IMG/VR virus record: IMGVR_UViG_3300022751_000016
Location: 62,001 to 126,000 of that record
Strand: one strand, 5' to 3'
DNA from: a virus
Length of the DNA stretch: 64,000 nucleotides
Shown: piece by piece, positions 1 through 64,000 of the stretch
How positions within the stretch are numbered: position 1 is the stretch's first letter
How the letters are laid out: every line of letters begins with the position of its first letter
Notes under the pieces: model-generated
What the model was told of the DNA's origin: nothing
Databases searched by the model: none
What the model saw: the letters and a program-made list of their open reading frames with translations, nothing else
Position numbers and translations under genes: made by a program

Positions 1-516
1 AAAGAAGGTGATTATTTTATTAATGATGATGTTATTTTAAAATGTACTGGATTTAATCAACATTATATATTATCAGAAGATAAGTATGGATTAACATATT
101 CACCAGCAGATTCTAATAAAATTATGGCTACAACAGATACTTCATTAGGATATTGGAAAGAAATAATGACTAAGGCAGGAGGAGATGAAGATACATTCTT
201 CTCTTTACCTCAGCCTTCTCAACAATTCATTACTAAATATATTGAAGAATATAATAAAGGTAATATAATTACTGATGTGTTAGTTGAGTATGATATTACT
301 TGGGTAGCTAATCATAATAATGGTTATCACTCTAAATCTTTAAAAATTAATCCTAAAGATAATACTATTAACATTAAATTAGAAGAAAAACATACTTACA
401 CTAAAGAACAGCTAATCAAAGCTATGATTTGGGCGGAAAATAATGGAAAACATTATGTAGGTACAGATAAAGAAGGACAATTAGAACAGTTTAATGAGTA
501 CATAAATAAACTTTAA
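1..516 (+). CDS. Hypothetical phage protein, 5' end cut by window
   Basis: The reading frame is open from base 1, so the ATG at 124 is internal and the true start lies outside the window. The visible 171 residues have two parts. The first, about 45 residues, is rich in Asp, Asn and Tyr. The second starts near the internal Met and has an acidic C-terminal helix (residues KEQLIKAMIWAENNG). There is no catalytic motif I recognise. The next gene starts three bases after the stop, which suggests one operon. Confidence 0.8.
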   Translation, partial: KEGDYFINDDVILKCTGFNQHYILSEDKYGLTYSPADSNKIMATTDTSLGYWKEIMTKAGGDEDTFFSLPQPSQQFITKYIEEYNKGNIITDVLVEYDITWVANHNNGYHSKSLKINPKDNTINIKLEEKHTYTKEQLIKAMIWAENNGKHYVGTDKEGQLEQFNEYINKL

Positions 517-518
517 CT

Positions 519-800
519 ATGGAAGGTTTTGTAGTTTTGTTTATCTTAGCAATGTTTTTCTTAGGTCTTTTTCTCCCGCAAAATTCAATCACTGATGAGG
601 AAGTCGCCGCAAACAAAAAAGAATTAGATAAGCTAGAAAATACTTTAAAAAGTGTTGATAATCTATATAAAGAGTGGGATATTTTAACTGAAAAAAGAAA
701 AATAGCTTTAAAAGAATATAAAGGTGATTGGAGCGATTATAACAATATCAATGAAGAAATAGATTCGATAAAACTTAGAATAAAATGGTTACTAAAATAA
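519..800 (+). CDS. Small membrane-anchored coiled-coil protein
   Basis: The 93-residue protein starts with one strongly hydrophobic segment (about residues 4-20). A charged region rich in Lys, Glu and Leu follows, spaced like a coiled coil (about residues 28-92). This suggests a single-pass inner-membrane protein with a cytoplasmic or periplasmic helical tail. Its 3' end overlaps the next gene by 16 bases. No family was recognised. Confidence 0.8.
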   Translation: MEGFVVLFILAMFFLGLFLPQNSITDEEVAANKKELDKLENTLKSVDNLYKEWDILTEKRKIALKEYKGDWSDYNNINEEIDSIKLRIKWLLK

Positions 801-1108
801 AACTGATGAATGAAATACTAAAACACATAGGACAACCTAGATATGCTATAATAGATGCAGGATTATTTGGAGTTAGAATAGTTTCAGGAATAGTAGTAGG
901 ATTTAGATTTACAGAAGAAGAACCTATTTATGAAATTGCTTTTGGAAGAGATAAGTGGTGGTCTAGTATAATTACAGACAACACTGATGATATTATTTCA
1001 CATTTGAAATTAGGTAGCTTAGAAAGAATTAAAGAATCTCATAAGCTTTCTATTAAGTATGAAAGTAATGAGGATTATATTAACTATTTGGCGGGAAATA
1101 AAAAATAA
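785..1108 (+). CDS. Hypothetical protein
   Basis: A 107-residue protein with an alternating hydrophobic pattern (about residues 17-55) that suggests a small beta-rich domain, then a basic helical tail. The ATG lies inside the end of the previous gene, so translation is probably coupled. No recognised domain. Confidence 0.75.
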   Translation: MVTKIKLMNEILKHIGQPRYAIIDAGLFGVRIVSGIVVGFRFTEEEPIYEIAFGRDKWWSSIITDNTDDIISHLKLGSLERIKESHKLSIKYESNEDYINYLAGNKK

Positions 1109-1113
1109 AAGTT

Positions 1114-1389
1114 ATGAAAATATTAGAATTAGACGGATATAAATATTCAAGAAAAGAGTTTGAAGGTTACAAGTTTAGAAGTATTTTTAAATTTAGAGTT
1201 AATAATGATTGGAGAGATGACAGTAATTTAAATATATACACAGATAATCCAAACAGAGAAAAAGTTACTAGAGTGATAACTTCAAAAGCAACAGATAAAG
1301 TCATTGAAGTTCTTTTAGAACATTGGACTACAAAAGAACAAGATGATTTAATTGCTCAGTTTATTGAAGAAACATTAAAAGATATTTAA
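1114..1389 (+). CDS. Hypothetical protein
   Basis: A 91-residue soluble protein. The N-terminal half is rich in aromatic and basic residues and looks like beta strands. The C-terminal 30 residues form an acidic amphipathic helix. It sits five bases after the upstream gene and two bases before the next. Function unknown. Confidence 0.75.
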   Translation: MKILELDGYKYSRKEFEGYKFRSIFKFRVNNDWRDDSNLNIYTDNPNREKVTRVITSKATDKVIEVLLEHWTTKEQDDLIAQFIEETLKDI

Positions 1390-1391
1390 TT

Positions 1392-1649
1392 ATGAAAAAC
1401 ACAGATGAAATAATATTTGGAGCAATAATTGTAATTATATTAATATTGATTTATGCTTACTGTGAATATCTTGAACGTAAATATGATTTATTAGAAGAAA
1501 AATGCGAAGATGGAAAAACTCATGACTGGAAATTTGAAAATAATAGTACTGGTAATACAGGCGATTTAGGCTTTGGAATTAAAGGTTTTTGGAATATTGA
1601 CACATATTATTGCACCCACTGTTATAAACGAAAAAGAATTGAAAAATAA
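1392..1649 (+). CDS. Membrane-anchored small zinc-ribbon-like protein
   Basis: The 85-residue protein has an N-terminal hydrophobic segment (about residues 8-24). Further on it has a Cys, a His-Asp-Trp and a C-terminal Cys-x-x-Cys (YCTHCYKRKR). The C...HxW...CxxC arrangement reappears in the small protein at 25305-25478, so the two may share a zinc-binding fold. The anchor is seen directly; zinc binding is inferred from the Cys spacing. Confidence 0.75.
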   Translation: MKNTDEIIFGAIIVIILILIYAYCEYLERKYDLLEEKCEDGKTHDWKFENNSTGNTGDLGFGIKGFWNIDTYYCTHCYKRKRIEK

Positions 1650-1655
1650 ATAATC

Positions 1656-1895
1656 ATGCTAAAACTCCTAAAAATAAACAAAAACTTAGAAGCTCAAGTA
1701 ATTGATTTAGAGTTTTCTGATAATCAAAGTGCTACACTTTATAAGTTTGGCAAGGACTGGATTTCAAATACTAGTGAATTAATTACTAAAGAATCTTTAA
1801 GACCTATTAAAGAACAGTTGGTTAAATATGGAGTGGAGGCTGACTTAGATGAATTTATTAATCAGTCTTTTATCGCGTATTTTGAGGATGTCTAA
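1656..1895 (+). CDS. Hypothetical protein whose stop lies in the attC-like repeat
   Basis: A 79-residue acidic protein with no recognised family. The stop codon TAA forms part of the heptamer GTCTAAC at 1890-1896, the first arm of the folded repeat described separately. Repeat sites starting at a gene's stop codon are typical of gene cassettes, so the last codons may have been altered by the insertion. Confidence 0.75.
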   Translation: MLKLLKINKNLEAQVIDLEFSDNQSATLYKFGKDWISNTSELITKESLRPIKEQLVKYGVEADLDEFINQSFIAYFEDV

Positions 1896-2023
1896 CGGTC
1901 TTCGGCTTGCTCGTCGTTGTGGCGAGTGAGAAACAATATTAACAAATAATCAAAAAACTTTAAATTATGCCTAAAAATTCAAACACAGACTCGAAGCCAC
2001 AATGCGTGCAAGCCGATGTTAGC
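1890..2023. repeat. attC-like folded recombination site
   Basis: The 134-base site is an imperfect inverted repeat with four nested paired blocks: CTAAC 1892-1896 with GTTAG 2018-2022, CGGCTTGC 1903-1910 with GCAAGCCG 2008-2015, TTGTGGC 1917-1923 with GCCACAA 1996-2002, and GAGT 1924-1927 with ACTC 1989-1992. The two arms carry unequal unpaired bases (six against two, then six against five). The outer heptamer GTCTAAC fits the integron R'' consensus RYYYAAC; the other end, GTTAGCA, fits GTTRRRY only in part. GC content is clearly above the surroundings. Structure and length resemble integron attC sites. It could also be another Bacteroidota repeat family. Confidence 0.65.
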
Positions 2024-2240
2024 AGTAGTCTTTTTGTAAATACAGGAACATCAATGAAATTTATAACGCCTTTGGAAATGAGGTGGAAGCCAAAAGAAGA
2101 TATAACAACTTACGAACTAACGAAATGCCTACCTTACTTAATTCGATATAGTTCAGTTATGCCTTATGAAATTGATAAATCTGAAAATCATTTTCGTCAT
2201 TTTGAGATTATAGACCATAATAGGTAATATTACTGCTAAC
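2018..2240. mobile_element. Putative gene cassette unit
   Basis: A perfect ten-base inverted repeat, GTTAGCAGTA at 2018-2027 and TACTGCTAAC at 2231-2240, brackets the small ORF 2054-2227. The right copy starts three bases after that ORF's stop. The left copy is the last arm of the folded site 1890-2023. This is the order expected for a cassette (crossover site, one ORF, next site). The rest of a second folded site is not visible, so the unit may be decayed. Confidence 0.5.
2054..2227 (+). CDS. Small cassette-borne hypothetical protein
   Basis: I chose the ATG at 2054, giving 57 residues. An upstream in-frame ATG at 1967 would add about 29 residues made by reading through the folded repeat arm, which is unlikely to be real protein. 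The sequence is Pro- and aromatic-rich (MKFITPLEMRWKPKEDIT) and unlike neighbouring phage genes in codon use. I recall similar short proteins in Bacteroidota genomes but know of no function. Confidence 0.65.
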   Translation: MKFITPLEMRWKPKEDITTYELTKCLPYLIRYSSVMPYEIDKSENHFRHFEIIDHNR

Positions 2241-2291
2241 TATTATTTGTACAAATCATGTGTAAACACTAATAAACTTAATACTTAACAA

Positions 2292-3095
2292 ATGGAAATT
2301 CCTAAGCACCTTGAATTGTATCGGAGAGAATTAGTTTTAAAAAACTACTCTGAAAACACTATAAAAAATTATGTCTCGCAGGTTGATTTATTTTTAAGAT
2401 ATTATAATAAAGCATTTACCGAACCTTCAAAAATAAACGAAGCATCTATTAAAGATTGGCTACTACAGTTTAAAACAAGAAACTCAATGTGTCACAGTAT
2501 CTCGGCTTTAAAATTGTTTTATAAATTAGTAATAAAACAGCCAATGAAATTCAAATACATTGAGTATCCACGTTCTGAAAAGAAATTACCTAAGATTATT
2601 GAAAAAGAATTTTTATTAGAGCAGTTGGATAAAATAATCAATAGTAAACACAAAGCACTTCTTACTTTAACTTATTCTACAGGTATGAGAGTTTCAGAAG
2701 TAATTAATCTTTTGATTTCTGATATAGATAGTAAAAGAATGATTATTACAATTCGACAAAGTAAAGGAAGAAAAGACAGAATAGTTCCTCTTAGTCAAAA
2801 AGTGTTAGAATTACTTCGTGTTTATTTTATGGAATACAAGCCTAAGGAATACTTATTCAATGGGCAGTTTTCTAATCAATATAGTGAAACGAGCTGCAAT
2901 CAATTGGTTAAAAAATATATTGGAAAAGAATATCACATGCACTTACTTCGACATTCAAACGCAACGGCATTGCTAGAGGCAGGAACTGACCTCAGATATA
3001 TTCAAAAACATTTAGGACACAGTTCAAGTAAAACAACTGAAATATATTGTCATGTATCTACTGCAATGTTATCAAAATTAAATCTGCCAATATGA
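2292..3095 (+). CDS. Tyrosine recombinase/integrase (Xer-like)
   Basis: The 267-residue protein has the two-domain layout of tyrosine recombinases. Residues 1-85 form a SAM-like core-binding domain and residues 95-267 the catalytic domain. Visible catalytic residues are Arg in STGMRVSE, Lys in KGRKDR, His-x-x-Arg in HLLRHS, His in LGHSS and the nucleophile Tyr in EIYCHVS. Between Lys and HLLRH it lacks the long insertion of classical IntI integrases, so it is closer to XerC/XerD or transposase-type recombinases. Position next to an attC-like site and a cassette ORF suggests it acts on that site. Phage integration is the alternative. Confidence 0.92.
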   Translation: MEIPKHLELYRRELVLKNYSENTIKNYVSQVDLFLRYYNKAFTEPSKINEASIKDWLLQFKTRNSMCHSISALKLFYKLVIKQPMKFKYIEYPRSEKKLPKIIEKEFLLEQLDKIINSKHKALLTLTYSTGMRVSEVINLLISDIDSKRMIITIRQSKGRKDRIVPLSQKVLELLRVYFMEYKPKEYLFNGQFSNQYSETSCNQLVKKYIGKEYHMHLLRHSNATALLEAGTDLRYIQKHLGHSSSKTTEIYCHVSTAMLSKLNLPI

Positions 3096-3117
3096 ATACT
3101 GTTTTTTCGCGAAATTA

Positions 3118-3150
3118 GTTAGGAAAATTAAAATTTTCTTTTTACATTTG
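3118..3150 (+). promoter_or_regulatory. Bacteroidota-type promoter
   Basis: The -7 element TACATTTG lies at 3143-3150 with TTAGG at 3118-3122 in the -33 position, 20 bases away. The first gene of the next block starts at 3168, giving a short leader. It follows the recombinase gene, so it probably restarts transcription of the phage operon after the inserted cassette. Confidence 0.6.
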
Positions 3151-3167
3151 TCAAACAAAAATAAGAT

Positions 3168-3413
3168 ATGAACATTACAGCATCAATTGCCAGTAAAATC
3201 GGCGGGAAAGAAGAAGAAATAATCAATAAAAACACAGAAATTCAGTTTTACGTTAATGATAACATAAATATGTATCAATGGAGAGACAGTAGATTCGATT
3301 GGAGTAGTAATGTATGGGAAAATAAACAATGTCAAACAAGAGAAGAATTAATTGAAGCATTTAAAGAACATTTAAAATCAACAGTATTCACAGTTAAGAA
3401 ATATAAACTATAA
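3168..3413 (+). CDS. Hypothetical protein
   Basis: An 81-residue protein, first gene after the promoter at 3143. The middle is Trp- and Arg-rich (MYQWRDSRFDWSSNVWENK) and the C-terminal half is a charged helix. No recognised family. Two bases separate it from the next gene. Confidence 0.75.
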   Translation: MNITASIASKIGGKEEEIINKNTEIQFYVNDNINMYQWRDSRFDWSSNVWENKQCQTREELIEAFKEHLKSTVFTVKKYKL

Positions 3414-3416
3414 TTT

Positions 3417-3623
3417 ATGAAAACACATACGATAGATTTAGAAGGATTAAGAGAGTGGCAACAAGAAGAAAAAGTAATTTTTGCAAGTAGTACAAAAGAA
3501 AACAAACAACTTTACTGTACCCTAAGAGGGAGTTATGAAGTTTGGCATGATAAAGAGAAGGTTTTAGAAACAATGCAACCGTTTACAGCAGTTGAAAAAT
3601 ATAATTCAATAGAAAAGAAGTAA
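3417..3623 (+). CDS. Hypothetical protein
   Basis: A 68-residue protein. A central stretch with alternating hydrophobic residues (LYCTLRGSYEVWHDKEKV) suggests a small antiparallel beta sheet. It probably belongs to the operon starting at 3168. No function is recognised. Confidence 0.7.
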   Translation: MKTHTIDLEGLREWQQEEKVIFASSTKENKQLYCTLRGSYEVWHDKEKVLETMQPFTAVEKYNSIEKK

Positions 3624-3626
3624 CAT

Positions 3627-3968
3627 ATGAAGTTTTTCAATAAAAAGAAATTAGAACCACAGGAAGAATTGTATTTATCAGTTGTTACAAAGATGGTGAA
3701 TCGAGAAGACTGTACAATCGAAGTGAACCCAGACGACCTTAGTTATTTATTGAGTTTAGAAAAGGAAAAATATTATATTTCTGTTGACAGTGTAGGTATT
3801 CAAATATCAAATCATGATTTTTTAATTTTGAGGAGATTTGAAGAAAATGTTTTAAATGCGGCAAAAAAAGTTATAAAAGAAGAGACTGTAAAACGTCGTG
3901 AGGCTAAAAAAGCAGAAATATTTCAAAATGAAGTTACATTGTTAAATAAGATAAAAGACAGTTTATGA
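3627..3968 (+). CDS. Hypothetical protein
   Basis: A 113-residue protein with a basic N-terminus, a predicted alpha/beta middle and a long charged C-terminal helix (about residues 75-113). Its end overlaps the start of the next gene by four bases (ATGA), indicating coupled translation. Family unknown. Confidence 0.75.
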   Translation: MKFFNKKKLEPQEELYLSVVTKMVNREDCTIEVNPDDLSYLLSLEKEKYYISVDSVGIQISNHDFLILRRFEENVLNAAKKVIKEETVKRREAKKAEIFQNEVTLLNKIKDSL

Positions 3969-4351
3969 GAGAATTATTCATTCCATATGACGAAGCATTA
4001 GCTTTAAAAGAATTAGGATTTGATGAACCTTGTTTATGCTATTATGAAGATGATAAATTAAGGATATTTGAACAGTCTGAGTATGATGAAATTTTAGCAT
4101 ATCGTGAAAGTGATTGTATTAAAGGTATTGCTAATTGTTTTGTACCACTTTACCAACAAGCTTTTAGATTTTTTAGAGAGAAATATAAATTATTTTCATC
4201 TTTTCATTGCCCCGAATATGATATAGATACTTATGAGTATAGGATTTATAAAATAGATAACTCCGAAATAACATCAAAAGAATTTAAAACTTACGAAGAA
4301 GCAGAATTAGCTTGTCTTAGAAAATTAATATTTAAAATATTTGGAAAATAA
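3965..4351 (+). CDS. Conserved Bacteroidota-phage protein of unknown function
   Basis: A 128-residue protein. The N-terminal ALALKELGFDEPC stretch, the central PLYQQAFRFFREKY and the C-terminal TYEEAELACLRKL form a pattern I associate with a widespread small protein of Bacteroidota phages and prophages. Its function is not known. The middle region looks all-alpha. It overlaps both neighbours. Confidence 0.8.
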   Translation: MRELFIPYDEALALKELGFDEPCLCYYEDDKLRIFEQSEYDEILAYRESDCIKGIANCFVPLYQQAFRFFREKYKLFSSFHCPEYDIDTYEYRIYKIDNSEITSKEFKTYEEAELACLRKLIFKIFGK

Positions 4352-4521
4352 TGACTTCCCATATTAATAAAATCGCGCAAAAAACAATAGAAGCAACAAA
4401 TTTAAAATGGAATGAAAAAACCAAAGAAATCTTATTAAAGAACAGAGGAAATTATACTTCAACTTTTTCTCTCGCATGCAAGATAAATAATGAGATAGTT
4501 AGAATACTAGAAAGTAAATAA
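4351..4521 (+). CDS. Short hypothetical protein
   Basis: A 56-residue ORF starting in a TAATG overlap with the preceding stop and ending just before the next gene. It is basic and helical, with one Cys and no recognised motif. Exact packing between neighbours on the same strand supports it as a real gene. Confidence 0.65.
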   Translation: MTSHINKIAQKTIEATNLKWNEKTKEILLKNRGNYTSTFSLACKINNEIVRILESK

Positions 4522-4522
4522 T

Positions 4523-4798
4523 ATGGAAAAGGAATTTATATTATGTGCAGCATTAGATTATAATGGGACTATTATTTCGGCAGCAAGACATAAAGACTGT
4601 TATAAAATAATAGAAGAGTTATTTTTAAACCATTCAATGTGCGAAAGAAAAGACCAAGGATTTTTAACTAACACTAACAGATATGTTGACAGAAAAGAAG
4701 CTTGGAAAATCGCGAAAGAAAATAATCAAATAAAATACGGATTAGAAGTATCTGACAGAGGAGAAGACTCTGAACTAATAAGTGAAAATTTATATTAA
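4523..4798 (+). CDS. Conserved phage protein of unknown function
   Basis: A 91-residue protein. It shows a pattern seen in many phages: ILCAA near the start, ARHKDC in the middle, then QGFLT, RYVDRKEAWKIAKENNQ and a C-terminal LISENLY. The conserved His, Cys, Arg and Glu suggest an enzymatic or ligand-binding role, but none is established. It lies one base before the next start. Confidence 0.82.
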   Translation: MEKEFILCAALDYNGTIISAARHKDCYKIIEELFLNHSMCERKDQGFLTNTNRYVDRKEAWKIAKENNQIKYGLEVSDRGEDSELISENLY

Positions 4799-5104
4799 AT
4801 GAAAAAAAGTAAATATGTAGAGAGTTACTTTATAAACGAATACGAATGTGGAATATTCTGTGTAACTTTTAACTTAACAGAAAGATGGATTGGTTATCAT
4901 GCTTATTGTGAGACTCAATATATTTTTGGTGAAGACGTAGAAGACGAAACTCAAGAAGAGTGGGAATCTAGAATTCAAGATATAGAGACGTTTCTACCTA
5001 AAGAGAAAAGCTATTTACCAACTGTTATTCAGAACAAAGACCAAGTACAATTTTACTACCTTCCTTTTGAATTAATTTCTAGAGATAAAAAAGTTAAGAA
5101 ATGA
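4799..5104 (+). CDS. Hypothetical protein
   Basis: A 101-residue protein with several aromatic residues and a strongly acidic centre (EDVEDETQEEWESR). It overlaps the RNA ligase gene by four bases, so it is probably translated together with the RNA-repair genes. No recognised domain. Confidence 0.75.
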   Translation: MKKSKYVESYFINEYECGIFCVTFNLTERWIGYHAYCETQYIFGEDVEDETQEEWESRIQDIETFLPKEKSYLPTVIQNKDQVQFYYLPFELISRDKKVKK

Positions 5105-6096
5105 ACCTAAAAACATTAAAGAAATACGAACAAGATGGTCTAATATACAGCCAAGTCCACCCTAACCTACCATTAACAATTTATAACTACACAGACAAGG
5201 TTCAATGGGAAAATATTTGGGATGAAATAACTTTACAGTGTCGTGGACTTGTAGTTGACGGTAAAGGAGATATTGTAGCAAGACCATTCAAAAAGTTCTT
5301 TAATTTATCTGAAGGTAAGACAAATACAACAGACGATTATATTATTTATGAGAAATTAGATGGAAGCTTAGGAATTCTCTTCTGCTATAATGATGAATGG
5401 ATACTAGCTTCTCGCGGCTCTTTTACTTCTGAACAAGCAATTCGCGGAAAAGAAATATTAGACAAAGAGTGTGATTATAATCTGTTAGATAAAGAAAACA
5501 CATATTGTTTTGAAATAATTTACCCTGAAAATAAAATAGTTTTAGAATACAATGGACTAGAAACCTGTATTTTAACGGGAGTGTTTAATACAGCTACAGG
5601 AGAAGAGCAATCTTTAGATGGATGGGGAATGTCGCCAGTTGAGAGTTATAGCTTTAAAACACCTTTAAATGAGCTTCACAGTATTATAGAAGATAATCAA
5701 GAGGGGTATGTAGTTAGGTTTTCAAACGGCGAAAGAGGTAAAATAAAAGGAGCTGAATATTTAAGACTTCATAAGATGATGTCAGAGATGTCAACTACAG
5801 CAGTTTGGGATTGTCTAAGAAATGGTGATAGTATATTAAATTTGATTAAGGATTTTCCAGATGAGTTTTATAATACGGTCAGAGAATATGAACGATTCTT
5901 AAAAGGTGAATTTGATTATAAAGAAGAGTACATACTAATAACTTACGAAAGATTTAAAAATATAGAAGGTACAAAAGAATTTGCCTTAAGAGTTAAGGAG
6001 CACGTATTTAAACACTACTTCTTTTCTCTAAGAAACGGTAAGGATATTAAAGACCAAATTTGGAGAGCCACTAAACCGAAATATGCGCGACTATGA
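5101..6096 (+). CDS. rnlA: RNA ligase, T4 Rnl1 type
   Basis: A 331-residue ATP-dependent RNA ligase, slightly shorter than T4 RnlA. Nucleotidyltransferase motif I is YEKLDGSLGI at about residues 80-89, whose Lys forms the AMP adduct. CRGLVVD precedes it. Motif III is near CFEIIYPENKIV, motif IV is EGYVVRF and motif V is GKIKGAEYLRLHK. Such ligases rejoin tRNAs cut by host anticodon nucleases. The polynucleotide kinase gene two genes downstream provides the matching end-healing activity. It overlaps both neighbours by four bases. Confidence 0.93.
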   Translation: MNLKTLKKYEQDGLIYSQVHPNLPLTIYNYTDKVQWENIWDEITLQCRGLVVDGKGDIVARPFKKFFNLSEGKTNTTDDYIIYEKLDGSLGILFCYNDEWILASRGSFTSEQAIRGKEILDKECDYNLLDKENTYCFEIIYPENKIVLEYNGLETCILTGVFNTATGEEQSLDGWGMSPVESYSFKTPLNELHSIIEDNQEGYVVRFSNGERGKIKGAEYLRLHKMMSEMSTTAVWDCLRNGDSILNLIKDFPDEFYNTVREYERFLKGEFDYKEEYILITYERFKNIEGTKEFALRVKEHVFKHYFFSLRNGKDIKDQIWRATKPKYARL

Positions 6097-6776
6097 ACAT
6101 TAAAATAACAAAAGAACAGCATGATTATCTTTGTGAATACAAATTTAAAGAGTATTTATTTGGTAGTCAATTACACGGTATAGCAACTAAGGATAGTGAT
6201 GAAGACTATATTAGAGTTATCCCTGATACTTTTTATTATAGATTTGATACATTAGCCGTCTATTTACCTAACATCCATTCTTGGCAACATGATTTAAATG
6301 AAAAGATGCAAGTTATTTGGATGACAGAAACTCAATTTTACAGAAATTTGTTTTCAGGTGATGGTAATATGATAGCTGATGTTGTACTATTAAGTGGAGA
6401 ATTTGAAAATCCTTTATTTTTATGTAGAACATACCGCATTATAAAAGGATTTATAGGTGTGGCAAAAAGAGATTTGAAACTTCATGGGAATGACAGAAAG
6501 AAAAAGTTTCATGCAATAAGAAGTATGATGATGGCTGAAAAATTAATGCAAAATATTTTACCTACCATTGAAGACATTCAATTCTATAAACAACATTATG
6601 ACAGTAATCCAGAGCCTTCAAAAGAGCAACTTGAGCACAAGGAACAAGAATTAAGATTTAAGTTGAACGAAATGCTAAATAAAGGAGAAGTATCAATGTA
6701 TCCTAAGTTTAAAGAAGAGAATCCATTGGTTCAAATTATGTGCGATACAAATAATATTACAGAGTTTAAATATTAG
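6093..6776 (+). CDS. Predicted nucleotidyltransferase (Pol beta superfamily)
   Basis: A 227-residue protein. The N-terminal LFGSQLHGIATKDSDEDYI contains the Gly-Ser and paired acidic residues of the DNA polymerase beta-like nucleotidyltransferase fold, as in the phage predicted nucleotidyltransferase family often found beside RNA ligases. The central and C-terminal parts are helical and charged. Substrate unknown; tRNA end repair or RNA modification fits the neighbours (ligase upstream, phosphoesterase and kinase downstream). Confidence 0.82.
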   Translation: MNIKITKEQHDYLCEYKFKEYLFGSQLHGIATKDSDEDYIRVIPDTFYYRFDTLAVYLPNIHSWQHDLNEKMQVIWMTETQFYRNLFSGDGNMIADVVLLSGEFENPLFLCRTYRIIKGFIGVAKRDLKLHGNDRKKKFHAIRSMMMAEKLMQNILPTIEDIQFYKQHYDSNPEPSKEQLEHKEQELRFKLNEMLNKGEVSMYPKFKEENPLVQIMCDTNNITEFKY

Positions 6777-6779
6777 AAT

Positions 6780-7388
6780 ATGAAAGTAAAAATATTAACA
6801 AGTTATCCTAAACAAACATTCAATGTTGATAATGTATTTTTCAGCAGTGATTTACACGAGGGGCACCAAGCAATGATAGATTTTGGACGTAATTTTAATA
6901 GTCTGGATGAAATGAATCTTCATATTGTTGATGAAATTAATAGAAAGGTAGGAGAAAAAGACTTACTTGTTGTGCTTGGTGATACGATGATGAGTGAAAA
7001 AGATTATAACGGATTTTTAAGGAAGTTAAATTGTAATAGTATTATCATGTTATATGGTAATCACTGTTCGCTTTCTAAAATGTTAAGTATAACCTCTGAT
7101 AAGTTATTATATCAAGGATATTATTTAGAACTTAGTGTTGATGGTCAAATTATTTGTTGTCAACACTATCCATCTTTTAATTGGAATTACCAAGACCAAA
7201 ATTCAATTTCTTTGCATGGACATTTACACGCTGATGAAAGTGATGTAGTAAAAGAAATTCATAAATATAAAAGCATGGATGTGGGAATTGATAATTATTA
7301 TAAAATGTTTAGAGAATATAATGTTTTCTCCTTCGCCGAAATAAAAGAAATATTAAAAGATAAATTAATTATAGGAAGACATGGCTAA
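6780..7388 (+). CDS. Calcineurin-like metallophosphoesterase
   Basis: The 202-residue protein has all the core motifs: SSDLHEGH (metal Asp and His) at about residue 22, VLGDTM at about residue 65, YGNHC at about residue 87, CQHYP near residue 124 and HGHLHAD near residue 142. This is the compact phage phosphoesterase type. Placement between nucleotidyltransferase and kinase suggests removal of 2',3'-cyclic or terminal phosphates during RNA repair, which is inferred. It overlaps the kinase gene by eight bases. Confidence 0.88.
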   Translation: MKVKILTSYPKQTFNVDNVFFSSDLHEGHQAMIDFGRNFNSLDEMNLHIVDEINRKVGEKDLLVVLGDTMMSEKDYNGFLRKLNCNSIIMLYGNHCSLSKMLSITSDKLLYQGYYLELSVDGQIICCQHYPSFNWNYQDQNSISLHGHLHADESDVVKEIHKYKSMDVGIDNYYKMFREYNVFSFAEIKEILKDKLIIGRHG

Positions 7389-7842
7389 AATATTAATATT
7401 AAGTGGGATATCAAATTCAGGTAAGAGTAGCTATGCTTCAAAATTAGTGCAACAACATCCACAAGCCTTTGTAATAGTGAACAGAGATAAATTAAGAGAG
7501 GCTCACTATGGTTATACAGAAGAAACAGTTAAATACTATTACACGCATGTAGACTTTAATTATATGGAGTCTCAAATCACTGCTGTACAAGATAAACTTA
7601 TTGATTTTTGGCTAAAAAGAGGTAAAGATGTAATTATTGATAATACAAATCTTAAAAAATCGTACATAGAAGAGTTTAAAAAATTTGGAGTACTAACAGA
7701 AGTAAAATTCTTTGACATAACTCTAAAAGAAGCTTTAACTAGAAATATGTCAAGAAATAGGAAGGTTGATGAAGAAGTTATTGAAAGACAATATAGTCAA
7801 TATATAAATTTAAGAAAAAATTTCGCGGAAATAGAAAAATAA
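7381..7842 (+). CDS. P-loop kinase, polynucleotide kinase-like
   Basis: The 153-residue protein starts with a Walker A loop, LSGISNSGKSSYA. It also has VNRDKLREAHYGY and VIIDNTNLKKSY, typical of the 5'-kinase half of T4 polynucleotide kinase. The phosphatase half is absent and may be replaced by the upstream metallophosphoesterase. Expected reaction: ATP-dependent 5'-phosphorylation of RNA before sealing by the ligase. A zeta-toxin-like kinase is a less likely alternative. Confidence 0.85.
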   Translation: MAKILILSGISNSGKSSYASKLVQQHPQAFVIVNRDKLREAHYGYTEETVKYYYTHVDFNYMESQITAVQDKLIDFWLKRGKDVIIDNTNLKKSYIEEFKKFGVLTEVKFFDITLKEALTRNMSRNRKVDEEVIERQYSQYINLRKNFAEIEK

Positions 7843-7846
7843 TCCC

Positions 7847-7854
7847 TACATTTA
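7847..7854 (+). promoter_or_regulatory. Possible promoter variant
   Basis: TACATTTA, one base off the TAnnTTTG consensus, lies 16 bases before the exonuclease start codon in the short gap after the kinase gene. The -33 position has only a weak TTTCG. It may add transcription for the nuclease cluster. Confidence 0.35.
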
Positions 7855-7869
7855 CAAAAAATATAAGAT

Positions 7870-8637
7870 ATGATATTAGAAAGACCAATAATTTTCTTTG
7901 ATATTGAGTCAACAGGAGTTGAAACAGAGACTGCAAGGATAGTAGAATTAGCTTGTATAAAATACAATCCTGACGGCACAAAAGAAGAGAAAACAATTAA
8001 AGTAAATCCAACTATTCCAATTCCACTTGAAGCAAGTGAGGTTCATGGAATCACAGACGAAGAAGTAAAAGATTTACCTACTTTTAAACAGTATGCTCAA
8101 GCTATTAGAAATTGGTTTGAGGGTTCTGATTTAGCAGGGTTTAATTCAAATAATTATGATGTCCCTCTTCTTTCTGCGGAATTTGAGAGAGCAGGGCTAG
8201 AGGGTATTAATTGGAACCCTACTTTATTTGATGTATTAACTCTTTATAGGGACTTGTTTCCCAATACATTGTCAGCCGTATATGAAAGACTTACAGGAGA
8301 AGAGTTAGAAGGAGCACACGGAGCTGTAGCGGATATATTAGCTACTAAACAGATTGCAGATATAATTTTTCCTTTATTAGTTGAGAAGTCAGAAACTCCA
8401 ATTGAAACGCCTAGAGATGTAGATGAGTATTTGCAGGGTGACAAGAAAAGATTTGACTTAAGTGGTAAGATGTATATAGATGTTGATGGAATTGTAAAAT
8501 GGAATTTTTCTAAGAATAAGGATAAAGCAGTATTAGCTGATGCGGGATTTGTAAATTGGTTTATGCAGCAAGGATTTCCGCAAGAAAGTAAGAATAAGAT
8601 AAAAGAATTACAAAATAATAATAAAAAAGAATCGTAG
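7870..8637 (+). CDS. DEDDh 3'-5' exonuclease (DnaQ-like)
   Basis: A 255-residue protein. ExoI is FFDIESTG at about residues 10-17, ExoII is GFNSNNYDVPLL at about residues 94-105 and ExoIII is EGAHGAVADILAT (His and Asp) at about residues 153-165, giving all DEDDh residues. The C-terminal 80 residues form a separate small domain that ends with a basic tail. It probably acts as a proofreading or recycling exonuclease in phage replication. The polymerase gene lies 22 kb downstream. Confidence 0.92.
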   Translation: MILERPIIFFDIESTGVETETARIVELACIKYNPDGTKEEKTIKVNPTIPIPLEASEVHGITDEEVKDLPTFKQYAQAIRNWFEGSDLAGFNSNNYDVPLLSAEFERAGLEGINWNPTLFDVLTLYRDLFPNTLSAVYERLTGEELEGAHGAVADILATKQIADIIFPLLVEKSETPIETPRDVDEYLQGDKKRFDLSGKMYIDVDGIVKWNFSKNKDKAVLADAGFVNWFMQQGFPQESKNKIKELQNNNKKES

Positions 8638-8639
8638 CT

Positions 8640-9584
8640 ATGAACAATATATACTGGAAGTTACAATCTGTAAATCAAACAGATGAATTAGAAATAGAAT
8701 CCAAAGAATACAACCTTTATAGAGAACACTATAAAAAGGATTATGCAACTAGAGAACTAATGTCAATGCAAGAAACTGTAGAACATTACAGAATTAATGC
8801 TTTTAAAAATCCACTATTCTCACGTATATTTTCTCTAACAGTCGCTATTGTAGAAGATGAAATAGTTAAAGTAATATATTACACTGGAAACGAAAAGGAC
8901 TTGATTCAAACATTCTTAAATACACTTAAAAAAGACCGTTTTAAAGACTTTACTGTCACTCACTTTGGTGCAGAGTATGTCCTGCCATATTTAGGCACTA
9001 GAATGGATAAAAATGGTGTTAAAACAACAATTCCTAGTGGACTTCAATATAAGGGATTGCGACCTTGGAACTTGCAAGGATTTTGTGTAAGAGATTATTA
9101 TTCAGGTGCAGGAAATTACAAAAACAATTTAAAAGAATTAGCTTGGATTTATGGACTAGATTCAAATTTTATTGAACCTGTAGATGAATTCACTTATTAT
9201 AAGTCAGGACAATTACAAGAACTTAAAGATTCAGCAGTTGATGAAATATACACTTTGGTGAATGTTCATAGGTCAATGGTGGGCGAAAATATAATTGAAG
9301 AATTTACATGTAATGAATTCTTAGTTGAAAATGTAGAAGAAGTTAAACCTGTGAATTTTCTATCCTTATTGTGGGAATGTCAAGCAATGACTCTAGAAAT
9401 CCGCGCAGGACTAGAAAAACAGTTAAAAAAGAAAAAATTAACTAAGAGAGATAGGGAAATTGTAAGAGAAATTATCTTAGGAGTCTATATTCAAAATGAT
9501 TTCATAAACGGAGCTCAGGATTCAAAAGCTACAATCGAGAAAAAAACAAAAGAAGTGGATAATTTTTTAGCAATAATAAAATAA
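8640..9584 (+). CDS. PolB-exonuclease-like 3'-5' exonuclease, divergent
   Basis: A 314-residue protein. Residues 110-210 resemble the RNase H-like exonuclease related to the PolB proofreading domain: THFGAEYVLPYLGTR for the second acidic motif region, LKELAWIYGL before the third, and SAVDEIYTLVNVH with the terminal Asp. The first acidic motif is degenerate (SLTVAIVEDE), so activity is uncertain. A helical, Lys-rich C-terminal region (about residues 235-314) has no recognised match. It lies between two other nuclease genes. Confidence 0.6.
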   Translation: MNNIYWKLQSVNQTDELEIESKEYNLYREHYKKDYATRELMSMQETVEHYRINAFKNPLFSRIFSLTVAIVEDEIVKVIYYTGNEKDLIQTFLNTLKKDRFKDFTVTHFGAEYVLPYLGTRMDKNGVKTTIPSGLQYKGLRPWNLQGFCVRDYYSGAGNYKNNLKELAWIYGLDSNFIEPVDEFTYYKSGQLQELKDSAVDEIYTLVNVHRSMVGENIIEEFTCNEFLVENVEEVKPVNFLSLLWECQAMTLEIRAGLEKQLKKKKLTKRDREIVREIILGVYIQNDFINGAQDSKATIEKKTKEVDNFLAIIK

Positions 9585-9585
9585 T

Positions 9586-10299
9586 ATGTCAAAATCAAAA
9601 ATAAACTTACCCTCAAAATTAGATAAAAGCAATTGGTTCTATGAAGGAAATGAAGAGTTAATAAATCCACATTTAAATAAATTTTACATATCTTATTCCA
9701 CTGTTTCATCTTGGGAAGACTATAGAACAGATTTCATTAAACAGAAGTTAGCAGGGATTAAATTACCAGATTCTATTTATGGCTCGTTCGGGACATGGGT
9801 GGGGACTAGCTTAGAGCACGGGCAAATTCAAAGTAATAATTATGGATTCACTGGAGGAGAGAATATCAGCTTAATTGAACGTAAAGAAAATGCTCAATAT
9901 GAAAGAATGATTCTTATTGACATGGGAGAATGGTGTATCATAGGATTTATTGACGTATTTGAAGAAATCGCACCAAAAGTTGTAAATTGCAAGGATTTGA
10001 AGACAGGAGGAGCAGGGAAAGAGTCAGGCTATACTAAGAAAGAATATATTCAATTAGTTTTATATGCATATGCCTTAGTGTTAGAAGGATACAGTATAAA
10101 TGAAATTGGAGTTTGGTTTTGTAGAAGAACAGGAAGTCATATTAAACCACCCTTACACTTATCTACAGAACAGTTTTACATACCTTTAGAATACAATGAT
10201 GAAAGAGTTAAATACGCAATAGATAAAGTAACTAGAGTGGTTGGAGAAATTAGTGAGTTTTTCACTTGTTTTGAGAAATATTTCGCGGAAAAGAAATAA
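9586..10299 (+). CDS. PD-(D/E)XK nuclease (RecB/Cas4-like)
   Basis: A 237-residue protein. An N-terminal YSTVSSWEDYR helix is followed by the catalytic core GFIDVFEE ... VVNCKDLKTGG (about residues 125-148). The Asp and the Asp-x-Lys form the PD-(D/E)XK metal site, and YIQLVLYAYAL is the downstream helix usually carrying motif QxxxY. This is typical of phage single-strand or RecB-type nucleases. The start is one base after the previous stop. Confidence 0.85.
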   Translation: MSKSKINLPSKLDKSNWFYEGNEELINPHLNKFYISYSTVSSWEDYRTDFIKQKLAGIKLPDSIYGSFGTWVGTSLEHGQIQSNNYGFTGGENISLIERKENAQYERMILIDMGEWCIIGFIDVFEEIAPKVVNCKDLKTGGAGKESGYTKKEYIQLVLYAYALVLEGYSINEIGVWFCRRTGSHIKPPLHLSTEQFYIPLEYNDERVKYAIDKVTRVVGEISEFFTCFEKYFAEKK

Positions 10300-10310
10300 A
10301 AACAGAAAAA

Positions 10311-10449
10311 ATGAAAGGAATTAAAATAACATACACAACAGATAGAGACTCTTGGACAGATGATGATAAGATTAAAACCTAAGATAGATTATCAAGAGGA
10401 AACACGTAACTGGCGGTGGTTTAATGTAGTTACTAAAGGAGAGGCGTAA
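10311..10449 (+). pseudogene. Small gene possibly split by a frameshift
   Basis: Two overlapping short frames lie here. The first, 10311-10382 (23 residues, ends TDDDKIKT), stops where the second, 10360-10449 (29 residues, starts MMIRLKPKIDY), has begun in the +1 frame. Joined, they would give one small protein of about 46 residues with Trp-rich ends (SWTDDD, RNWRWFNVV). This could be a frameshifted remnant, programmed frameshifting, or two tiny genes. Confidence 0.4.
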
Positions 10450-10466
10450 AAAGTCTCTCTTTTTTG
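10438..10466 (+). terminator. Rho-independent terminator
   Basis: GAGAG at 10439-10443 pairs with CTCTC at 10455-10459 across an 11-base A-rich loop, with six T after it (10460-10465). It closes the operon that includes the RNA-repair and nuclease genes, and the next gene has its own promoter. Confidence 0.75.
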
Positions 10467-10499
10467 TTTAAAATATTTTTTTATTCGGAAAATTATACT

Positions 10500-10507
10500 T
10501 ATATTTG
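10500..10507 (+). promoter_or_regulatory. Bacteroidota-type promoter
   Basis: A perfect -7 element, TATATTTG, lies 26 bases before the ATG at 10534 and just after the terminator at 10438-10466. The -33 element is weak. It drives the gene at 10534 and those after it. Confidence 0.65.
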
Positions 10508-10533
10508 TCAAATAAATATTAAAACTAAAAATT

Positions 10534-11445
10534 ATGATATCATTATTCAAAAAACAAAAATCGGAAAAAGAAATTATAGAAGAAATTCATAATGAGTTCG
10601 ATACAGCACCTGACAGAATACTACAACAGGCTTTAAGAATTATTGAAGAGCAAACAAATGCTAAGATTGTTTTAGAAAGCGGTATAGAAAATAAAGCCGA
10701 AAGATTAAAGAAAATAGGTTTCATTAAGAATGGATTAGTTGCTAAAAAAGTAGAAATTGCAGAAAGAAATACAGCTAAAGATGAAGTGATTAATCTCACA
10801 AATAAAGAAGCTGAACTAGTTAAGTATTATAAAGATAATTATCCTTTCATTAAAACATTACCTATTTCTGAGTTAGATAGAATATGCGATAAATACGGAT
10901 TAATTTATGCTCCTGTACAAAATTATAAAATGCCAGTACCAGATAAAAACTTAGTAGAGATTGAAGATTCTCAAAGCTTAAAAAACTATGACAATTACGA
11001 AGGAGAAACTATACTAAGAGTCCCTCAAAATCAACAATGGAGGCATGATTTTCCTAGTGGTTTAGGTAGTATTTTGCACAAAGGTTTTGTCGTACCTAAT
11101 TCAGAAGTAGACACAAATTTTATAAGTGATGAGAGGATATTAACTCTAGCTAAAAAGTATGGAAATTATACAGGAAGTTATACAGGGTATCTTACCAAAC
11201 CCTACGGAGATGCCGAGATAAGTAAATTTAATAAAGAAGGTTTATTTATAGCTGCTCCTAAAAAACATTTTGATTTAAGTGGCTTAGAACATGATAAAAA
11301 GAGAGGATTTTTCACAATTACAAAAACAGTTGTTAAGTCTGACCCAATTGTATTCAGATACGTTAAGGGAAACATGGTTCAAGTTTTAACTAAATGGGGA
11401 TTAGAAGCAAACGATCCAGCGCTAGTCATAGAAATTTTAAATTAA
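10534..11445 (+). CDS. Hypothetical protein, 303 residues
   Basis: First gene after a strong promoter. The N-terminal third is helical and charged (about residues 1-90). The section from about residue 100 has LPISELDRICDKYGLIYAP and a mixed alpha/beta pattern, and the C-terminal part (about residues 215-300) is beta-rich. No catalytic motif is recognised. A dedicated promoter suggests it is well expressed. Function unknown. Confidence 0.8.
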   Translation: MISLFKKQKSEKEIIEEIHNEFDTAPDRILQQALRIIEEQTNAKIVLESGIENKAERLKKIGFIKNGLVAKKVEIAERNTAKDEVINLTNKEAELVKYYKDNYPFIKTLPISELDRICDKYGLIYAPVQNYKMPVPDKNLVEIEDSQSLKNYDNYEGETILRVPQNQQWRHDFPSGLGSILHKGFVVPNSEVDTNFISDERILTLAKKYGNYTGSYTGYLTKPYGDAEISKFNKEGLFIAAPKKHFDLSGLEHDKKRGFFTITKTVVKSDPIVFRYVKGNMVQVLTKWGLEANDPALVIEILN

Positions 11446-11449
11446 ATAT

Positions 11450-11665
11450 ATGAAAACAACATATAAAGTAATAGAAAATCCACCATACGACAGAGGTGCT
11501 CCAAGTACATTCTGGATTAGAAAAGAAACAGTGAGATTTGGAATATTTAAGTCTTATGAGACTATTGGTGATTATAAGTATGATGACACTTATGGAGAGC
11601 TTGGAGATTGTCCTTTCTTTAGTAGAACGGCGGCGAATAAAAGAGTGAAATTACTAAAACAATAA
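11450..11665 (+). CDS. Small conserved phage protein
   Basis: A 71-residue protein with FWIRKETVRFGIF in the middle and CPFFSRTAANKRVKLL at the end. This layout occurs in many small proteins of Bacteroidota phages of unknown role. It follows the upstream gene after four bases. Confidence 0.75.
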   Translation: MKTTYKVIENPPYDRGAPSTFWIRKETVRFGIFKSYETIGDYKYDDTYGELGDCPFFSRTAANKRVKLLKQ

Positions 11666-11670
11666 TTATT

Positions 11671-11769
11671 ATGAACTATAAAACGAAAAGAAATCTAATA
11701 ATCACTCTAGATGTATTATTATGGGCGGCATTATTATTTTTTGGATATAAATACTTTACAGGATGTTAA
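11671..11769 (+). CDS. Tiny single-pass membrane protein
   Basis: A 32-residue ORF with a basic N-terminus (MNYKTKRN), one hydrophobic helix (about residues 9-25) and a terminal Cys. It starts five bases after the previous stop and overlaps the next ATG by seven bases, which supports translation. Confidence 0.6.
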   Translation: MNYKTKRNLIITLDVLLWAALLFFGYKYFTGC

Positions 11770-12848
11770 AGAAAATTAAAGAGAAACGCATAGAACAGTT
11801 TAAAACTGATTTTCCAGGATTTAAGGTATCAGAAAAAACAGGTTCTATTTATTGTAGAATAGGAGTAGTTGAATCAACAAAGCAAACTAAACATACAGGA
11901 AGAGCTGTTACAAAAAATACGTTATCTAAAATAGGACAACTTCAAGAGTGGAAAGTTTCTGTGGCTCGTTATGTTTATTTATTAACGCCAGCAGGAAGGC
12001 TTATGGTGAGTAAAAGCGGAGGTAATTTTAAATCAGTTGGACTTAAACAAGTAAGATTAGAAAACCCAGAATTACAAAATACATTTTTTATAGGTAAGAA
12101 GTATGAATGGTTAAAAGATTATCCTAATTTATATCCTTATAGACTATTTCAAGGTTTTAATTCATTAGGAGAAGTTAAGAAGTTCTTAGGTTTTTCTTTT
12201 ATATCAGACGAAGAATTTACTAAACTTTTCACAGCAGATTGGTTTGATTTTTTAACTCCTATGATTTTAGCTAAAGACAAGAAAAATGTAGTTAGGTTGT
12301 ATAAGAATTTAGAAACAGATGATAAGGACTTACTTAATGACTACATTAATTTGTGCCAAGAGCATAATATGGAAATAGAAATTCCTGCGGGTAAAAACAG
12401 ATTGGAAGAGTTACATACTCAAGCAGTTTGGGAAGTTAATAAAAAAACTGCTGAAAATTATTCTAAAGAAAAGCGGTATGAAATAAAAGAAGAGTTTACT
12501 GAAGTTTGGAAAGAACGCGGACTAAAATTCAAAAGATTAGAAACTCCTTATGAAATGTACGCTCAAGGAATAAAACAGCAACACTGTATAGGCACTAATT
12601 ATGCTAAAACTTTAAATAGGTATGCGTTCTACAGTTTTGAAGATAATGGCGAAAATTACGAAATGCAAATCTATGAGAACGGTAGTATAGGTCAATTTTA
12701 CGGTAGAAAAAATAAACAAGTTCCAAATTTCCTTAGAGAGAAAGTCACAAAAGATGTAAATTTAAAATATTCATTAATAGACATACAACCAGATTTAAAA
12801 AACTATCCAATGCTAAAGGAAGTTGAAGAAAGTATTTGGGATTTCTAA
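11763..12848 (+). CDS. PcfJ-like protein
   Basis: A 361-residue protein. The last 150 residues match the PcfJ-like family: a helix starting HTQAVWEVNKKTAENY, then PYEMYAQGIKQQHCIGTNYAK with the conserved His-Cys, and QIYENGSIGQFYGRKNK. These proteins are common in phages and conjugative elements. Their biochemical role is not settled. The N-terminal 200 residues are a basic region of their own. The gene ends just before the gene-free structured region. Confidence 0.85.
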   Translation: MLKKIKEKRIEQFKTDFPGFKVSEKTGSIYCRIGVVESTKQTKHTGRAVTKNTLSKIGQLQEWKVSVARYVYLLTPAGRLMVSKSGGNFKSVGLKQVRLENPELQNTFFIGKKYEWLKDYPNLYPYRLFQGFNSLGEVKKFLGFSFISDEEFTKLFTADWFDFLTPMILAKDKKNVVRLYKNLETDDKDLLNDYINLCQEHNMEIEIPAGKNRLEELHTQAVWEVNKKTAENYSKEKRYEIKEEFTEVWKERGLKFKRLETPYEMYAQGIKQQHCIGTNYAKTLNRYAFYSFEDNGENYEMQIYENGSIGQFYGRKNKQVPNFLREKVTKDVNLKYSLIDIQPDLKNYPMLKEVEESIWDF

Positions 12849-12879
12849 ATTTAGTAATGGTTACAGAAAAAATAACCAA

Positions 12880-12911
12880 TTTGGAAAATAGAATGATATT
12901 AAGTATATTTG
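12880..12911 (+). promoter_or_regulatory. Bacteroidota-type promoter for noncoding RNA
   Basis: The -7 element TATATTTG lies at 12904-12911, with TTTGG at 12880-12884 about 19-20 bases upstream. No ORF follows for over 800 bases, so the transcript starting near 12917 should be noncoding. Confidence 0.7.
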
Positions 12912-12916
12912 CAGGA

Positions 12917-13036
12917 CATAATAGAAATACAAGATTTAGACTCTCACCTCTAAAATCGTAAAGATAATAAGTATAAAAACTTAGGAAACTAACGGACAGG
13001 AAAGATGGGTGAGAGCTCTTTTCGTCCGTTTTTTGT
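12917..13036 (+). ncRNA. Putative small RNA with loop-complementary terminator
   Basis: Starting about six bases after the promoter, the segment has CTCTCACC at 12941-12948. It ends with a two-part terminator stem, AACGGAC 12991-12997 with GTCCGTT 13024-13030 and GGAAAGA 12999-13005 with TCTTTTC 13017-13023 (one G-U), followed by a T run. The 11-base terminator loop contains GGTGAGAG at 13008-13015, perfectly complementary to CTCTCACC. This allows an eight-pair pseudoknot or loop contact. No coding frame on the plus strand supports a gene. Confidence 0.65.
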
Positions 13037-13039
13037 TTT

Positions 13040-13720
13040 ATATGGATTCTATTTCTGCCAATTATACGTGACTTGATGTTAATATCATCGTATATCCTTC
13101 TAATTATTTTAGTCGGCGTCAAAGGGAAGAGTGAGCTATTTAATAGTTATCTACGCCTGAGTATAGGGGAGTTTTACGCATTTATGTATACCTTTATCCT
13201 GTTGGCAATTTAATTGTTGATAGAGGTCAGTTTCTCCCCACTTCACAAAGCAGATAGTTACTAAATTAAAAAGGATTTCAGAAATTCACTTCATGCGATG
13301 GAGTAAACAAAATAACTGAGGATTCTCAAAAGGAGTCTAACTCTGAGGGCTTGGGGGCTTGCCCTATATTTATCTTAATTAATTATATCGCAATTAGTAA
13401 ATTGTTTTCACTGCAAAGCTTTAGTATGTCGCCAAAACTATAGTTCGGCGGGAAAATATATAGATAAGTAAAAGCTTATAAAAATGGCGACAGAATATAC
13501 TACTTGCAGTGGATAGGTAATTAACAGTTTTGAATGTATTACTTAGTAGTTTATGTTGTGGCGGATTTATAGATGAAGATAGGAACGTATAAAACTGAAA
13601 GTATTAATTCCGCGCCACAAAAGAATATAAGTAAACAATCACAAACTGTAAAAAAACATTATATGAATTAGCGGGTATTTTAAGGGAAACTATGTTAAAT
13701 TTTAAAATTTCTCTTGTTTA
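13040..13720 (+). ncRNA. Putative large structured noncoding RNA
   Basis: No convincing gene lies here, but long helices are dense. Examples: 13138-13152 with 13252-13266 (14 of 15 pairs), enclosing GGGGAG 13166 with CTCCCC 13234 and ACCTTTATC 13190 with GATAGAGGT 13219; AGGGC 13346 with GCCCT 13361; CAATT 13391 with AATTG 13400; CACTGCAA 13409 with TTGCAGTG 13504, enclosing TAGTATGTCGCC 13422-13433 with GGCGACA 13486 and TACTA 13498; ACAGTTT 13524 with AAACTGT 13643, enclosing TTGTGGCG 13556 with CGCCACAA 13613. It could be separate from, or continuous with, the small RNA upstream. The strand is inferred from neighbours. Confidence 0.55.
13682..13720 (+). terminator. Possible terminator of the structured region
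   Basis: AAGGGAAA at 13682-13689 can pair with TTTCTCTT at 13708-13715 (one G-U) across an AT-rich loop, and a T-rich stretch follows. It comes just before the next promoter, where an end to upstream transcription would be expected. The tail is weak. Confidence 0.4.
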
Positions 13721-13743
13721 ATCATAAATAAGGTGTATATTTG
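13714..13743 (+). promoter_or_regulatory. Bacteroidota-type promoter
   Basis: The -7 element TATATTTG at 13736-13743 has TTG at 13714-13716 exactly 19 bases upstream. The first gene starts at 13767. It drives the small membrane-protein genes and probably the genes after them. Confidence 0.75.
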
Positions 13744-13766
13744 TAAAGAATTAAAAAAGTAAAATT

Positions 13767-13982
13767 ATGAAAATAGTAAATATATTGATTGCTTTTATAG
13801 TAACTGCTTCAATTTGCGCAATAGTAGATTTAATTATAAACTATGTAATGGCAAATACCGTTGAGTGGAAAGTCTTAAGTGAGCAATTGTGGAAAATACT
13901 AATAAGTATAGGTAGAATAAGTTTAGGCTATTTTTACGGAAGTATAATTTTTAAAGAGATTTTAAAACAGTTAGAGAACTGA
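13767..13982 (+). CDS. Small membrane protein, two segments
   Basis: A 71-residue protein with two hydrophobic segments (about residues 4-26 and 44-62) joined by a short polar stretch. It is the first of three consecutive small membrane proteins after one promoter. This could be a holin-like or host-membrane-modifying group. No family was recognised. Confidence 0.75.
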   Translation: MKIVNILIAFIVTASICAIVDLIINYVMANTVEWKVLSEQLWKILISIGRISLGYFYGSIIFKEILKQLEN

Positions 13983-13984
13983 TT

Positions 13985-14203
13985 ATGAGTAACACAAAAA
14001 ACATTAATGTAATCACTATAAATAGTCCATTCTACTTCTTATTTGCAATAGGAACAGCAATGATAGGATATAATATTCATGACAGCATATTTTGGTCTTT
14101 TATTGACTTCTTTTTCGCGCCGTTAGTTTGGATTAAGTGGTTAATAATGCACCAAGTAAATTTATCAATAATAAAAGAGACGTTTAATTTTTTCTTAAAA
14201 TAA
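13985..14203 (+). CDS. Small membrane protein
   Basis: A 72-residue protein with hydrophobic stretches at about residues 14-30 and 33-52 and a Trp-rich end to the second (VWIKWLIMH). Two bases separate it from the upstream membrane-protein gene. Function unknown. Confidence 0.7.
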   Translation: MSNTKNINVITINSPFYFLFAIGTAMIGYNIHDSIFWSFIDFFFAPLVWIKWLIMHQVNLSIIKETFNFFLK

Positions 14204-14207
14204 AATT

Positions 14208-14342
14208 ATGAAATACTATTATTTAGCAGTCACTATAATTATAGTATCTGTATTAGCATCATTATGTTATTCGGACTATTTAAAATCGAGCAAAACAGAG
14301 AGAGAGAGAACAGGAAATAAAAAAGTTAGAATTATTAATTAA
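14208..14342 (+). CDS. Tiny membrane-anchored protein
   Basis: A 44-residue ORF with an N-terminal hydrophobic segment (about residues 5-20, ending in Cys) and a basic, Arg/Lys-rich tail. It sits four bases after the previous gene. The signal-anchor layout and tight spacing support it. Confidence 0.6.
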   Translation: MKYYYLAVTIIIVSVLASLCYSDYLKSSKTERERTGNKKVRIIN

Positions 14343-14359
14343 ACTGAAAGAACAAAACA

Positions 14360-14665
14360 ATGAATAAATCTTTTAAAAATAAAAGTCAAATAGCGTTAGA
14401 CGATAAACACTTCTTAATTCCAGACTCAGATTCAGGAATCATCCTTGTATTCCACGAAATTCGCCAAAGAAAAAAGAAAGACAGTGAAGAACTAGAAGAC
14501 TACGAATTCACTGACCGTTGGTATTTCACAAGAATCGTACAAAGTCTAAGAAAATACACAGAATTAACAGAGAACAGTTGTAAGACTATTGATGAAATTC
14601 TAGAAAAAGTGAAGTATAATACAGAACTTTTAGATAGGTTAGATGTTGAATTTAAACAGTTTTAA
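14360..14665 (+). CDS. Hypothetical phage protein
   Basis: A 101-residue soluble protein. An N-terminal beta-rich section (DKHFLIPDSDSGIILVFHE) is followed by charged residues, then DRWYFTRIVQSLRKYTEL and a long C-terminal helix. The layout recalls small phage proteins of unknown function. It precedes the DUF6915-like gene by three bases. Confidence 0.72.
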   Translation: MNKSFKNKSQIALDDKHFLIPDSDSGIILVFHEIRQRKKKDSEELEDYEFTDRWYFTRIVQSLRKYTELTENSCKTIDEILEKVKYNTELLDRLDVEFKQF

Positions 14666-14668
14666 TTT

Positions 14669-15064
14669 ATGTCTGCACCACATATACATGCAATATCCTC
14701 AGCTAAAAAGTTTGGAGGTGTTATGGAAGATTATATGAATATACATGCTAAGATGGATTGTTCTAAAGCTTACTTTCCAGATAATAGGCATAGAGTGCTA
14801 ACACATACAATGTTTTGGGTTAAAGAAGTGATGATTCCTTTGTTTGGAGAAATAATAACAAATTCTGATAATAAAATAGTAAGTGTAAAAGATGTTTGTG
14901 AACAACACATTTTAGAAGACTATAGACAGAAATTTATACCAACTCCACAGGATTTTATTGAAAATATGGAATTTAAAACTTGGATGCAAAATGGGAGAGG
15001 TGTGCCAAGTTCCTCAAAATTATTATATAAACAAAAAGATTATAAACAATTAATAGAGAATTAA
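14669..15064 (+). CDS. DUF6915-like phage protein
   Basis: A 131-residue protein. It follows the pattern of the DUF6915 family: PHIHAISSAKKFGG, DYMNIHAKMDCSKAYFPD, RHRVLTHTMFW, LFGEIITNSDNKIVSVKDV and EQHILEDY. Many conserved His and Asp residues suggest metal binding. The family occurs widely in phages and has no established function. It lies in a tight run of small genes. Confidence 0.82.
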   Translation: MSAPHIHAISSAKKFGGVMEDYMNIHAKMDCSKAYFPDNRHRVLTHTMFWVKEVMIPLFGEIITNSDNKIVSVKDVCEQHILEDYRQKFIPTPQDFIENMEFKTWMQNGRGVPSSSKLLYKQKDYKQLIEN

Positions 15065-15066
15065 AA

Positions 15067-15582
15067 ATGAGTGTACTAGAAGGAATTAAAGAAAAAATAG
15101 AAGCTATTAAAAAGCAAAAAGAAGAATTAACTTCACAGTTAAAAAAAGATTTTGCACCAATGTTACAACCGTTGTTTGAAAAATCAAATGGTAAAATTAC
15201 ATCTATTGGATGGACTCAATATACACCATATTTTATGGATGGAGACGAGTGTGTATTTTCTACAAATTTTGATATAGATTATGGATTAAGAATCAATGGA
15301 GAGACTCTAGAAGAAAGCGAAAATGTTTTTGGAAGTTCTTTATATGCTTTGAAAAAATATGGTACAGATGACTATGAATCTTGGATTAGTAAATATCCAG
15401 AGGACAAAATAAAAGAAGAAACGAGGGAATCGGATTTGGCTTTATATTCACTTATAACTGAATTTCAGGAACTTCTAATCTCTATTGAAGATGAATTTTA
15501 CAGAGATTTATTTGGAGACCACGTAGAAGTAACTGTAAAAGCAGATGGGACAGTAGAAACAGAAGAATATGACCACGATTAA
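15067..15582 (+). CDS. Conserved phage protein of unknown function
   Basis: A 171-residue protein. The first 30 residues form a coiled-coil-like helix. Then follows GWTQYTPYFMDGDECVFSTNF (shown in part: WTQYTPYFMDGDECVF), a motif I associate with a conserved phage protein of unknown function. The C-terminal half is acidic and helical with an Asp/Glu-rich tail. It starts three bases after the DUF6915-like gene. Confidence 0.78.
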   Translation: MSVLEGIKEKIEAIKKQKEELTSQLKKDFAPMLQPLFEKSNGKITSIGWTQYTPYFMDGDECVFSTNFDIDYGLRINGETLEESENVFGSSLYALKKYGTDDYESWISKYPEDKIKEETRESDLALYSLITEFQELLISIEDEFYRDLFGDHVEVTVKADGTVETEEYDHD

Positions 15583-15584
15583 TT

Positions 15585-15830
15585 ATGAAAATACTATACG
15601 ACAAATATAAGTTCAAGTCAGTGAAATATGACGGAGGAATAGAAGGAATTATTGTGGGTTTTTGCGACAATAATTTGATTGCCACATGTGAAGAAGGTTG
15701 TAACCCCTCATATTCATTTCGCCGCCTAGATAAAAACACATTCATTGACGAAAAATATCGTGACACTAAGTACAGATACTTCTATGTAACTGAATCAACA
15801 ATGCTTAAACAACACCCAAAGATTAAATGA
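15585..15830 (+). CDS. Small conserved phage protein
   Basis: An 81-residue protein. KYDGGIEGIIVGFCDN and SYSFRRLDKNTFI give a beta-rich small domain, with two Cys in CEEGCNPS. It overlaps the next start by four bases. No function is known. Confidence 0.72.
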   Translation: MKILYDKYKFKSVKYDGGIEGIIVGFCDNNLIATCEEGCNPSYSFRRLDKNTFIDEKYRDTKYRYFYVTESTMLKQHPKIK

Positions 15831-16231
15831 AACTAACTCCTTACCAAGCACACCACCAAAAAAATCCTGAAAAAGAAACAAGAGTAGAATATTTTACTTT
15901 AAAAAAAGTAAGTAAGGAAACTGGAATTTCAATTTCGATTTTAAATAAGAGAGGTTGGAAATTAGGGTTGAAAGGGAAATGCTTGGGAAAAGGGAGTACT
16001 ATGTATTATACAAAAACTCAAATAAATAAGATGCTGGCTTACGTCAAAACTCCTAAATCCATAGATTCCTGCAAAATAACTATAATAGAATTATATCAGA
16101 AAAATCAAATAGGAAGGGATATTGCTAAGTACATGAAAATAAGTGTAAAAACTACCTATGATTGTATTAGAGAGTATAATGAAACAGGCTGTGTGACAGT
16201 AGAAAGTAAAATAAATAAATTATATGAATGA
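15827..16231 (+). CDS. Putative DNA-binding protein with helix-turn-helix regions
   Basis: A 134-residue basic protein with two likely helix-turn-helix segments. The first is LKKVSKETGISISILNKRGW (about residues 22-41). The second is IGRDIAKYMKISVKTTYDCI (about residues 101-120), preceded by a helix. Two such units in one short protein suggest a transcription regulator. Target unknown; its own operon is possible. Confidence 0.65.
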   Translation: MKLTPYQAHHQKNPEKETRVEYFTLKKVSKETGISISILNKRGWKLGLKGKCLGKGSTMYYTKTQINKMLAYVKTPKSIDSCKITIIELYQKNQIGRDIAKYMKISVKTTYDCIREYNETGCVTVESKINKLYE

Positions 16232-16577
16232 CACAATGGCTCTGCTAGACACAGTAATTACACTTCAAATGTCGGCAGAGAATTTAGATAGGCTACAACG
16301 AACACCATTCAACAAACAAAAAATAAAAACATTAATAAAACAACTGTTAAAAGAAGTTGACCCAATAGTACAAAAGAATTACAATAAGATTTTCGGTATA
16401 GATGCGGAAACAACACTTTCAATTATTTCAGAATATGAGAGACATGTTAAATACTTGGCTCCTCTGGATATCCCTGATAAGATAGCAAATTGTCAATTCA
16501 CAGAAGCGTGGAATAAGGATAGAAAGACAATTGAAAGTACCATGCATAGGATTATTAATAAGCCCTCACAAAAATAG
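16224..16577 (+). CDS. Hypothetical all-alpha protein
   Basis: A 117-residue protein made almost entirely of predicted helices (DTVITLQMSAENLDRLQ, KIKTLIKQLLKEV, AETTLSIISEYERHVKYL). It overlaps the upstream putative regulator by eight bases, so the two may act together. It is the last gene before a promoter at 16613. Confidence 0.72.
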   Translation: MNDTMALLDTVITLQMSAENLDRLQRTPFNKQKIKTLIKQLLKEVDPIVQKNYNKIFGIDAETTLSIISEYERHVKYLAPLDIPDKIANCQFTEAWNKDRKTIESTMHRIINKPSQK

Positions 16578-16612
16578 TTGAATATTTCCTTTTTTATTAC
16601 GTTTATTTGGTC

Positions 16613-16620
16613 TATCTTTG
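16613..16620 (+). promoter_or_regulatory. Bacteroidota-type promoter
   Basis: TATCTTTG at 16613-16620 matches the -7 consensus. The next ATG is at 16655. No clear TTTG is visible at the -33 position, so strength is uncertain. Confidence 0.5.
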
Positions 16621-16654
16621 TCGGACAATAGAGCGAGAGCGTAAAATTAGAATT

Positions 16655-16828
16655 ATGATAACACACAAATACTTCATAGCTTGCATAAAAATAGCAGGTG
16701 TAGATTATTACAAATTAATGAGAGAAACTTTTTTCTGTGGATTTTATTTGTGGCAAAAAGAATTTAAAGAAGAGTACTCAACAGTAGAAGAGATAAGAAC
16801 AGAAATAGAGAGATTGGAGAATGATTAA
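16655..16828 (+). CDS. Hypothetical small protein
   Basis: The ATG at 16655 gives 57 residues. A longer frame from a TTG at 16607 would run through the promoter and is rejected. The protein has a hydrophobic, aromatic first half (FFCGFYLWQ) and an acidic C-terminal helix. Function unknown. Confidence 0.7.
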   Translation: MITHKYFIACIKIAGVDYYKLMRETFFCGFYLWQKEFKEEYSTVEEIRTEIERLEND

Positions 16829-16840
16829 AAAGCGTAACAC

Positions 16841-17101
16841 ATGAAAAACATAACAACATTTTTACTCGGAGGACTAGTATTTATATCCTTCGCAGCGGCA
16901 ACAACAAATATAATGACTGTTAAGCCTGCAACTCCTAAACAAACATTAGTTAAAGATTTCTGGGGTGCATACGGAATTGAAAAAGAAATGCAAAAGTATA
17001 TCACTTTACAAGTAAAAGGCGGATTTATAGTGAAAGGGTTTACTCTAGACTCAGAAGAGAATGGTTATCAAAGAGGATTAGTAGTAATGGAAAAATATTA
17101 A
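16841..17101 (+). CDS. Exported or membrane-anchored small protein
   Basis: An 86-residue protein. The N-terminus has a basic start, a hydrophobic core (about residues 6-20, TFLLGGLVFISFAAA) and an Ala-rich end like a signal peptide. The mature part (about 60 residues) is a small alpha/beta domain. Likely periplasmic or inner-membrane bound. No family recognised. Confidence 0.72.
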   Translation: MKNITTFLLGGLVFISFAAATTNIMTVKPATPKQTLVKDFWGAYGIEKEMQKYITLQVKGGFIVKGFTLDSEENGYQRGLVVMEKY

Positions 17102-17103
17102 AA

Positions 17104-17301
17104 GTGGAAAATAAAAACTTAAACAAGAGACCCTTTAATTCAGAATCCGAAGCTCGTGCAGAACTAGAACGTATACTAACAACTCAGCACAAGCCATGGT
17201 CAAAAAATGATGTAAAACCTTGTCGATATTATCACGATAAAGAATTAGATAAATGGTTTTTAACAAGCAATATAACAATAGTAGAATACCCTAAAAAATA
17301 A
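17104..17301 (+). CDS. Small conserved phage protein
   Basis: A 65-residue protein starting with GTG two bases after the upstream stop; no ATG serves this frame earlier. The pattern RPFNSESEARAELERIL ... KPCRYYHDKELDKWFLTS resembles a small phage protein family of unknown role. The start codon choice is the main doubt. Confidence 0.68.
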   Translation: MENKNLNKRPFNSESEARAELERILTTQHKPWSKNDVKPCRYYHDKELDKWFLTSNITIVEYPKK

Positions 17302-17321
17302 ACAATTAAATATAAAACAAC

Positions 17322-17597
17322 ATGAACAGAAAAGAGTTATTATCAGCGAATTTAAGTGAAGAGAAAAATGTAACAACAGTAGTTACTAACACATTAGCAA
17401 AAGATGCTAAATTTATTAAGAAAGCTAAAAGAGATTTAGAAGACCAAATCGAAGATGCAGAAGAAAAACTAGAGGAAAGACTATCTTCTAACACGCCTTT
17501 AGATAAATCTGTAGTAGAAGTACTTTATGATAGTTTAATAGGATTAAAAGCTACTTTAGCTTTATATGAAAAATTTGAGAAAGAAGTATTAGCCTAA
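17322..17597 (+). CDS. Acidic coiled-coil protein
   Basis: A 91-residue protein. Two long charged helices (about residues 27-54 and 60-91) dominate, with a Lys/Glu pattern typical of a coiled coil (KRDLEDQIEDAEEKLEER). The N-terminus has SANLSEEKNVTTVV. No enzymatic motif. A structural or scaffolding role is possible. Confidence 0.72.
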   Translation: MNRKELLSANLSEEKNVTTVVTNTLAKDAKFIKKAKRDLEDQIEDAEEKLEERLSSNTPLDKSVVEVLYDSLIGLKATLALYEKFEKEVLA

Positions 17598-17601
17598 CAC
17601 T

Positions 17602-18378
17602 ATGAGTAGAAGAAAAACTCCATTATTAAGTATACCTTCCTTGGCAGAAATGCAACAGGGAGGAGTATATAAATTTACAAACTCTATTAATGATTTTACC
17701 TATATTGGGAGTTGTAAAAAGTTCTCAGATAGATTAGCGGGGCATATTTGCGATTCTAAACGAGGCAAAGCAAATAGATATTTAATAGAGTTTGTAAATG
17801 ATTTTGGATGGGAAACTATTTCTTTTGAAATATTGGAAGTAGTTGAAGATTTCTCTTTATTAAAAACGCGGGAGAATCATTGGATAGGACTTTTTGATTT
17901 TAATTTATTATGGAATTGTGCACCAAAAGCAGACACTTTAGTAGGGACTAAGATGCCTTTGACACATAAAATTAAGAGTTCTGAAAGAATGAAAGGTAAT
18001 ACACTTAGCGTAGGTTATGTTCACTCTAAGGAGAAGGGTATAAAATGCGCAAAGTATTGGGAAGAGCACCCAAAAGAGAAGGAAGAAATGATTTCTAAAA
18101 ATAAAGAATCGCAGTCTAAGGTAGATAGGAGTTCTTGGGAAAAAGGAAAGATTATAGAAGTTTATTATGAAAAAGTCTTGATTGATACAGTAGAGGGATT
18201 AAAAAATGTAGAGACAAAATACAATTTAGGACATACCTATGCGAGTAAAATGTTACAAGGTAAGAAACCACCATTGAGGGGTTACTTTTTAAAAACAATA
18301 GGTTCTTATTTTATATCTGATAAAGTCTATATCAGAAGATATTTAAATGGAAAAGAAATAATAGAAAATAAATTATGA
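17602..18378 (+). CDS. GIY-YIG homing endonuclease
   Basis: A 258-residue protein. GGVYKFTNSINDFTYIGSC (about residues 20-38) is the GIY-YIG catalytic start, with downstream helices, RENHWIGLFD (catalytic Glu region) and ending near residue 110. The C-terminal half, with KCAKYWEEHPKEKEEM and LKNVETKYNLGHTYASKMLQGK, looks like a modular DNA-binding region (NUMOD or IENR type). It is probably a selfish free-standing endonuclease that spreads among related phages. It overlaps the next gene by four bases. Confidence 0.85.
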   Translation: MSRRKTPLLSIPSLAEMQQGGVYKFTNSINDFTYIGSCKKFSDRLAGHICDSKRGKANRYLIEFVNDFGWETISFEILEVVEDFSLLKTRENHWIGLFDFNLLWNCAPKADTLVGTKMPLTHKIKSSERMKGNTLSVGYVHSKEKGIKCAKYWEEHPKEKEEMISKNKESQSKVDRSSWEKGKIIEVYYEKVLIDTVEGLKNVETKYNLGHTYASKMLQGKKPPLRGYFLKTIGSYFISDKVYIRRYLNGKEIIENKL

Positions 18379-19724
18379 AATCAATACATTTTGTTACACC
18401 AACTTTACTTTCTCATTTGGATTTATTTTCTATGGGAGGTTCTGAAAAAGCTGAAGATACTAGTAAAATAGGAAGATACAATTCAGGACTATGTTATTCT
18501 ATGGCATTATCTTTAAGGAATAATATAGACATGTCTGTACGAGTGTTTGATACAGAATATGAGTCGGAAGGTCACGATAGAGCAAGGGAAACTTTATACA
18601 CTATTGACACCTACACTGAAATTTGTGAACAAACAGATAAAGAAAAAGAATTAATACAACTTAGTAAATCAGTTTCAAAACAATCTTTTTTCTCAGTTCA
18701 CTGTGATGATTACGGTGGTGGAGATTTCCCAGAAGAGATTATTCCAACAGGATTCTCAGTTAAAATGGGAATAGGATGGGATTTGTGGATGGTCTTGAGA
18801 GAAATCTTCTCTAATATGATTGATGAGAATGGAAATTACTATGAAGACACTTGTCCTGAAATTAAGTACGGAACAGTTTTTACATTAAGATTTGAAGATA
18901 GTTCAGAATTTGCAGAAATATGGAACAATCGTCATTTGTATATTAATGAAAAGCCACCTTTATACATCATTTCCGATACAGTTGAAGTATTAGAAAATGA
19001 AGAGGGATTTTTAAGAATTTACAAGCAAAACATATTAGTTTATAAAGATGAGAAAGTTCCAAGTAAGTTTGCGTATAATCTTAAATTCGGCGAAATAGAC
19101 GAAAAAAGAATTTTATCTAATATTTGGAGTGTTTCCAGTGATATTGTATATGCCATAAAAAATACAAAAAATGAAAATTACTTAAGAGAGATTATAACTG
19201 TTGATTTTGAAGATAAATTTCTTTCAGATAAAAGTGTCTATGGAACAGCTTCTGATTTAGCTCATAGCATAGCTTGTGAAATCTATAATAAATTCGGAGA
19301 AGTTAAAACATATCCTTGGTTGCTGAATTCTATTAAGGAAAGAAGTGATTGTGGAATTGGTGAGAAAAGAATCCAAAGCATAGGAGATAGTGTTTATAGT
19401 TATTCAAATACAGTAACTGTAACTTCTATTCCAGAGCCTTTTGCCGAACCATCTATTGAAGTTGAGGGAGAAGTATTTATAGACCCTTTTTCCGCGGAAA
19501 TAAAAAAACATTATAACTTTGAATTAGATGTAGAAGTTAGAAAAGCTAAATTACGTGGGAATAAGGTTATAGCAGATAAGTTTGAAAAGTGTCTGATTGT
19601 AGACGAAAGTTTTGATGTAGAAAAATACTTTGGAGAGTTCATAATTCAATATTTAGATTTAACTGTTGAAGGAAATGTAATTAAGAATTTAGGAGAGTAT
19701 ATTTGTAATTTATTGAAGAAATGA
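18375..19724 (+). CDS. Putative circularly permuted GHKL-like ATPase
   Basis: A 449-residue protein. IGRYNSGLCYSMALSL (about residues 32-47) resembles a Gly-rich ATP-lid motif, and WDLWMVLREIFSNMIDENG (about residues 137-155) resembles the GHKL N-box (Glu, Asn, Asp). In gyrase, Hsp90 or MutL the N-box comes first; here the order is reversed. A beta-rich and acidic C-terminal region follows (about residues 160-449). I recall similar phage proteins annotated only as ATP-binding. Function unknown. Confidence 0.55.
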   Translation: MKSIHFVTPTLLSHLDLFSMGGSEKAEDTSKIGRYNSGLCYSMALSLRNNIDMSVRVFDTEYESEGHDRARETLYTIDTYTEICEQTDKEKELIQLSKSVSKQSFFSVHCDDYGGGDFPEEIIPTGFSVKMGIGWDLWMVLREIFSNMIDENGNYYEDTCPEIKYGTVFTLRFEDSSEFAEIWNNRHLYINEKPPLYIISDTVEVLENEEGFLRIYKQNILVYKDEKVPSKFAYNLKFGEIDEKRILSNIWSVSSDIVYAIKNTKNENYLREIITVDFEDKFLSDKSVYGTASDLAHSIACEIYNKFGEVKTYPWLLNSIKERSDCGIGEKRIQSIGDSVYSYSNTVTVTSIPEPFAEPSIEVEGEVFIDPFSAEIKKHYNFELDVEVRKAKLRGNKVIADKFEKCLIVDESFDVEKYFGEFIIQYLDLTVEGNVIKNLGEYICNLLKK

Positions 19725-19951
19725 AAAAAGAACTGTTTATAGAATGCGAATGTCACGGAGAGATTATTAAGCTAGATAAGTTTGATGACGAAGAAGAAAT
19801 CTATTTAACTATATACAAATATTATTTTCCTAAATCTTCTTTTTGGCGCAGAATAAAAGCCGCGATAAGAGTATTAAAAGGAGAAGGAGTAAGAACAGCA
19901 GATATAGTATTAAGTAAAGAGAGTTTTAATAAAATTAAGAAGTTTAAATGA
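19721..19951 (+). CDS. Hypothetical small protein
   Basis: A 76-residue protein overlapping the ATPase-like gene by four bases. The first half is acidic with Cys-Glu-Cys-His-Gly near the start; the second half is strongly basic (FWRRIKAAIRVLKGEG). The overlap suggests linked translation. Confidence 0.72.
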   Translation: MKKELFIECECHGEIIKLDKFDDEEEIYLTIYKYYFPKSSFWRRIKAAIRVLKGEGVRTADIVLSKESFNKIKKFK

Positions 19952-19955
19952 GCTT

Positions 19956-20240
19956 ATGAAACAGAAGATAACAAAACTTTTAGGTACTATACACTGCGAT
20001 GAGTTAGATAAACTAACATTGGAAGAGGTAGTAGAAGTACTCACTAGAGTAATGCAACCTAATAGTAAATTAGATTATGACTATGATGGAACTTTCTATG
20101 TACAACTTAGTAGAGAAGAGACAGACGATGAATATAATCATAGAATTAATGCCGAAAATGTCGCGAAAGAAAGATTAAAACAGAAAGAATTAGAAACATT
20201 AAGACAGTTAAAAGAGAAGTATGAAGGAACAAATAAATAA
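19956..20240 (+). CDS. Hypothetical small protein
   Basis: A 94-residue protein. TLEEVVEVLTRVM and a C-terminal run of charged helix (about residues 55-94) dominate, with DYDYDGTFYVQLSREETDDEY in the middle (shown in part: YDGTFYVQLSREETD). It overlaps the MazG-like gene by 20 bases. Confidence 0.72.
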   Translation: MKQKITKLLGTIHCDELDKLTLEEVVEVLTRVMQPNSKLDYDYDGTFYVQLSREETDDEYNHRINAENVAKERLKQKELETLRQLKEKYEGTNK

Positions 20241-20604
20241 TCTAGTAAAAGATGTCCACACTAAAAATGTAGAAGCTGGATGGTGGAATGACCCTGAAAC
20301 AGGGGAAAGCCTACTAAACCATAAATTCACTCCTTATGTAATAGGAACTAAGTTAATGTTAACCGTAACAGAACTTGCAGAAGCAACAGAGGGTTATAGA
20401 AAAGATTTAATGGATGATAAACTTCCTCACAGAAAAATGATTGATGTAGAATTAGCAGATGCTGTTATTAGAATATTAGATTTAGCTGGAGCTGTCGGTT
20501 GTAATGACTTGGGCGATATTATTGAGGAAAAGAGGGAAATGAATAGAACAAGACCTGACCATCAAGTAGTTAACAGATTGAAAGTTGGCGGAAAAAAGTT
20601 CTAA
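20221..20604 (+). CDS. MazG-like nucleotide pyrophosphohydrolase
   Basis: A 127-residue protein. The helical core has the paired acidic motifs of the MazG/all-alpha NTP pyrophosphatase fold: TELAEATEGYRK (Glu-x-x-Glu) and DVELADAVIRILDLAG (Glu and Asp). This type hydrolyses (d)NTPs or alarmones. It is common in phages, where it may adjust the nucleotide pool or blunt the host stringent response. Substrate cannot be told from sequence. Confidence 0.8.
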   Translation: MKEQINNLVKDVHTKNVEAGWWNDPETGESLLNHKFTPYVIGTKLMLTVTELAEATEGYRKDLMDDKLPHRKMIDVELADAVIRILDLAGAVGCNDLGDIIEEKREMNRTRPDHQVVNRLKVGGKKF

Positions 20605-20606
20605 AA

Positions 20607-20717
20607 ATGAAACTAAAACTCATTGGTTTAATAGGGGTAGTTCCTTATTTATTTTTAGGATTAATTTGTTGGGGAGTTTTTAGAATAATTAACTATTTAA
20701 TTAGAATATTTTGGTAA
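20607..20717 (+). CDS. Tiny membrane protein
   Basis: A 36-residue ORF two bases after the MazG-like gene. It is almost wholly hydrophobic with a basic start (MKLKLIGLIGVVPYLFLG) and an aromatic end, so a single membrane-spanning helix is likely. Spacing supports translation. No function known. Confidence 0.6.
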   Translation: MKLKLIGLIGVVPYLFLGLICWGVFRIINYLIRIFW

Positions 20718-20734
20718 TAGATAGAGTATGGGCA

Positions 20735-21220
20735 ATGCCAAGTAAGAATACATTTGATATAAAACCTATCAAAGAGTTAATAGAGAGGTATAATGCAGAC
20801 ATAAATAAACTAAGTGTAGACCCCTTTGCCAATAAAAATAGAATAGCAAACGTTACAAATGATTTAGACCCTCAATATGATACCACTTACAATATAGATG
20901 CTATAGATTTCTTAAAATTGTTTAAAGATAGTTCGGTCGATTTAATTCTTTTCGACCCGCCATATTCTCCAAGACAAGTTTCAGAGTCTTACAAGAAATT
21001 AGGAATGTCTGTTAATATGCAAACTACACAATCTAGTTTTTGGGGAAATCTTAAAAAAGAAGTTGGTAGAGTAACTAAGAAAGATGGAGTTGTCATATCA
21101 TTTGGTTGGAATTCAGGCGGAATGGGTAAATCAAACGGTTTTGAAATTATTGAAATATTATTAGTACCTCACGGCGGAAACCACAATGATACTATAGTAA
21201 CAGTAGAAAGAAAATTATAA
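20735..21220 (+). CDS. DNA adenine methyltransferase-like protein
   Basis: The ATG at 20735 gives 161 residues; a TTG at 20711 in frame overlaps the previous small gene and is less likely. The catalytic motif is FDPPYSPRQ (motif IV, DPPY). VISFGWNSGG follows, with a beta strand near the end. The protein is short for a methylase and its FxGxG SAM motif is unclear. It probably modifies phage DNA at adenine N6. Confidence 0.75.
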   Translation: MPSKNTFDIKPIKELIERYNADINKLSVDPFANKNRIANVTNDLDPQYDTTYNIDAIDFLKLFKDSSVDLILFDPPYSPRQVSESYKKLGMSVNMQTTQSSFWGNLKKEVGRVTKKDGVVISFGWNSGGMGKSNGFEIIEILLVPHGGNHNDTIVTVERKL

Positions 21221-21222
21221 TT

Positions 21223-21477
21223 ATGGTAAAAGGAAAAATCACTTTCGACATGTCAGACCCAGATGACAGAAAAGCTTATTTAAGATGTTTTAAATCATTA
21301 GATATGGCTTTAGTACTTTGGAAATTTTCGCGGCAAACAAAGAAAGAAATAGAACAAGAGTTTGAAAATAACACTATGGCAAATGAAGATGCTTATAGTG
21401 GTGCTCAACAAGTTTTTAATAAATTTAATGAGTTGTTGGATGAATATGGGATAAATATTGAGGAACTTGTAGATTAA
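21223..21477 (+). CDS. Hypothetical phage protein
   Basis: An 84-residue protein. ITFDMSDPDDRKAYLRC followed by long helices resembles a small phage protein often found near replication genes. The C-terminal helix ends GINIEELVD. Two bases separate it from the methylase gene. Function unknown. Confidence 0.75.
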   Translation: MVKGKITFDMSDPDDRKAYLRCFKSLDMALVLWKFSRQTKKEIEQEFENNTMANEDAYSGAQQVFNKFNELLDEYGINIEELVD

Positions 21478-21482
21478 AAAGC

Positions 21483-21632
21483 ATGAAAAAAATTTCTAGA
21501 GTGGAAGTAATTGACCACAGTAAAGATGGTGAAGGAAGGGCTTATATTAAACGAGGTAATTTTGAAGTGGAGATACAAGTTCAAGATGATGGTAAAACTT
21601 TGAAAATTTTTTTGTCAGATGGAGAACATTAA
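21483..21632 (+). CDS. Short hypothetical protein
   Basis: A 49-residue beta-rich protein (VEIQVQDDGKTLKIFL). It starts five bases after the upstream stop and overlaps the next gene by 14 bases. No recognised family. Spacing and strand support a real gene. Confidence 0.62.
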   Translation: MKKISRVEVIDHSKDGEGRAYIKRGNFEVEIQVQDDGKTLKIFLSDGEH

Positions 21633-22206
21633 CTTTGAGCTATATAAAAAGTATCAGTTAGAAGCATCTGATTTATTCTATCTTTTCGCCGCAAAACAAG
21701 TTAAAAAAGAGGTATTGGAGCATATACCACAAGATGTTTTAAAGCGTTTAGAGATATCATATCTAATAAAAAGTATAAAGGGTTCAGCAAAAGAAAATCC
21801 TCTCCATAAACTAAGAATAACAGATAAAGGAAAAAAACTACTAGTTGAGCCAATTGGAGGTGAAGATGAAGACAAGCTTTTTATGTGGTTAGCTAATTAC
21901 TACACGGAAAGAGGTAAGGAGATAGGAAATCCCAATAGAGTGAAGAAGCTTTTATTATGGTTCAAACAAGAAACAGGTATAGAGAAGAATGCGTTAGTAA
22001 AACTTTTTATGCATTTTTTAAATGATGATTATGTTAATGAAGAGTCTCGAGTATTGGAGTTTACACTGTTTTATCCTAAGAAATTTACAACAGACAAAGG
22101 AAAATCTATAGCTTATGAAGCAAAACCTGATATTTTTGACTCTTGGCTCTACAAACACTACCTTAAATATAAAGAGGAATTAGACCCCATATTAGAAATA
22201 GAATAA
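21619..22206 (+). CDS. Possible replisome organiser or helicase-loader-like protein
   Basis: A 195-residue protein directly before the DnaB-like helicase. An N-terminal winged-helix-like part ends in LRITDKGKKLLVE (about residues 55-75). A second helical domain (about residues 85-195) has FMWLANYYTERGKEIGNP and LLWFKQETGI. Phages often place a replisome organiser or helicase loader here. This call rests on position and fold impression only. Confidence 0.55.
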   Translation: MENINFELYKKYQLEASDLFYLFAAKQVKKEVLEHIPQDVLKRLEISYLIKSIKGSAKENPLHKLRITDKGKKLLVEPIGGEDEDKLFMWLANYYTERGKEIGNPNRVKKLLLWFKQETGIEKNALVKLFMHFLNDDYVNEESRVLEFTLFYPKKFTTDKGKSIAYEAKPDIFDSWLYKHYLKYKEELDPILEIE

Positions 22207-22221
22207 CATATAAAACTTACA

Positions 22222-23343
22222 ATGCAAATACAGAAATTTAAAGACCTAACAGAACAAGCTTTTACAGAAATAAAAAAGTACCAGACAGGACAAAAAGGTA
22301 TAGTAAAAACAGGACTTCCGTATTTCGACGATTTGTTTCCAGTTGTAAATGGTTCAGTTATTGTGTATTCTGCGGGTTCTGGAATAGGTAAGAGTTTTCA
22401 GTTAGCTAAAATGACGGATAACATTTTAAATAAGGAGTTGAATCCTACGTGTGATGATTTTGTGGTTTTACATATTTCATTAGAAATGCGAGTCATGTCT
22501 CTGATTTTAAGAGGATTATCCAAAAATATTAAAGCTAAAACAAAAAAACAGATTCTTTTAGAAGAGTTTACAGAAGAAGAAAAAGAGCTTGCTAATAAAT
22601 ATTTCATTTCCCTGCAAGATGATAGAGTGAGTATTTCGCAAGTACCTACTACACCTAAAAAATTTTATGAAGGGTGTAAACAATATTTAGAAGATAACAA
22701 ACACCGAGCATCAGCTATCATAACTGTTGACCATTTAGCTCTCGTACAAGGGGATAATGGAGAACCAAAAAATAGTGTTATTGAACACTTTATTGAAAAG
22801 ATTGTAGACTTAAAAATGCAATATGAGAATGCTATATTTATACTCTTATCTCAAACTAATTCAGAAATGGCTAAAAGGGCGGCAGATAAGAATATAATGT
22901 CACAACCTACTGCCAGTGATATCTATTATTCACAGTTTACTTTTCAGGTTGCAGATTATGTAGCTATTATGATTAGTCCAATGAAACTCGGAATAAAGGA
23001 GTATTCAAAGATTGACCCTGAACGTTATCCTAATTTAAGTAAATACTTTTTAGAGGAAGATAAGAATGGTCGTGTTTCATTAGAGACGTATTCTGTTAAT
23101 TATGTACACTTACTAAAATGTCGCGAGGCGGAAGGTTTATATTTAGATATCTATGCAGAGGAGATGTATATACCAAACGCAGAAAAAGAACGAGAAGCAA
23201 GAAAAAAAGAAAACAAACCTAAATTCTCCACCTCAATACCAGTTTTTAACACCACTATAGAAATAGAAAAAATGCCTCCTGTAACTTTGAAAAGTTTAAA
23301 CGATGCTTTTGACATACCGAAAACTAAAGATGAGCCATTCTAA
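22222..23343 (+). CDS. Replicative DNA helicase, DnaB-like (RecA fold)
   Basis: A 373-residue protein. Walker A is YSAGSGIGKSF (about residues 48-58). FVVLHISLEM follows, Walker B is AIITVDHLALV (about residues 164-174) and a Q-containing strand is ILLSQTNSEM. The DnaB N-terminal domain is absent, so the protein is the motor part with a short C-terminal extension. It unwinds DNA at the fork with the family A polymerase and primase encoded further on. Confidence 0.88.
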   Translation: MQIQKFKDLTEQAFTEIKKYQTGQKGIVKTGLPYFDDLFPVVNGSVIVYSAGSGIGKSFQLAKMTDNILNKELNPTCDDFVVLHISLEMRVMSLILRGLSKNIKAKTKKQILLEEFTEEEKELANKYFISLQDDRVSISQVPTTPKKFYEGCKQYLEDNKHRASAIITVDHLALVQGDNGEPKNSVIEHFIEKIVDLKMQYENAIFILLSQTNSEMAKRAADKNIMSQPTASDIYYSQFTFQVADYVAIMISPMKLGIKEYSKIDPERYPNLSKYFLEEDKNGRVSLETYSVNYVHLLKCREAEGLYLDIYAEEMYIPNAEKEREARKKENKPKFSTSIPVFNTTIEIEKMPPVTLKSLNDAFDIPKTKDEPF

Positions 23344-23429
23344 ACCTACTAATATGTTCCCATTTGTTAATTCAGGTGGGAATTTTTTCTGCGAAAATAA
23401 GTGCAACGAGAAAATATTTGCAGAAAAGT

Positions 23430-23460
23430 TTTGTATAGTGGAAAATTAATGTTACATTTG
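23430..23460 (+). promoter_or_regulatory. Bacteroidota-type promoter
   Basis: The -7 element TACATTTG lies at 23453-23460 with TTTG at 23430-23433, exactly 19 bases upstream. The next start codon is at 23487. A second similar element, AATATTTG, lies at 23413-23420. Confidence 0.75.
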
Positions 23461-23486
23461 CCTTATAAATAATTAAAACATAGTGC

Positions 23487-24314
23487 ATGAAAAATATACA
23501 TTTATTAAAAACTGATAAACCAAGTAGGTTATTTATAATAGATAAAAGTAAAATGTTTAAATCAGAAGCTCCTTATTTATCTTTTTCGACTGTAGGTGGT
23601 AGAGTACATAAGGTAGAAGGTTCAGAACTGTATCAACCTCAAAATATGTATATCACGTCTGATGAGGATATTAAAGAGCCTTGTTGGTGCGTAAATACAA
23701 TAAAAAATACATGGACTAAAGACATAATATACTATCAAGGAGCAATGCCAGCTTATCATTTTGTGGGATTTAAGAAGATAGTATTAACAACAGATGAAGA
23801 TTTAATTAAGGATGGAATTCAGAAAATTGAAGATGAATTTTTAGAATGGTTTGTTAAAAATAGCGATTGTGAATTTGTAGATGTTGAAAAAATGTTACAA
23901 ACTAGACATGGAATAGATTGGTATGATTTGCCAAATCAAAAAGAAGGTAGAGAAGTTGATGGTATTTACCGTATAACTTACAAATTAAATATTCCTAAGA
24001 AAGACGAATGGATATCACCTATGCAAAAGTTTAAAAAGAAAAACATCATAGATACTTGGCTTGAAAAGAACGGCAACCCAGAAATAGAGAAGCAAGTTGA
24101 ACTACAAGCAGCATCTCTTCTATTTACCAGATTACCAAAAGTATCCACTGTTCGTGACGGATTTGTTGAAGGAGCAACTTGGATGGCTGAGAGGACGTAT
24201 TCGGAAGAGGAAGTTGTTAATTTGTTAGTGAAATGTTCAGAATGGCAATTACCACAAGCAGAAGAAGATATAGTGAAAATTAAGGAGTGGTTTGAAAATA
24301 ATAAAAAGAATTAA
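23487..24314 (+). CDS. Hypothetical phage protein
   Basis: A 275-residue protein that begins a new transcription unit. The first third is beta-rich, and there is a conserved-looking basic section (KDEWISPMQKFKKKNI). The last 80 residues, with FVEGATWMAERTYSEEEV, resemble a C-terminal region seen in many phage proteins without known function. Confidence 0.75.
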   Translation: MKNIHLLKTDKPSRLFIIDKSKMFKSEAPYLSFSTVGGRVHKVEGSELYQPQNMYITSDEDIKEPCWCVNTIKNTWTKDIIYYQGAMPAYHFVGFKKIVLTTDEDLIKDGIQKIEDEFLEWFVKNSDCEFVDVEKMLQTRHGIDWYDLPNQKEGREVDGIYRITYKLNIPKKDEWISPMQKFKKKNIIDTWLEKNGNPEIEKQVELQAASLLFTRLPKVSTVRDGFVEGATWMAERTYSEEEVVNLLVKCSEWQLPQAEEDIVKIKEWFENNKKN

Positions 24315-24317
24315 CTT

Positions 24318-24494
24318 ATGAAATATTTTATAGGACTATATTTAGTAATATTAGGAATGCATGGAATGATTCTAGTTATGTTTACAATGGTACTTAATTT
24401 AAGCATAGAAGAATTTATATTAAACTTAAAAGTTTCTTTACTTACTAGTTTATTTTTAACAATTCTATTATTTTTTCCTAGAAGTAAAAATTAA
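24318..24494 (+). CDS. Small two-segment membrane protein
   Basis: A 58-residue ORF with two hydrophobic helices (about residues 3-27 and 34-53) separated by a short polar turn with two Glu. It starts three bases after the previous stop. A holin-like role is possible but unsupported. Confidence 0.65.
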   Translation: MKYFIGLYLVILGMHGMILVMFTMVLNLSIEEFILNLKVSLLTSLFLTILLFFPRSKN

Positions 24495-24504
24495 AAATAT
24501 TATT

Positions 24505-24780
24505 ATGTACAGAATGAAACACATACCAACAGGATTGTATTATCAACCTCACAAACACAGAGGAAGTCATTTATCTAAAACAGGAAAAGTTTATCAAAAT
24601 AATACGAATGGTATTGAGTCTGGAAATTACGGTTTAAAACACTTTTCTGTTTGGTGTGAAAAAGGTAGTAGAATACATAAACAAACTGAGTCTATTTTAG
24701 ATTGGCAAGAGGCTAGTTATCACAGAAATCAATTGAAAGCAGATACTAGATTTGAAGATTGGATAAGAGAAGAAATTTAA
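24505..24780 (+). CDS. Conserved Bacteroidota-phage protein
   Basis: A 91-residue basic protein. MYRMKHIPTGLYYQP at the start, LSKTGKVYQN and a C-terminal WQEASYHRNQL helix form a pattern I have seen in many Bacteroidota phage proteins of unknown function. The His- and Arg-rich composition suggests nucleic acid or metal contact. Confidence 0.78.
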   Translation: MYRMKHIPTGLYYQPHKHRGSHLSKTGKVYQNNTNGIESGNYGLKHFSVWCEKGSRIHKQTESILDWQEASYHRNQLKADTRFEDWIREEI

Positions 24781-24789
24781 AAATAAAAT

Positions 24790-25065
24790 ATGAGAAATAT
24801 TAAAGAATTATTGCAAATAATGTTAGACAATCAACAACTATTTGATGATGGTTTGTGCTTGTGGACTAAAATGTTATTTTTGAAAAGTAAAATTACACTG
24901 GATGAACAGATATTACTAAGAAAGTACATAAATAAAAATTCACCAAGCCCATTTTCAAGCTTAGACGCTATGATACATGCACCCTTATCCGCCTACTATT
25001 GGAAGAGAGATAGTATAAAACCACGCATAAAATGGATTGAAAAACATATAAAATGTAATTCTTAA
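24790..25065 (+). CDS. Hypothetical protein
   Basis: A 91-residue, mostly helical protein (KELLQIMLDNQQLFDDGLC). The C-terminal part is basic (SIKPRIKWIEKHIKCNS). The layout recalls short phage proteins of unknown role. It starts ten bases after the upstream gene. Confidence 0.72.
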   Translation: MRNIKELLQIMLDNQQLFDDGLCLWTKMLFLKSKITLDEQILLRKYINKNSPSPFSSLDAMIHAPLSAYYWKRDSIKPRIKWIEKHIKCNS

Positions 25066-25069
25066 TGAT

Positions 25070-25303
25070 ATGGACGATATACAAATAATTCGGCTAAAAA
25101 AGTACAGAACAAGAAAACTATTCTCTATACTAGGAATAACATGGAACGGATATGATTTCTATATTACAGGAAAGTTCTTAGGATATGTAACAGTGATTGA
25201 AGAAAAGTTTAAATCTAGAGCAACATACTTAAATGAATATGATTATAGAATGTATTGGAGTGATTTTAAATTTTATTGGAAAGTAATTGAAATTGAAGAA
25301 TAA
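25070..25303 (+). CDS. Hypothetical protein
   Basis: A 77-residue protein rich in aromatic residues and Lys/Arg, probably a small beta sheet (FYITGKFLGYVTVIEEKF) with a Trp-containing end. One base separates its stop from the next ATG. No family recognised. Confidence 0.7.
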   Translation: MDDIQIIRLKKYRTRKLFSILGITWNGYDFYITGKFLGYVTVIEEKFKSRATYLNEYDYRMYWSDFKFYWKVIEIEE

Positions 25304-25304
25304 T

Positions 25305-25478
25305 ATGTGGAAAGCAATAATAAATTACATAAATAGCAAGTCTTATAGATGTAAACATAATTGGGAATTAATAAATGAGGTACACGTATACGAATCTTCA
25401 GATAGTAAGTTTCCTCACACTACAAAGATGACTTACATGTGTTATAAATGTGGTAATCATAAAACTATAAAAATATAA
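25305..25478 (+). CDS. Small zinc-ribbon-like protein
   Basis: The ATG at 25305 gives 57 residues; an in-frame TTG at 25287 lies inside the previous gene and is rejected. CKHNWEL and MCYKCGNHK give four likely metal ligands (Cys, His, CxxC). It shares this C-x-H-x-W plus CxxC layout with the protein at 1392-1649. It overlaps the next start (TAATG). Confidence 0.7.
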   Translation: MWKAIINYINSKSYRCKHNWELINEVHVYESSDSKFPHTTKMTYMCYKCGNHKTIKI

Positions 25479-25657
25479 TGTACAAATATTTAGTAACAAC
25501 AGAATTATGCACTCCTTGGTGGCTTAAACTTCTTAGATTTTTCCGTATAAAAAGTAAAAGACAAGAGTTTGAATTAGTCTTTGAAATTCCTTGGTTTGAC
25601 GTAGGAACAATCTTATTAACAAGTAGTGGTAAAGTATTAGTAATAAAAGAAATATAA
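25478..25657 (+). CDS. Short hypothetical protein
   Basis: A 59-residue ORF. The centre is strongly basic (LRFFRIKSKRQ), surrounded by hydrophobic strands with two Trp near residues 14-15. The start overlaps the upstream stop by one base and the stop lies one base before the next gene. The packing supports translation. Confidence 0.62.
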   Translation: MYKYLVTTELCTPWWLKLLRFFRIKSKRQEFELVFEIPWFDVGTILLTSSGKVLVIKEI

Positions 25658-25658
25658 T

Positions 25659-25898
25659 ATGAAAGAATATAAATTAAAAACATGGTATCCATCTTTACCA
25701 ACAGAATGGATTTTTGATGATAAAAAATTTGAATTTCCAATAATTGTAGTGGAGAGAGAAAATGCAGAAAAGTTTATTAGAGATAATAAAAAGATGTACA
25801 CTTTGAAAGATATGGTTAGGATTGCGAATCATTGGGCTTATATTAAATCAGTTACTCCAGAAGTGGCGAAAAAAGTTATAGACAAATGGAAACAGTAA
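25659..25898 (+). CDS. Hypothetical protein
   Basis: A 79-residue soluble protein. A first beta-rich part (KFEFPIIVVERENAEKFI) leads into helices with TLKDMVRIANHWAYIKS. Fold unknown. It is part of the same run of small genes. Confidence 0.7.
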   Translation: MKEYKLKTWYPSLPTEWIFDDKKFEFPIIVVERENAEKFIRDNKKMYTLKDMVRIANHWAYIKSVTPEVAKKVIDKWKQ

Positions 25899-25917
25899 AA
25901 AAATTAAAGCGGAGCGC

Positions 25918-26157
25918 ATGAAGTTAGTAATCAACCCAGCAGAATTCGAGCATTTAGAAAATAAGTCTCACCGTAATCACAATTATTACAAAGATAAAAA
26001 CGGCATAGAAATATTAGAAATCTGTCACGAAGAATGGCATTTTTATGAATATAGGTTAATAGAAGGAGACGCTTGGACTTTCTTAGGTTCATCAGTTTAT
26101 TCTATAAGCGCAAAAGATTATGAAGTAGAGATAGATTTTAAACAGTTTTATACTTAA
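25918..26157 (+). CDS. Hypothetical protein
   Basis: A 79-residue protein with several His and Trp residues (SHRNHNYYKD, EEWHFYEYRL), followed by beta-like segments. No recognised family. It precedes the larger gene at 26162 by four bases. Confidence 0.7.
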   Translation: MKLVINPAEFEHLENKSHRNHNYYKDKNGIEILEICHEEWHFYEYRLIEGDAWTFLGSSVYSISAKDYEVEIDFKQFYT

Positions 26158-26161
26158 CACT

Positions 26162-27196
26162 ATGATAAATACGGTAGATAAATACAAAGATAGTTTGTAC
26201 ATTAGGTTTAATGAAAGTGGCGATATTTACAAGGGAATAACCAAAGTACCACACTATAAAACTTGGATAAAGTTATTAAATCATCTTAAGAAAAGAGGGT
26301 TCGCTATAAAAACGGCAAACTATTTTATTAGGAAAAATTGGGGATTAACATACCATAAAATAGCTATAAAAAATAATGTTGCCATATATGTAGAGTGTAT
26401 GGAGTCTCAAATACAAATTAAATTTGGAGATGTGAAAAATCTTTGGGACGATGAGCATAATTTCTGGTCTCTAACAGATAGAAGAAGTGAGCAATTGATT
26501 TACTTAGAAGCTAAGAGGGTAGAATTAGAGGTGAGTAAGCTATTGTCTTTATTTCCGAAAGATAAAATTAAGATAGAATCTACAAAAGAATTATCATCAA
26601 CAGAAAAAATTCTCAAAGATAAAAAAGAAAGTAGCCATAACAGAGATAAATCTAAGTTAGATGAATTAGGTTTGGACGGAATAGTGTATCAAATGAGTGA
26701 GTACGACCTTAATCAAAACTCAAATGACAGAGATAAGAAAAGGATTAATTGCGGAGAACTAAAATATTTTTACGATTATGATAAAAGGCTCAAATGTGGA
26801 AGAGTTTATCATCAGTTGAATAATAGATGGTATGTTTTAGCAGGTGGAGAGGTAGATTATGTTTCATCTTTTGATTTGTTTGACTATAGTAGTGAACCGC
26901 GCCGAAAACAATTAAAAACAGAAGAAAAAATAAATCGCTTGGAATCAGAGTTAAGAAAATATGAATCTAAGAAAAATTATCTACGATGCATGTCTATAAA
27001 TAAGCAAATAGATAAATTAAAATCAAATGAAAAACTTTACTATGTTTGGAGCTTAAAATGGGGTAAATGGTGGGGAGCAAATAATTCAGGATATACTTCA
27101 GATAAAAGAATGGCAGGAGTATATTTAGAGAGTAATATTTTAAGAAATCAGTCTTACTATAATGATGGAGTAAGTACAAAAGCAATTTTAGCATGA
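26162..27196 (+). CDS. Hypothetical protein, 344 residues
   Basis: The protein has an N-terminal alpha/beta region (about residues 1-130), a very polar, Lys/Asp/Ser-rich linker (about residues 138-195) and a C-terminal part with WYVLAGGEVDYVSSFDLF. A charged coiled coil follows (about residues 255-290), then a Trp-rich end (WSLKWGKWWGANNSGY). No catalytic motif. It overlaps the next small membrane gene by four bases. Confidence 0.75.
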   Translation: MINTVDKYKDSLYIRFNESGDIYKGITKVPHYKTWIKLLNHLKKRGFAIKTANYFIRKNWGLTYHKIAIKNNVAIYVECMESQIQIKFGDVKNLWDDEHNFWSLTDRRSEQLIYLEAKRVELEVSKLLSLFPKDKIKIESTKELSSTEKILKDKKESSHNRDKSKLDELGLDGIVYQMSEYDLNQNSNDRDKKRINCGELKYFYDYDKRLKCGRVYHQLNNRWYVLAGGEVDYVSSFDLFDYSSEPRRKQLKTEEKINRLESELRKYESKKNYLRCMSINKQIDKLKSNEKLYYVWSLKWGKWWGANNSGYTSDKRMAGVYLESNILRNQSYYNDGVSTKAILA

Positions 27197-27378
27197 CAAT
27201 AATTATTATTTACGCGATTATAGCATTAACTTGCATACTATATTTTAAGAAATATATTTTCACAGATAGTGGATTTTTCTTAAGTTTCATTACAGGACTT
27301 TTCTTCCCTGCGGCATTCTTTGTATCAATAGTTTTAATTTCAATTCATTTTTTAATAAGTTTAGTATATGAAAGATAG
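27193..27378 (+). CDS. Small membrane protein, two segments
   Basis: A 61-residue, nearly wholly hydrophobic protein with segments at about residues 2-18 and 28-57 and only a few charged residues (KK near 19-20). It overlaps neighbours on both sides. One of several tiny membrane proteins in the window; role unknown. Confidence 0.7.
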   Translation: MTIIIIYAIIALTCILYFKKYIFTDSGFFLSFITGLFFPAAFFVSIVLISIHFLISLVYER

Positions 27379-27742
27379 TAAATTAATATTTGACAAAAAA
27401 GGAGAATTTGCAATAAATTTTTCTTGGGAAAATGGTGATGATGCACATTGGATTGATTTTTCAGGTGTGGAGGTTTGTTCAGATTATATGGATGAGAATA
27501 ATCCTGAATTCATCACTTTTGATACAGGTTATGGTATATCAAGTGATTGTTTTGAATTTAAAGATGTGAAAGAAGAAGATTTATTTTTTACAGGTTTTAT
27601 AAAATGGGATGGTTGTATGGAAATACATGATTTAAACTACCATTTCTGTCATAACAATGATATTTTAAAAAGAGTTACTGATTTAATATATAAGTCGGGT
27701 AAAGAAATAATGATAAATAAAGCTGATTTTTATGAAAGATAA
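27368..27742 (+). CDS. Hypothetical acidic protein
   Basis: A 124-residue protein rich in Asp, Glu and aromatics, with beta-like segments (GEFAINFSWENGDDAHWIDF). No metal-binding or catalytic motif is clear. It overlaps the next membrane-protein gene by 11 bases. Confidence 0.72.
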   Translation: MKDSKLIFDKKGEFAINFSWENGDDAHWIDFSGVEVCSDYMDENNPEFITFDTGYGISSDCFEFKDVKEEDLFFTGFIKWDGCMEIHDLNYHFCHNNDILKRVTDLIYKSGKEIMINKADFYER

Positions 27743-28286
27743 TATTATTTTATGTTTGTGGATAGCTTATACTATCGGGTTTGGTTTATTTGGAGTGTAT
27801 ATTGACCAAAAGGCTGATGCTGTAGAAATGTTCGGTTTAAGCTGTCTTTTTGGTCAAATCTTATTGGGAATATATTTACTTTTAATTCTATTATTGAATA
27901 CAATGGTGGGTAAAATAAATTATAGATTTAAAATACCTCCACCTAAAAGGTTTAAAAACAAGGTAACACCTATTTACAAATTAAATGTTTATGAAGGAAC
28001 TAAAAACTGTTTCTCTATTAGTAAATATCAATTAGAGTGGGTAGATATCGACTTTTTAAATTATAGATTTTCATTAATTCCGTTTAGTGCTTTATTCCAG
28101 CGTTACAAATACGTTCCTGTAGACTTCTTCTATGAATTCGAAATGGATTTAGATGGTGTGACAGATATTGGTTTATTGTGGGAAAGTGAATACAGTAAAG
28201 AGTTGGAACTTAAATCGGCGGCACAAAAAGAAAAAGACAGAGTAAATAAACTTAATAAAGTGTTTTTAGAGAATTATGAACAATAA
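27732..28286 (+). CDS. Membrane protein with cytoplasmic domain
   Basis: A 184-residue protein. Two hydrophobic segments at about residues 5-24 and 34-54 are followed by a basic Pro-rich stretch (KIPPPKRFKNK) and a soluble domain of about 115 residues ending in a charged helix. It is probably inserted in the inner membrane. It overlaps the next gene by 11 bases. Family unknown. Confidence 0.73.
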   Translation: MKDNIILCLWIAYTIGFGLFGVYIDQKADAVEMFGLSCLFGQILLGIYLLLILLLNTMVGKINYRFKIPPPKRFKNKVTPIYKLNVYEGTKNCFSISKYQLEWVDIDFLNYRFSLIPFSALFQRYKYVPVDFFYEFEMDLDGVTDIGLLWESEYSKELELKSAAQKEKDRVNKLNKVFLENYEQ

Positions 28287-28995
28287 CAACTTAGAGGTTT
28301 TTATAAAAGAATGGTTTCCTAAAACAGAAGAATGGAATAATATATCCAAGTTCATTTTAGAATCAGGGATACAAATAACAGATGATGTGAATCCTAAATG
28401 GTTAACAGGGTATACTAATATTGGTAAAAGTAGTAAGCCACATCATAAAGATGAATATACACGCTACATGGAAGAAGGCATGTTTATGCTTCACGATGTA
28501 GTTCATCAAATATTTACTTTAGATACCGAATGTTCAGAAGAGCAGTACGTTAAAAGACAAATTTATGGAGAATTATTCACTTTTTATTTAACAGAGTACG
28601 TTATTCCTAGCAGTTATGGTTTAGGAGATAAAAGAAAAGAATATATTGTTTATAATAGAGACTGTTATAATTTATTGGATTGGGTAGTATCAGAAAAACC
28701 TCGTGTTAAATACAATATTATAGATTGGATGTGGGAAGTTTTTATAGAAGATACAGATTTAAAATATATTAATAGGTTAGAAGAAGTTTATCTAGATAAA
28801 TATCGAAAAATGTTTAAAGAAGACTTGGAGAACTCAAGAAAAAATTATAAATTTGTACCTAATGGAATAAAGAATTATTGTATGGTTGGAGAGTCAAGTC
28901 AAAATCATATAGATTTCTTCTCTGCTGTTAAAAATGGCGCGATAAAAAATATAAAAAGAGATTTTAATTTAGAACTTCCTAATGAGTGGATTTAA
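28276..28995 (+). CDS. Conserved phage protein with His-Asp-x-x-His motif
   Basis: A 239-residue protein. FMLHDVVHQIFTL (about residues 73-85) with a downstream EEQYVKRQIYGELFTFYLTEYV is a pattern I recall in a phage family without known function. His, Asp and His could bind a metal as in HD-domain or other hydrolases, though the rest does not match HD. The remaining part is helical and basic. Confidence 0.72.
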   Translation: MNNNNLEVFIKEWFPKTEEWNNISKFILESGIQITDDVNPKWLTGYTNIGKSSKPHHKDEYTRYMEEGMFMLHDVVHQIFTLDTECSEEQYVKRQIYGELFTFYLTEYVIPSSYGLGDKRKEYIVYNRDCYNLLDWVVSEKPRVKYNIIDWMWEVFIEDTDLKYINRLEEVYLDKYRKMFKEDLENSRKNYKFVPNGIKNYCMVGESSQNHIDFFSAVKNGAIKNIKRDFNLELPNEWI

Positions 28996-29018
28996 ATTAA
29001 AGATAAAAATAAAACAGA

Positions 29019-29354
29019 ATGGAAATAACAGAGCAATATTCATTTAATGAAGGAGAATACACAGATTACTCTCCTTACGAATGTGTCCAGTATATGATTG
29101 AACAAGATATGCCTAAAGAACATATTGTAGGGTGTAAACTAGAAATTTTAAAACTGGAACAATGTATACCATTAGGTAAAATTAAAGAAATTGTCTATGA
29201 TAATTATGATGACCGTTTTGATGAGCAAGACTATCTGAGTGATAAACTAGAAAACATCTGGAAACAGTTTGAAGAGATAAAAATGTTCTATGCCTCAGAT
29301 GAATATTACACAGTTACTGAGGAAGATTATAATGAAGTGATTAAAGATTTGTAG
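29019..29354 (+). CDS. Hypothetical acidic protein
   Basis: A 111-residue, very acidic, mostly helical protein (YECVQYMIEQDMPKEHIVGC). High net negative charge and small size are features also found in phage DNA-mimic inhibitors, but nothing else supports that role. Spacing of three bases to the next gene suggests one operon. Confidence 0.7.
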   Translation: MEITEQYSFNEGEYTDYSPYECVQYMIEQDMPKEHIVGCKLEILKLEQCIPLGKIKEIVYDNYDDRFDEQDYLSDKLENIWKQFEEIKMFYASDEYYTVTEEDYNEVIKDL

Positions 29355-29357
29355 GTT

Positions 29358-29750
29358 ATGGGATTTAACAATGATAAAGCATGTCAACAAATATCTGACC
29401 ACATAATATCAAAATATAATAAAATTGAAGTAAAAGCAGGAAAGTGTAAATGGAATTTCAGATGCTCATTTAACAGTGTTCACTACGCCAAGAAAAATAA
29501 ACATAAGAAAATAGCTATGTGTGTTTACATGGACGCAGATTATCCTATCATACACTTTGTAAATTACAAGAATAAAAAGTTTGTAGATAATACTTTAGGA
29601 GAATGGTCTAGCAGATATGATTACTATTTTATTCGATGGATAGAACAAGAAGACATGTGGGATGTAAATAACATTTTTCGGGCTTTTAGAAGAGAACTTA
29701 GAAATAATTTGAGTTGGTGGGTAAAATTAACGAGTGATTATGATGCGTAA
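29358..29750 (+). CDS. Conserved phage protein of unknown function
   Basis: A 130-residue basic protein. FVDNTLGEWSSRYDYYFIRW (about residues 74-93) and a C-terminal FRRELRNNLSWWVKLTSDYD form a pattern I recognise from phage proteins of unknown function. It is probably alpha/beta with a His-x-x-Lys-rich first part. It starts three bases after the previous gene. Confidence 0.75.
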   Translation: MGFNNDKACQQISDHIISKYNKIEVKAGKCKWNFRCSFNSVHYAKKNKHKKIAMCVYMDADYPIIHFVNYKNKKFVDNTLGEWSSRYDYYFIRWIEQEDMWDVNNIFRAFRRELRNNLSWWVKLTSDYDA

Positions 29751-29753
29751 AAA

Positions 29754-30032
29754 ATGAGAATTCTAAAAATAACAACACTACCTCCAGCTAAAGAAGCATG
29801 GATAGATCGAGATATGATAATGCTACATGCCTGTTTTCAACTGTTAGCTGATTTTGTAGAGAAAGAAGATGGACTGAACCACTGTAATTATGAAGCTCAT
29901 AAAAAGGATATTGATGAATGTAAGGCTTTATATGATTGGTGGAAAAATGTTTATAGGATAGATATGGATTATACAATCCCTCAAGAGTATTTAGAGAGGC
30001 TGGTAAAAATCAGGTATTTTTTATGGACTTAA
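29754..30032 (+). CDS. Conserved phage protein, all alpha
   Basis: A 92-residue protein. The section MLHACFQLLADFVEKEDG, followed by CKALYDWWKNVYRIDMDY, resembles a small helical phage protein seen in several families. No function is established. It lies three bases after the upstream gene. Confidence 0.72.
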   Translation: MRILKITTLPPAKEAWIDRDMIMLHACFQLLADFVEKEDGLNHCNYEAHKKDIDECKALYDWWKNVYRIDMDYTIPQEYLERLVKIRYFLWT

Positions 30033-30062
30033 TATTTTGGCGAAAAAATAAATAACAGAAGA

Positions 30063-30440
30063 ATGAAATTAATAGGCTACATAGATTACAGAGAGATATT
30101 TGAAATAGTTAAGAAAAATCACCTCAAAGAGTACCCAACAGTAGAAGAGTATATTGAAAATATGGAGGGAGTGTACCACGTAGAGGATAAGAATGCTAGA
30201 GAGATGTATGAAGCTTTCAAAATTGATTTCTCAGAGTACGACACACCAAGTTCAACAGATGACTTTGATGATTCTGTTATATTAGACTATCTTAAAAAAG
30301 ACCGTTTATTTTTAGAGTTTTCTATTGGCGGAAATGACTCTAATGAAAGTGGAGATAATTATTGGGGGTATGGGCATCAATTCACTATTAGTTTAGATGA
30401 TGAGTTATTTATTGACTATAATTTTGAGAATTATTCATAA
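30063..30440 (+). CDS. Hypothetical acidic protein
   Basis: A 125-residue acidic protein (about 25 percent Asp and Glu). A helical first half is followed by beta-rich segments (LFLEFSIGGND, YGHQFTISLDDELFIDYNF). No domain recognised. The 30-base gap before it includes one GGCGAAAA word, as discussed among the findings. Confidence 0.72.
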   Translation: MKLIGYIDYREIFEIVKKNHLKEYPTVEEYIENMEGVYHVEDKNAREMYEAFKIDFSEYDTPSSTDDFDDSVILDYLKKDRLFLEFSIGGNDSNESGDNYWGYGHQFTISLDDELFIDYNFENYS

Positions 30441-30456
30441 AATCGCGCGAAAAAAG

Positions 30457-30642
30457 ATGAAAAAACAGAAATATATTCATTACAATAACAAAAAATCCTA
30501 CCTAGTCACAGATAAGTGTTTGATACAAGTGGACGATGAATGGAAGGAAGCTGTTTTATATAAGGAGGAGTTTGGCAGTCAATTATTTTGCCGAGAAGAA
30601 AAGGAGTTTTTAGAAAAATTTAAATTGGCTGAACATGAATAA
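30457..30642 (+). CDS. Hypothetical small protein
   Basis: The ATG at 30457 gives 61 residues; an earlier in-frame ATG at 30397 lies inside the previous gene and adds a sequence that looks noncoding. The protein is basic at the start and acidic at the end, with beta strands (KSYLVTDKCLIQVDDEWKE). It overlaps the next tiny ORF by eight bases. Confidence 0.68.
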   Translation: MKKQKYIHYNNKKSYLVTDKCLIQVDDEWKEAVLYKEEFGSQLFCREEKEFLEKFKLAEHE

Positions 30643-30727
30643 AGAAGAACTAGAAAGTCAAATTTCATGGATGGAGGAAGACTTAGAAAATTTAAAAGAA
30701 CAATTGAGGAAATTATTAGAGGAGTAG
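30635..30727 (+). CDS. Tiny coiled-coil peptide
   Basis: A 30-residue ORF, MNKEELESQISWMEEDLENL and so on, with leucine or isoleucine spaced at heptad positions, so it may form a short coiled coil. It overlaps the gene before and ends four bases before the DNA polymerase start. It may couple translation into the polymerase gene. Confidence 0.55.
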   Translation: MNKEELESQISWMEEDLENLKEQLRKLLEE

Positions 30728-30731
30728 AGAT

Positions 30732-32756
30732 ATGGATTTAGATAATATTTACTGTGGTGATTTGGAATCTGATAATTTAGCAGAGGATGTTACTAAAATA
30801 CACGTACTAAGTATTGCTTGGAAAAGTGATGGAGTGTGGAAAATAAAATCTACACCTAACTATGATGATATGCGAAAATTATTATCTGACCCTACAAAAG
30901 TTATTGCAATACATAATGGAATTAGATTCGATGGTAGAGTTTTAGAGCAGATACTTGGTATAGAGATAAAAGCAACTATTATTGATACACTAGCTTTAGC
31001 TTGGTACATAGATTGTGCTAGAGGTAAGGAAGGTAAAAAGTATGGTTTAGCGTACTACGGGGAAGATACTTTTAATACTCCAAAGCCAAAGATTGATGAT
31101 TGGGAGAATCTAACCTATGAAGAGTATAAATTTCGTTGTGAGGAGGATACCAAAATAACCTATCAACTTTGGGAGTATCTACTCTTAAAATTAAGAGCTG
31201 TTTATGACAACGACGAAGATATTGTCAGAGTTATAAAATACCTTAATTTTATCATGCTTTGCGCCAGAAAACAAGAAGAACAAAAGATTCAAGTTGATTT
31301 AGAAAAATTAGAAAGTAATTTAAAATATTTTGAGGCATTAAAAGAAGAAAAAATTAAACAGCTTATTGAGGCAATGCCTAAAATTCCTAACAAAATAACA
31401 AAAAACAGACCTAGTACTTATCATAAAAAAGATGGTTCTCTTTCTAAAGCTGCCGAAGAGTGGGAAAATATGCTAACTTCTTGTAACTTACCAAAAGATT
31501 ATAGTGGAAGTATAGATGTCATAAAATCTTATGAATTAGGAAACCCAAACTCAGTGAAACAAAAAAAAGATTGGTTGTATAGCTTAGGTTGGATTCCTCA
31601 AACATTTGTGCACAATAGAGACAAGCAGACAGGAGATGTAAAGAAAGTGGAACAAATACTTACAGAAGAGAAAATGCTTTGCCCAAGCGTCTTAAAACTA
31701 GTTGAAAAAGAACCTGCAATTGAATTGCTAGATGGACTTTCAGTTCTTACCCATAGAATTGGAATATTTAAGGGATTGCAGAAAGCAGTTGATAAAAATG
31801 GATTTGTTATACAAGGTTTAATGCAGTTGGCGGTAAGTCTTCGCTGGCAACACGCCCTGATTGTAAACTATCCTCGCGTTACAGGTAAAGGAGACATCAG
31901 GGATGGTAAATGGATTAGGGAGTGTCTAATAGCTGGGAAAGGTTATAAATTTGTACAGAGTGACCTTAGTGGAATTGAATCAAGGACATCCGACCACTAC
32001 ACGTTCAATCTGAATAGAGAACTAATCGAAGAAACGCAGAGACCATTTTTTGACCCACACACAAAAATTTCTGTTGTTAGTAACTTAATGACGGAAGATG
32101 AAGAAATATGGTTTAAGTGGAAGAAGGAGAATAAAGAGAGGAAAGAAAAGGGGATAGAAGAGGACTTACCTCCTGAAGCTTTTGGGACACCCTCAGATAA
32201 TTTTTACATACTCCAAGATTTAGATAAGGATGAAAGTAAGAAGTTAATGAACAGATTAAAAGAGGCTAGGAGTAAAGGAAAGACTTGTAACTACGCATCA
32301 CTCTACTTAGTTGGCAGTCAGACACTTGCTAGAAATTTAAACATTTCTAAGAAAGAAGCACAAGGACTAATAGATGCATATTGGAAAATTCATTGGGCAG
32401 TAAAAAAAGCTACGGAAAGTTTTGACATAAAAAAAGTAGGGGATGAGCTCTGGATATTAAATCCTATATCGAGATTCAGACATAATTTGCGTTTTGAAAA
32501 GGACTCCTTCTCGGTTGTAAACCAGTCGAGTGCAGTTTATTGCTTTAACATGTGGCTATATAACATAACTAGACTTGGAGCTTTTCCCATATTGCAGACC
32601 CATGATGACGAATTACTAAGATGTAAGGAAGAAGAAGTTGATAAGTACGTAGCTATAACCAATAAGGCAATGGAAAACTTGAATAAGCAGTTAAAGTTAA
32701 ATGTAGAATTAGCTTGTGAGGTACAAGTTGGTGATAACTTTGCAGAGACACACTAA
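30732..32756 (+). CDS. DNA polymerase, family A
   Basis: A 674-residue DNA polymerase. The N-terminal part (about residues 1-170) is a 3'-5' exonuclease: GDLESDN, AIHNGIRFDGRVL and FRCEEDTKITYQLW. The polymerase part has motif A FVQSDLSGIESR (about residues 412-423), motif B GKTCNYASLYLVG (about residues 516-528) and motif C LQTHDDELL (about residues 621-629). It is the likely main replicative enzyme, working with the DnaB-like helicase at 22222. No internal intein or intron is seen. Confidence 0.95.
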   Translation: MDLDNIYCGDLESDNLAEDVTKIHVLSIAWKSDGVWKIKSTPNYDDMRKLLSDPTKVIAIHNGIRFDGRVLEQILGIEIKATIIDTLALAWYIDCARGKEGKKYGLAYYGEDTFNTPKPKIDDWENLTYEEYKFRCEEDTKITYQLWEYLLLKLRAVYDNDEDIVRVIKYLNFIMLCARKQEEQKIQVDLEKLESNLKYFEALKEEKIKQLIEAMPKIPNKITKNRPSTYHKKDGSLSKAAEEWENMLTSCNLPKDYSGSIDVIKSYELGNPNSVKQKKDWLYSLGWIPQTFVHNRDKQTGDVKKVEQILTEEKMLCPSVLKLVEKEPAIELLDGLSVLTHRIGIFKGLQKAVDKNGFVIQGLMQLAVSLRWQHALIVNYPRVTGKGDIRDGKWIRECLIAGKGYKFVQSDLSGIESRTSDHYTFNLNRELIEETQRPFFDPHTKISVVSNLMTEDEEIWFKWKKENKERKEKGIEEDLPPEAFGTPSDNFYILQDLDKDESKKLMNRLKEARSKGKTCNYASLYLVGSQTLARNLNISKKEAQGLIDAYWKIHWAVKKATESFDIKKVGDELWILNPISRFRHNLRFEKDSFSVVNQSSAVYCFNMWLYNITRLGAFPILQTHDDELLRCKEEEVDKYVAITNKAMENLNKQLKLNVELACEVQVGDNFAETH

Positions 32757-32780
32757 AAAGTTAAGAAAATCTTAAATGAT

Positions 32781-32934
32781 TAGGAAGTGTAAAAATAAAG
32801 TTGTATATTAGCGTTTTAAATTTCTTGGCGGAGATTTTAATAGCAAAATTTTAAAATAAAAAACATAAATAAGAGACACCTGTATGATGCTACCGCCATA
32901 GCTGATTATAGGTGTTCTCGTTTATAAAAATAAA
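32781..32934 (+). promoter_or_regulatory. Promoter and structured leader of the LAGLIDADG gene
   Basis: TATATTAG at 32804-32811 has TAGG at 32781-32784 in the -33 position. Seventeen bases from the start of the -7 element lies TTTCTTG (32821-32827), directly followed by GGCGG, which can pair with CCGCC at 32893-32897. CCGCC lies in the loop of a second stem (GAG and ACACCT 32873-32881 with AGGTGT 32910-32915 and CTC 32917-32919) just before the start codon. A pseudoknot is possible. A matching leader precedes the gene at 41708. Confidence 0.5.
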
Positions 32935-33978
32935 ATGGAAATAACAAACCAACAAAAACAAGTATTACTAAGCGGTCTTTTAGGAGATGGAAGTATTAAA
33001 AGGTCACATGTGTCTTACAACTGTATGTATGAAGAATATATGCAATTTAAAAGAAGTTTACTAGGAAATTTAGCCAAATCAGAGGTTATTGAATCGGATA
33101 ATTTAGGTTACAAAAAAGGTTCTAAAATTTACACTTTTTCTGGTAAATTTAATTCATATGCAGATTCTCTAGTTAATAAAGATTTATCTGAAATGATTCA
33201 AGACTTAGATGAATTGGGACTGGCTCTCTGGGTTATGGATGATGGCTCACTTCACAAGAAGAATTATTTCTACAATATCAACACACATTCGTTTCCAAAA
33301 GAAGTTCAGGAAAAAGTATTAATTCCCGCCTTAAATAAATTTGGAATATATCCTAAAACAATGGTTGAAAATAAACCTGATGGAAGACAGTTTCATTATT
33401 TGTATATTTCAAAATGGAATGGTGCAATGATTATTTCTCGAATACTTAGAAACTATGCTGTAAATTGTTATAAATACAAACTCATACCTAAAGAAATTGA
33501 AGACGCTTACTTTAAACTAGATTTAGAAGTTTTCAATGCACTACCAACAGAGTATGCAAAAACAAGTTATTTATTAAAACAGAACGGAGTTCGACAAATG
33601 AGTGATTTACTAATGAATAATACAAAAGGTAAAGAGTACACTTACGAAGAATTAGACGAGTTATGGAATAAAACTTTTCCAAAAACAGATTGTGTCTTTT
33701 CTATATATGATTTTAAGAAAACAAAAGAAGGTGAGGATGAAAATGTCTTAATACCACAAGTTAATTTTTTAGATGAAAATCCTATTGTTAAGGGGTCTTT
33801 TAAATTGTCTTTTAACACTTGGAAATATGGTGAAACTTTTTATTCTATCGAGGGAAGGTCACTTACTTGGAAAACGCTTCTAGATATTATAGATAAACAT
33901 GGAGATGGACATCACATATTTTTAGAATTAATTGAAATTAAGAATAACAACGAAGTGTTTGTATTTTTAGGCAGTTAG
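32935..33978 (+). CDS. LAGLIDADG homing endonuclease
   Basis: A 347-residue protein with two LAGLIDADG motifs, LLSGLLGDGSI (about residues 11-21) and LALWVMDDGSL (about residues 95-105), supplying catalytic acidic residues. Residues 1-200 cover the nuclease core; the last 130 residues form an extra domain of unknown family. It is free-standing between polymerase and terminator and is not inside an intein or a clear intron. It probably cuts a site in related phages lacking it, perhaps at the polymerase gene. Confidence 0.88.
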   Translation: MEITNQQKQVLLSGLLGDGSIKRSHVSYNCMYEEYMQFKRSLLGNLAKSEVIESDNLGYKKGSKIYTFSGKFNSYADSLVNKDLSEMIQDLDELGLALWVMDDGSLHKKNYFYNINTHSFPKEVQEKVLIPALNKFGIYPKTMVENKPDGRQFHYLYISKWNGAMIISRILRNYAVNCYKYKLIPKEIEDAYFKLDLEVFNALPTEYAKTSYLLKQNGVRQMSDLLMNNTKGKEYTYEELDELWNKTFPKTDCVFSIYDFKKTKEGEDENVLIPQVNFLDENPIVKGSFKLSFNTWKYGETFYSIEGRSLTWKTLLDIIDKHGDGHHIFLELIEIKNNNEVFVFLGS

Positions 33979-33987
33979 TATAAAGAG

Positions 33988-34009
33988 TCCTCTTAACCGA
34001 GGATTTTTT
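33988..34009 (+). terminator. Rho-independent terminator
   Basis: TCCTC at 33988-33992 pairs with GAGGA at 33999-34003 across a six-base loop, followed by six T. It lies nine bases after the LAGLIDADG stop and before a new promoter. Confidence 0.78.
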
Positions 34010-34033
34010 ATTTTTAAAATAATCACCCAATTC

Positions 34034-34065
34034 TTTGTTTATATCATATGTATTGCTTATCTTTG
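34034..34065 (+). promoter_or_regulatory. Bacteroidota-type promoter
   Basis: The -7 element TATCTTTG lies at 34058-34065 with TTTG at 34034-34037, 20 bases upstream. It begins a long operon of small genes starting at 34110. The leader contains a short hairpin, CAGTG-taaat-CACTG. Confidence 0.75.
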
Positions 34066-34109
34066 CAGTGTAAATCACTGTTTTTTAACCCTTTTACCGC
34101 GAAATTAAT

Positions 34110-34337
34110 ATGGAAAGACTATTTAGAACCGTTAAAATATCAGAAAGACTGCCTGACATGGGTAAACGAGTTATGTTTTTAGATGAGGGCTATAAAAATG
34201 AGATAATGCACGATTATCATCCTCACGAAAAAATAGAAATAAAGAAAAATAAATTTATACAAATGTTGGATTGTCATTTTGTAACAGAGTATTTAAAAAA
34301 TAATTATACTCATTGGCTTGAAGAAATTGAACAATAA
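34110..34337 (+). CDS. DUF551-like small protein
   Basis: A 75-residue protein. The start KISERLPDMGKRVMFLD and a C-terminal THWLEEIEQ fit the DUF551 pattern (SERLPxxGxxVLxxx ... xTHWxxLP), a small phage domain of unknown function. Two other genes (35470-35895 and 42691-43014) share this layout. It begins the operon after the promoter at 34058. Confidence 0.7.
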   Translation: MERLFRTVKISERLPDMGKRVMFLDEGYKNEIMHDYHPHEKIEIKKNKFIQMLDCHFVTEYLKNNYTHWLEEIEQ

Positions 34338-34341
34338 AAAT

Positions 34342-34683
34342 ATGAAAATAGAATTAAATCAAGAAGTAATAGTAGTAGGTATCGGAAATAATGCCAGATA
34401 TAAAACACCAATCCACGAAGGTAAAGTTAGTAAAATAGGAAGGAAATGGTTTGAGGTAGATACATTTGACAGAGAGAAATTCTCTTTGGAAGATGGAAGA
34501 AGTGATGGTAAAGGTTATATGCCTGAGTGGCAAGTTTTTAATTCCTTAGATGATTACAATGAATACTTAAATAAACCTAAACTAATTAATGAAATTACCA
34601 GAGATTTGAATAAGTTACTGAATTACAAACAGTTAGTTGAAGTTCAATTATTGATTAAATCTTTTAATGCGGAAAATAAATAA
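34342..34683 (+). CDS. Hypothetical phage protein
   Basis: The ATG at 34342 gives 113 residues; a TTG at 34318 in frame lies in the previous gene and is rejected. The first part is a small beta barrel-like section (GKVSKIGRKWFEVD). The C-terminal helical part has LLNYKQLVEVQLLIKSF. Such small proteins occur in several phage genomes. Function unknown. Confidence 0.72.
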   Translation: MKIELNQEVIVVGIGNNARYKTPIHEGKVSKIGRKWFEVDTFDREKFSLEDGRSDGKGYMPEWQVFNSLDDYNEYLNKPKLINEITRDLNKLLNYKQLVEVQLLIKSFNAENK

Positions 34684-34688
34684 TAATT

Positions 34689-34919
34689 ATGACAGGAATT
34701 CAATGCCACCAAGGACACGTATTTAGTATGATTTCAGATGATTATATTGATGCAGAATGGAAATTACAAGAGTGTTATTATATGTCTCAGGAATGTGAGG
34801 TAGTTAAAGATGAGTTTTTATCTTTTTCTCCGGCTAGCGAAACTAAAGATTGTAGTCACTGTTCTATATTAGAACATAAGTTTGAAGAATTAATAGAAGA
34901 AATTAAAGGAGAATTATGA
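34689..34919 (+). CDS. Small Cys-rich protein
   Basis: A 76-residue acidic protein with Cys-His near the start (IQCHQGH), two further Cys in the middle and CSHCSILEHKFEEL near the end, so it may bind zinc. It overlaps the next gene by four bases (ATGA). No family recognised. Confidence 0.7.
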   Translation: MTGIQCHQGHVFSMISDDYIDAEWKLQECYYMSQECEVVKDEFLSFSPASETKDCSHCSILEHKFEELIEEIKGEL

Positions 34920-35332
34920 AAGAATTAGAAAACAAAATCAGAGAAGTTTTACCTCACTTGCAAGTTATAGAAAAAGGACAACTGTTCCATTCCAAGTACT
35001 ATGGTAATATAACAGCCACTAAAGTAACATATCATGGAGGAGAAGCTTATTCTATTTATGGTTTTTGTGAAGAAGGATTGCCGAGAGATTGCTACTATCC
35101 TAAAGAGTTAGAATTAGTTGGAAAACCTATTATGTTAAATGATGTCTTACTATGGCATTCAACTAACGGAAGAGATTTATATTCTCATTTTGAAGTGAAT
35201 ATGGGACAAGGTGTATTTAGAATTTATGATTCAGAAGAGAGTTATTCAATTATTTGGGATTTATCTTATCTTTTTCTAGCCGACCAAAGTGAAGAACTTA
35301 TTGAATTTTTAAATGATATAGATTATGAATGA
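34916..35332 (+). CDS. Hypothetical phage protein
   Basis: A 138-residue protein with mixed alpha/beta pattern. It includes SIYGFCEEGLPRDCYYPKEL and VLLWHSTNGRDLYSHFEVN (shorter parts: LPRDCYYPKEL, VLLWHST). The second part resembles small phage proteins seen in Bacteroidota elements. It overlaps the next short ORF by eight bases. Confidence 0.73.
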   Translation: MKELENKIREVLPHLQVIEKGQLFHSKYYGNITATKVTYHGGEAYSIYGFCEEGLPRDCYYPKELELVGKPIMLNDVLLWHSTNGRDLYSHFEVNMGQGVFRIYDSEESYSIIWDLSYLFLADQSEELIEFLNDIDYE

Positions 35333-35477
35333 TAATTTAGAAGACTTTCAAGGATATATAGACTTAGACTTGATAACAGAAGAACGCTGGAGAATATGGG
35401 CAGAAATTTGCAAACATATTCCTAAAGGAACAGAACAATCAGATTTAATACATAAAATAATATTTGAAAATGACTAA
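35325..35477 (+). CDS. Short hypothetical protein
   Basis: A 50-residue acidic helical ORF (LITEERWRIWAEICKHIPKG). It overlaps the preceding and the following genes by eight bases each, matching the layout of neighbouring genes, which supports it. No function known. Confidence 0.62.
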   Translation: MNDNLEDFQGYIDLDLITEERWRIWAEICKHIPKGTEQSDLIHKIIFEND

Positions 35478-35895
35478 AGAAGAAAGAATAAAATCAGAAT
35501 GGGATAAATTTGGTATTTCAGAAAACATAGATGTTGATGGATGGGCGGATATGTATGTAGTTGCAGGCATAAATACTTTATCTGATAGATTTCATTATAA
35601 GGAGTATTCAGAACATAGTAATAATTTTGAAACTATTTTGTGTAGACCAAAATCTATTTCAGGAATAGAAAACAACAACGGCTGGATTAAAATTGAAAGT
35701 GAAGAGGATTTACCTAAACAAGATATTCGATGCGAATTTATAAAGGATAATGGTAAGCAATTATACGGCAGATTTGAAAATAGAATGGGTGGTTTGTTTA
35801 TAGATGAAAGTAGAAGATTTGAAAGTCCTGAATACCGTACAGAATCAGTAACCCACTACCAACCAATTGAAAAGTTACCATCTCCATTACACTAA
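35470..35895 (+). CDS. DUF551-like domain protein
   Basis: The ATG at 35470 gives 141 residues; a TTG at 35464 is less likely. The C-terminal part, NGWIKIESEEDLPKQDIRC to VTHYQPIEKLP, fits the DUF551 layout. The first half has SEWDKFGISENIDVDGWADM. Role unknown. One of three proteins of this layout here. Confidence 0.7.
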   Translation: MTKEERIKSEWDKFGISENIDVDGWADMYVVAGINTLSDRFHYKEYSEHSNNFETILCRPKSISGIENNNGWIKIESEEDLPKQDIRCEFIKDNGKQLYGRFENRMGGLFIDESRRFESPEYRTESVTHYQPIEKLPSPLH

Positions 35896-35900
35896 AACTT

Positions 35901-36047
35901 ATGAATAATGAAACTAAAAAGATAGCTATTAAATTTGCAAATTGGCTAAGAGAAGTTGACGTTCACGAAAGAGCTGAAGAATGGTTTGGATTTTCCGATG
36001 AAGATATGTTTGAATACTTTTTAAAAAACGTAAACTATGACAACTAA
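35901..36047 (+). CDS. Short hypothetical protein
   Basis: A 48-residue acidic helical ORF (KFANWLREVDVHERAEEWFG). It starts five bases after the preceding stop and overlaps the next start by 11 bases. A similar short EWF motif occurs in other small phage proteins. Function unknown. Confidence 0.62.
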   Translation: MNNETKKIAIKFANWLREVDVHERAEEWFGFSDEDMFEYFLKNVNYDN

Positions 36048-36252
36048 CATCACATATTTAGACACACCTCTAGTAGTAGACTATTATTTAGAGGGAACTT
36101 ATAGAGCAGCAACTTATTTAAATCCAGAGGAAGTGCCAGAAATTATCATCCGTACAATTTGTGCTGAAGATAGTAGTGTGGATTTGCAGAATATTTTAGA
36201 TTGGTTGGATATAGAGAGAATAATAGAAATGATTGAAGAGAAAGAGTTATGA
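36037..36252 (+). CDS. Hypothetical acidic small protein
   Basis: A 71-residue protein. The first 35 residues are beta-like (TPLVVDYYLEGTYRAATYL) and the rest acidic and helical. It overlaps the next membrane-protein gene by four bases (ATGA). No family recognised. Confidence 0.7.
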   Translation: MTTNITYLDTPLVVDYYLEGTYRAATYLNPEEVPEIIIRTICAEDSSVDLQNILDWLDIERIIEMIEEKEL

Positions 36253-36416
36253 CAACAGAATTAGAGAAATTAGAGATAATGAGAGACGTATTAGTTATTT
36301 TTTCTACGATACTTATTACAGCTTGCCTTATAATGGGAATTTCCTTAATATTTATAACACATAAAATAAGTAACACGTATAAAGAAAATCTAACACATGA
36401 AAAAATTAATCTATAA
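36249..36416 (+). CDS. Small membrane protein
   Basis: A 55-residue ORF with an acidic N-terminal helix (TTELEKLEIMRD), one long hydrophobic segment (about residues 14-37) and a basic tail. It overlaps the upstream gene by four bases and the downstream one by 20. Single-pass membrane protein likely. Confidence 0.65.
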   Translation: MTTELEKLEIMRDVLVIFSTILITACLIMGISLIFITHKISNTYKENLTHEKINL

Positions 36417-36783
36417 TTCAGTGAAATGTTTATCTTGTGGAGAAACTTTAGTTAGTTATCACGTACATGATTATAAAGTTTGTGGCTGTGAGAATGAAGC
36501 TATGGTAGATGGTGGGAACAGTTACGGTAGATATGGAGGTAAGAATTTAGATTTAGTAGAAACTAATTACTTATATGATGACGCTCCTTTTGAAGTTATA
36601 AGAGAACATATCTTTAGGGGAAGTCGGGGCAAAGATGGTAAACAACCGTTAAAATATATTAAACTTAGTGAAATTGATGAGGATTATTTACAAGCTCTTA
36701 TTGAGTATGAAGAACTTTATCGTCCTAGGAACCCACAATTAACTTATTACAGGCAAGAACAGAAATATAGAATTAAATTATGA
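36397..36783 (+). CDS. Zinc-binding phage protein (DUF7695-like)
   Basis: A 128-residue protein. The first 50 residues carry VKCLSCGETL, YHVHDYKVCGCENEAMVDGG and thus several Cys and His, as in the DUF7695 family of phage zinc-binding proteins. The rest is alpha/beta and basic. Zinc binding is inferred. It overlaps the next gene by four bases. Confidence 0.78.
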   Translation: MKKLIYNSVKCLSCGETLVSYHVHDYKVCGCENEAMVDGGNSYGRYGGKNLDLVETNYLYDDAPFEVIREHIFRGSRGKDGKQPLKYIKLSEIDEDYLQALIEYEELYRPRNPQLTYYRQEQKYRIKL

Positions 36784-36998
36784 CAGCTATTATAACTCCT
36801 AAATTTAGTGTGTTCTACGATATAAGTAAAGAAGATAAATTTTTTGCCAATAGTAAGTGGGTATTTGATTTTCCTAAAAGTTGTTTTGGTCGAAATTTTG
36901 ATTCTTATTTATTAGCTTTTGGCGCGGAAAATATTAGAGATATAAATGATATAATAGACTATTTAGAAATGCATAATGTAAAAAGAATTTATGAATAA
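36780..36998 (+). CDS. Hypothetical small protein
   Basis: A 72-residue protein with aromatic and hydrophobic residues in short beta-like segments, and a Phe-rich centre (WVFDFPKSCFGRNFDSYLL). It overlaps both neighbours. No recognised family. Confidence 0.68.
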   Translation: MTAIITPKFSVFYDISKEDKFFANSKWVFDFPKSCFGRNFDSYLLAFGAENIRDINDIIDYLEMHNVKRIYE

Positions 36999-37332
36999 AT
37001 ACTGTGAAGATTGTAAAAATAAGGCAGTAATGCATGCATTTTCATCAGGTTGGTGTGAGATATGTAGTGTTGAAGTTACTACTGGACACATTCCTGTGGA
37101 TAAGATTTGTTTAAACTGTGCCACAAGAGAAGATAAGTGTGAAAGTTGCGGAAAAGAAATGAAAACAGAAAAAGAAAGTTTAGATATTCCCGACATAAGA
37201 AATAAACTAACTCCTATAACTAATATGATTGAATTATTTGAGAGAGGTGAGTACACTTATATTAAAAATAAAGGTTTAGATGAAGTTAAAAAGAGTATTA
37301 ATTATTTAGCGCAAAGAGATGTCTATAAATAA
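36991..37332 (+). CDS. Cys-rich zinc-finger-like protein
   Basis: A 113-residue protein. The first 55 residues carry four Cys pairs: CEDC, CEIC, CLNC and CESC. Their spacing suggests two zinc sites. The C-terminal half is helical (IRNKLTPITNMIELFERGEY). It lies directly before the primase-like gene and might be a nucleic acid-binding partner, which is inferred from position only. Confidence 0.73.
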   Translation: MNKYCEDCKNKAVMHAFSSGWCEICSVEVTTGHIPVDKICLNCATREDKCESCGKEMKTEKESLDIPDIRNKLTPITNMIELFERGEYTYIKNKGLDEVKKSINYLAQRDVYK

Positions 37333-37336
37333 TTAT

Positions 37337-38245
37337 ATGGATTTACAATTTCAGTGGTATTCTAACGGGATAAAGACAATTCGTTCATCTGGAATGATAT
37401 CTCTTAGACAACTGATTAATGCAATTATATCGCCTAAACCTGAAATGATTGAGGCTTTTGGATTAATTAAAGAAGCTGGTTTGTCAGGTAATAAAGAGGA
37501 AAAAGACCGCCTGAAATCAGAAAAACTGTTCTTTACCACTCCTTCTGCAATATTTGACCCTATAAGAAATTATGACTCAGTGAAGGAGTTTCTTCCAATA
37601 GGCGTGTATGAATATGACGATATAGAGTATTGCGAAGAGCTTAGAGATTATATATTTGAAAAGAGAAAAGACTGTATTTTTGCTTTTTGTTCGCCGTCTT
37701 TCACTGGATGTAAATTCATTTTTTTATTTGGAGAAACTCCAACTAGTATAGCACATTATAAATCTTTATGGTTTGGAATAGCTCACGATTTAGATAAGTT
37801 TATCAATTTAGATTTAAGTAATGAACGGTGTACTCAACCTTTGTACAACAGCTACGACCCTAATGCAAAATTCAGAGCAGACGCTGTACCTGCCGAAATT
37901 AGAAGAGGCTATAAAGAAAACTCTTTTGTCCCTTTTGTTGGTGAAATTGAAATTCCAGAAGAAGTAAGTGAAGAAGATAAAGAACAATGTTTTAAACTAA
38001 TTTCTCATCTTATAGACAGGGTAGTAGACCAAGGGCACAATCAGGTAATTAGTAGTTCATTTCTGTCTGCTGGGCTATGTGCATTCTACGGAATAGAAGT
38101 GGATGATATGTGGAATTTACTTGAAGAAAGGATTAGAGAAAATAGTTATCTAGCAAAAGGAACTGATGGGTATTTAACTAGTGCTAAGACAATGTTTAAT
38201 AAGGGATTAAATTTTCCAAAAGAACTAAATAAAGATGGAAAGTAA
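37337..38245 (+). CDS. BT4734/VirE-N type primase-like protein
   Basis: About 302 residues from the ATG at 37337 (an ATG at 37319 would add six). The start has FQWYSNGI and SGMISLRQLINAI, then AFCSPSFTGCKFIFLF and KSLWFGIAHDLDKF, with NERCTQPLYNSYDPNAKF. These fit the BT4734-like N-terminal domain found in Bacteroidota mobile elements, thought to be a primase. Normally a helicase domain follows; here the protein ends after a short helical tail. It may prime replication with the DnaB-like helicase. Confidence 0.78.
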   Translation: MDLQFQWYSNGIKTIRSSGMISLRQLINAIISPKPEMIEAFGLIKEAGLSGNKEEKDRLKSEKLFFTTPSAIFDPIRNYDSVKEFLPIGVYEYDDIEYCEELRDYIFEKRKDCIFAFCSPSFTGCKFIFLFGETPTSIAHYKSLWFGIAHDLDKFINLDLSNERCTQPLYNSYDPNAKFRADAVPAEIRRGYKENSFVPFVGEIEIPEEVSEEDKEQCFKLISHLIDRVVDQGHNQVISSSFLSAGLCAFYGIEVDDMWNLLEERIRENSYLAKGTDGYLTSAKTMFNKGLNFPKELNKDGK

Positions 38246-38399
38246 AGAACAAAAATTAGTTAGCTTGTTACAACCTAAAGACTATAAGAGCAAAATAAAA
38301 TTATATTGCTTAGATAGTAAATTTAATGTGCAAAAGTTTGGCAGTTTAATTATAAAACCTTATATTTGTCAGGTAGAAATTAAAGAGAAACAATTATGA
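38235..38399 (+). CDS. Short hypothetical protein
   Basis: A 54-residue basic ORF starting within the end of the primase-like gene and ending in an ATGA overlap with the next. Two Cys and alternating hydrophobic residues (KLYCLDSKFNVQKFGSLII) suggest a small beta fold. Context supports translation. Confidence 0.62.
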   Translation: MESKEQKLVSLLQPKDYKSKIKLYCLDSKFNVQKFGSLIIKPYICQVEIKEKQL

Positions 38400-38602
38400 C
38401 AAATTACGATATTACAATAGGGTATAAAGCAGTTATAACTGTAAATATCAATGCAAATTCAGAACAGGAAGCTAAAGAAAAAGCAATTAATGAATTCGTT
38501 AAAAATAGAAATAAAATGATTAGTGGTAAGTTAGTATTACAAGATGATACTTATCAAGTTAGTGGTGTTCTCAATATGGACGAAACATGGAAAATGTTAT
38601 GA
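38396..38602 (+). CDS. Hypothetical small protein
   Basis: A 68-residue protein. YKAVITVNINANSEQEAKEK gives a beta-strand followed by a helix, a layout seen in small phage proteins of unknown function. It overlaps the next gene by 16 bases. Confidence 0.68.
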   Translation: MTNYDITIGYKAVITVNINANSEQEAKEKAINEFVKNRNKMISGKLVLQDDTYQVSGVLNMDETWKML

Positions 38603-38772
38603 AATACAGTTTATTTGCAATAGAAAAGAAGTTTGAAACAGCTTATAGTGTTATTGGAACATACCTTACTGAGAGTTGCTTTGAATACTTAGGCACGTTT
38701 GATACTTTAGAAGACGCACAAAAAGACCAAAAGGAATATGATATTGAAACATTAATTTTACCGAGTTATTAA
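38587..38772 (+). CDS. Hypothetical small protein
   Basis: A 61-residue acidic protein with aromatic residues throughout. The segment FDTLEDAQKDQKEYD is a short helix. No recognised family. It lies two bases before the next gene. Confidence 0.68.
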   Translation: MENVMKYSLFAIEKKFETAYSVIGTYLTESCFEYLGTFDTLEDAQKDQKEYDIETLILPSY

Positions 38773-38774
38773 TT

Positions 38775-39041
38775 ATGAGAGTATACGAAATAAAAGAAAG
38801 TGGAGAAACAACTCACGTAGCTTTTGATGGCACTAAGAAGGAGTGTAAAGATTGGTATGTAAGTGAAACAGATTGTGATGTAAATGAAATTGATTCTATT
38901 ACTGTTTTGCCGCGAAAAAAGTGGAAAGAAATAACTGTTAAATTTGAAGAGTGGGGAATAGAACCTTTCACTACAACAATAGAAGAACTGATGGTAGGAT
39001 GTAAGAATAATGAAATAATTTGTAGCACTTTATTTTTATGA
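38775..39041 (+). CDS. Hypothetical small protein
   Basis: An 88-residue acidic protein. It has beta-like segments (MRVYEIKESGETTHVAF) and a helix near DCDVNEIDSI, with Cys near residues 24, 34, 77 and 84. It overlaps the next start by four bases. Confidence 0.7.
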   Translation: MRVYEIKESGETTHVAFDGTKKECKDWYVSETDCDVNEIDSITVLPRKKWKEITVKFEEWGIEPFTTTIEELMVGCKNNEIICSTLFL

Positions 39042-39649
39042 AAGACAAATATTCAAAACTGTATTGGTTTGTCAAAGATTTAGAATGGATGCGAGTTTAT
39101 TTCTCTCCTTTTAAATTCTTTTTGCCAAAATTATATGTGGGTAAAACTAAGATAGGCGTGCCCTATTTCCTACCTCGTAAATTTATAAAAGCCACTCCTG
39201 AATTAGCGCATAAAGCCGCTTTAGAGTTTATAAAAGAAACAGAGTCTTTTAATGAAAGAAATCCTGATTACAAACGTAGAGTTAGAGACTATCAAGACGT
39301 TTACCAAGAAAAATTAAAATGCTCTTATCCAATACCTCTAAAAATAGGATTTAGTTCTTGTAGTCTCGGCTGGAAGACTAAGTATGACTCGTACAGGCAC
39401 GAATGGAATCCTGTGTGGAGTTTTGTTTGTTTCGGTTATCAAATAGCTTTGATATTCCGTCCTGAACATGATATGCACTATTGGGAATGTTGGCTTGCGT
39501 ATAATCTAGAAACAGATAAATCAAAATCGGCGAAAGAAAGAATAGAAGAAGCAAAAGAGAAATTTCCTTGTCGTTGGAGTTATTATTCAGGAGATGAAAA
39601 GATTACTACGAATTATTGGGATTTAATATTAAAATCAAGCTATAATTAA
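39038..39649 (+). CDS. Hypothetical phage protein, 203 residues
   Basis: A basic protein rich in Trp, Tyr and Phe. The N-terminal part includes WFVKDLEWMRVYFSPFKFFL; the middle has a section that could be a helical core (ELAHKAALEFIKETESF); then SFVCFGYQIALIFRPEHDMH. It may associate with the membrane but has no clear transmembrane helix. No family recognised. Confidence 0.73.
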   Translation: MKDKYSKLYWFVKDLEWMRVYFSPFKFFLPKLYVGKTKIGVPYFLPRKFIKATPELAHKAALEFIKETESFNERNPDYKRRVRDYQDVYQEKLKCSYPIPLKIGFSSCSLGWKTKYDSYRHEWNPVWSFVCFGYQIALIFRPEHDMHYWECWLAYNLETDKSKSAKERIEEAKEKFPCRWSYYSGDEKITTNYWDLILKSSYN

Positions 39650-39796
39650 ATGGACGATAAAGCAATAAAATGGTGGTACACACTGCCAATAAAAGAAAGG
39701 ATTAAATTAGCTGATGAAGAGCATTGGACAACTTTAAAACTAATAACAGAGCATCAAATAAAAATGATTTATTTAGATAAATTTTACGGCTACTAA
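39650..39796 (+). CDS. Short hypothetical protein
   Basis: A 48-residue helical ORF starting at the stop of the previous gene (TAAATG) and ending in a TAATG overlap with the next. It contains WWYTLPIKERIKLADEEHW, a pattern common to short phage ORFs. Function unknown. Confidence 0.62.
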   Translation: MDDKAIKWWYTLPIKERIKLADEEHWTTLKLITEHQIKMIYLDKFYGY

Positions 39797-39948
39797 TGAA
39801 AAAACCAGAAAGATTAATTGAAAAAACAGGTTCTAGTGAAAGTTATTCAGTAGAAAATCCTGATTTTTATGATGAAGATGGGAACTTTAGAAAATATAGA
39901 AATCCTATGAGTCATTTAAAACCTAAAAAGAAAAAACGTAAGAAATGA
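39796..39948 (+). CDS. Short, very basic C-terminal-tail protein
   Basis: A 50-residue ORF ending in a run of Lys and Arg (LKPKKKKRKK), which suggests nucleic acid or membrane-surface binding. The first half is polar with Ser, Tyr and Asp. It overlaps both neighbours in the usual way of this operon. Confidence 0.6.
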   Translation: MKKPERLIEKTGSSESYSVENPDFYDEDGNFRKYRNPMSHLKPKKKKRKK

Positions 39949-40247
39949 AACAAAAATTAGCACAAAAAATGTTAGATGAGAAGTTGGACTTCTTACCTCT
40001 AAAAGAAAGTATAGAATTATATGATTCTGGAGTTAAATTAGAAACTAGATTTAGTTGGGTTGTACGCACAGAAGAATTAGAAAATAACGGCTATGATATG
40101 ACTACAGAAGAGTTGTTAGAGTCTATTGAGGAGCTTTACGGCTTAGATAATGATTACGCTTTAACTATAGGAGACCGTTATGATGAATTTGACGAGTTTA
40201 CTTTAGAACTTTGTCCTGCACCTACGTATATTGACTTAATTAAATAA
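39945..40247 (+). CDS. Hypothetical acidic protein
   Basis: A 100-residue acidic helical protein with SWVVRTEELENNGYDM and TTEELLESIEELYGLDND. The first 30 residues are basic to neutral. Similar proteins without function occur in phages. It precedes the phosphoesterase gene by six bases. Confidence 0.7.
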   Translation: MKQKLAQKMLDEKLDFLPLKESIELYDSGVKLETRFSWVVRTEELENNGYDMTTEELLESIEELYGLDNDYALTIGDRYDEFDEFTLELCPAPTYIDLIK

Positions 40248-40253
40248 AAATAG

Positions 40254-41534
40254 ATGGAAATAAACAAAACAAGGTTATTAGAAATTTACGCTCACGAAGA
40301 AACTATTACTGCTGCGGCTAAAAAATTAGCAGAAGAAACAAATCAGGAGTTTAATGATTCTTTTCGAAGACGATGTAGTACTTTGATAAACAGAGAGAAC
40401 GTTGATAGTGATTTGGAGAATGAGGTTAAATCTGATAGCAACAACTATTCTAACGATAAAGAAAAATCCCCTAAAGGGTTTACAGCTATTGGTGATGATA
40501 ATAAGTTAATGAATATCGAACAGTACTGCCAACACTATGGTTTAGATGTAAATAAGATTAGGAGTTATAAATTAATTTCTCACAGTGGTATTCCCTTCTA
40601 TAATGTGGTTTTCTATACCGCAGAAGAGGAGGCTGTCTCTAATATAAATGAGCATTTAGATGAAATTATCTCTAAATACATACAACCTGTTAAGTCAGAA
40701 ATTACACAATATAGTTTCCATGCTTCGGATTGGTTTGACCGTTTAGTATTTTCTGATGTCCATATTGCTATGGATGTTAATGGTGGAGGCGACCCCCTTT
40801 ATGACGGAAAATGGGACAAAGCGGAATTATTCAGAAGATTGGAAATAATGATTCAACATACTAAAAATCATCAAAAATCAAACTTATTAGTCATAAGTAA
40901 TCTGGGGGATTATATGGATGGATTAGGTGGTGAGACAACTAGAAAAGGACATGAGTTACCTCAAAATATGAATGATAAAGAAGCTTTTGACTTAGGTATA
41001 GAATTTAGTTTAAAACTAGTTGATTCTCTAGTTGACGATTATGAAGAAATAAGATATAATTTTTTAGTAGAGGATAATCATTCGGGAATATTCAGTTATT
41101 TTGTGAGTCAAGCTATAAAAGGTATTTTAGAAGTAAGATATCCACAAAAAGTGTCTGTAAAAACCCAAAAGAAATTTATAGACCATTTCAAAATTGGTAA
41201 GCACACTATAGTAGAAACTCACGGTAAAGATTCAATAGCTTTAAAATTTGGCTTTCGCCCACATTTAGATGATAAACAAGCTAAAAAAATAGACCACTAC
41301 TTAAAAGAGAACGGCTTATATGATGGTAATTTTATAGAGTTTTCTAAGGGAGATTCACATTTGGCTCTTTTTGATGAGAGTACCAGTACAGATTTTCACT
41401 ATTATAATTATCCTGCTTTTTCACCTCCTTCAAATTGGGTAAAATCTAATTTCTCCAACACAAAATCAGGATTTAGATTTTTCAATATTAAAAAAGATGA
41501 AAATATAAAAAATCATTTTCCTTATTGGTTTTAA
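40254..41534 (+). CDS. Metallophosphoesterase with N-terminal DNA-binding-like region
   Basis: A 426-residue protein. Residues 1-50 form a helix-turn-helix-like segment (TITAAAKKLAEETN). The calcineurin-like part starts with VFSDVHIAMD (about residue 163), then SNLGDYMDG (about residue 218), VEDNHSG (about residue 275, in place of GNHE), VETHGKD (about residue 320) and KGDSHLALF (about residue 366). This family is common in phages; substrates may be DNA ends or nucleotides. It is the last large gene of the rightward block. Confidence 0.85.
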   Translation: MEINKTRLLEIYAHEETITAAAKKLAEETNQEFNDSFRRRCSTLINRENVDSDLENEVKSDSNNYSNDKEKSPKGFTAIGDDNKLMNIEQYCQHYGLDVNKIRSYKLISHSGIPFYNVVFYTAEEEAVSNINEHLDEIISKYIQPVKSEITQYSFHASDWFDRLVFSDVHIAMDVNGGGDPLYDGKWDKAELFRRLEIMIQHTKNHQKSNLLVISNLGDYMDGLGGETTRKGHELPQNMNDKEAFDLGIEFSLKLVDSLVDDYEEIRYNFLVEDNHSGIFSYFVSQAIKGILEVRYPQKVSVKTQKKFIDHFKIGKHTIVETHGKDSIALKFGFRPHLDDKQAKKIDHYLKENGLYDGNFIEFSKGDSHLALFDESTSTDFHYYNYPAFSPPSNWVKSNFSNTKSGFRFFNIKKDENIKNHFPYWF

Positions 41535-41554
41535 TTACACAAAAAGTAATCAAT

Positions 41555-41707
41555 TTTGTAGTGTGAAGATAGTGTTGTATATTGCACTTGTTAATTTCTT
41601 GCTGCGAACACTAAATTAATTTATAAAGTATTATTTTTTTTGAGAAGCTTCTTTCATTAACTATTCGCAGTAGTTTTTGTTAGAAGTTTTCTTATTTTTA
41701 AATAGTT
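41555..41707 (+). promoter_or_regulatory. Promoter and structured leader similar to that at 32.8 kb
   Basis: TATATTG at 41578-41584 has TTTG at 41555-41558, 19 bases upstream. TTTCTTG at 41595-41601 lies 17 bases from the start of the -7 element, exactly as in the LAGLIDADG leader, and is directly followed by CTGCGAA (41602-41608). That can pair with TTCGCAG at 41664-41670. A second hairpin, AGAAGCTTCT, lies between. The leader ends at the start of the HNH-type remnant. Confidence 0.5.
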
Positions 41708-41833
41708 ATGTGTCAAACAAAAGTATGTACAAAATGTGGGATAGATAAATCCACCTCAGAATTCAGTTACCATAATACAGCTAAGGATAACTTATATAAA
41801 AAATGTATCTACTTTATAAACAATGAGGACTGA
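41708..41833 (+). pseudogene. Truncated HNH endonuclease N-terminal region
   Basis: A 41-residue ORF, with VCTKCGIDKSTSEF followed by NTAKDNLYKKC. This is the Cys-x-x-Cys zinc-knuckle start found in many phage HNH homing endonucleases, but the second Cys pair is incomplete (KKCIYF), a stop follows and no HNH domain is present. It is probably the remnant of a larger gene. The complete leader in front supports former expression. Confidence 0.6.
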
Positions 41834-41869
41834 AAAAGCATTAGAAATATACCTAAACAAAGAATAATT

Positions 41870-42013
41870 ATGAATCAAATTACAATAAACGGACAACTTT
41901 ACATAGTTCCAGAAGAAGTAGCAGAACACATAGAAGATTTAAGAAGTAGATTGGATACAGTTAAAGAAGGTACAGATAATATTATAAAAATATTGGAGAA
42001 ATATACAAAATAA
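41870..42013 (+). CDS. Short hypothetical helical protein
   Basis: A 47-residue ORF. A beta-like start (ITINGQLYIVPEEV) leads to a long charged helix with heptad-like leucine spacing (EDLRSRLDTVKEGTDNIIKI). Possibly a coiled-coil partner. It lies ten bases before the next gene. Between 41823 and 41867 only a 14-codon frame is present. Confidence 0.58.
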   Translation: MNQITINGQLYIVPEEVAEHIEDLRSRLDTVKEGTDNIIKILEKYTK

Positions 42014-42023
42014 AGCGAAGTAC

Positions 42024-42296
42024 ATGAAAATACAAGAAATTCTAATAGAAGGTGTACACGAATACACGTTAATAACAGAAGGCGAAACAGTTAAACTTTA
42101 TTATTCAACAGCAGAGCATTGGAGTGAACCTAACACTGAAGTTATGTCATTGGAGGACACTGGAGACTATTATAAAATATCGCCGCTAAGAAAGAAAAAT
42201 CAAATCGATTATCAAGAAGCTGAAATGCTTTATATTTTATTAGCTGTTCTAAAAGAAGTTAAGATTGAGGTGGTGGAGACTAAAAAAGAAATATAA
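42024..42296 (+). CDS. Hypothetical small protein
   Basis: A 90-residue protein. First part beta-like (HEYTLITEGETVKLYYSTAE), then a helix with QEAEMLYILLAVLKEV. It overlaps the next start by one base. No family recognised. Confidence 0.7.
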   Translation: MKIQEILIEGVHEYTLITEGETVKLYYSTAEHWSEPNTEVMSLEDTGDYYKISPLRKKNQIDYQEAEMLYILLAVLKEVKIEVVETKKEI

Positions 42297-42649
42297 TGAT
42301 TGAATTAATAGATGGAATTAATTTCCACAATTTCATGTTAGATAGTAAACCTAAATCTTGGTTTAAGAAAGGCAGAGAAGAAACTGTTGATAACTGGATT
42401 AAAAGAGTAGCTTACCAAGGTAAGTCTAATTTTCTTAGTGAGAGTAAATGGAGACAGAGTAATAAATATTGGATTAATAGTAGTGTTGAAATATCTCTTT
42501 CTGTTTTAACTTTTCTCGGCGAAAATAATATGGAAAAAGAAACTCTGGAAGATTTAGTAGGTTTTGAACTTAATCTAAAAGGGTCTTATGATTGGAAGCT
42601 AAGTGAGATTAGGAGATTAGAGTTGATATTAAATAAGAAGTTGTTATAG
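42296..42649 (+). CDS. Hypothetical small protein
   Basis: A 117-residue basic protein, last gene of the rightward block. It includes SKPKSWFKKGREETVDNWIK and a C-terminal helix. No recognised domain. The terminator follows within six bases of its stop. Confidence 0.7.
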   Translation: MIELIDGINFHNFMLDSKPKSWFKKGREETVDNWIKRVAYQGKSNFLSESKWRQSNKYWINSSVEISLSVLTFLGENNMEKETLEDLVGFELNLKGSYDWKLSEIRRLELILNKKLL

Positions 42650-42654
42650 AAAGA

Positions 42655-42692
42655 AAGCTAGAGGAAATTAATCTTCTAGCTTTTGTTGTTTT
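42655..42692. terminator. Terminator at the convergence of two gene blocks
   Basis: AAGCTAGA at 42655-42662 pairs with TCTAGCTT at 42675-42682 across 12 bases, followed by TTTTGTTGTTTT on the plus strand. On the minus strand the stem is followed by TCTTTC, so it may work in both directions. It lies between the last rightward gene (stop 42649) and the last leftward gene (stop 42691). Confidence 0.75.
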
Positions 42693-43014
42693 ATTCAGGT
42701 ATTTCCATCCATCTCGTTACTATTTCATGTGTTTTTCTTCCTCCCCTACAATACCATTTTTCATTAAGGTACACTCCTAATTTACGTTCATACCATTCAA
42801 GATTATCTATGTCCTCTAAATAACAAAGGACTGTCATATCCTCTTCAGGGAGCTTATCTTTTGTATTATACCATCTAGGTTCAGCTGCTTTATATCCCGC
42901 TAAAAAATCACTCTTACTCTGTAATATATCTATAGCATATATTTCATCATCTATAACATCTCCATATAAATATTCTAAATATTCCTGAAATGCTTTCTCT
43001 TTATTTAAACTCAT
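42691..43014 (-). CDS. DUF551-like domain protein
   Basis: A 107-residue protein. The first 40 residues form a helical segment with SKSDFLAGYKAAEPRW. Then WYNTKDKLPEEDMTVLCYL to VTRWMEIPE fits the DUF551 domain. Such proteins are common in phages without known function. It overlaps the upstream gene by 14 bases and ends at the bidirectional terminator. Confidence 0.75.
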   Translation of the reverse strand: MSLNKEKAFQEYLEYLYGDVIDDEIYAIDILQSKSDFLAGYKAAEPRWYNTKDKLPEEDMTVLCYLEDIDNLEWYERKLGVYLNEKWYCRGGRKTHEIVTRWMEIPE

Positions 43015-43255
43015 CTAACATCGTTTTTAATTTGTTTTCTACTTCTTGCCAAAAATGTATATTACCATTTGAATCTACATCCCACTTTAAATCGTTTATC
43101 AGAAAGTTTAGCATTTCCTCCACAACTATTAAAGAATTCTCTATTGCTTGTTCTAGCATCCAATCATCTGAATTAGGTTCGTCATTGTAACAATCCCAAT
43201 AATCCGTTTTATATGGTTTGTTTAGTAGCTCTTTTACTTTTTTATCTACGTTCAT
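43001..43255 (-). CDS. Hypothetical acidic protein
   Basis: An 84-residue acidic protein with a Trp-rich region (DYWDCYNDEPNSDDWMLEQA) and helical segments, including EEMLNFLINDLKWDVD. It overlaps its neighbours at both ends. No recognised family. Confidence 0.7.
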   Translation of the reverse strand: MNVDKKVKELLNKPYKTDYWDCYNDEPNSDDWMLEQAIENSLIVVEEMLNFLINDLKWDVDSNGNIHFWQEVENKLKTMLDEFK

Positions 43256-43629
43256 TACTTACTATAATTAAATTCAATATCTTTATTATACATTGCTTCA
43301 AATATTTTATCCGCAGTTTCTTCTCTAAGGCACACATTCATAGCATCATCGAACTGTTGGCTAATTTTAGTAATCTTACCTTTTGAATCTGTTACTCTTA
43401 ATGTAATGTTAGGTCTTGGGCTTATTAAAGTTGCGGGTTTACCTCTTTCATTTAATCCAAAGATTATCTGTTTTGTTTCATCTCCGTCTTTCATGTACCT
43501 TACATCTAATCCACCCTCAACCATAGTGCTATAATCATTTATATTATTTGGAACATATTTTCCATCTACATATCTGTATGACTTATATCCTAAATCTTCT
43601 ACTAAGTACTTTGTTAAATGTTTATTCAT
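43255..43629 (-). CDS. Hypothetical protein
   Basis: A 124-residue protein. The middle has beta-like features (TKQIIFGLNERGKPATLI, ITLRVTDSKGKITKI); the end has a helix (DAMNVCLREETADKIFEAM). No known domain. It overlaps the upstream gene by four bases. Confidence 0.7.
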   Translation of the reverse strand: MNKHLTKYLVEDLGYKSYRYVDGKYVPNNINDYSTMVEGGLDVRYMKDGDETKQIIFGLNERGKPATLISPRPNITLRVTDSKGKITKISQQFDDAMNVCLREETADKIFEAMYNKDIEFNYSK

Positions 43630-43913
43630 TTCAATTTATTTTGTAATTCCTGTAATATGTAAATATAAGCTTTATAAGACGTTGTTTTTTCGTAATTAAC
43701 TGTCTTAGCTAATTTAGGAGTTTCTTCATTAGAAAGCTCTGAACGATACTTATTTAAAGTGTCTAAGATTAATTTGTTTACTAGTTTTTCTTTCGCTGCG
43801 AAACCAGCCTTAAAAGCATCTTCAATATGCATCTCTTCTGTCCAAGTTAAGTCTTCATAGCTTTTATTTCTTATGTATTCTTCTGCTAGATTATTTATAT
43901 CTGTCTTTTTCAT
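43626..43913 (-). CDS. Hypothetical phage protein
   Basis: A 95-residue helical protein. EEMHIEDAFKAGFAAKEKL resembles a short helical motif (FxxGxxAxE) common in small phage proteins. The rest is helical too. It overlaps the next gene upstream by 23 bases. Role unknown. Confidence 0.72.
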   Translation of the reverse strand: MKKTDINNLAEEYIRNKSYEDLTWTEEMHIEDAFKAGFAAKEKLVNKLILDTLNKYRSELSNEETPKLAKTVNYEKTTSYKAYIYILQELQNKLK

Positions 43914-44394
43914 TCTTTATTTGGTTTTTCATCTCTTCTTGTAAAGCGTCATTATACATCTTACAAGGACTGCACTTTTCATTACCACAATTATAAAAAC
44001 TCATTATATCCACTGTACCAACTGTAACACATCCTCTAACACCTTTTATGATTCGTGGTGAAGGTAAGTCTTTAAAAACAGACTCCACTATAGAATTCCA
44101 ATTAAATACCCCTGCTTCATCTGACAACCATCCAATATGCTCTGCGTAACCTTCTTCTAATTTACTTTTCTTTTTCATATAGTCTATTTCTATTAATGCC
44201 ATCTCTATTGCTTTTTTGTTTTTTACGCCGAAATGTTTAAAGTGATTAAGATTATGATAAGCAGGTACTTGTATAAATATCTCCCATCCATATTTATGGA
44301 GTAAATTTAGTACTTTATAAAATGGGATGCCTTTAAAATCTGCTTTTTACATCAGTTCCTTAATACCTTCGTTATTTTCTTTTGTCTTTTTCAT
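43891..44394 (-). pseudogene. Gene interrupted by an in-frame TAA
   Basis: The frame starts with ATG at 44394-44392 and reads MKKTKENNEGIKELM, then meets TAA at 44349-44347. It continues in the same frame with protein-like sequence (KADFKGIPFYKVLNLLHKYG) to the stop at 43891. Without the TAA it would be 167 residues. The first Met after the stop, at 44202, leaves 103 residues with CGNEKCSPCKMY near the end. A point mutation, reinitiation or readthrough could explain it. TAA is a normal stop elsewhere here. Confidence 0.6.
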
Positions 44395-44779
44395 TAATTC
44401 TTGGTTCTTCGCCTTCTAGGTGTGTTATAATGTAAGTTTTATCAGGTTGAATATTTCCCAATCTATAATAGCCAACATCTTCTCTTTTTATTGACGCGGC
44501 ATCTTTTTCACAAATTATGTAAAATTCAGGAAATACACTTTTATTCTCTTTGAAGAATTCTATACCTCTCTCATTATAACTGATTCTTAATCTTGATTTA
44601 GCTACTTTCTTATGATTTTTAATTACCTCAATTAATTCTTCTTTTATCGCACCAGAATTATTCTTAACTAAGTTATAATATTCCCAAAACACATTAGCTG
44701 AACTAAATGATAAGTTTTGATACAGAGTAAAATATTTAAACTTCTGTTCTGTATATTGTTTTTCGTAAGTTATTTTCAT
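44372..44779 (-). CDS. Hypothetical protein
   Basis: A 135-residue basic protein. Helical first half (KYFTLYQNLSFSSANVFWEY), then a region with KSRLRISYNERGIEFFKEN and beta-like segments. It overlaps the SLOG gene upstream by four bases and the interrupted gene downstream by 23. No recognised family. Confidence 0.7.
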   Translation of the reverse strand: MKITYEKQYTEQKFKYFTLYQNLSFSSANVFWEYYNLVKNNSGAIKEELIEVIKNHKKVAKSRLRISYNERGIEFFKENKSVFPEFYIICEKDAASIKREDVGYYRLGNIQPDKTYIITHLEGEEPRINEKDKRK

Positions 44780-45258
44780 GGCTTTATAATTGTTATTTCT
44801 TTATTTTGTTTTCGCGCATATTTTACACAATTTCCTGTACCTCCGTCTGTTTCATCCCACACCGCGATAACATAGTCTGATTTATCAACCATCCAAATAT
44901 TTCTAACCTGCATAAGGTACGGCTTATAATCTTCATCAGTAACCAAAACTACTTCGTCACTCTTATCACAAACCTCTTGCCATAAATCTCTAGATTCTTT
45001 ATTCCACTTATTTGGATGATTTCTACAAGGTATAGCCGATATAAGTTTTATATGCGGATATTTTTCTTGTAGTTTTAAAACTATTTTGGCTGACCACAAG
45101 TCAATTCCTAAAGCTAATCCATTTATAAAGGTATCTACTTTGTGTTCTTCAATGTGTCTTACAATTTCTGTGTGTAATCTCCATAACAAATCTCTATTGT
45201 CTTCTGCATTATAACCTTTTAATTTATTTGGTCTGTGACCCGTGAAGCATGTTGTCAT
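44776..45258 (-). CDS. YpsA/DUF1273 protein of the SLOG superfamily
   Basis: A 160-residue protein. FTGHRPNKLKGY at the start, NGLALGIDLWSAKI, ISAIPCRNHPNKW, VDKSDYVIAVWDETDGGTGNCVKYA (shown in part: VIAVWDETDGGTGN) follow the DUF1273/YpsA pattern. The fold is Rossmann-like and binds nucleotides or their derivatives. SLOG domains sense NAD-derived signals in bacterial defence. In a phage, next to an NAD operon, it may bind or break down such signals. That role is inferred. Confidence 0.85.
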   Translation of the reverse strand: MTTCFTGHRPNKLKGYNAEDNRDLLWRLHTEIVRHIEEHKVDTFINGLALGIDLWSAKIVLKLQEKYPHIKLISAIPCRNHPNKWNKESRDLWQEVCDKSDEVVLVTDEDYKPYLMQVRNIWMVDKSDYVIAVWDETDGGTGNCVKYARKQNKEITIIKP

Positions 45259-45550
45259 TGTTGTATATTTCGTTAGCTTTTTCTATTGCGGCATTTATAG
45301 CATTAATTCTATTTTCTTGAAATTGACTACATTCAGTTCTAACATCATTTTGTAAAATATAGGAATCAAATGTTTCATCAATACATATTAAAACTCCTAT
45401 GTAAATCCCAACTGAATCAAAGAAATCAATTATTAAAGCATTTTTACAAGTATCTGATAAACTATGGTAATTTTTATACTCTTCTATTGGCGTATTTCTT
45501 TCAAAGAACCACATTCCAAAATCTTCATTACATTTACCTGTCAATTTCAT
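45224..45550 (-). CDS. Hypothetical protein
   Basis: A 108-residue protein. ALIIDFFDSVGIYIGVLICI is a hydrophobic section that may be a beta-rich core or membrane contact; the rest is acidic with a helical end (ENRINAINAAIEKANEIY). It is the first gene after the promoter at 45570 and overlaps the SLOG gene by 35 bases. Confidence 0.7.
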   Translation of the reverse strand: MKLTGKCNEDFGMWFFERNTPIEEYKNYHSLSDTCKNALIIDFFDSVGIYIGVLICIDETFDSYILQNDVRTECSQFQENRINAINAAIEKANEIYNNDNMLHGSQTK

Positions 45551-45569
45551 ATATTAAGTTTTTATCCCA

Positions 45570-45601
45570 CAAATATAATGAAAAAATTCCCAAATGACAA
45601 G
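45570..45601 (-). promoter_or_regulatory. Promoter inside the operon terminator
   Basis: On the minus strand TATATTTG lies at 45577-45570. CTTG at 45601-45598 is 20 bases upstream, in the loop of the terminator 45579-45614. Thus the terminator of the NAD operon and the -33 region of the next unit share bases. Confidence 0.65.
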
Positions 45602-45614
45602 ACAAATGGGAATT
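45579..45614 (-). terminator. Rho-independent terminator of NAD operon
   Basis: On the minus strand AATTCCCA (45614-45607) pairs perfectly with TGGGAATT (45592-45585), loop 14 bases, followed by a T run down to 45581. It comes right after the stop of the PRPP-synthetase-like gene at 45620. Confidence 0.78.
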
Positions 45615-45619
45615 AATTT

Positions 45620-46435
45620 TTAAAATAATTTTATAACTTCTAAATTCTCTGCTTTTGAAGCTCCTCCACCATCTTTATGAAGAATTGGGAAATACTCTTC
45701 ATATTTAGAATTAGTAGTAAATACTTTATCGAATAAAGTGAATAATTCAGGATTAGGATTAGGTACTGTTAAATGACTCACTGCTAAATATAATTTTCCA
45801 ATATTTCTTTCTCTAAGCATTTTTGCCAGTCCTACGAATGTTCCTCCATAAACTGAAATGTCATCAATAATTAAAATATCTTTACCTTCAAAATCTTGTC
45901 TGTCAATTACTTGGACTAACTTGGATTTTCCTTCTTCATATTTTCTACTTTTTGATGCTCCATAAACTTCTCCTCTCCATTTCAGTTTATCCGCTAATTT
46001 CATGAGAGGTTTAAAACCTCCTGCATCACTAGAAAATAATACTGTATCTTGTGTAAAAGTTTCAGTTCTTATTTGCTTGAAAACTTCTTGTATAAACTCA
46101 CTATTATCTATAATCTCTACATTATCCATCAAAGCTTCTACAACTTCTCCATTATGAGGATGAAAAATCTTAAAGTTAGCTTCTAGATTGTTTAAAAATT
46201 TCAACACTAACTTCAAACCGCTAGACTCTCCTTTATTAAATCTTCTATCTGCCTGTGCATCAATTAAATTAGGAATGATGATGTTCGGTCTGATTCCGTT
46301 ATGTTCACTACGAAAGGCATCAACAAATTGATTTAAGTGCCACAGGTCTTCATAACTGTTTATTCTAAAAACTTGTTCACCTAATTTCGTACTATTAATA
46401 CAACTTGTTCCGTCTGGGTATTTATTTAAGTGCAT
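45620..46435 (-). CDS. PRPP synthetase-like enzyme (possible ADP-ribose pyrophosphokinase)
   Basis: A 271-residue protein of the ribose-phosphate pyrophosphokinase family. QADRRFNKGES resembles the ATP-binding RQDR loop. SSDAGGFKPLMKLA matches the SPDAGG catalytic region and ILIIDDISVYGGTFVGLAKM the PRPP loop (DD...GGT). It is shorter than bacterial Prs (about 315). Standard role: ribose-5-phosphate + ATP to PRPP. In the phage pathway NARP1 a homologue pyrophosphorylates ADP-ribose. The same operon holds the NAMPT-like gene, which makes either role plausible. Confidence 0.88.
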   Translation of the reverse strand: MHLNKYPDGTSCINSTKLGEQVFRINSYEDLWHLNQFVDAFRSEHNGIRPNIIIPNLIDAQADRRFNKGESSGLKLVLKFLNNLEANFKIFHPHNGEVVEALMDNVEIIDNSEFIQEVFKQIRTETFTQDTVLFSSDAGGFKPLMKLADKLKWRGEVYGASKSRKYEEGKSKLVQVIDRQDFEGKDILIIDDISVYGGTFVGLAKMLRERNIGKLYLAVSHLTVPNPNPELFTLFDKVFTTNSKYEEYFPILHKDGGGASKAENLEVIKLF

Positions 46436-46886
46436 CTTTCAAATCTTTTTTTAATTCTGTTAAATTTTTATATAAGGGTATTCTATATTTATCACAAACA
46501 ATTTGGATATTTCCACTTCTGTAGAATTTATCAGGACAGCAAACTAATAATTTACCGCTTTTTGCGAAAAGCCCTAACTCCAATAAAGTTATTGGTGATT
46601 TACTATCAGGTAATAAATTCAAAACAATATAATCAGCTCTTTCTAAAGCATCTAATTCCCAATTTACTTGTTGATAAAATTGCGGATTCTCGTACTTTTG
46701 TTCCCAACTACTATCCCAAGACTCTCTCCTTGGATTATAAAAAGAAAGTCTAGTATATTCGCTGAAATATTTAGTAAATTCTGTTTGCCAATCTTCACTA
46801 TTTCCCATATCAATAGTTCCTGCTAAAAATATGGAAAGTTGTACCTTTCGCTCTTCTATTTGATTTGGCGGTGTAAATACTCTCAT
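46422..46886 (-). CDS. Nucleoside 2-deoxyribosyltransferase-like protein
   Basis: A 154-residue protein. SIFLAGTIDMGNSEDWQ, YNPRRESWD, VNWELDALERADYIVLNL and SKSPITLLELGLFAKSGKL match the deoxyribosyltransferase-like fold, with the Glu of LELGLFA in the catalytic position. It may cleave or transfer base-sugar bonds of nucleotides, possibly freeing nicotinamide or removing altered nucleotides. It overlaps both neighbours in the operon. Confidence 0.85.
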   Translation of the reverse strand: MRVFTPPNQIEERKVQLSIFLAGTIDMGNSEDWQTEFTKYFSEYTRLSFYNPRRESWDSSWEQKYENPQFYQQVNWELDALERADYIVLNLLPDSKSPITLLELGLFAKSGKLLVCCPDKFYRSGNIQIVCDKYRIPLYKNLTELKKDLKDALK

Positions 46887-47605
46887 AACTCTATTTTTCT
46901 TATTACTTTACTTGTATCTTGTTTTATCACTAAATGTTGAAATCTGTCATAGAATTTAGAATCTTCTGCCCTATATTCATAAATAAACCAACCGTGTTTT
47001 TGTAACTCTTTTATATCTTCCTTAGTAAACCACTGATATAAATCTTCTAATGTCGGAACTGCCGATAACCACCCTACTAACTCTTGGTCAAAATCCATTT
47101 TAAGCTCCGCATTAGCACAAAAATTAAACCTATCGTGAATTAATCCTGTAAAATTTCCATCAAATTGATACCATAAACCCTGCTTAGTTTCTTCATTACA
47201 AACTCTGTAAAATGTATTTTTCTTTACTTCTGAAACTAGTTTTGTTAAAGTGTAATACGTTTCTCGAATCGAACTCCTGTCATCAATGTATATATTCGCG
47301 TATAACTTTCTATTTCCTCTAACACCGTAAGGAGCATCTTCATTTATTGAATGATAGGGTATATTATTTTCCGCCAAAAAAGATTTAATAAAAACTGTAT
47401 CTTGATTGCCTGTCCACATAATAATGTAGCAACCAATATCATATAAATCTCTTACTAGTTGTCTAACCATTTCATACGATTCTCCTGTTCCATGAAAGTC
47501 GAAAACAGTGTCGTCTACATCGACTGCGACGATTAAGCTTCCGTATTTATTGTATTCCGCCCAGAGTCTTTCATAGGCTGAATTTTCTTTTAAATATTTA
47601 TCCAT
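46883..47605 (-). CDS. HAD-superfamily hydrolase with extra C-terminal domain
   Basis: A 240-residue protein. VAVDVDDTVFDF (about residues 22-33) is HAD motif I, IIMWTGN (about residues 61-67) motif II and YANIYIDDRSS (about residues 102-112) motif IV. So residues 1-130 are probably a nucleotidase or phosphatase. The remaining 110 residues include a section common in phage HAD proteins (WLSAVPTLEDLYQWFTKED). It may act on nucleotides of the same pathway. It shares one base with the gene upstream. Confidence 0.82.
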   Translation of the reverse strand: MDKYLKENSAYERLWAEYNKYGSLIVAVDVDDTVFDFHGTGESYEMVRQLVRDLYDIGCYIIMWTGNQDTVFIKSFLAENNIPYHSINEDAPYGVRGNRKLYANIYIDDRSSIRETYYTLTKLVSEVKKNTFYRVCNEETKQGLWYQFDGNFTGLIHDRFNFCANAELKMDFDQELVGWLSAVPTLEDLYQWFTKEDIKELQKHGWFIYEYRAEDSKFYDRFQHLVIKQDTSKVIRKIEL

Positions 47606-48345
47606 TAGTCTGTGATTTCTATTTTATAGTTATACATTGCGTGATGACATTCTATGGAAATTAAAGTTTTCCACTCGTCCGCTACTTCTTTTATATACTT
47701 TTCTTTTGCTGTTTTATAAGCTTGAAATGCCTCCTCTGGGGTGTTAAAACGTCCTAAATCTACATATTCTTCTTTCTTATGAAACCTCGCTTTGTATTTT
47801 TTATCTGCCTTAGTAACTCCAATTGGGTATTTTCCTCGAACCTTGTTACTTTTTACAAACAAAGAGTTTATTTCGTGAGGTACAAAGCAACATGTTTCCT
47901 GAGAATAAAAAATATTCCCTTTGACAAAAATGTCTTTATCTAATTCCCATCCTTGCATATAAGGTTTCCAATTATCTTCATACCACTTAGCAAAATTCTG
48001 AAAACATTTCCAGTCTTCAATAACAAAACAATTTTTATAAGTTTGGTAATTTTTCTGATACTTGTCACTATAACTCCTTTGTAATATGCCAGCCCACTTT
48101 TTGTATATTTCAGGATGTGTTTTGTTTGTATATTTACCAACCCCTAAATAACCAACTCCGTACACAGAAGGATGATTGGGATTTTTTACAACTCCCTCTT
48201 TAATGTGCCCATATTGAATATTTTTTAATATTACTCCATCTTCAAATTGTACAGCACAGTTGTTGCATCCAAAGTATTCAATGATTTCCATTTTGAGACC
48301 TTGCTTGTTAATATACACCTTTCCTACTTTGTTGTTATATCTCAT
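47605..48345 (-). CDS. AP2-domain homing endonuclease-like protein
   Basis: A 246-residue protein. The centre has KKWAGILQRSYSDKYQKNYQ and GWELDKDIFVKGNIFYSQET; the end has PIGVTKADKKYKARFHKKEE, LGRFNTPEEAFQAYKTAKE, an AP2-like DNA-binding domain (about residues 175-235). Phage homing endonucleases of this type often have a degenerate HNH core. It lies inside the NAD operon, overlapping the NAMPT gene by 11 bases. It is probably an inserted selfish gene. Confidence 0.78.
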   Translation of the reverse strand: MRYNNKVGKVYINKQGLKMEIIEYFGCNNCAVQFEDGVILKNIQYGHIKEGVVKNPNHPSVYGVGYLGVGKYTNKTHPEIYKKWAGILQRSYSDKYQKNYQTYKNCFVIEDWKCFQNFAKWYEDNWKPYMQGWELDKDIFVKGNIFYSQETCCFVPHEINSLFVKSNKVRGKYPIGVTKADKKYKARFHKKEEYVDLGRFNTPEEAFQAYKTAKEKYIKEVADEWKTLISIECHHAMYNYKIEITD

Positions 48346-49831
48346 TGATTCTTTGTCTTATTAAACTGAGTGTTGTTTGATTGTAGTAGTTGCCGTCCTT
48401 AAATCTAACTTTTAGTTGGTTTTCTTCTGATGATAATTCTTCTAAACTCGCTTGGTCTTTCAAATAATACTCCCCATTTTCATCTTTAAACACTACTGTT
48501 AAACCTTTTGCTGATTTTTTAATTCCGTCGTCAGTTACGGGGTCTTTCATAATTTCAACTAATTCTCCATTTCTTTGTTGTGCAATACATTTCAAAGCCA
48601 TTCCCCAAGTATCTCTTGTTACCATTTGCATAGAGAAACTACCTTGACCGAAGAAGCAGTTACTTGCTGCAAAACTTTTAGCTTCTAGGCGCGAAAAGAT
48701 TTCTTTAATATTATTTTGGTTAATTGCCTCACCATAAATCATTCCTATGTGAGAATCTAAAACTTTAAAACCTTCTTCGTTAACTGTTCCGCCGAAAACG
48801 TCCCAAAGAAGTTCAATTACACCTTTGTTTTTTGGCGAAATGGTTACAGGTTGTGAATAAGCTTTATTTGTTTTATAATTAATAGGTTCTCCACAAATAA
48901 TATCTACAGGATTTCCTGAATCAGGTCGAATAACTAATTTACCATCACGAGCCATAATAATATCTTTCAATTTAGGCAAGTAATCTGTTAAAACTCTCCA
49001 CAAATCAAAACTGTCTGATACTAGTGACATGATTCCTGTTGGAAACTTAGTAAGCAGATTTTCATATATTTCAAATTCTCCTTCGATTCCACCCGCTGTC
49101 ATTTGGCTGTGCTCTGAAGCTCTCACACTAAATACAGGCGTAGATGTTTCATCATAATAATGCTGAGAAGCTTTTATTACTGGTAAACTGTCAGAACCCA
49201 TAGATACAGAAGCAAAAGCTAATCCTGAACCAATCGCCGCATCTAAGCCTGTTAAACCACGCATAGAGAAATCATGTAACATAAAATCAACAGCTCCAAC
49301 ATTATCTTTATCTGTTTTTAACACTGCCTCTTTAACTATTCTCTTCATTAAGAGTACATTAGTTGCTGTTGTTAATGGTTGCCACAGTAAATTACTTAGA
49401 ATAGTTTCAATGTAATTAGTAACCCAAGCAAATCTAATGTCAGTGTTGTATAAAAATAACACAGGAATTTTAATAGCAGATTCTGTCCCTTCATCTAAAG
49501 TTCTAATCTCTAAAGGTAAATATCCTAAATCATGCAGTTCTTCAATATGTTTTGTATCGTAATCTACGTCCAAATAAGCTGAAAAATTAGTTTTTACATC
49601 ATTAATAATATCTTCTTTTCGAATGTTAAAAAAGTTTTCATTAAAATGCTCCACTATAAAACGGATTGCATATTGGTGTCCAAAATTTAATACTTTACCA
49701 TTATTACCTTTTGGTGCGTATTTATTACTTCGCGGAGTAAAATTACTGTACACGATTTCTGTACCGTCTTGATACATTTCAAAGTGGGAAATTTTATATC
49801 CATCTACTAAAAACATACTATTCATTCTCAT
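48335..49831 (-). CDS. Nicotinamide phosphoribosyltransferase-like enzyme (NAMPT or Namat)
   Basis: A 498-residue protein, full length for NAMPT. FLVDGYKISHFEMYQDGTE, MLHDFSMRGLTGLDAA, VRASEHSQMTAGG (active-site His), LVIRPDSGNPVDI (Arg and Asp for the sugar), FGQGSFSMQM and RDTWGMALKC are all present. The standard reaction joins nicotinamide and PRPP to NMN. Phage homologues in NARP1 (Namat) instead join nicotinamide and ADP-ribose pyrophosphate to NAD+. It is the first gene of an operon; the start could be Met1 or Met3. Confidence 0.94.
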   Translation of the reverse strand: MRMNSMFLVDGYKISHFEMYQDGTEIVYSNFTPRSNKYAPKGNNGKVLNFGHQYAIRFIVEHFNENFFNIRKEDIINDVKTNFSAYLDVDYDTKHIEELHDLGYLPLEIRTLDEGTESAIKIPVLFLYNTDIRFAWVTNYIETILSNLLWQPLTTATNVLLMKRIVKEAVLKTDKDNVGAVDFMLHDFSMRGLTGLDAAIGSGLAFASVSMGSDSLPVIKASQHYYDETSTPVFSVRASEHSQMTAGGIEGEFEIYENLLTKFPTGIMSLVSDSFDLWRVLTDYLPKLKDIIMARDGKLVIRPDSGNPVDIICGEPINYKTNKAYSQPVTISPKNKGVIELLWDVFGGTVNEEGFKVLDSHIGMIYGEAINQNNIKEIFSRLEAKSFAASNCFFGQGSFSMQMVTRDTWGMALKCIAQQRNGELVEIMKDPVTDDGIKKSAKGLTVVFKDENGEYYLKDQASLEELSSEENQLKVRFKDGNYYNQTTLSLIRQRINEI

Positions 49832-49858
49832 ATTTTATCTTTTTAAAGTTTTACATGG

Positions 49859-49889
49859 CAAATATAATACTTTTAATTGGTTCTGCAAA
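49859..49889 (-). promoter_or_regulatory. Promoter of the NAD operon
   Basis: On the minus strand TATATTTG at 49866-49859 and TTTG at 49889-49886 are exactly 19 bases apart. The NAMPT-like gene starts at 49831. This is one of the best promoter matches in the window, which suggests strong expression. Confidence 0.78.
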
Positions 49890-49916
49890 AGAAAACAAGG
49901 AAATTCTTCCACAAAA

Positions 49917-49940
49917 TAAAAAACCCTCTTAATAGAGGGC
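49917..49940 (-). terminator. Rho-independent terminator
   Basis: On the minus strand GCCCTCTATTAAGAGGG forms a CCCTC/GAGGG stem (49939-49935 with 49928-49924) with a six-base loop, followed by six T (TTTTTTATTTTG). It directly follows the TAG stop at 49942-49940 of the small gene upstream. Confidence 0.75.
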
Positions 49941-50116
49941 TAGTTTGTTGGTTTTTTAAGTCTTTGTAATTCAATTCGAAGACGGTCTTCTTCTTTGACA
50001 CTGAGCTCATCGAACAAGTATTCTGCTAGGTCTAAAACATTTGCAAAGATGTCAATTGTCGATTGTTCTAAATTCACTCCTAATTTCTCTAACTGCCATA
50101 ATTGTTTTGCATCCAT
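49940..50116 (-). CDS. Short hypothetical protein with own promoter
   Basis: The Met at 50116 gives 58 residues; a longer frame from 50164 runs through the promoter and is rejected. The protein is helical and acidic (LWQLEKLGVNLEQSTIDIF, VKEEDRLRIELQRLKK). It has its own promoter and terminator, so it is a separate transcript. Possibly a small regulator; no family recognised. Confidence 0.7.
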   Translation of the reverse strand: MDAKQLWQLEKLGVNLEQSTIDIFANVLDLAEYLFDELSVKEEDRLRIELQRLKKPTN

Positions 50117-50133
50117 AATTATATAATTTATAA

Positions 50134-50141
50134 CAAATATA
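50134..50141 (-). promoter_or_regulatory. Bacteroidota-type promoter
   Basis: TATATTTG on the minus strand at 50141-50134 lies 18 bases before the start at 50116. It sits in the gap after the 2042-residue giant gene. Confidence 0.65.
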
Positions 50142-50179
50142 GTATAAAAAAGTAAATACGCCAAATAAATAACAAAAAT

Positions 50180-53100
50180 TTATTCTTTATCTCTAGCTAT
50201 GTACATTAAAGGGCTAAGTTTAAATACGTCGTTTCTCACTTCTGTTTGATATCTCAGATTTTCAAATTGTTGTGCTGGGTCTCTCAATTTAATGAAACTA
50301 TTTAAGATTGGTGTATTTTTTCTCAAAGTTTCTACTCCTTTACTTTCATCAAACATATTGGACATCTGAACCATTGTATCATAAGCTAAGACAGGTGATT
50401 CCATTATTTGTTGGTAATTTGAATAAATACCTAAATTCGACTGATAAACCTCACTATTTAATCTAGCTAAGATTAGATTTGTAAATTGTAAGCTATAAAC
50501 ATCTTTTTTGTCAGGGTCATCTGCAATTCCGCGAACTAAGAGTGATAAAAGCATTAGAGTATTGGCAATTACTACATCCTTCATTACTCTTTTTAAATTA
50601 GCTTGTCTTAAATCAACTTCTTCCCAATTTTCAGCATCTTTATTTGTGCCGTTATACTCATCTTTAAATGCTTTCAAAATATTACCGCCATTCTGTTTCC
50701 ACTCATTTATTACACCACCTAAAAACTTATAAGTAGAGTTATAACTTCCTTCTTCTAAAGACCTTGTTAATGAGTTAAACTGTTGTGTTTTAAATCTAGA
50801 TTCTGTTAGTGGGATAATGAAAGATTTGTGTGTAAGTAATAAATTCCACAAGAAATGTCTTTGTATCCCTACTTTTTCTTCCTGTGGGAGTTGCATATCA
50901 ATCTTTACATTTAAATTCTTTGTTTGTGCGCGAATATCATTACTGATACTTAGTATTTCTTCATCTAATCGAGTTCCTTCTAGATTTATAGCTTGTCCTA
51001 GCTGTTCTCTATTAAAACTCACTTCTCCATCTTTAGTTTCTATATAGTTGTAAATAGGATTGTTATCATATTCTTTCCACATTTCTTCCACTTGCTTCAG
51101 AGATTTTCCCTGTCTTCTATGCACTTGTCTGAAAGACTGGAAATTATGTATTCTTCCATCTGCAATTCTGTAGTCGTGCAAAGTAGTTAACAAGTTCTTA
51201 GCAAATATAGGATAAGCCACTGCTTGATAAAGTCCCATTGCTGTTCTTGGAGCAGCTCTGGCTAACCACCCATATTGTGAATTTCTAAGACCTACTTCTA
51301 AATCAAAGGCTTGAAAAAATTGACCCAAGACATTTAATTTAGCTTCGGTGTTTACTTGTCCAAATTCTAATAACGAATCTTTAACCAGCTTGTCAAATTC
51401 CTTAGAGCCTTTTTTATAAGTGTTGTTTTGCATATATTGTCCTGCCCATCTTTCTTGAAGTTGTGCCACTTTCATAGTGCCATACCCCGTCAAAGAGATA
51501 ATAGGAGAGAATCCTAAGTTTTTTAAACTAATGAATTTCATTCCACTTTTAACAATTTTAGCTCCTGACAATGTTCCAAATGCTGTTTCAAAGGGTAATG
51601 TTACTTCCTCTTTAATTCCATAGTATTGATAGTCAATAACAGCTTTAACTTGTTTGTAAGCATTTGTTGATTCAACAGCTTTTCCATTATATTGTCTTAA
51701 ATTAATAGAATCTGAAATACTATTAATATCTCCATAAGCATTAACTTTAGCTTTTCTTAGGAATCCTTCTTTTCCGCGCATAAATAAAGTGTAGAATAAG
51801 TCTTCTGTTGCTAAATCTTTACTGTCTCTTAATTTCTGTACATACGGCTGTGGAATTACATTTATACCATTATATCTTTCTCCTTCTACTTGTTCTTCCT
51901 GAGTGTATGCAAAGGTGTCCTTCAAAGCAGCTACAACTGTGGAAATAGATGGGTTTGCAACTAAACTTTTAGTTCTTTCTAATCCGTTTTTTCTCACTTG
52001 CGGCATTGTAAAATAATTATATCCTGTATCAGCCATACCTTCTGCATCTAAACTAGCTTCGTTATAATCTAAAACGGCATTATATACTTTAGCTAATTTT
52101 TGATTTGAAGAGGAATCAACTATAATTCTATCATTCTCCACTTTTACATTTTGTCCGAATTTATCATAGAATGCTTTATTTTTAAACTTTGCTACATTTG
52201 GTTGTAAATACCCTACTCTTGAAGTTCTATCATAATTAGGGTTTATACTTCCATCTTCCTGTGCATCATAGAATGAGTAGTTAGGATTTATATTTATGAA
52301 ATTAGTGGGGTCATTTACAGTGTCTTGCAATAACTCAGTTAAATTTTCCGTTGTTTGTAATTCTTGTCTAAACTGTGAATAGCTCGCTGGAGCGAATCTT
52401 TTATAGTATGGTAGTAATTTAGTCTTACCATATTCTTGCATGAAATAAATATACTCCTCCGTATTATTTAAATCTAATTCTCTTTCATTAGCCAGTCTCT
52501 CTATACTTAGAGGTAATGTAGCTCTTTTACCTAGTCTAAATTGCTCAATTTGATATTTATCATTTAAAAGCTTATTTTTATTTCTTGTTGTTGAATTTTG
52601 CCCAATAAAATCTATCAGTTTATCTAATTGTTTCAATTGCTCTTCTTCTGAGGTAGATGGGTCTATATTCAGTCCTAAATCTGCCACTTCTTTATTGAAA
52701 GATTCATTTGACTCACTAATTCCTATTGAAACCTCTCTTTCTTCAAATGTAGATTTAATGTATTTTGAAGCTTTCTCATAATTAGCTTCCAAACGTTCTT
52801 GTACATTTCTAATACTATCTTTTGAAGTTTGAGATATGTCTTCACTTATTTCAGAAGGACTCCCTTTTTTTGCCCAAGTTTTTAAAATACCACGAACTCT
52901 TATTCTATCTTCTTCGATGCTTTGAATAAGTTCTTGTACTTCTGGATTAGCTTGTTTAACTGTTTCTAATTTATCTAAAATATCTTGACTTTCGGCATCA
53001 CCCATACTAGACCAGAAAGCTTCACTAAATCCTATGAAGGAATTTAAGTTTATAGCTTTAATAGCCGCTTCTCTTCCTTTTGTATTGTCTATATTTGTAA

Positions 53101-56100
53101 TTAAATCTAGATATGTTTGAGGTAAGGTTTCTATAGTGAATAAGTCTTCTCTTTGCTCTTCCGTTAAAGCTAATTTATTATCTTTTCTGTTTTGAATTAT
53201 CGTTTTATCCGCCGTTTGTGTATCTCCTGTAATTTGTCTGTACTTTTCTATAAACTTTACATCAGAACTAAAAACATTCAAACTGTCCAATTTATTCAAA
53301 TCTAAGGCTATTCTAGCATCTACAGAAATTTCATTTGAAGAAGCTTTAATAATCACTTTACCTGTTTCGTCTCTAACAAGTCTTCCATTAGAATCTCTTT
53401 CGTATTCCAATCCCTTTTTTAGCTCACCACTTTCTGTATAATAGTTTTTAGCCGTTAATCTCCCTCTTTCAAGTATTTCCAAAGCATCTAAATCTGGCAA
53501 TCTTAAACTAGACCTATCTAAAATACCCTCAGCAGTTCTTGCATGCTTCATTATTTGCCCTACACTAGATAAGTATGCGCTGTTCCAAAAAATAGTGTCT
53601 TCTGAAATACCTGCTTCCTGATATTTCTTATTTTGAGCATCATAATACTCCTTAGTTCTTGGTTTTTCATCCAAATCTTGTTCGATACTTAAATCTCTTT
53701 CTATTCTTAGAATATTGTCATTATCAACAGGATTTAAATTCAAAGAATTCTCATCTCTTTGCTGAATAATTTCCTCATCTGTTAGAGTGGAATCTGTAAT
53801 CACTTGTTTGAAAGCTGTTATAAAGTTTTTATTGTGTGCCTCTGTATTAGCTTTAAAATCAAATCTACTTAAAATAAATCCATCTTTTGAACCAAATTCA
53901 GATATTACTTTCTCTGTATAACCCTCATCCTTAATAGCTTTCTGTAATCTCTTTACATTATTTTGATTTTCTTGATGTCCAACATTGTGCATATTAGTTA
54001 TTAAAACTGATAATAGCCCTAAAGTTGGGTCTTTTGAATTAATTAAAGTACCTACATTTGCAGCCAAAGCACTAACATCTTGGTCATTTCTATTCATGTA
54101 GTTTTCAAAATATTGTCGCATAGATTCAGGATAGCCTCCTCTTCTTAATACTTCGTCAATTAGTCTTCTCAGTGTTTGGTCAGTTACTAGACTCTTTGTT
54201 GCAATAACTCTTAAAACTGTATCTTGCGTTTCTTTAATTCTAGATTTTAAAATATCCCAATCATCACCTTTATTGTCTTTGATTAATTCTCCCAATTCTC
54301 CAATAGAAGGTAAGGCTTGTTTAGAAACAAACTCAAATAGTACCACTTCTTCTTGCGATAAAGCATAGTTTTTATTGTTTATAGAGGAATCTTCTAAAGC
54401 TTTTTCTAAATACTTAGAGATGTTGTTAGTTATACCCACTAAAGTAGCAATAGCCTCTACTTCCGCTGTATCTTGTACTTGCAAGTCTAAATTTTTAAGT
54501 TTTAATAAGTCTACACTGCTTATAGGACTTACACCTCTTGTTTTTCTTAAAGACTTTGCCGCACTTTCTAATTGACTTGCTGTTTTTCTTGCTGCTACGA
54601 TTAACTTATTTTCAGGAGTTCCTGCTTCTAGAGAATAAAATCTGAAAGGATTGTCACTTAAATCTCTATTTGCAAAAAATACACTGTCTTTCAGTAATAA
54701 GCTATTAACATCTTCTAAGTATTTACTTAGTTCTTGCGCGTATTCAGGCTTGAAATAATTTGCTATTCTATCCACAAATGTTTGTATAAATTCCAGAGCT
54801 TTTGAAATGAAGTTATTAGATGGAGCAATATTTCTATTCAAAACAGCTTTTCCAACTATTTTACCTAATATCTCTTTTCTTACAGCCGTTTCTAATAATT
54901 CTGGCGTATATTCCTCCGCATACTTTTTTTTATAAATGTCAGCAAACTGCAACCATTCCTCCGACCTATCAATGTTTCTAAGAATGTCTGCTGTATCTGC
55001 ATCAGGCATAAATTCTACAATGAAATGTCCTAATTCCTCTGCTAACTCATCCTCGCTAATATCTACGCCATCTTTTAGAGCAATTGTTCTCATAGCTATG
55101 TCAGCTAAAGCTCTTGCACTAGGGTCTACACCGTTTCTATTTCTATAGTCTGATACATAATTAGATAGAGAAGTTATTTTAACTCCCATTTTATTCAATA
55201 GATTTAAAATACCTAATTGCGCTTCTTTTTCTGTTTTTAATATAGTTGGTTGTATTATTTGTGTATCTCTTTGAGCTGGGCGATTTTGTGTATAGTATTT
55301 TCCTGCTATAAGTTGGTCTGCATTTTCACTGTACTTTGCTTGTATTTGTTGGTCAGATAATGCGTCAAATTCTTGTTCTGTAATATATGTATCCTCACTT
55401 ACCAAGATTTTATCTTTAACCTTCACTATGTCAAAAACATTTTCATCTCTAATAACTCCACCAAATCCTACATAATTAACAGCATCTTCAGATAAAAGTT
55501 CTGCATTTACATTCTTTTTAAGTTCAGTTTCTCCTTCTGTTATGAATTTATAATCATCGCCAATTCTTATCTTTTCTCCTGATAACAGTCCTTGTTCTAT
55601 TGCTGAATTTATATACCCTACTTCAGAATCTCTATTTACAGACTTAGTTGTTGAAAGTAGTTTTGTAAACTCTCCATTCTGTAAAAATCCTGCTTTTATT
55701 TCATCACTGTTTTTTAAAGCTTCTTTGTAAGAGTTTGTGTAACTTCCATCTGCTGTTTGATAAACAAAGCTTACATTATCTTTTTTTGATATGCTTTGCT
55801 TAAATAACTTTCCTTTTTCGGTTTGAATATCTGAATCTTTAACAGGGATATTATTATTTGCTAAAAATTCATATAAAGAAGTTGCGATTCCTTTTCTTTG
55901 TTGATTTTCATTTACTTTTATGATGTTTGCAAAAAACTGACCATCAGAATCTTTTTTAAGTCCCATAGTGGCTACTTTTTCACCATTACTATTAATAACA
56001 CTTAATCCTATTTTTTCAGTTTCTTTCCTATTTTCTAACGAAGATATTTTACCGTTTATGCCATCATAAATCTCAATGTAAAATTTTTCTCCGTCTTTTG

Positions 56101-56308
56101 AAGTGTAAATATTATCTTCTAATTTGGATGAACTCCTATCCCCATTAAAGTTCTCGCTGTAAACGTTTTTATAAATATTTAAAGCTTCTTCTGTATCTTT
56201 TACTAAGGGAGATTTAGCTATATTAATAAAAAGTTGACTTTCTTCACCAACTTCGTTTAAAACTTTTGTTATTTTGTTTTCTTCGTTTCTAATTATAGAA
56301 CAATCCAT
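50180..56308 (-). CDS. Giant internal virion-type protein, 2042 residues
   Basis: A 2042-residue protein with own promoter. The first 55 residues (MDCSIIRNEENKITKV ... ESQLF) resemble the start of the gene at 56349. Residues about 95-155 look like a GNAT acetyltransferase (NENQQRKGIATSLYEFL, acetyl-CoA loop). Around residue 425 lies DELAEELGHFIVEF, a helix like those in other large phage proteins. A hydrophobic helix (VVIANTLMLLSLLVRGI) lies about 120 residues before the end. I find no DxDxD RNA polymerase motif. It is probably packaged and perhaps ejected with the DNA. Confidence 0.82.
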   Translation of the reverse strand: MDCSIIRNEENKITKVLNEVGEESQLFINIAKSPLVKDTEEALNIYKNVYSENFNGDRSSSKLEDNIYTSKDGEKFYIEIYDGINGKISSLENRKETEKIGLSVINSNGEKVATMGLKKDSDGQFFANIIKVNENQQRKGIATSLYEFLANNNIPVKDSDIQTEKGKLFKQSISKKDNVSFVYQTADGSYTNSYKEALKNSDEIKAGFLQNGEFTKLLSTTKSVNRDSEVGYINSAIEQGLLSGEKIRIGDDYKFITEGETELKKNVNAELLSEDAVNYVGFGGVIRDENVFDIVKVKDKILVSEDTYITEQEFDALSDQQIQAKYSENADQLIAGKYYTQNRPAQRDTQIIQPTILKTEKEAQLGILNLLNKMGVKITSLSNYVSDYRNRNGVDPSARALADIAMRTIALKDGVDISEDELAEELGHFIVEFMPDADTADILRNIDRSEEWLQFADIYKKKYAEEYTPELLETAVRKEILGKIVGKAVLNRNIAPSNNFISKALEFIQTFVDRIANYFKPEYAQELSKYLEDVNSLLLKDSVFFANRDLSDNPFRFYSLEAGTPENKLIVAARKTASQLESAAKSLRKTRGVSPISSVDLLKLKNLDLQVQDTAEVEAIATLVGITNNISKYLEKALEDSSINNKNYALSQEEVVLFEFVSKQALPSIGELGELIKDNKGDDWDILKSRIKETQDTVLRVIATKSLVTDQTLRRLIDEVLRRGGYPESMRQYFENYMNRNDQDVSALAANVGTLINSKDPTLGLLSVLITNMHNVGHQENQNNVKRLQKAIKDEGYTEKVISEFGSKDGFILSRFDFKANTEAHNKNFITAFKQVITDSTLTDEEIIQQRDENSLNLNPVDNDNILRIERDLSIEQDLDEKPRTKEYYDAQNKKYQEAGISEDTIFWNSAYLSSVGQIMKHARTAEGILDRSSLRLPDLDALEILERGRLTAKNYYTESGELKKGLEYERDSNGRLVRDETGKVIIKASSNEISVDARIALDLNKLDSLNVFSSDVKFIEKYRQITGDTQTADKTIIQNRKDNKLALTEEQREDLFTIETLPQTYLDLITNIDNTKGREAAIKAINLNSFIGFSEAFWSSMGDAESQDILDKLETVKQANPEVQELIQSIEEDRIRVRGILKTWAKKGSPSEISEDISQTSKDSIRNVQERLEANYEKASKYIKSTFEEREVSIGISESNESFNKEVADLGLNIDPSTSEEEQLKQLDKLIDFIGQNSTTRNKNKLLNDKYQIEQFRLGKRATLPLSIERLANERELDLNNTEEYIYFMQEYGKTKLLPYYKRFAPASYSQFRQELQTTENLTELLQDTVNDPTNFININPNYSFYDAQEDGSINPNYDRTSRVGYLQPNVAKFKNKAFYDKFGQNVKVENDRIIVDSSSNQKLAKVYNAVLDYNEASLDAEGMADTGYNYFTMPQVRKNGLERTKSLVANPSISTVVAALKDTFAYTQEEQVEGERYNGINVIPQPYVQKLRDSKDLATEDLFYTLFMRGKEGFLRKAKVNAYGDINSISDSINLRQYNGKAVESTNAYKQVKAVIDYQYYGIKEEVTLPFETAFGTLSGAKIVKSGMKFISLKNLGFSPIISLTGYGTMKVAQLQERWAGQYMQNNTYKKGSKEFDKLVKDSLLEFGQVNTEAKLNVLGQFFQAFDLEVGLRNSQYGWLARAAPRTAMGLYQAVAYPIFAKNLLTTLHDYRIADGRIHNFQSFRQVHRRQGKSLKQVEEMWKEYDNNPIYNYIETKDGEVSFNREQLGQAINLEGTRLDEEILSISNDIRAQTKNLNVKIDMQLPQEEKVGIQRHFLWNLLLTHKSFIIPLTESRFKTQQFNSLTRSLEEGSYNSTYKFLGGVINEWKQNGGNILKAFKDEYNGTNKDAENWEEVDLRQANLKRVMKDVVIANTLMLLSLLVRGIADDPDKKDVYSLQFTNLILARLNSEVYQSNLGIYSNYQQIMESPVLAYDTMVQMSNMFDESKGVETLRKNTPILNSFIKLRDPAQQFENLRYQTEVRNDVFKLSPLMYIARDKE

Positions 56309-56327
56309 TTATTTATGTTTTTATTTG

Positions 56328-56335
56328 CAAATATA
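56328..56335 (-). promoter_or_regulatory. Bacteroidota-type promoter
   Basis: TATATTTG on the minus strand at 56335-56328, 20 bases before the start codon of the 2042-residue gene at 56308. CTTG at 56359-56356, 20 bases upstream, is a weak -33 element. Confidence 0.6.
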
Positions 56336-56348
56336 AGTGTAAAATTAT

Positions 56349-58346
56349 TTATTTACAAGCTAATTCTTCATTTATTTTTTCTTCCTGTGCCTTATTGTAA
56401 GTGTTTGTTACATTTAATTCAGGATTAGTTTGTGGTATAGCTGTGTATGAGGGCAGTATATCAGGAGCAATATTCAACCCGTAAACCTTGTATTCCCCTG
56501 TATTTGGAATCATTTTTTCATATATGTTAACATCAGACCTTTGATAAATACCATCACTAATTCTTAAAAACGGCTCTTGCGATTGAGCTCCTATTTTACC
56601 GTCTTCCATTCTCTGATAATCTTCTTGAAAAATAGGTAATGCTTGCGGATAATTTGTATAATAGTCTCTAATGTTTTGTTCATCTGAATCTACGTATTCT
56701 CCCTCATTAGGAAAAGTTATCTCAGAATTTATTTTGGCATTGAAGTAATTTTTAAGCTTAGAATTGTTCTCTATCTCTACCCTAATTGCCTGTAAAGTAA
56801 TTGGGTCTAAACTTATTGGTTCTATTCCATTCTCTGTTATTTTAAATAACTCACTATTCATATTTGCAATGTAGAATTCAGAAACATATTCGTCCGACAC
56901 TTCTTTCACATCAATGACAAGGTTTTCTTCATAGGTTGATAACTCTATTTCATTATCTAGCTTTCCGCTCAATAATTCTTTGTAAATTACCATTTTTTGC
57001 AGAACTTCTGAATCTATGCTTTCTTGCTCAACTTTTGATAAATCAATTAACTTCACTTCACTCTGAATACGTCTTTTTAGCTCTTCTAAGGGTGTGTTTA
57101 ATCTTTGTGATGCAATATCATATAAACTATCTAAATCTTGTCTTAGAGCGTCTGTTCTTTGATATAAATTATTTCCTAAAGGTAAAAGTCCTTCATTTTG
57201 GAATAGAGTATATGCACTGTCTTTAGTAATTACATTGTACATACTTTTATTTCCTTGGATATTTTGAACAATCACTTTAGGAGAAATGTCTACACCAAAG
57301 AAATCATCATAAACACTTGCGAATTCATCTATGTTTCCTAAATTAAATAAGTTGTTAACACTAACTAGAAAATCTTTCATTTCTTCCTGACTTTTGTTGT
57401 CATAGAAAGTACCTAAGTTTTTCAAGTCCAATCCTAATTTAGCAGCTTTTTTATTTATTGTAGACAACATTGTTTGCACTTCCTGTGGAGAATTGTCATA
57501 AACGAATGGGTGTACGACTAATAGTTTACTAACTGTATCTCTTAAACTTCCATTTACATCTTCTTGCAACACCTTGTCTAGCAGATTTTTTGTATCCGTT
57601 TGTGGCTTGTCTCTTAATATTCCATTCTCATAAACCTTCTGTCTTATTCTTTTAAACTTGCTGAAAAAATCATACTTCCCTTTTAGAAATTCTAATTCGG
57701 GGTCTTGTATAGCTACGTTGAATTCTTCTTCTTTTAACCCGCCTAATTTTTGAATAGCATCCTGTTCTACAATGTAGGGATTTTTTATTTGTGTTTTACC
57801 AAACTGATTAGGAGTTAAACCATCAGAAACTATGAAATCTTTATTTAAAAAAGCGTCATTTACAACTGTCTCTTCTGTGTTTGAAAGTTTTATTATAAAC
57901 TCTTGAATACTGTTTTGCAACTCTAAGTCTCTCAGAATATTTTCTCTTTCGTAGGAAGTATAGATGTCTAAATTATTTAAACTGTTTCTTGTAGGTTCAG
58001 GAAAAAATGCATCTCTCAATTCTTCTTTTAATTGGTCAGAGTTTTCAAATCTAGTGTCAGCTAAATTTACTTTCAATTGAGTTAATTCCTGCTCAGACAG
58101 AGGCTCTTTAATATTTTCTCTTTCTATGAAATAGACAACATCTTTTAAAATAGGTTCTCCATTTTTATCTGTTTCTGTGATTAGAGCGTTGTCTAAAAAA
58201 CTTTCTGTTTGTGAAACTGCCCAAATATCTGAGGCTTGCTCTTGATTCCCTGTGAATGTTTTAGCGTTAGCAAATAATATACTAGGTTTTCCATTGTTGG
58301 CTTCTATTTTTATAGTGCCATTATCTATAGTTATGTTACAACTCAT
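56349..58346 (-). CDS. Large hypothetical virion-type protein, 665 residues
   Basis: The start MSCNITIDNGTIKIEANNGK followed by PSILF resembles the first 35 residues of the neighbouring 2042-residue protein (Met-x-Cys, then Gly-x-x-Ser-x-Leu-Phe). The rest is mainly helical, acidic and rich in Asn and Leu, without a catalytic motif I recognise. One base separates it from the end of the 1648-residue gene, so the genes are cotranscribed. Probably an internal virion protein. Confidence 0.75.
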   Translation of the reverse strand: MSCNITIDNGTIKIEANNGKPSILFANAKTFTGNQEQASDIWAVSQTESFLDNALITETDKNGEPILKDVVYFIERENIKEPLSEQELTQLKVNLADTRFENSDQLKEELRDAFFPEPTRNSLNNLDIYTSYERENILRDLELQNSIQEFIIKLSNTEETVVNDAFLNKDFIVSDGLTPNQFGKTQIKNPYIVEQDAIQKLGGLKEEEFNVAIQDPELEFLKGKYDFFSKFKRIRQKVYENGILRDKPQTDTKNLLDKVLQEDVNGSLRDTVSKLLVVHPFVYDNSPQEVQTMLSTINKKAAKLGLDLKNLGTFYDNKSQEEMKDFLVSVNNLFNLGNIDEFASVYDDFFGVDISPKVIVQNIQGNKSMYNVITKDSAYTLFQNEGLLPLGNNLYQRTDALRQDLDSLYDIASQRLNTPLEELKRRIQSEVKLIDLSKVEQESIDSEVLQKMVIYKELLSGKLDNEIELSTYEENLVIDVKEVSDEYVSEFYIANMNSELFKITENGIEPISLDPITLQAIRVEIENNSKLKNYFNAKINSEITFPNEGEYVDSDEQNIRDYYTNYPQALPIFQEDYQRMEDGKIGAQSQEPFLRISDGIYQRSDVNIYEKMIPNTGEYKVYGLNIAPDILPSYTAIPQTNPELNVTNTYNKAQEEKINEELACK

Positions 58347-58347
58347 T

Positions 58348-61300
58348 TTAACATTCTTTTACTTTTTGTACTTCTTTTCTAAGATTTGCTTGTATTTTAG
58401 CTTCATTCATTAATTCTTTCAATTCCGCTATTTTTTCAAACTTGTTTTTAATACTATCAATTTTATCTTTACCTACAATATCTAAAACTTTTTTAGGAAT
58501 ACTTTCTGATATTGCTTCTCTAAGAATGTTTATATTCACTTGTTGAGATATATTTGGAAGATTTTCACTACCTACAGATATAACAGCGTTCTCACTGAAA
58601 GCTTGAATAAAAGTATTATCTTCTGGAAAAGTTAAATCTAAATTTGAAGCTATTTGTGCTGCTTCATTTATTTGCCTATTTATCTGAATTGCTTCATCGC
58701 TCAATTCTGCCTCCAAAGATACAACATTATCTTGTAATTCGCTTCTTTTTTGTACAGGACTTTGATATTCTACATTTCCTAAATTAATAAGGAGTTTTCC
58801 TGTACTGAAAGGATTGTTTGTTATATCTACAGCTATTTCTGCGGAAGACAGTAATTGATTTTTATCGAAAGATTTGTCAGCTAATTCATCAGCGGATAAG
58901 TATAATTCCAATTCGCTTAAAGCGTCTGATAAGTTATTCAATTCATCAGAGGTTTGCCAATCTGTATTTGCGAAATTTATATTATATGTTTCTGGACTTA
59001 TACCTGAACCTTGCATGAGTCTAATAACTTGTACAGCTTTTTCATCTGCTGAAATTTCTGTATTCATTATTCTACTTAAATCCTCACTTTTTGATATTTG
59101 TGTGACATTCATTTTAATAGGGAACGCTACATTTTTATCTTGATATCTTATAACAACAAATGGTATTTTAAATTGTGCGTTTCTTTTAGTGATTCCTTTT
59201 ACACTTGTTAAGTTTACATCATTTACAGATTTACTGTAAACTACATCATCTCCTTGCATATATCCTGTAGAAACTATGTTTTCCAAAGCTTTTTCAGTGA
59301 ATGGTATAGTTGTAGGTTGTGCATTTCCATTTTCATCTAGTTGTGCTTGTAAATTAGGACTCCCTAACAACACTGTATTAACTGTTGCTGTTTGTCCCGT
59401 GCCTACAATTCTATCGGGAGAAAATAGCATTCTTTCTACAGTTTCTTTTCTTATAGATTTATTTTTTTCAAATGCTGGCGTAATTGCACTATTTCCTGTA
59501 GTGGCTGATAATTGACCTAAAACTTCATTACTGCCTTGTCCGTAAATATATATGTTTAAACTATTCTCTAACTCTTCTAAGGCTTGGTCTGTTGGATTAG
59601 AATTGTATTTTTGAATTAATTGTGCATTATAAGAATCCTCTTTATCTACTCTTAATTCTAAAACATCTCCTTTTTTCTTAGAATTTACTAATTCAGGAAC
59701 AGCTTGTACTTTATTACCTTTAGTGTCTTCTGTTATGAAATCTGATTTTACAGGAATTAATTCACCATTAGCTAATTCTTCAAAAAGTATATTTTGATTA
59801 CTTACACCTGTACTTAATATGTGTAGAGTGGATGGAATATTATTTAAAGAATTTTCTAAAACTACTAGTCTAGAATTAGTTCCCACTTCTACTTCTATCT
59901 CTTTATCTTCCTGTATAATTACAAACTTACTTCCTTCTTTCTTACTAGGTTTAAATTCTTTAAGTCCCGTTCTTGTTTTAGAGAAGATTTCTGAATTAGG
60001 GAAGAATCTTGCAAAACCTTCAATAGATAAAAAACTGATATTTTGTTTTCTAATTCCATCTCTTTCTGAAACGAATGTCAAAGCATTGTCAGGAGATTTA
60101 ACTACAGAGGAATTAGTTAAAAAAGGTGTATCAGCTGTATTTATTTCTGCTGTTAAGAAATCGTAGTCCGTATTGGAATACTCCACTTTAGTTTCAGCTC
60201 TCAAAACATTATCTTGTAAAGCTTTTCTAATTCTCAATAAATCTGCAATAGAACTGTCATACTCATCTACAGAACCTTCTAATATTGTCCAATCTGTTAA
60301 TTTTTTAGTCAGATTTTGGAATTCTTCTGTATTCTCATTGTTATATAATAGTTCTTGATATCTGTTAATCTCTTCTTGTGTAGGCTCTTCTGCTGTCAAT
60401 ACCTCTTCACCAATATATTGTAGTGTATAGAGATTCTTATTTAGAATATCATTTATCTTTTGGTCTATCTGAGACTTTGGTTTCTCTACTGTTTCTTCTA
60501 TTTCTATGGTGTCTACATTAAGCTCCTCTGCTCTTTCTGAATTTGCATTTAATATTTCTTGCTGTTGTATTGTTAGAGTGTTTCCTTTTTTAATTTCCGA
60601 GTTTAACTTTTCTAAATAACTATTCTCAACAACCTCTCCTTTTTTAAAGCTAACATAAGCTTCATTATCTTCTTTTTGTCCTCTTACAATAATTTCTATC
60701 TCCGCTTTATTTTCAGCATAACTTTCTAAAGTTGATTTAAAATATTCAAATTCATTTTCTTTATAATCACGAGCTTTAAGTATTGAAGACAACCATCCAT
60801 TCAACAAAGTAAATCTTGTTTCTGGATTCATAAGAGTTTGTGTAGTCTCATTAAATCCCTTAACATTTCTTATGGCTCTACTTTGCTCTTGAATTAATTT
60901 TTGTACAATTGCATATTTTTGCGGGTCAACTTGTTTTAAAGCTTGTATAGATTCACTAAGTTTTCCTATATTCTCTTTTTGGTTGTCCAGCATTTCAATT
61001 GTTATGTTAGTACCTGTTAAATTTTTAACATTTATGGCATCAACAATAACTTGTTTTTGATTATAAATTTCTGCTTTTTCTTGTTGTACATCTAAAAGCT
61101 TTTTAGCATTATCATTTAAAAGTCTAGTTTTTTCTGTGTTATCCTCTTTATTAGAGATAGTTTGTAAATCTAAAGTTTTTCTAAGTAGGTCTTGCTCTGT
61201 TTTAGCTAAGTATTTTGACTTTCTATCTAATATATTATACTGTTTCTTTTTATTAGCTTCTGTTTGGTCTAATACAAAATCTGTATCTATAGCTTGCTCT

Positions 61301-63294
61301 GCGGAATTACTAGTTGTAATGTCAGACGCTATAAATCTTTTAATAGTGTTCGTAATATCTTGAGAATCTTTTAAGGCGTGTTTACCCAACACCATATTTG
61401 AAGTGATGGCTCTACCTAATTTAATTCTGTCATCATTGGACATCCCTGCTATTTTAACATCTCCCAATAAAGAATTAGAGAAATTATTGTAAGCTTCATA
61501 GTCTGAGGCTAATTCTTTAAACTCCGAAATTCTAATTTGTTTGTATTGAGCTGCTTCTTCTACACTTACACCTAACTGTTGTGCTAAATCTGCATCAGGT
61601 GTAGCATTCATAGCTGTTTGAAACTGTTCTATTCCATAATCCACTCCACCTAAAGAATCTAAATTCTCTAGTACAGCAATCATGCTCTCTCTATTAGCTT
61701 GTATTTCACCTGTACTGTCGTCTTTTTTATTGGCAGCATCACTTTTTTCAATAGCTCTTGAAATTTTATTATTAGCTATTTGATTATTAATTAACATTCC
61801 TACGTGGAAATTGTTATAATTATTTACATTAGCTTCTATATTCTGTCTTTCTATTGCTGAGTCGTTAAACAATCCTTGTCCTGAAGCTACGCTAGAAAAT
61901 CCACCGCCAAATGCTCCAATTAACATTCCTAGTCCTACTTCTTTCCACCCTTCTTTTGTACCATATGTACTAGATAAAGCTTCATATAAAGCTTCTTGCA
62001 TTCCATAGCTAGTTCTAGTGGCATTTTTATCATAACCACTCAACATAAAGTTTTTAGCTGTTTCTGACGCTACTTTTTGACCTCCTTCTTCATACAGTCC
62101 TTCCGTCACTGCATGTTTACCTATTCCATAAACTCGTGAAAATGCTTTTTGTGCAGTTGTAGCTTGTATAGCTTCTAAAGTTCCTCTTTCTGTACCTTCT
62201 TTAAACCCTACTCCCAATAAATTTTTACTGAACCAAGAATTTGATAATTCAGGTTTAATAGTTTTACCCATAGCAAGTTTACCGAAGGTTGCCATGTTGG
62301 AGCTTCCTACTAAAACCATGTTAGCTGTAAAAACAGCATTTGCAGTGTTTGTCAGATTATTTTTAAAGTCTTGATACTCTGTTCCATCAGGTGTTCGTCC
62401 ATTTTGGTTTTCAAAGTTTTTTAACCACTCATCTTCAGTGTTTTTCATATATTGTCTAGCCTCCATAGCCGACTCATATCCTGCCGAAGTCATAGTAAAT
62501 CTCAAAGCATCTAAAGCCTTAACTGTTTGATTTGCTCTTGTTGCTTGAACTACAGAGCCTAAAGACAATGGTGCATTTACAGCATTTCTCATTGGTTGAG
62601 TAGCTATTCTTTTACCAAATATCCCTGCTGTCTTTAACTCTGCATTTGTTAAGTTTCTCGTTAAAGCTCCTGCGCCTCCTCTGGCTAATAGTGAAGTTCC
62701 TCCTGTAGCATAAGCCCAAATACCTTCAGAAACAATCGCCCCTGCTGTAAAGCTCAATCCTCCTAGAAAATCATTTGCCCAGAAATTAGCTGAACCTATA
62801 CTTCCTCCAAATCCTGCTTCTTTTTCTTGTTCTGTATAATAGTTTGGTAGCTTATAATCTAATTTTGTATTTAAGTCGTCTAACCATTTATCAAAGTCTG
62901 AGTTATATGCTGCTGAGAGAGAACCTTCTTTTACACCAACTATTAAATCATTTACAATACCGTAAGTGCCGCCTAAAACTGCTGTTCCTGTTTTTGCAAA
63001 GAATTTACTAGCTCCGTTTATCCATTTTTCAGAAGTTGATTGTTGTTCTGCTAAACGTTGTTCATTATTAATTCCTGGAATAAAACTTTCATACTTAGAA
63101 ACTTTAGTACCATCATTCATTGTCTGGTAAATAGTTTCTTCTTTGTAAGGTGTAATACTTTCAAATCTAGGTTTAGTGTCTTCCTGAATATTCCATATTG
63201 GACTTAAAGAGGTTTGACTGTCTTGTGTCTCTGGCTTGTAGCTTCCTTTAATTCTTTCGTTTAAATAAACTATCTTATTAAAATTATTGTCCAT
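58348..63294 (-). CDS. Giant internal virion-type protein with hydrophobic N-terminal section, 1648 residues
   Basis: A 1648-residue protein. Residues about 96-205 are Gly/Ala-rich and hydrophobic (TAVLGGTYGIVNDLIVG, LGGLSFTAGAIVSEGIW), with KLPNYYTEQEK between. Similar stretches occur in huge proteins of Crassvirales and other Bacteroidota phages. A second hydrophobic Gly-rich section lies near residue 470 (GMLIGAFGGGFSSVASG). The remaining two thirds are helical and charged. It may form membrane contacts during DNA ejection. It overlaps the next gene upstream by 11 bases. Confidence 0.8.
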   Translation of the reverse strand: MDNNFNKIVYLNERIKGSYKPETQDSQTSLSPIWNIQEDTKPRFESITPYKEETIYQTMNDGTKVSKYESFIPGINNEQRLAEQQSTSEKWINGASKFFAKTGTAVLGGTYGIVNDLIVGVKEGSLSAAYNSDFDKWLDDLNTKLDYKLPNYYTEQEKEAGFGGSIGSANFWANDFLGGLSFTAGAIVSEGIWAYATGGTSLLARGGAGALTRNLTNAELKTAGIFGKRIATQPMRNAVNAPLSLGSVVQATRANQTVKALDALRFTMTSAGYESAMEARQYMKNTEDEWLKNFENQNGRTPDGTEYQDFKNNLTNTANAVFTANMVLVGSSNMATFGKLAMGKTIKPELSNSWFSKNLLGVGFKEGTERGTLEAIQATTAQKAFSRVYGIGKHAVTEGLYEEGGQKVASETAKNFMLSGYDKNATRTSYGMQEALYEALSSTYGTKEGWKEVGLGMLIGAFGGGFSSVASGQGLFNDSAIERQNIEANVNNYNNFHVGMLINNQIANNKISRAIEKSDAANKKDDSTGEIQANRESMIAVLENLDSLGGVDYGIEQFQTAMNATPDADLAQQLGVSVEEAAQYKQIRISEFKELASDYEAYNNFSNSLLGDVKIAGMSNDDRIKLGRAITSNMVLGKHALKDSQDITNTIKRFIASDITTSNSAEQAIDTDFVLDQTEANKKKQYNILDRKSKYLAKTEQDLLRKTLDLQTISNKEDNTEKTRLLNDNAKKLLDVQQEKAEIYNQKQVIVDAINVKNLTGTNITIEMLDNQKENIGKLSESIQALKQVDPQKYAIVQKLIQEQSRAIRNVKGFNETTQTLMNPETRFTLLNGWLSSILKARDYKENEFEYFKSTLESYAENKAEIEIIVRGQKEDNEAYVSFKKGEVVENSYLEKLNSEIKKGNTLTIQQQEILNANSERAEELNVDTIEIEETVEKPKSQIDQKINDILNKNLYTLQYIGEEVLTAEEPTQEEINRYQELLYNNENTEEFQNLTKKLTDWTILEGSVDEYDSSIADLLRIRKALQDNVLRAETKVEYSNTDYDFLTAEINTADTPFLTNSSVVKSPDNALTFVSERDGIRKQNISFLSIEGFARFFPNSEIFSKTRTGLKEFKPSKKEGSKFVIIQEDKEIEVEVGTNSRLVVLENSLNNIPSTLHILSTGVSNQNILFEELANGELIPVKSDFITEDTKGNKVQAVPELVNSKKKGDVLELRVDKEDSYNAQLIQKYNSNPTDQALEELENSLNIYIYGQGSNEVLGQLSATTGNSAITPAFEKNKSIRKETVERMLFSPDRIVGTGQTATVNTVLLGSPNLQAQLDENGNAQPTTIPFTEKALENIVSTGYMQGDDVVYSKSVNDVNLTSVKGITKRNAQFKIPFVVIRYQDKNVAFPIKMNVTQISKSEDLSRIMNTEISADEKAVQVIRLMQGSGISPETYNINFANTDWQTSDELNNLSDALSELELYLSADELADKSFDKNQLLSSAEIAVDITNNPFSTGKLLINLGNVEYQSPVQKRSELQDNVVSLEAELSDEAIQINRQINEAAQIASNLDLTFPEDNTFIQAFSENAVISVGSENLPNISQQVNINILREAISESIPKKVLDIVGKDKIDSIKNKFEKIAELKELMNEAKIQANLRKEVQKVKEC

Positions 63295-64000
63295 TCAAGT
63301 TATTTATCAGATTTTCTTTCAAATTATTTATCATTATACTGTATTGTAAATAAAAAGAACTGTTATTTTTTTCTCTTCCTGTTAAAGGTTGTGAACTTAC
63401 TACTTCTTGTCCTGTTGTTGGGTCTGTGTAATATATATCTACCCAGAAAGGATTATTAGGGTCAGATGTAACTTTTGGCGCAGCTGTAAACTTACTGTTT
63501 AAAATAGTATTTATTGGCTGTTGATTTCTTTGGAAGAAGTCCGCACCTCTGTCTTGTATTATTTGATTTGCAAATTCTATTGTTGTTTTGAATGGAGACT
63601 TTGAAGGGTCAGTTTGTAATTGTGCAATCATTTGTTGACTCATCACGTCTGTTAGGTTTTCTGCTATATTCCTCACCTCTACATTTCTTTTTGCAGCACT
63701 AGTTTCAGGTAAAAATGCTTGAGGTGTTAATTTAATATCAGGATTAAAAGGGCTATTTTTCCAATCTTGTTGTGTTTCATTAAATGTGTCAGAAACTGTT
63801 GTTGGTAATGTGTCTACATATATTGATGAACGTTCTTGTCCTAATTTTGTTTTTTTAGTAAATCCAATTCTATATCCTTCTCCTTCTCGTTGTACTGTAT
63901 AATCATTACTTCCTTCTGGAACTTCTGGTGCGTCTGAAGAATTTAAAACTGCTGCTCTTAAAGCTCTTGCTGTAGGTGCTTGCCCTTTATCCAGAGTAGA
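63284..64000 (-). CDS. Partial phage structural-type protein (5' end beyond window)
   Basis: The reading frame is open to the window edge at 64000, so the GTG at 63676 is internal. About 238 residues of the C-terminal part are visible. They are polar with Pro, Thr and Gln (APEVPEGSNDYTVQ, NPFWVDIYYTDPTTGQEV). The composition suggests a virion protein, perhaps upstream partner of the giant genes. No family recognised. It overlaps the 1648-residue gene by 11 bases. Confidence 0.78.
   Translation of the reverse strand, partial: STLDKGQAPTARALRAAVLNSSDAPEVPEGSNDYTVQREGEGYRIGFTKKTKLGQERSSIYVDTLPTTVSDTFNETQQDWKNSPFNPDIKLTPQAFLPETSAAKRNVEVRNIAENLTDVMSQQMIAQLQTDPSKSPFKTTIEFANQIIQDRGADFFQRNQQPINTILNSKFTAAPKVTSDPNNPFWVDIYYTDPTTGQEVVSSQPLTGREKNNSSFYLQYSIMINNLKENLINNLNGQ

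Follow-up and report, generated by a model that had tools for sequence, protein, structure and literature searches.

A leader RNA with a predicted contact between an upstream hairpin and a terminator-like loop recurs ahead of endonuclease genes and large non-coding RNAs in phage genomes

The DNA analysed here, the window, is a stretch of 64,000 nucleotides, positions 62001-126000 of a 142,450-base virus record. It encodes a DNA polymerase, a DnaB-like helicase and a nicotinamide phosphoribosyltransferase (NAMPT), and two giant open reading frames of 2042 and 1648 aa lie on the minus strand; such giant frames are presumably a mark of the Crassvirales. The helicase shares 40% identity with those of the Cellulophaga phages phi17:2 and phi4:1, and two gut phages are more distant. 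The phage is crAss-like, and the Crassvirales rank with the most abundant of known phages.

The original prediction had described a promoter, an RNA of about 120 bases, an 11-base terminator loop and an exact complement of that loop about 60 bases upstream, all of which are present in the sequence at those places (Table 1). The promoter was typed by the consensus TTTG-N19-TAnnTTTG, which we take to be that of Bacteroidota promoters, and the form TTTG-N20-TATATTT[GA] is shared by the ncRNA-1 leaders of the other four records and by the leader of record G005. A putative start near 12917 would give an RNA of about 119 nt. The terminator loop carries GGTGAGAG, the exact 8-base reverse complement of CTCTCACC, and the two strands are 59 nt apart; because the upstream strand is itself a hairpin loop, the predicted contact is loop-loop. 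Both strands are mostly unpaired in nested folding (0.89 and 0.77), and the small RNA folded alone is weakly better than shuffles (z -1.67). The downstream hairpin contains G+C and is directly followed by a T run, as in an intrinsic terminator. The small TAAG/CTTA hairpin of the linker overlaps a possible outer stem, so the two are mutually exclusive. The RNA is not tied to the PcfJ-like gene upstream of it, because the relatives of that gene have other genes directly after them. No match to Rfam release 15 was found at gathering score in the whole window, and two weak hits in 12800-13800 belong to unrelated families and lie far under their cut-offs. Short copies similar to the promoter region (12842-12912) occur in the same genome at G000:C1:380-430, 18938-18968, 28481-28538 and 129106-129128. 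A second leader in the window, directly ahead of a LAGLIDADG-type gene, was spotted by eye once that gene was known as an endonuclease gene.

Table 1. Features of the two window leaders, related loci and catalogued leaders (G, phage records; L, loci; other positions are those of the window)
Feature	Position	Strand	Remark
Bacteroidota-type promoter TTTG-N20-TATATTTG	12880..12911	+	sequence; TTTG 12880-12883, 20-nt spacer, TATATTTG 12904-12911
Hairpin 1	12933..12957	+	arms GATTTAGA 12933-12940 and TCTAAAATC 12949-12957; sequence, conserved in alignment A5
Hairpin 1 loop, kissing strand CTCTCACC	12941..12948	+	8 nt; exact complement of 13008-13015
Small TAAG/CTTA linker hairpin	12968..12983	+	by eye; in five homologues, five pairs in G005
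Terminator-like hairpin and T6 run	12991..13034	+	sequence, terminator scan, fold; arms AACGGAC-a-GGAAAGA 12991-13005 and TCTTTTC-GTCCGTT 13017-13030; 11-nt loop TGGGTGAGAGC 13006-13016; T6 13029-13034; three compensatory pairs in A5
Kissing strand GGTGAGAG in terminator loop	13008..13015	+	exact complement of 12941-12948; loop match in all homologues
ncRNA-1 position, probable structured RNA, non-coding	13036..13680	+	no ORF of at least 55 aa starting within 520 nt
Second leader region	32760-32934		loop pair TGGCGG/CCGCCA, 6 bp
Promoter-like box TATATTAG	32804..32811	+	by eye; differs from TAnnTTTG
Second leader, hairpin 1	32818..32837	+	kissing strand TGGCGG 32826-32831; exact 6-bp complement
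Second leader, hairpin 2	32873..32919	+	loop CCGCCA 32893-32898; no U-tract
LAGLIDADG-type homing endonuclease gene, cargo of second leader	32935..33978	+	phrog_11023, E 6.9e-08
NAMPT gene	48335-49831	-	phrog_448
ncRNA-1 loci	L014, L026, L050, L354; window 13036-13680
ncRNA-2	L386:2463-3103; L393:14849-15496	- (L386)	G002 and G004 copies 93% identical
Winged-helix-type proteins	L380:6581-7444; L370:8718-9656; L499:6011-6844; G000:29041-29944 (in L362)	- (L380)
ncRNA-1 leaders (five)	G000 (window), G001, G002, G004, G006
ncRNA-2 leaders (two)	G002:61603, G004:53849
Winged-helix-type protein leaders (four)	G005, G003:86565, G009:83864, G000 before gene at 29041
HNH endonuclease leaders (nine)	G000:49695, G002:125541, G002:33994, G004:131856, G008:7629, G008:37270, G008:25362, G008:44547, G009:12292
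LAGLIDADG leader (one)	before window 32935 gene
76-aa ORF leader (one)	G008:35348
Leaders with four T after hairpin 2	G008:35348, G004:104597, G009:83864
Leaders without a U-tract	G002:61603, G004:53849, G003:86565, LAGLIDADG (window 32935 gene)

The 5' half of the window RNA was found elsewhere in G002 when the whole records of the PcfJ-like relatives were searched, and a pattern scan gave 57 stretches, among them the homologues L026, L050 and L043, L048 being the same place as L014. A first 16-base pattern returned only unrelated coding DNA; two further patterns, run over genome contigs, returned 0 and 101 stretches, none with a hairpin and complement. CACCTCT-type sites numbered 294 in all DNA examined and were accompanied by hairpin and complement only at the five known loci. 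Protein searches for the neighbour genes gave few relatives (three loci and one locus), and blastn of the window region against 50,697 named phage records gave no match. An RNA model of the leader (R1) had one strong match each in five of seven phage records, and its weak match in G008 proved to be a leader; in 395 Bacteroidota genomes it had one weak match (E 0.004), at which no kissing pair was seen.

The loop pair changes from copy to copy: CTCTCACC/GGTGAGAG in the window, CCATCAC/GTGATGG in L014 and L050, CCTTCAC/GTGAAGG in L026 and CTCTCAC/GTGAGAG in L043. In the five-row alignment A5, which amounts to essentially four sequences because L014 and L050 are near-identical, 91.8% of the structure cells are paired, against 32-50% with the partners slid. 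Seven of the eight kissing pairs are kept in all five rows, the eighth being found in the window only, and two kissing pairs as well as three terminator pairs have changes on both sides. A three-way series behaves in the same manner, with GTGATAC/GTATCAC in G002, GTGATAA/TTATCAC in G004 and GTGACGA/TCGTCAC in G003. Pair counts exclude the leader-group alignments A9 and A10, in which hairpin 2 is misplaced. The G001 leader, which stands ahead of ncRNA-1, shares the promoter, and its two hairpins are GATTT[..TTCGTAG..]AAATC and a terminator hairpin whose loop reads CTACGAA; it is unrelated in sequence to the G006 leader, yet has an exact 7-bp loop match (TTCGTAG/CTACGAA). The flanks upstream of these two leaders are 95% identical, whereas the leaders are completely different, and model R1 finds nothing at the G001 leader. 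Seven leaders were found by homology without use of the pairing (G002:13425, G004:104597, G006, G005, G001, G003 and G008:35348), and all seven have an exact loop-loop match of 7-8 bp. Comparison among leaders shows that the predicted loop-loop pairing is under selection, and the pairing is almost surely real. The pseudoknot originally proposed around the terminator is supported in the form of loop-loop kissing, as homologues keep the match, several of them by compensatory change. Homologues retaining the terminator and losing the complementarity would have spoken against it; in those checked the pairing was kept, and the claim stands.

Further leaders were sought with a scan combining the promoter with a loop-to-loop complement. 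Its strict promoter-anchored version gave 13 distinct matches in 2270 regions of ten records, against 1, 0 and 1 for reverse, complement and same-strand 7-mers and 0, 0, 1, 1, 0 and 0 in six dinucleotide shuffles, with thresholds that are post hoc because they were tuned over several rounds while the hits were visible. Laxer versions gave 74 reverse-complement matches against 82, 49 and 118 in the controls, and 94 against 114, 64 and 163. The window copy fails the bulge-free stem rule of the strict scan and is not among the 13, and Cellulophaga phage phi17:2 had no strict match; such a leader was absent from all the named phages examined. Strict matches, homologues and cases under the stem threshold together make a catalogue of 22 leaders in nine phage records, four of them in this genome and two of those in the window. 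The leaders of G009:12292 and of the LAGLIDADG gene were recognised by eye, and that of G000:29041 came from the gene survey described below. Homing endonucleases are the cargo of ten leaders, winged-helix-type proteins of four, the two large ncRNAs of seven and a 76-aa ORF of one.

The order of the module is promoter, hairpin 1, A-rich linker, hairpin 2 and cargo, and the loop sequence is different nearly every time. The kissing helices have 7-9 bp (6 bp in the LAGLIDADG leader), and their strands are 37-63 nt apart in the 20 leaders compared, all of which match themselves, most having been selected for that match. In nested folds of 20 leaders the strands are mostly unpaired (0.44-1.00 and 0.67-0.99). 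Directly after hairpin 2 there is a run of at least five T in 15 of the 22 leaders, four T in three and fewer in four. The distance from promoter box to start codon is 86-160 nt in 12 protein-coding cases. Outer stems beyond the U-tract can be drawn in L014, L026, L043 and G001, for example AACCTC/GAGGTT in L014 and AATCTC/GAGATT in L026; such a stem would exclude the small linker hairpin and could represent a second state. By eye, no sequence core of the sort expected of a riboswitch is common to the 22 leaders beyond the promoter and the design. The window element is very probably one copy of a recurrent leader class and not a lone small RNA; the stand-alone small RNA first envisaged finds no support, since among homologues and analogues the element is the 5' leader of a gene or an ncRNA.

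The window copy of ncRNA-1 has diverged too far for alignment, and its fold beats shuffles only weakly (z -1.51). In the four other records (alignment A8) ncRNA-1 measures about 600-700 nt, a predicted long-range helix joins its 5' and 3' ends, 17 of the 130 predicted pairs are altered on both sides and the 3' third is highly conserved. The ncRNA-1 of G006 recurs in G001 with 87% identity. By eye, ncRNA-2 and the window ncRNA have a common motif, GYCGCC-AAA(A)CTATAGT..GGCG.

Those HNH proteins that were tested hit HNH endonuclease families of PHROGs and partly Pfam HNH_3, NUMOD4 and AP2; the ones of G008:7629 and G009:12292 were assigned by similarity instead of PHROGs. In a survey of 1531 ORFs, scoring was confined to genes preceded by a gap of 90 nt or more, which left out 20 endonuclease genes with smaller gaps. 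A kissing pair of 6 bp was scored before 8 of the 13 endonuclease genes in this set and before 24 of the 441 other genes (Fisher p 2.5e-7); in letter-transformed controls the endonuclease genes gave 1, 1 and 0 and the other genes 18, 12 and 16. Five endonuclease genes failed to score: for two of them, G009:12418 and the LAGLIDADG gene, the leader misses the threshold narrowly, and the other three, G002:5986, G008:33266 and G009:118667, look to be preceded by uncalled coding sequence. The idea that the leader belongs to all endonucleases of the family was rejected, with 4 of 85 loci scoring against 6, 4, 1 and 2 in controls; beyond the present phages the family does not rise above background. 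The scoring loci are three distinct ones, all with a Bacteroidota promoter, and L402 is also a true case but under the stem threshold. At L411, a counter-example, the endonuclease gene has its own promoter and a 112-nt leader with no kissing pair. A GIY-YIG-type endonuclease gene (by eye) lies at window 17602-18378, 4 nt after the preceding gene and without a leader. A clean empty site, which would indicate that the leader travels together with its endonuclease gene as a single cassette, was looked for and none was found; the sole candidate, G002:33994 compared with G004, was dropped, as 1300-1570 bases of other DNA lie between the flanks. Three of the winged-helix-type proteins share 29-38% identity, the name resting on sub-threshold Pfam hits for one protein, and tblastn gave no match in named phages. 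Behind related leaders stands either an ncRNA or a winged-helix-type protein, swapped once in each of two leader lineages (G005 and G003).

Parts of this design are known from other systems. The pT181-type plasmid attenuators, as described in PMC3753616, combine kissing hairpins with premature termination, and they resemble the present leaders in having a loop-loop kissing contact beside a conditional terminator in a 5' leader, with the loop sequence setting specificity. In that description, however, a separate antisense RNA supplies the second loop and its binding makes the terminator form (PMC3753616), whereas in the present leaders a single RNA holds the two loops, the terminator's own loop being one of them; the complement was found in the same strand, 37-63 nt downstream. 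In T4-like phages, RNA hairpins restrain the homing-endonuclease genes I-TevI, mobE and segB, according to PMC3014915. The leaders have in common with them a 5' RNA structure ahead of phage homing-endonuclease genes, which in the T4-like case reduces expression (PMC3014915). The T4-like hairpins of that account sequester the ribosome binding site (PMC3014915), whereas hairpin 2 of the leaders is mostly terminator-like, is tied to an upstream hairpin and, in the leaders read, ends before the start codon. The leader also precedes structured phage ncRNAs of about 500-700 nt, which recall the large ornate GOLLD and ROOL phage RNAs treated in PMC12286853. Unlike these, the leader and ncRNAs searched have no match at Rfam gathering score, either to the GOLLD, ROOL and OLE models or, for L014, L026, L050, L043, L399, L409, L400, L402, L484, L353, L355 and L356, to any family. 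In the open-licence literature we found no description of a leader, ahead of phage homing-endonuclease genes, that pairs its own upstream hairpin with its terminator loop.

The cargo is mobile-element-like (homing endonucleases), or consists of winged-helix-type proteins and large ncRNAs, and the leader probably throttles the amount of it that is made. We lean, at somewhat better than even, towards a cis-acting kissing-loop attenuator that would limit expression of mobile-element cargo. Hairpin 1 would fold first and, in cis, capture the loop of hairpin 2 as it emerges; the capture would stabilise hairpin 2 and favour early termination, so that only a fraction of polymerases would reach the cargo, whose expression would be low or would be relieved of this limit once hairpin 1 or its loop became occupied. 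With at least five T in 15 of the 22 leaders and four in three more, most have the appearance of attenuators whose terminator loop is clamped by the upstream hairpin, and a kissing helix confined to loops should stabilise the terminator and not unfold or displace it. Control of the downstream RNA, as originally predicted, gains support from the recurrence directly before start codons and large structured RNAs. The switch between readthrough and termination that was proposed with it is conceivable; no antiterminator mutually exclusive with the terminator came to light. The kissing is well supported; termination and switching are what we infer. The four leaders without a U-tract mean that termination is not the universal function, and in them the same structure would have to work in another way, perhaps through translation or the stability of the RNA.

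A kissing contact alone need not mean regulation and could be purely structural or stabilising. The leader may protect the 5' end or set the start-codon region open or closed, termination being incidental, and we give this a modest chance: the fold persists in the four leaders that have no U-tract, and phages T4 and Aeh1 are described as controlling endonuclease genes at translation by RNA hairpins (PMC3014915), but four or more T directly follow hairpin 2 in 18 of 22 leaders and the start codon is outside hairpin 2 in those read. It is unlikely, though conceivable, that the terminated leader of about 120 nt kisses nascent transcripts of the same or an incoming identical element, which would be autogenous, address-specific repression as in plasmid copy-number control. 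Both partners are hairpin loops with a match of 6-9 bp, and within one genome no two catalogued leaders share a loop sequence; among 380 ordered pairs, 7-bp cross-matches occurred eight times between leaders of the same loop and once with G009:12292, and the G001 leader is wholly unlike that of G006 despite the nearly identical flanks. Distinct loops are, however, also expected from drift under pairing in cis, and the cis contact should win because the linkers are short and A-rich. That the loop pair is an 'address', by which the terminated leader RNA of each mobile element represses identical copies in trans, we hold to be rather improbable; if true, homing endonucleases and large mobile ncRNAs would possess a system of self-recognition or incompatibility, and the alternation of ncRNA and winged-helix-type protein behind related leaders in two lineages would mean that the RNA and the protein serve the same purpose.

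A switch sensing a ligand or protein, with the kissing fold as aptamer and the terminator as expression platform, seems very unlikely. Hairpin 1 and the linker are conserved in the first five homologues and the outer stem of several leaders would exclude the TAAG/CTTA hairpin, but the 22 leaders have no conserved unpaired core, their sequences are mostly unrelated apart from the design and Rfam recognises none of those searched. Least credible of all is chance complementarity in A+T-rich phage DNA. Short complements are common, and the laxer scans gave similar numbers in controls; for the family, chance is refuted by the compensatory changes seen in two series of homologues, by the strict scan with 13 matches against 0-1 in controls and by the enrichment before endonuclease genes, even though any single copy could be accidental.

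Under the attenuator reading that we prefer, the freely variable and covarying loop codes would make these leaders a naturally occurring set of orthogonal kissing-loop attenuators, of a kind comparable to the ones engineered from pT181. Through the leader, two large phage ncRNAs not described before and a family of winged-helix-type proteins are also picked out as sharing one putative control element.

Follow-up and report, generated by a model that had tools for sequence, protein, structure and literature searches.

A covarying pseudoknot leader heads a probable large noncoding RNA in a phage with a likely Bacteroidota host

What occupies the largest gene-free gap in this stretch of phage DNA, and is it transcribed into a structured RNA? 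The 64,000 nucleotides analysed here (the window) span 62001-126000 in a viral record of 142,450 bases and have a coding fraction of 0.89; the gap in question (12849-13766, 918 nt) includes the segment 13040-13720, in which an earlier note had seen a gene-free stretch unusually rich in helices and a candidate for a new structured phage RNA in the manner of GOLLD and ROOL. To our knowledge, only few classes of such large phage RNAs exist, and none has a known function. The absence of genes was borne out. The interval 13036-13766 contains no frame of 60 aa or more, remaining frames there being of at most 46 aa, and one minus-strand frame with a TTG start, which overlaps the upstream gene, extends into this interval. 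ARAGORN detected 0 tRNA or tmRNA genes in the window. When annotated phages were searched with the gap by BLASTN, chance matches alone resulted, and the PcfJ-like gene upstream, common to L005-L007, was dropped as a lead because the RNA does not follow it there. Elsewhere, the window carries a LAGLIDADG homing endonuclease gene (32935-33978) immediately following that for DNA polymerase (30732-32756), and genes for a T4-type RNA ligase (5101-6096) and a nicotinamide phosphoribosyltransferase (48335-49831), a pair suggestive of RNA repair and NAD salvage.

BLASTN of the whole gap against related viral records placed the conserved part at 12903-12976, upstream of the segment previously singled out. 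The best-supported structured element of the locus, missed in the earlier note, is a leader of the H-type pseudoknot form (type A, 12941-13035, plus strand), composed of P1 (12941-12947/13009-13015), an internal hairpin P2 (12968-12972/12979-12983) and P3 (12992-12998/13023-13029), with a U-run (13030-13034) directly 3' of P3. Exact-motif and similarity searches yielded five copies (the window, L066, L049, L008 and L041), equivalent to about four independent sequences since the leaders of L008 and L041 are nearly identical; exact-motif scans returned no type A leaders beyond these five, further matches lying in unrelated sequence or lacking the pseudoknot. The unpaired loop TCTAAAATCGT (UCUAAAAUCGU, 12949-12959) is identical in 5 of 5 copies, an invariance that is partly by construction in that one search pattern included the loop, and UCUAAAAUCGU is a candidate ligand or protein site.

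As judged by sequence comparison, the leader pseudoknot is shown by covariation. Across the five copies, P1 occurs as CUCUCAC/GUGAGAG, CCAUCAC/GUGAUGG and CCUUCAC/GUGAAGG, P2 as UAAGU/ACUUA, UAAGG/CCUUA and UAAGA/UCUUA, and P3 as ACGGACA/CGUCCGU (6 of 7 pairs), ACGGAUA/UAUCCGU and ACUAAUA with either UAUUAGU or UGUUAGU. Standard pairs fill 98.9% of the base-pair cells (19 pairs, five copies), against 34-41% with slid partners, a control quoted because MAFFT misaligned the short helices and the alignments of both this leader and the core described below were built manually and padded with N, which favours the structure. Two-sided changes occur at 6 of the 19 pairs and in all three helices (12 two-sided cells), and 0 of 500 shuffles had a covariation score as high, for a structure derived from the same sequences as those tested. 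The plus strand is taken as the RNA strand, since the U-G cells of P3 would read as C-A mismatches if the minus strand were the RNA. A covariance model of the leader (R1) scores 83 bits at 12941-13035 (E 1.5e-15), the window being one of its training rows; neither R1 nor a second model, R2, found a match among 396 genomes sampled from a single bacterial phylum, in searches with strict filters under which few candidates were scored.

Transcription of this leader is predicted from a Bacteroidota-type promoter, TTTG-N20-TATATTTG (12880-12911, plus strand), a consensus match from which the transcript would be expected to start at ~12918; the consensus has only 6 matches on the plus strand across 64 kb. 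The motif TATATTTA also precedes the leader in L008, L041 and L049, with the promoter at the matching distance there as in the window. Beside the promoter lies an inverted repeat, GGTTACAGAAAAAATAACC (12859-12877, plus strand), which recurs in the phage genome, with BLAST copies in G000 at 380-430 (minus strand), 28481-28538 (plus) and 129106-129128 (minus), and also in L040; it would represent an operator-like element, as for a phage regulator. As the promoters of the window (TTTG/TTG-N19-20-TATATTTG) resemble the Bacteroidota type, the phage host is likely a member of the Bacteroidota.

What follows the leader differs between relatives. In L049, L008 and L041 it heads a gene-free noncoding stretch of ~600-750 nt, and in L066 it lies ~20 nt upstream of the ATG of a 288-aa gene, whose ribosome-binding site it does not cover. 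The order in L066 is leader, 288-aa gene, HNH-like gene and then a protein 53% identical to that encoded at 14360-14665 of the window; by this common downstream protein the two loci are syntenic, and the window has a gene-free body where L066 has the 288-aa and HNH-like genes. Decayed copies of these L066 ORFs were considered and rejected, as tblastn with the proteins from the L066 site revealed no remnant in the window gap, and 13040-13720 thus holds neither an adequate ORF nor a match to these proteins. Given that the leader precedes both coding and noncoding transcripts, transcription or the stability of the RNA would be a more likely point of action for it than translation, and its occurrence before large phage RNAs and one protein gene suggests an exchangeable control module. 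The L066 arrangement may also be read to mean that the whole stretch is a long 5' leader regulating the downstream operon (13767 onwards) in cis, the same leader standing directly before a gene in L066 and a downstream gene being common to the window. However, the next gene (13767-13982) has a separate promoter-like site of its own, TTG-N19-TATATTTG (13714-13743, plus strand, a consensus match only), so that the gap is not simply the leader of that gene, and a spacer of ~700 nt is long for a leader; we consider this explanation quite improbable.

The RNAs of L049, L008 and L041 are members of a class of large phage RNAs that Rfam does not contain. A weak match in the crAss-like phage cr118_1, itself counted with the class, led to a search pattern that matches 38 viral stretches, and class loci comprise L049, L071 and L269-L305 (e.g. 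L290, 8020-8266). The class core, described by the models R2 and R3, is a four-way junction with helices P1-P5 and the motifs AGAAGUCGGG / CCCCGAUAG. In 22 hand-aligned sequences, 98.9% of its cells pair, against 36-45% with slid partners, with 204 two-sided cells; the invariance of helix P4 stems from the search pattern, in which it was fixed. Compact forms extend over ~245-315 nt between P1 and the 3' motif, and the RNA is often found between opposite-strand genes and a plus-strand gene block, and in some cases (L279, L302) next to tRNA arrays. The relevant Rfam families gave no match at any class locus tested, and no description of the class was found in the literature searched, a body of work that leaves subscription papers mostly outside. 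One member, L273, also carries a tmRNA (4036-4282, tag DNSYADALIVPENSTSYVSQEVEILELVYA) ~2.5 kb from the RNA core.

Homologues of the L049 body are present in G001 (locus L257), G002, G006 (locus L259) and G007. In L257 and L259 the 3' part is almost unchanged relative to relatives, and is preceded by a different 5' pseudoknot (type B, unrelated-looking to type A; ~1130-1290 in L257 and ~1150-1310 in L259, reverse-complement coordinates) and then a U-run. As read by eye, the type B pseudoknot pairs UUCGUAG/CUACGAA with ACUCCUGU/ACAGGAGU in L257, and GUAACGG/CCGUUAC with AAACCCUA/UAGGGUUU in L259. A type B pseudoknot on the same RNA body suggests module exchange. Downstream of the RNA in L259 (~3180-3305, reverse-complement coordinates) lies a tRNA-like sequence, GGTTCGAATCC, uncalled by ARAGORN, which may be interrupted or degenerate.

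Might the unit at 12918-13700 then belong to the four-way-junction class as a highly divergent member, its leader and body forming one trans-acting RNA? It has the same leader and the same kind of noncoding stretch downstream as L049, L008 and L041; the middle and 5' domains of the class are demonstrably replaceable; and model R3 recognises L257, a locus outside its training set (E 3e-4). There are also local resemblances, AUAUCGC followed by a CAAUU/AAUUG hairpin (~13386-13405) as in L275, and AAGGGAAACUAUG (~13682-13694), similar to the 3' motif of the class, AAGGGGAUnnCUAUG; these are of the size expected by chance and, with the likeness to UAUAGGGGAG/CUCCCC, were set aside as evidence of class. 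Against membership, the core went undetected by R2 and R3 in the window, whether filters were on or off, and elsewhere in the phage record, a negative that is weak because the models also miss the relative L259 (R3) and find L041 only marginally (R3, E 0.044). We give this reading a fairly low probability.

The body itself, 13040-13720, has no homologue among the related viral records searched. The helices named in the earlier note are all present, and those within 13400-13650 form part of the minimum free energy (MFE) fold. This fold pairs 13407-13416 with 13504-13513 and 13427-13434 with 13485-13492 in a first branched stem-loop (13407-13513, plus strand), which also has 13422-13426/13498-13502 and two small inner hairpins, and 13524-13530 with 13643-13649 and 13556-13563 with 13613-13620 in a second (13524-13649, plus strand), which also has 13539-13545/13628-13634. 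Compared with dinucleotide shuffles, the first folds at z = -3.9 (0 of 300 shuffles as good) and the second at z = -3.4 (1 of 300). The gene-free interval 13040-13399 upstream (plus strand) would serve the putative RNA as a linker or form its 5' body, with a possible GGGGAG/CUCCCC pairing and a possible helix 13138-13152/13252-13266 (as read from the sequence, 14 of 15 pairs, 2 of these G-U); no homologue of it was found. Helix arms had been described as GC-rich, a point not upheld at the level of the region, which is not markedly so (GC 0.323, against 0.305 in the window); GGCG/CGCC words, as in the helix arms, are over-represented genome-wide. The longer words GGCGAAA/TTTCGCC occur 13 times in the window against 2.7 expected, scattered through genes, and are found in relatives as well; they could be a primase or recombination signal.

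The density of helices had been thought beyond chance for the segment as a whole, and this holds for a part of it: on the plus strand, 13400-13650 folds at z = -4.1 with no shuffle equally good, whereas the entire 13040-13720 reaches z = -0.45 (30 of 100 shuffles equally good) and 13040-13400 z = +0.72, no better than shuffles. The whole-region energy on the plus strand is what would be expected of chance hairpins in a decayed intergenic region, but the fold of 13400-13650 is unmatched by any shuffle, the leader covaries and no gene remnants are present, making such an origin very improbable. The minus strand also folds exceptionally (z about -3.1 for 13040-13720 and -4.9 for 13400-13650), which means that the arms of 13400-13650 are good inverted repeats on either strand. 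The leader alone could thus be an RNA element, followed at 13040-13720 by a DNA element with inverted repeats such as a replication origin or a recombination or protein-binding site: minus-strand folding of the arms is similar or better, the largest helices are nearly all Watson-Crick, GGCG/CGCC words abound throughout the genome, and the RNA of some relatives lies near a replicative helicase gene. Yet leader and promoter point into the region, the equivalent region in L008, L041 and L049 is an RNA of a covarying class, and a simple DNA site would not usually contain branched stem-loops interrupted by bulges; we regard a DNA element as unlikely. By its context and the exceptional fold of 13400-13650, rather than by covariation, 13040-13720 is probably an RNA body.

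The earlier note could place the RNA with neither GOLLD nor ROOL, and indeed no relevant Rfam family matches: GOLLD and ROOL are absent at the gathering score in the window, at E <= 10 in 12840-13770, and in the relatives, and the same holds in the window and in 12840-13770 for known riboswitches, group I/II introns and RNase P. Only two eukaryotic families appear at E <= 10 in 12840-13770, at chance level. The RNA is accordingly not filed under either name, the models not matching. GOLLD is a large (>800 nt) phage-encoded RNA with a conserved 3' and a variable 5' region, often near tRNA genes (PMC12286853). The relatives L049, L257 and L259 likewise have a conserved 3' and a variable 5' part, and some class relatives (L279, L302) are near tRNA genes, but no similarity of sequence or structure to GOLLD was detected, and the present RNAs have an exchangeable 5' pseudoknot and U-run. 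A homo-oligomeric cage is a further hallmark of GOLLD. ROOL is a phage RNA of ~600 nt with pseudoknots and of unknown function (PMC12286853). It is alike in size and in being a phage RNA with pseudoknots, and differs in that neither an Rfam match nor sequence similarity was found. The claim of a new structured phage RNA thus stands on other ground than the helices first named: a structured phage RNA outside Rfam is well supported by the comparative evidence of covariation in the leader, at 12941-13035.

How might the leader work? H-type pseudoknot riboswitches (SAM-II, preQ1-II and similar) have interlocked P1 and P3, invariant loop nucleotides and a U-rich strand after P3. The leader resembles them in its interlocked P1 and P3, its invariant loop, its place at the 5' end of the transcript and its U-rich sequence after P3, and departs from them in its length of ~95 nt, its extra P2 hairpin, the lack of an Rfam match and its occurrence also before noncoding RNAs. 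The antitermination RNAs HK022 put and EAR are structured RNAs that open phage or operon transcripts and act on RNA polymerase whatever follows. By analogy, the leader, also at the transcript start, would act on RNA polymerase regardless of what lies downstream; it is a pseudoknot and theirs are simple hairpins, and antitermination by the leader is putative. Intrinsic terminators do not typically have a loop as long as the one within P3, and L049 has a short U-run (CUUUUG).

A large structured RNA is likely made from the gene-free stretch, and our preferred reading, to which we give a probability of roughly 0.5, is that a promoter drives a large noncoding RNA headed by a pseudoknot leader, the leader acting on transcription and the RNA body in trans. 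The plus strand from ~12918 to ~13700 would be one noncoding transcription unit with its own promoter, its transcript beginning with the pseudoknot module and continuing into a structured body whose clearest domains would be 13407-13513 and 13524-13649. The pseudoknot, when formed, or when held by a small molecule or by a phage or host protein, would act in cis on transcription, and its state would decide whether polymerase stops at the U-run (giving a product of ~115 nt) or reads through; the action is placed at transcription because the same module stands before the protein gene of L066, with its ribosome-binding site uncovered, and before the noncoding RNAs of L008, L041 and L049. The downstream RNA would then act in trans as a large phage RNA in the style of GOLLD and ROOL. 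Transcription, attenuation, ligand or protein sensing and the role of the body are what we infer from the sequences.

It is tempting to go further and to propose, tentatively, that Bacteroidota phages, crAss-like ones included, have an undescribed modular family of large RNAs in which exchangeable 5' pseudoknots control and stand before noncoding bodies, many of these built on a four-way-junction core, or before protein genes, the RNA of the window possibly adding a third kind of body to the family. If so, this would be a widespread class absent from Rfam and present in crAss-like phage, and its swappable 5' pseudoknot would offer a handle on function. A pseudoknot common to mRNAs and noncoding RNAs would lend itself to simple assays of termination or of a reporter, and RNA-seq data of gut viromes could be searched for the class.
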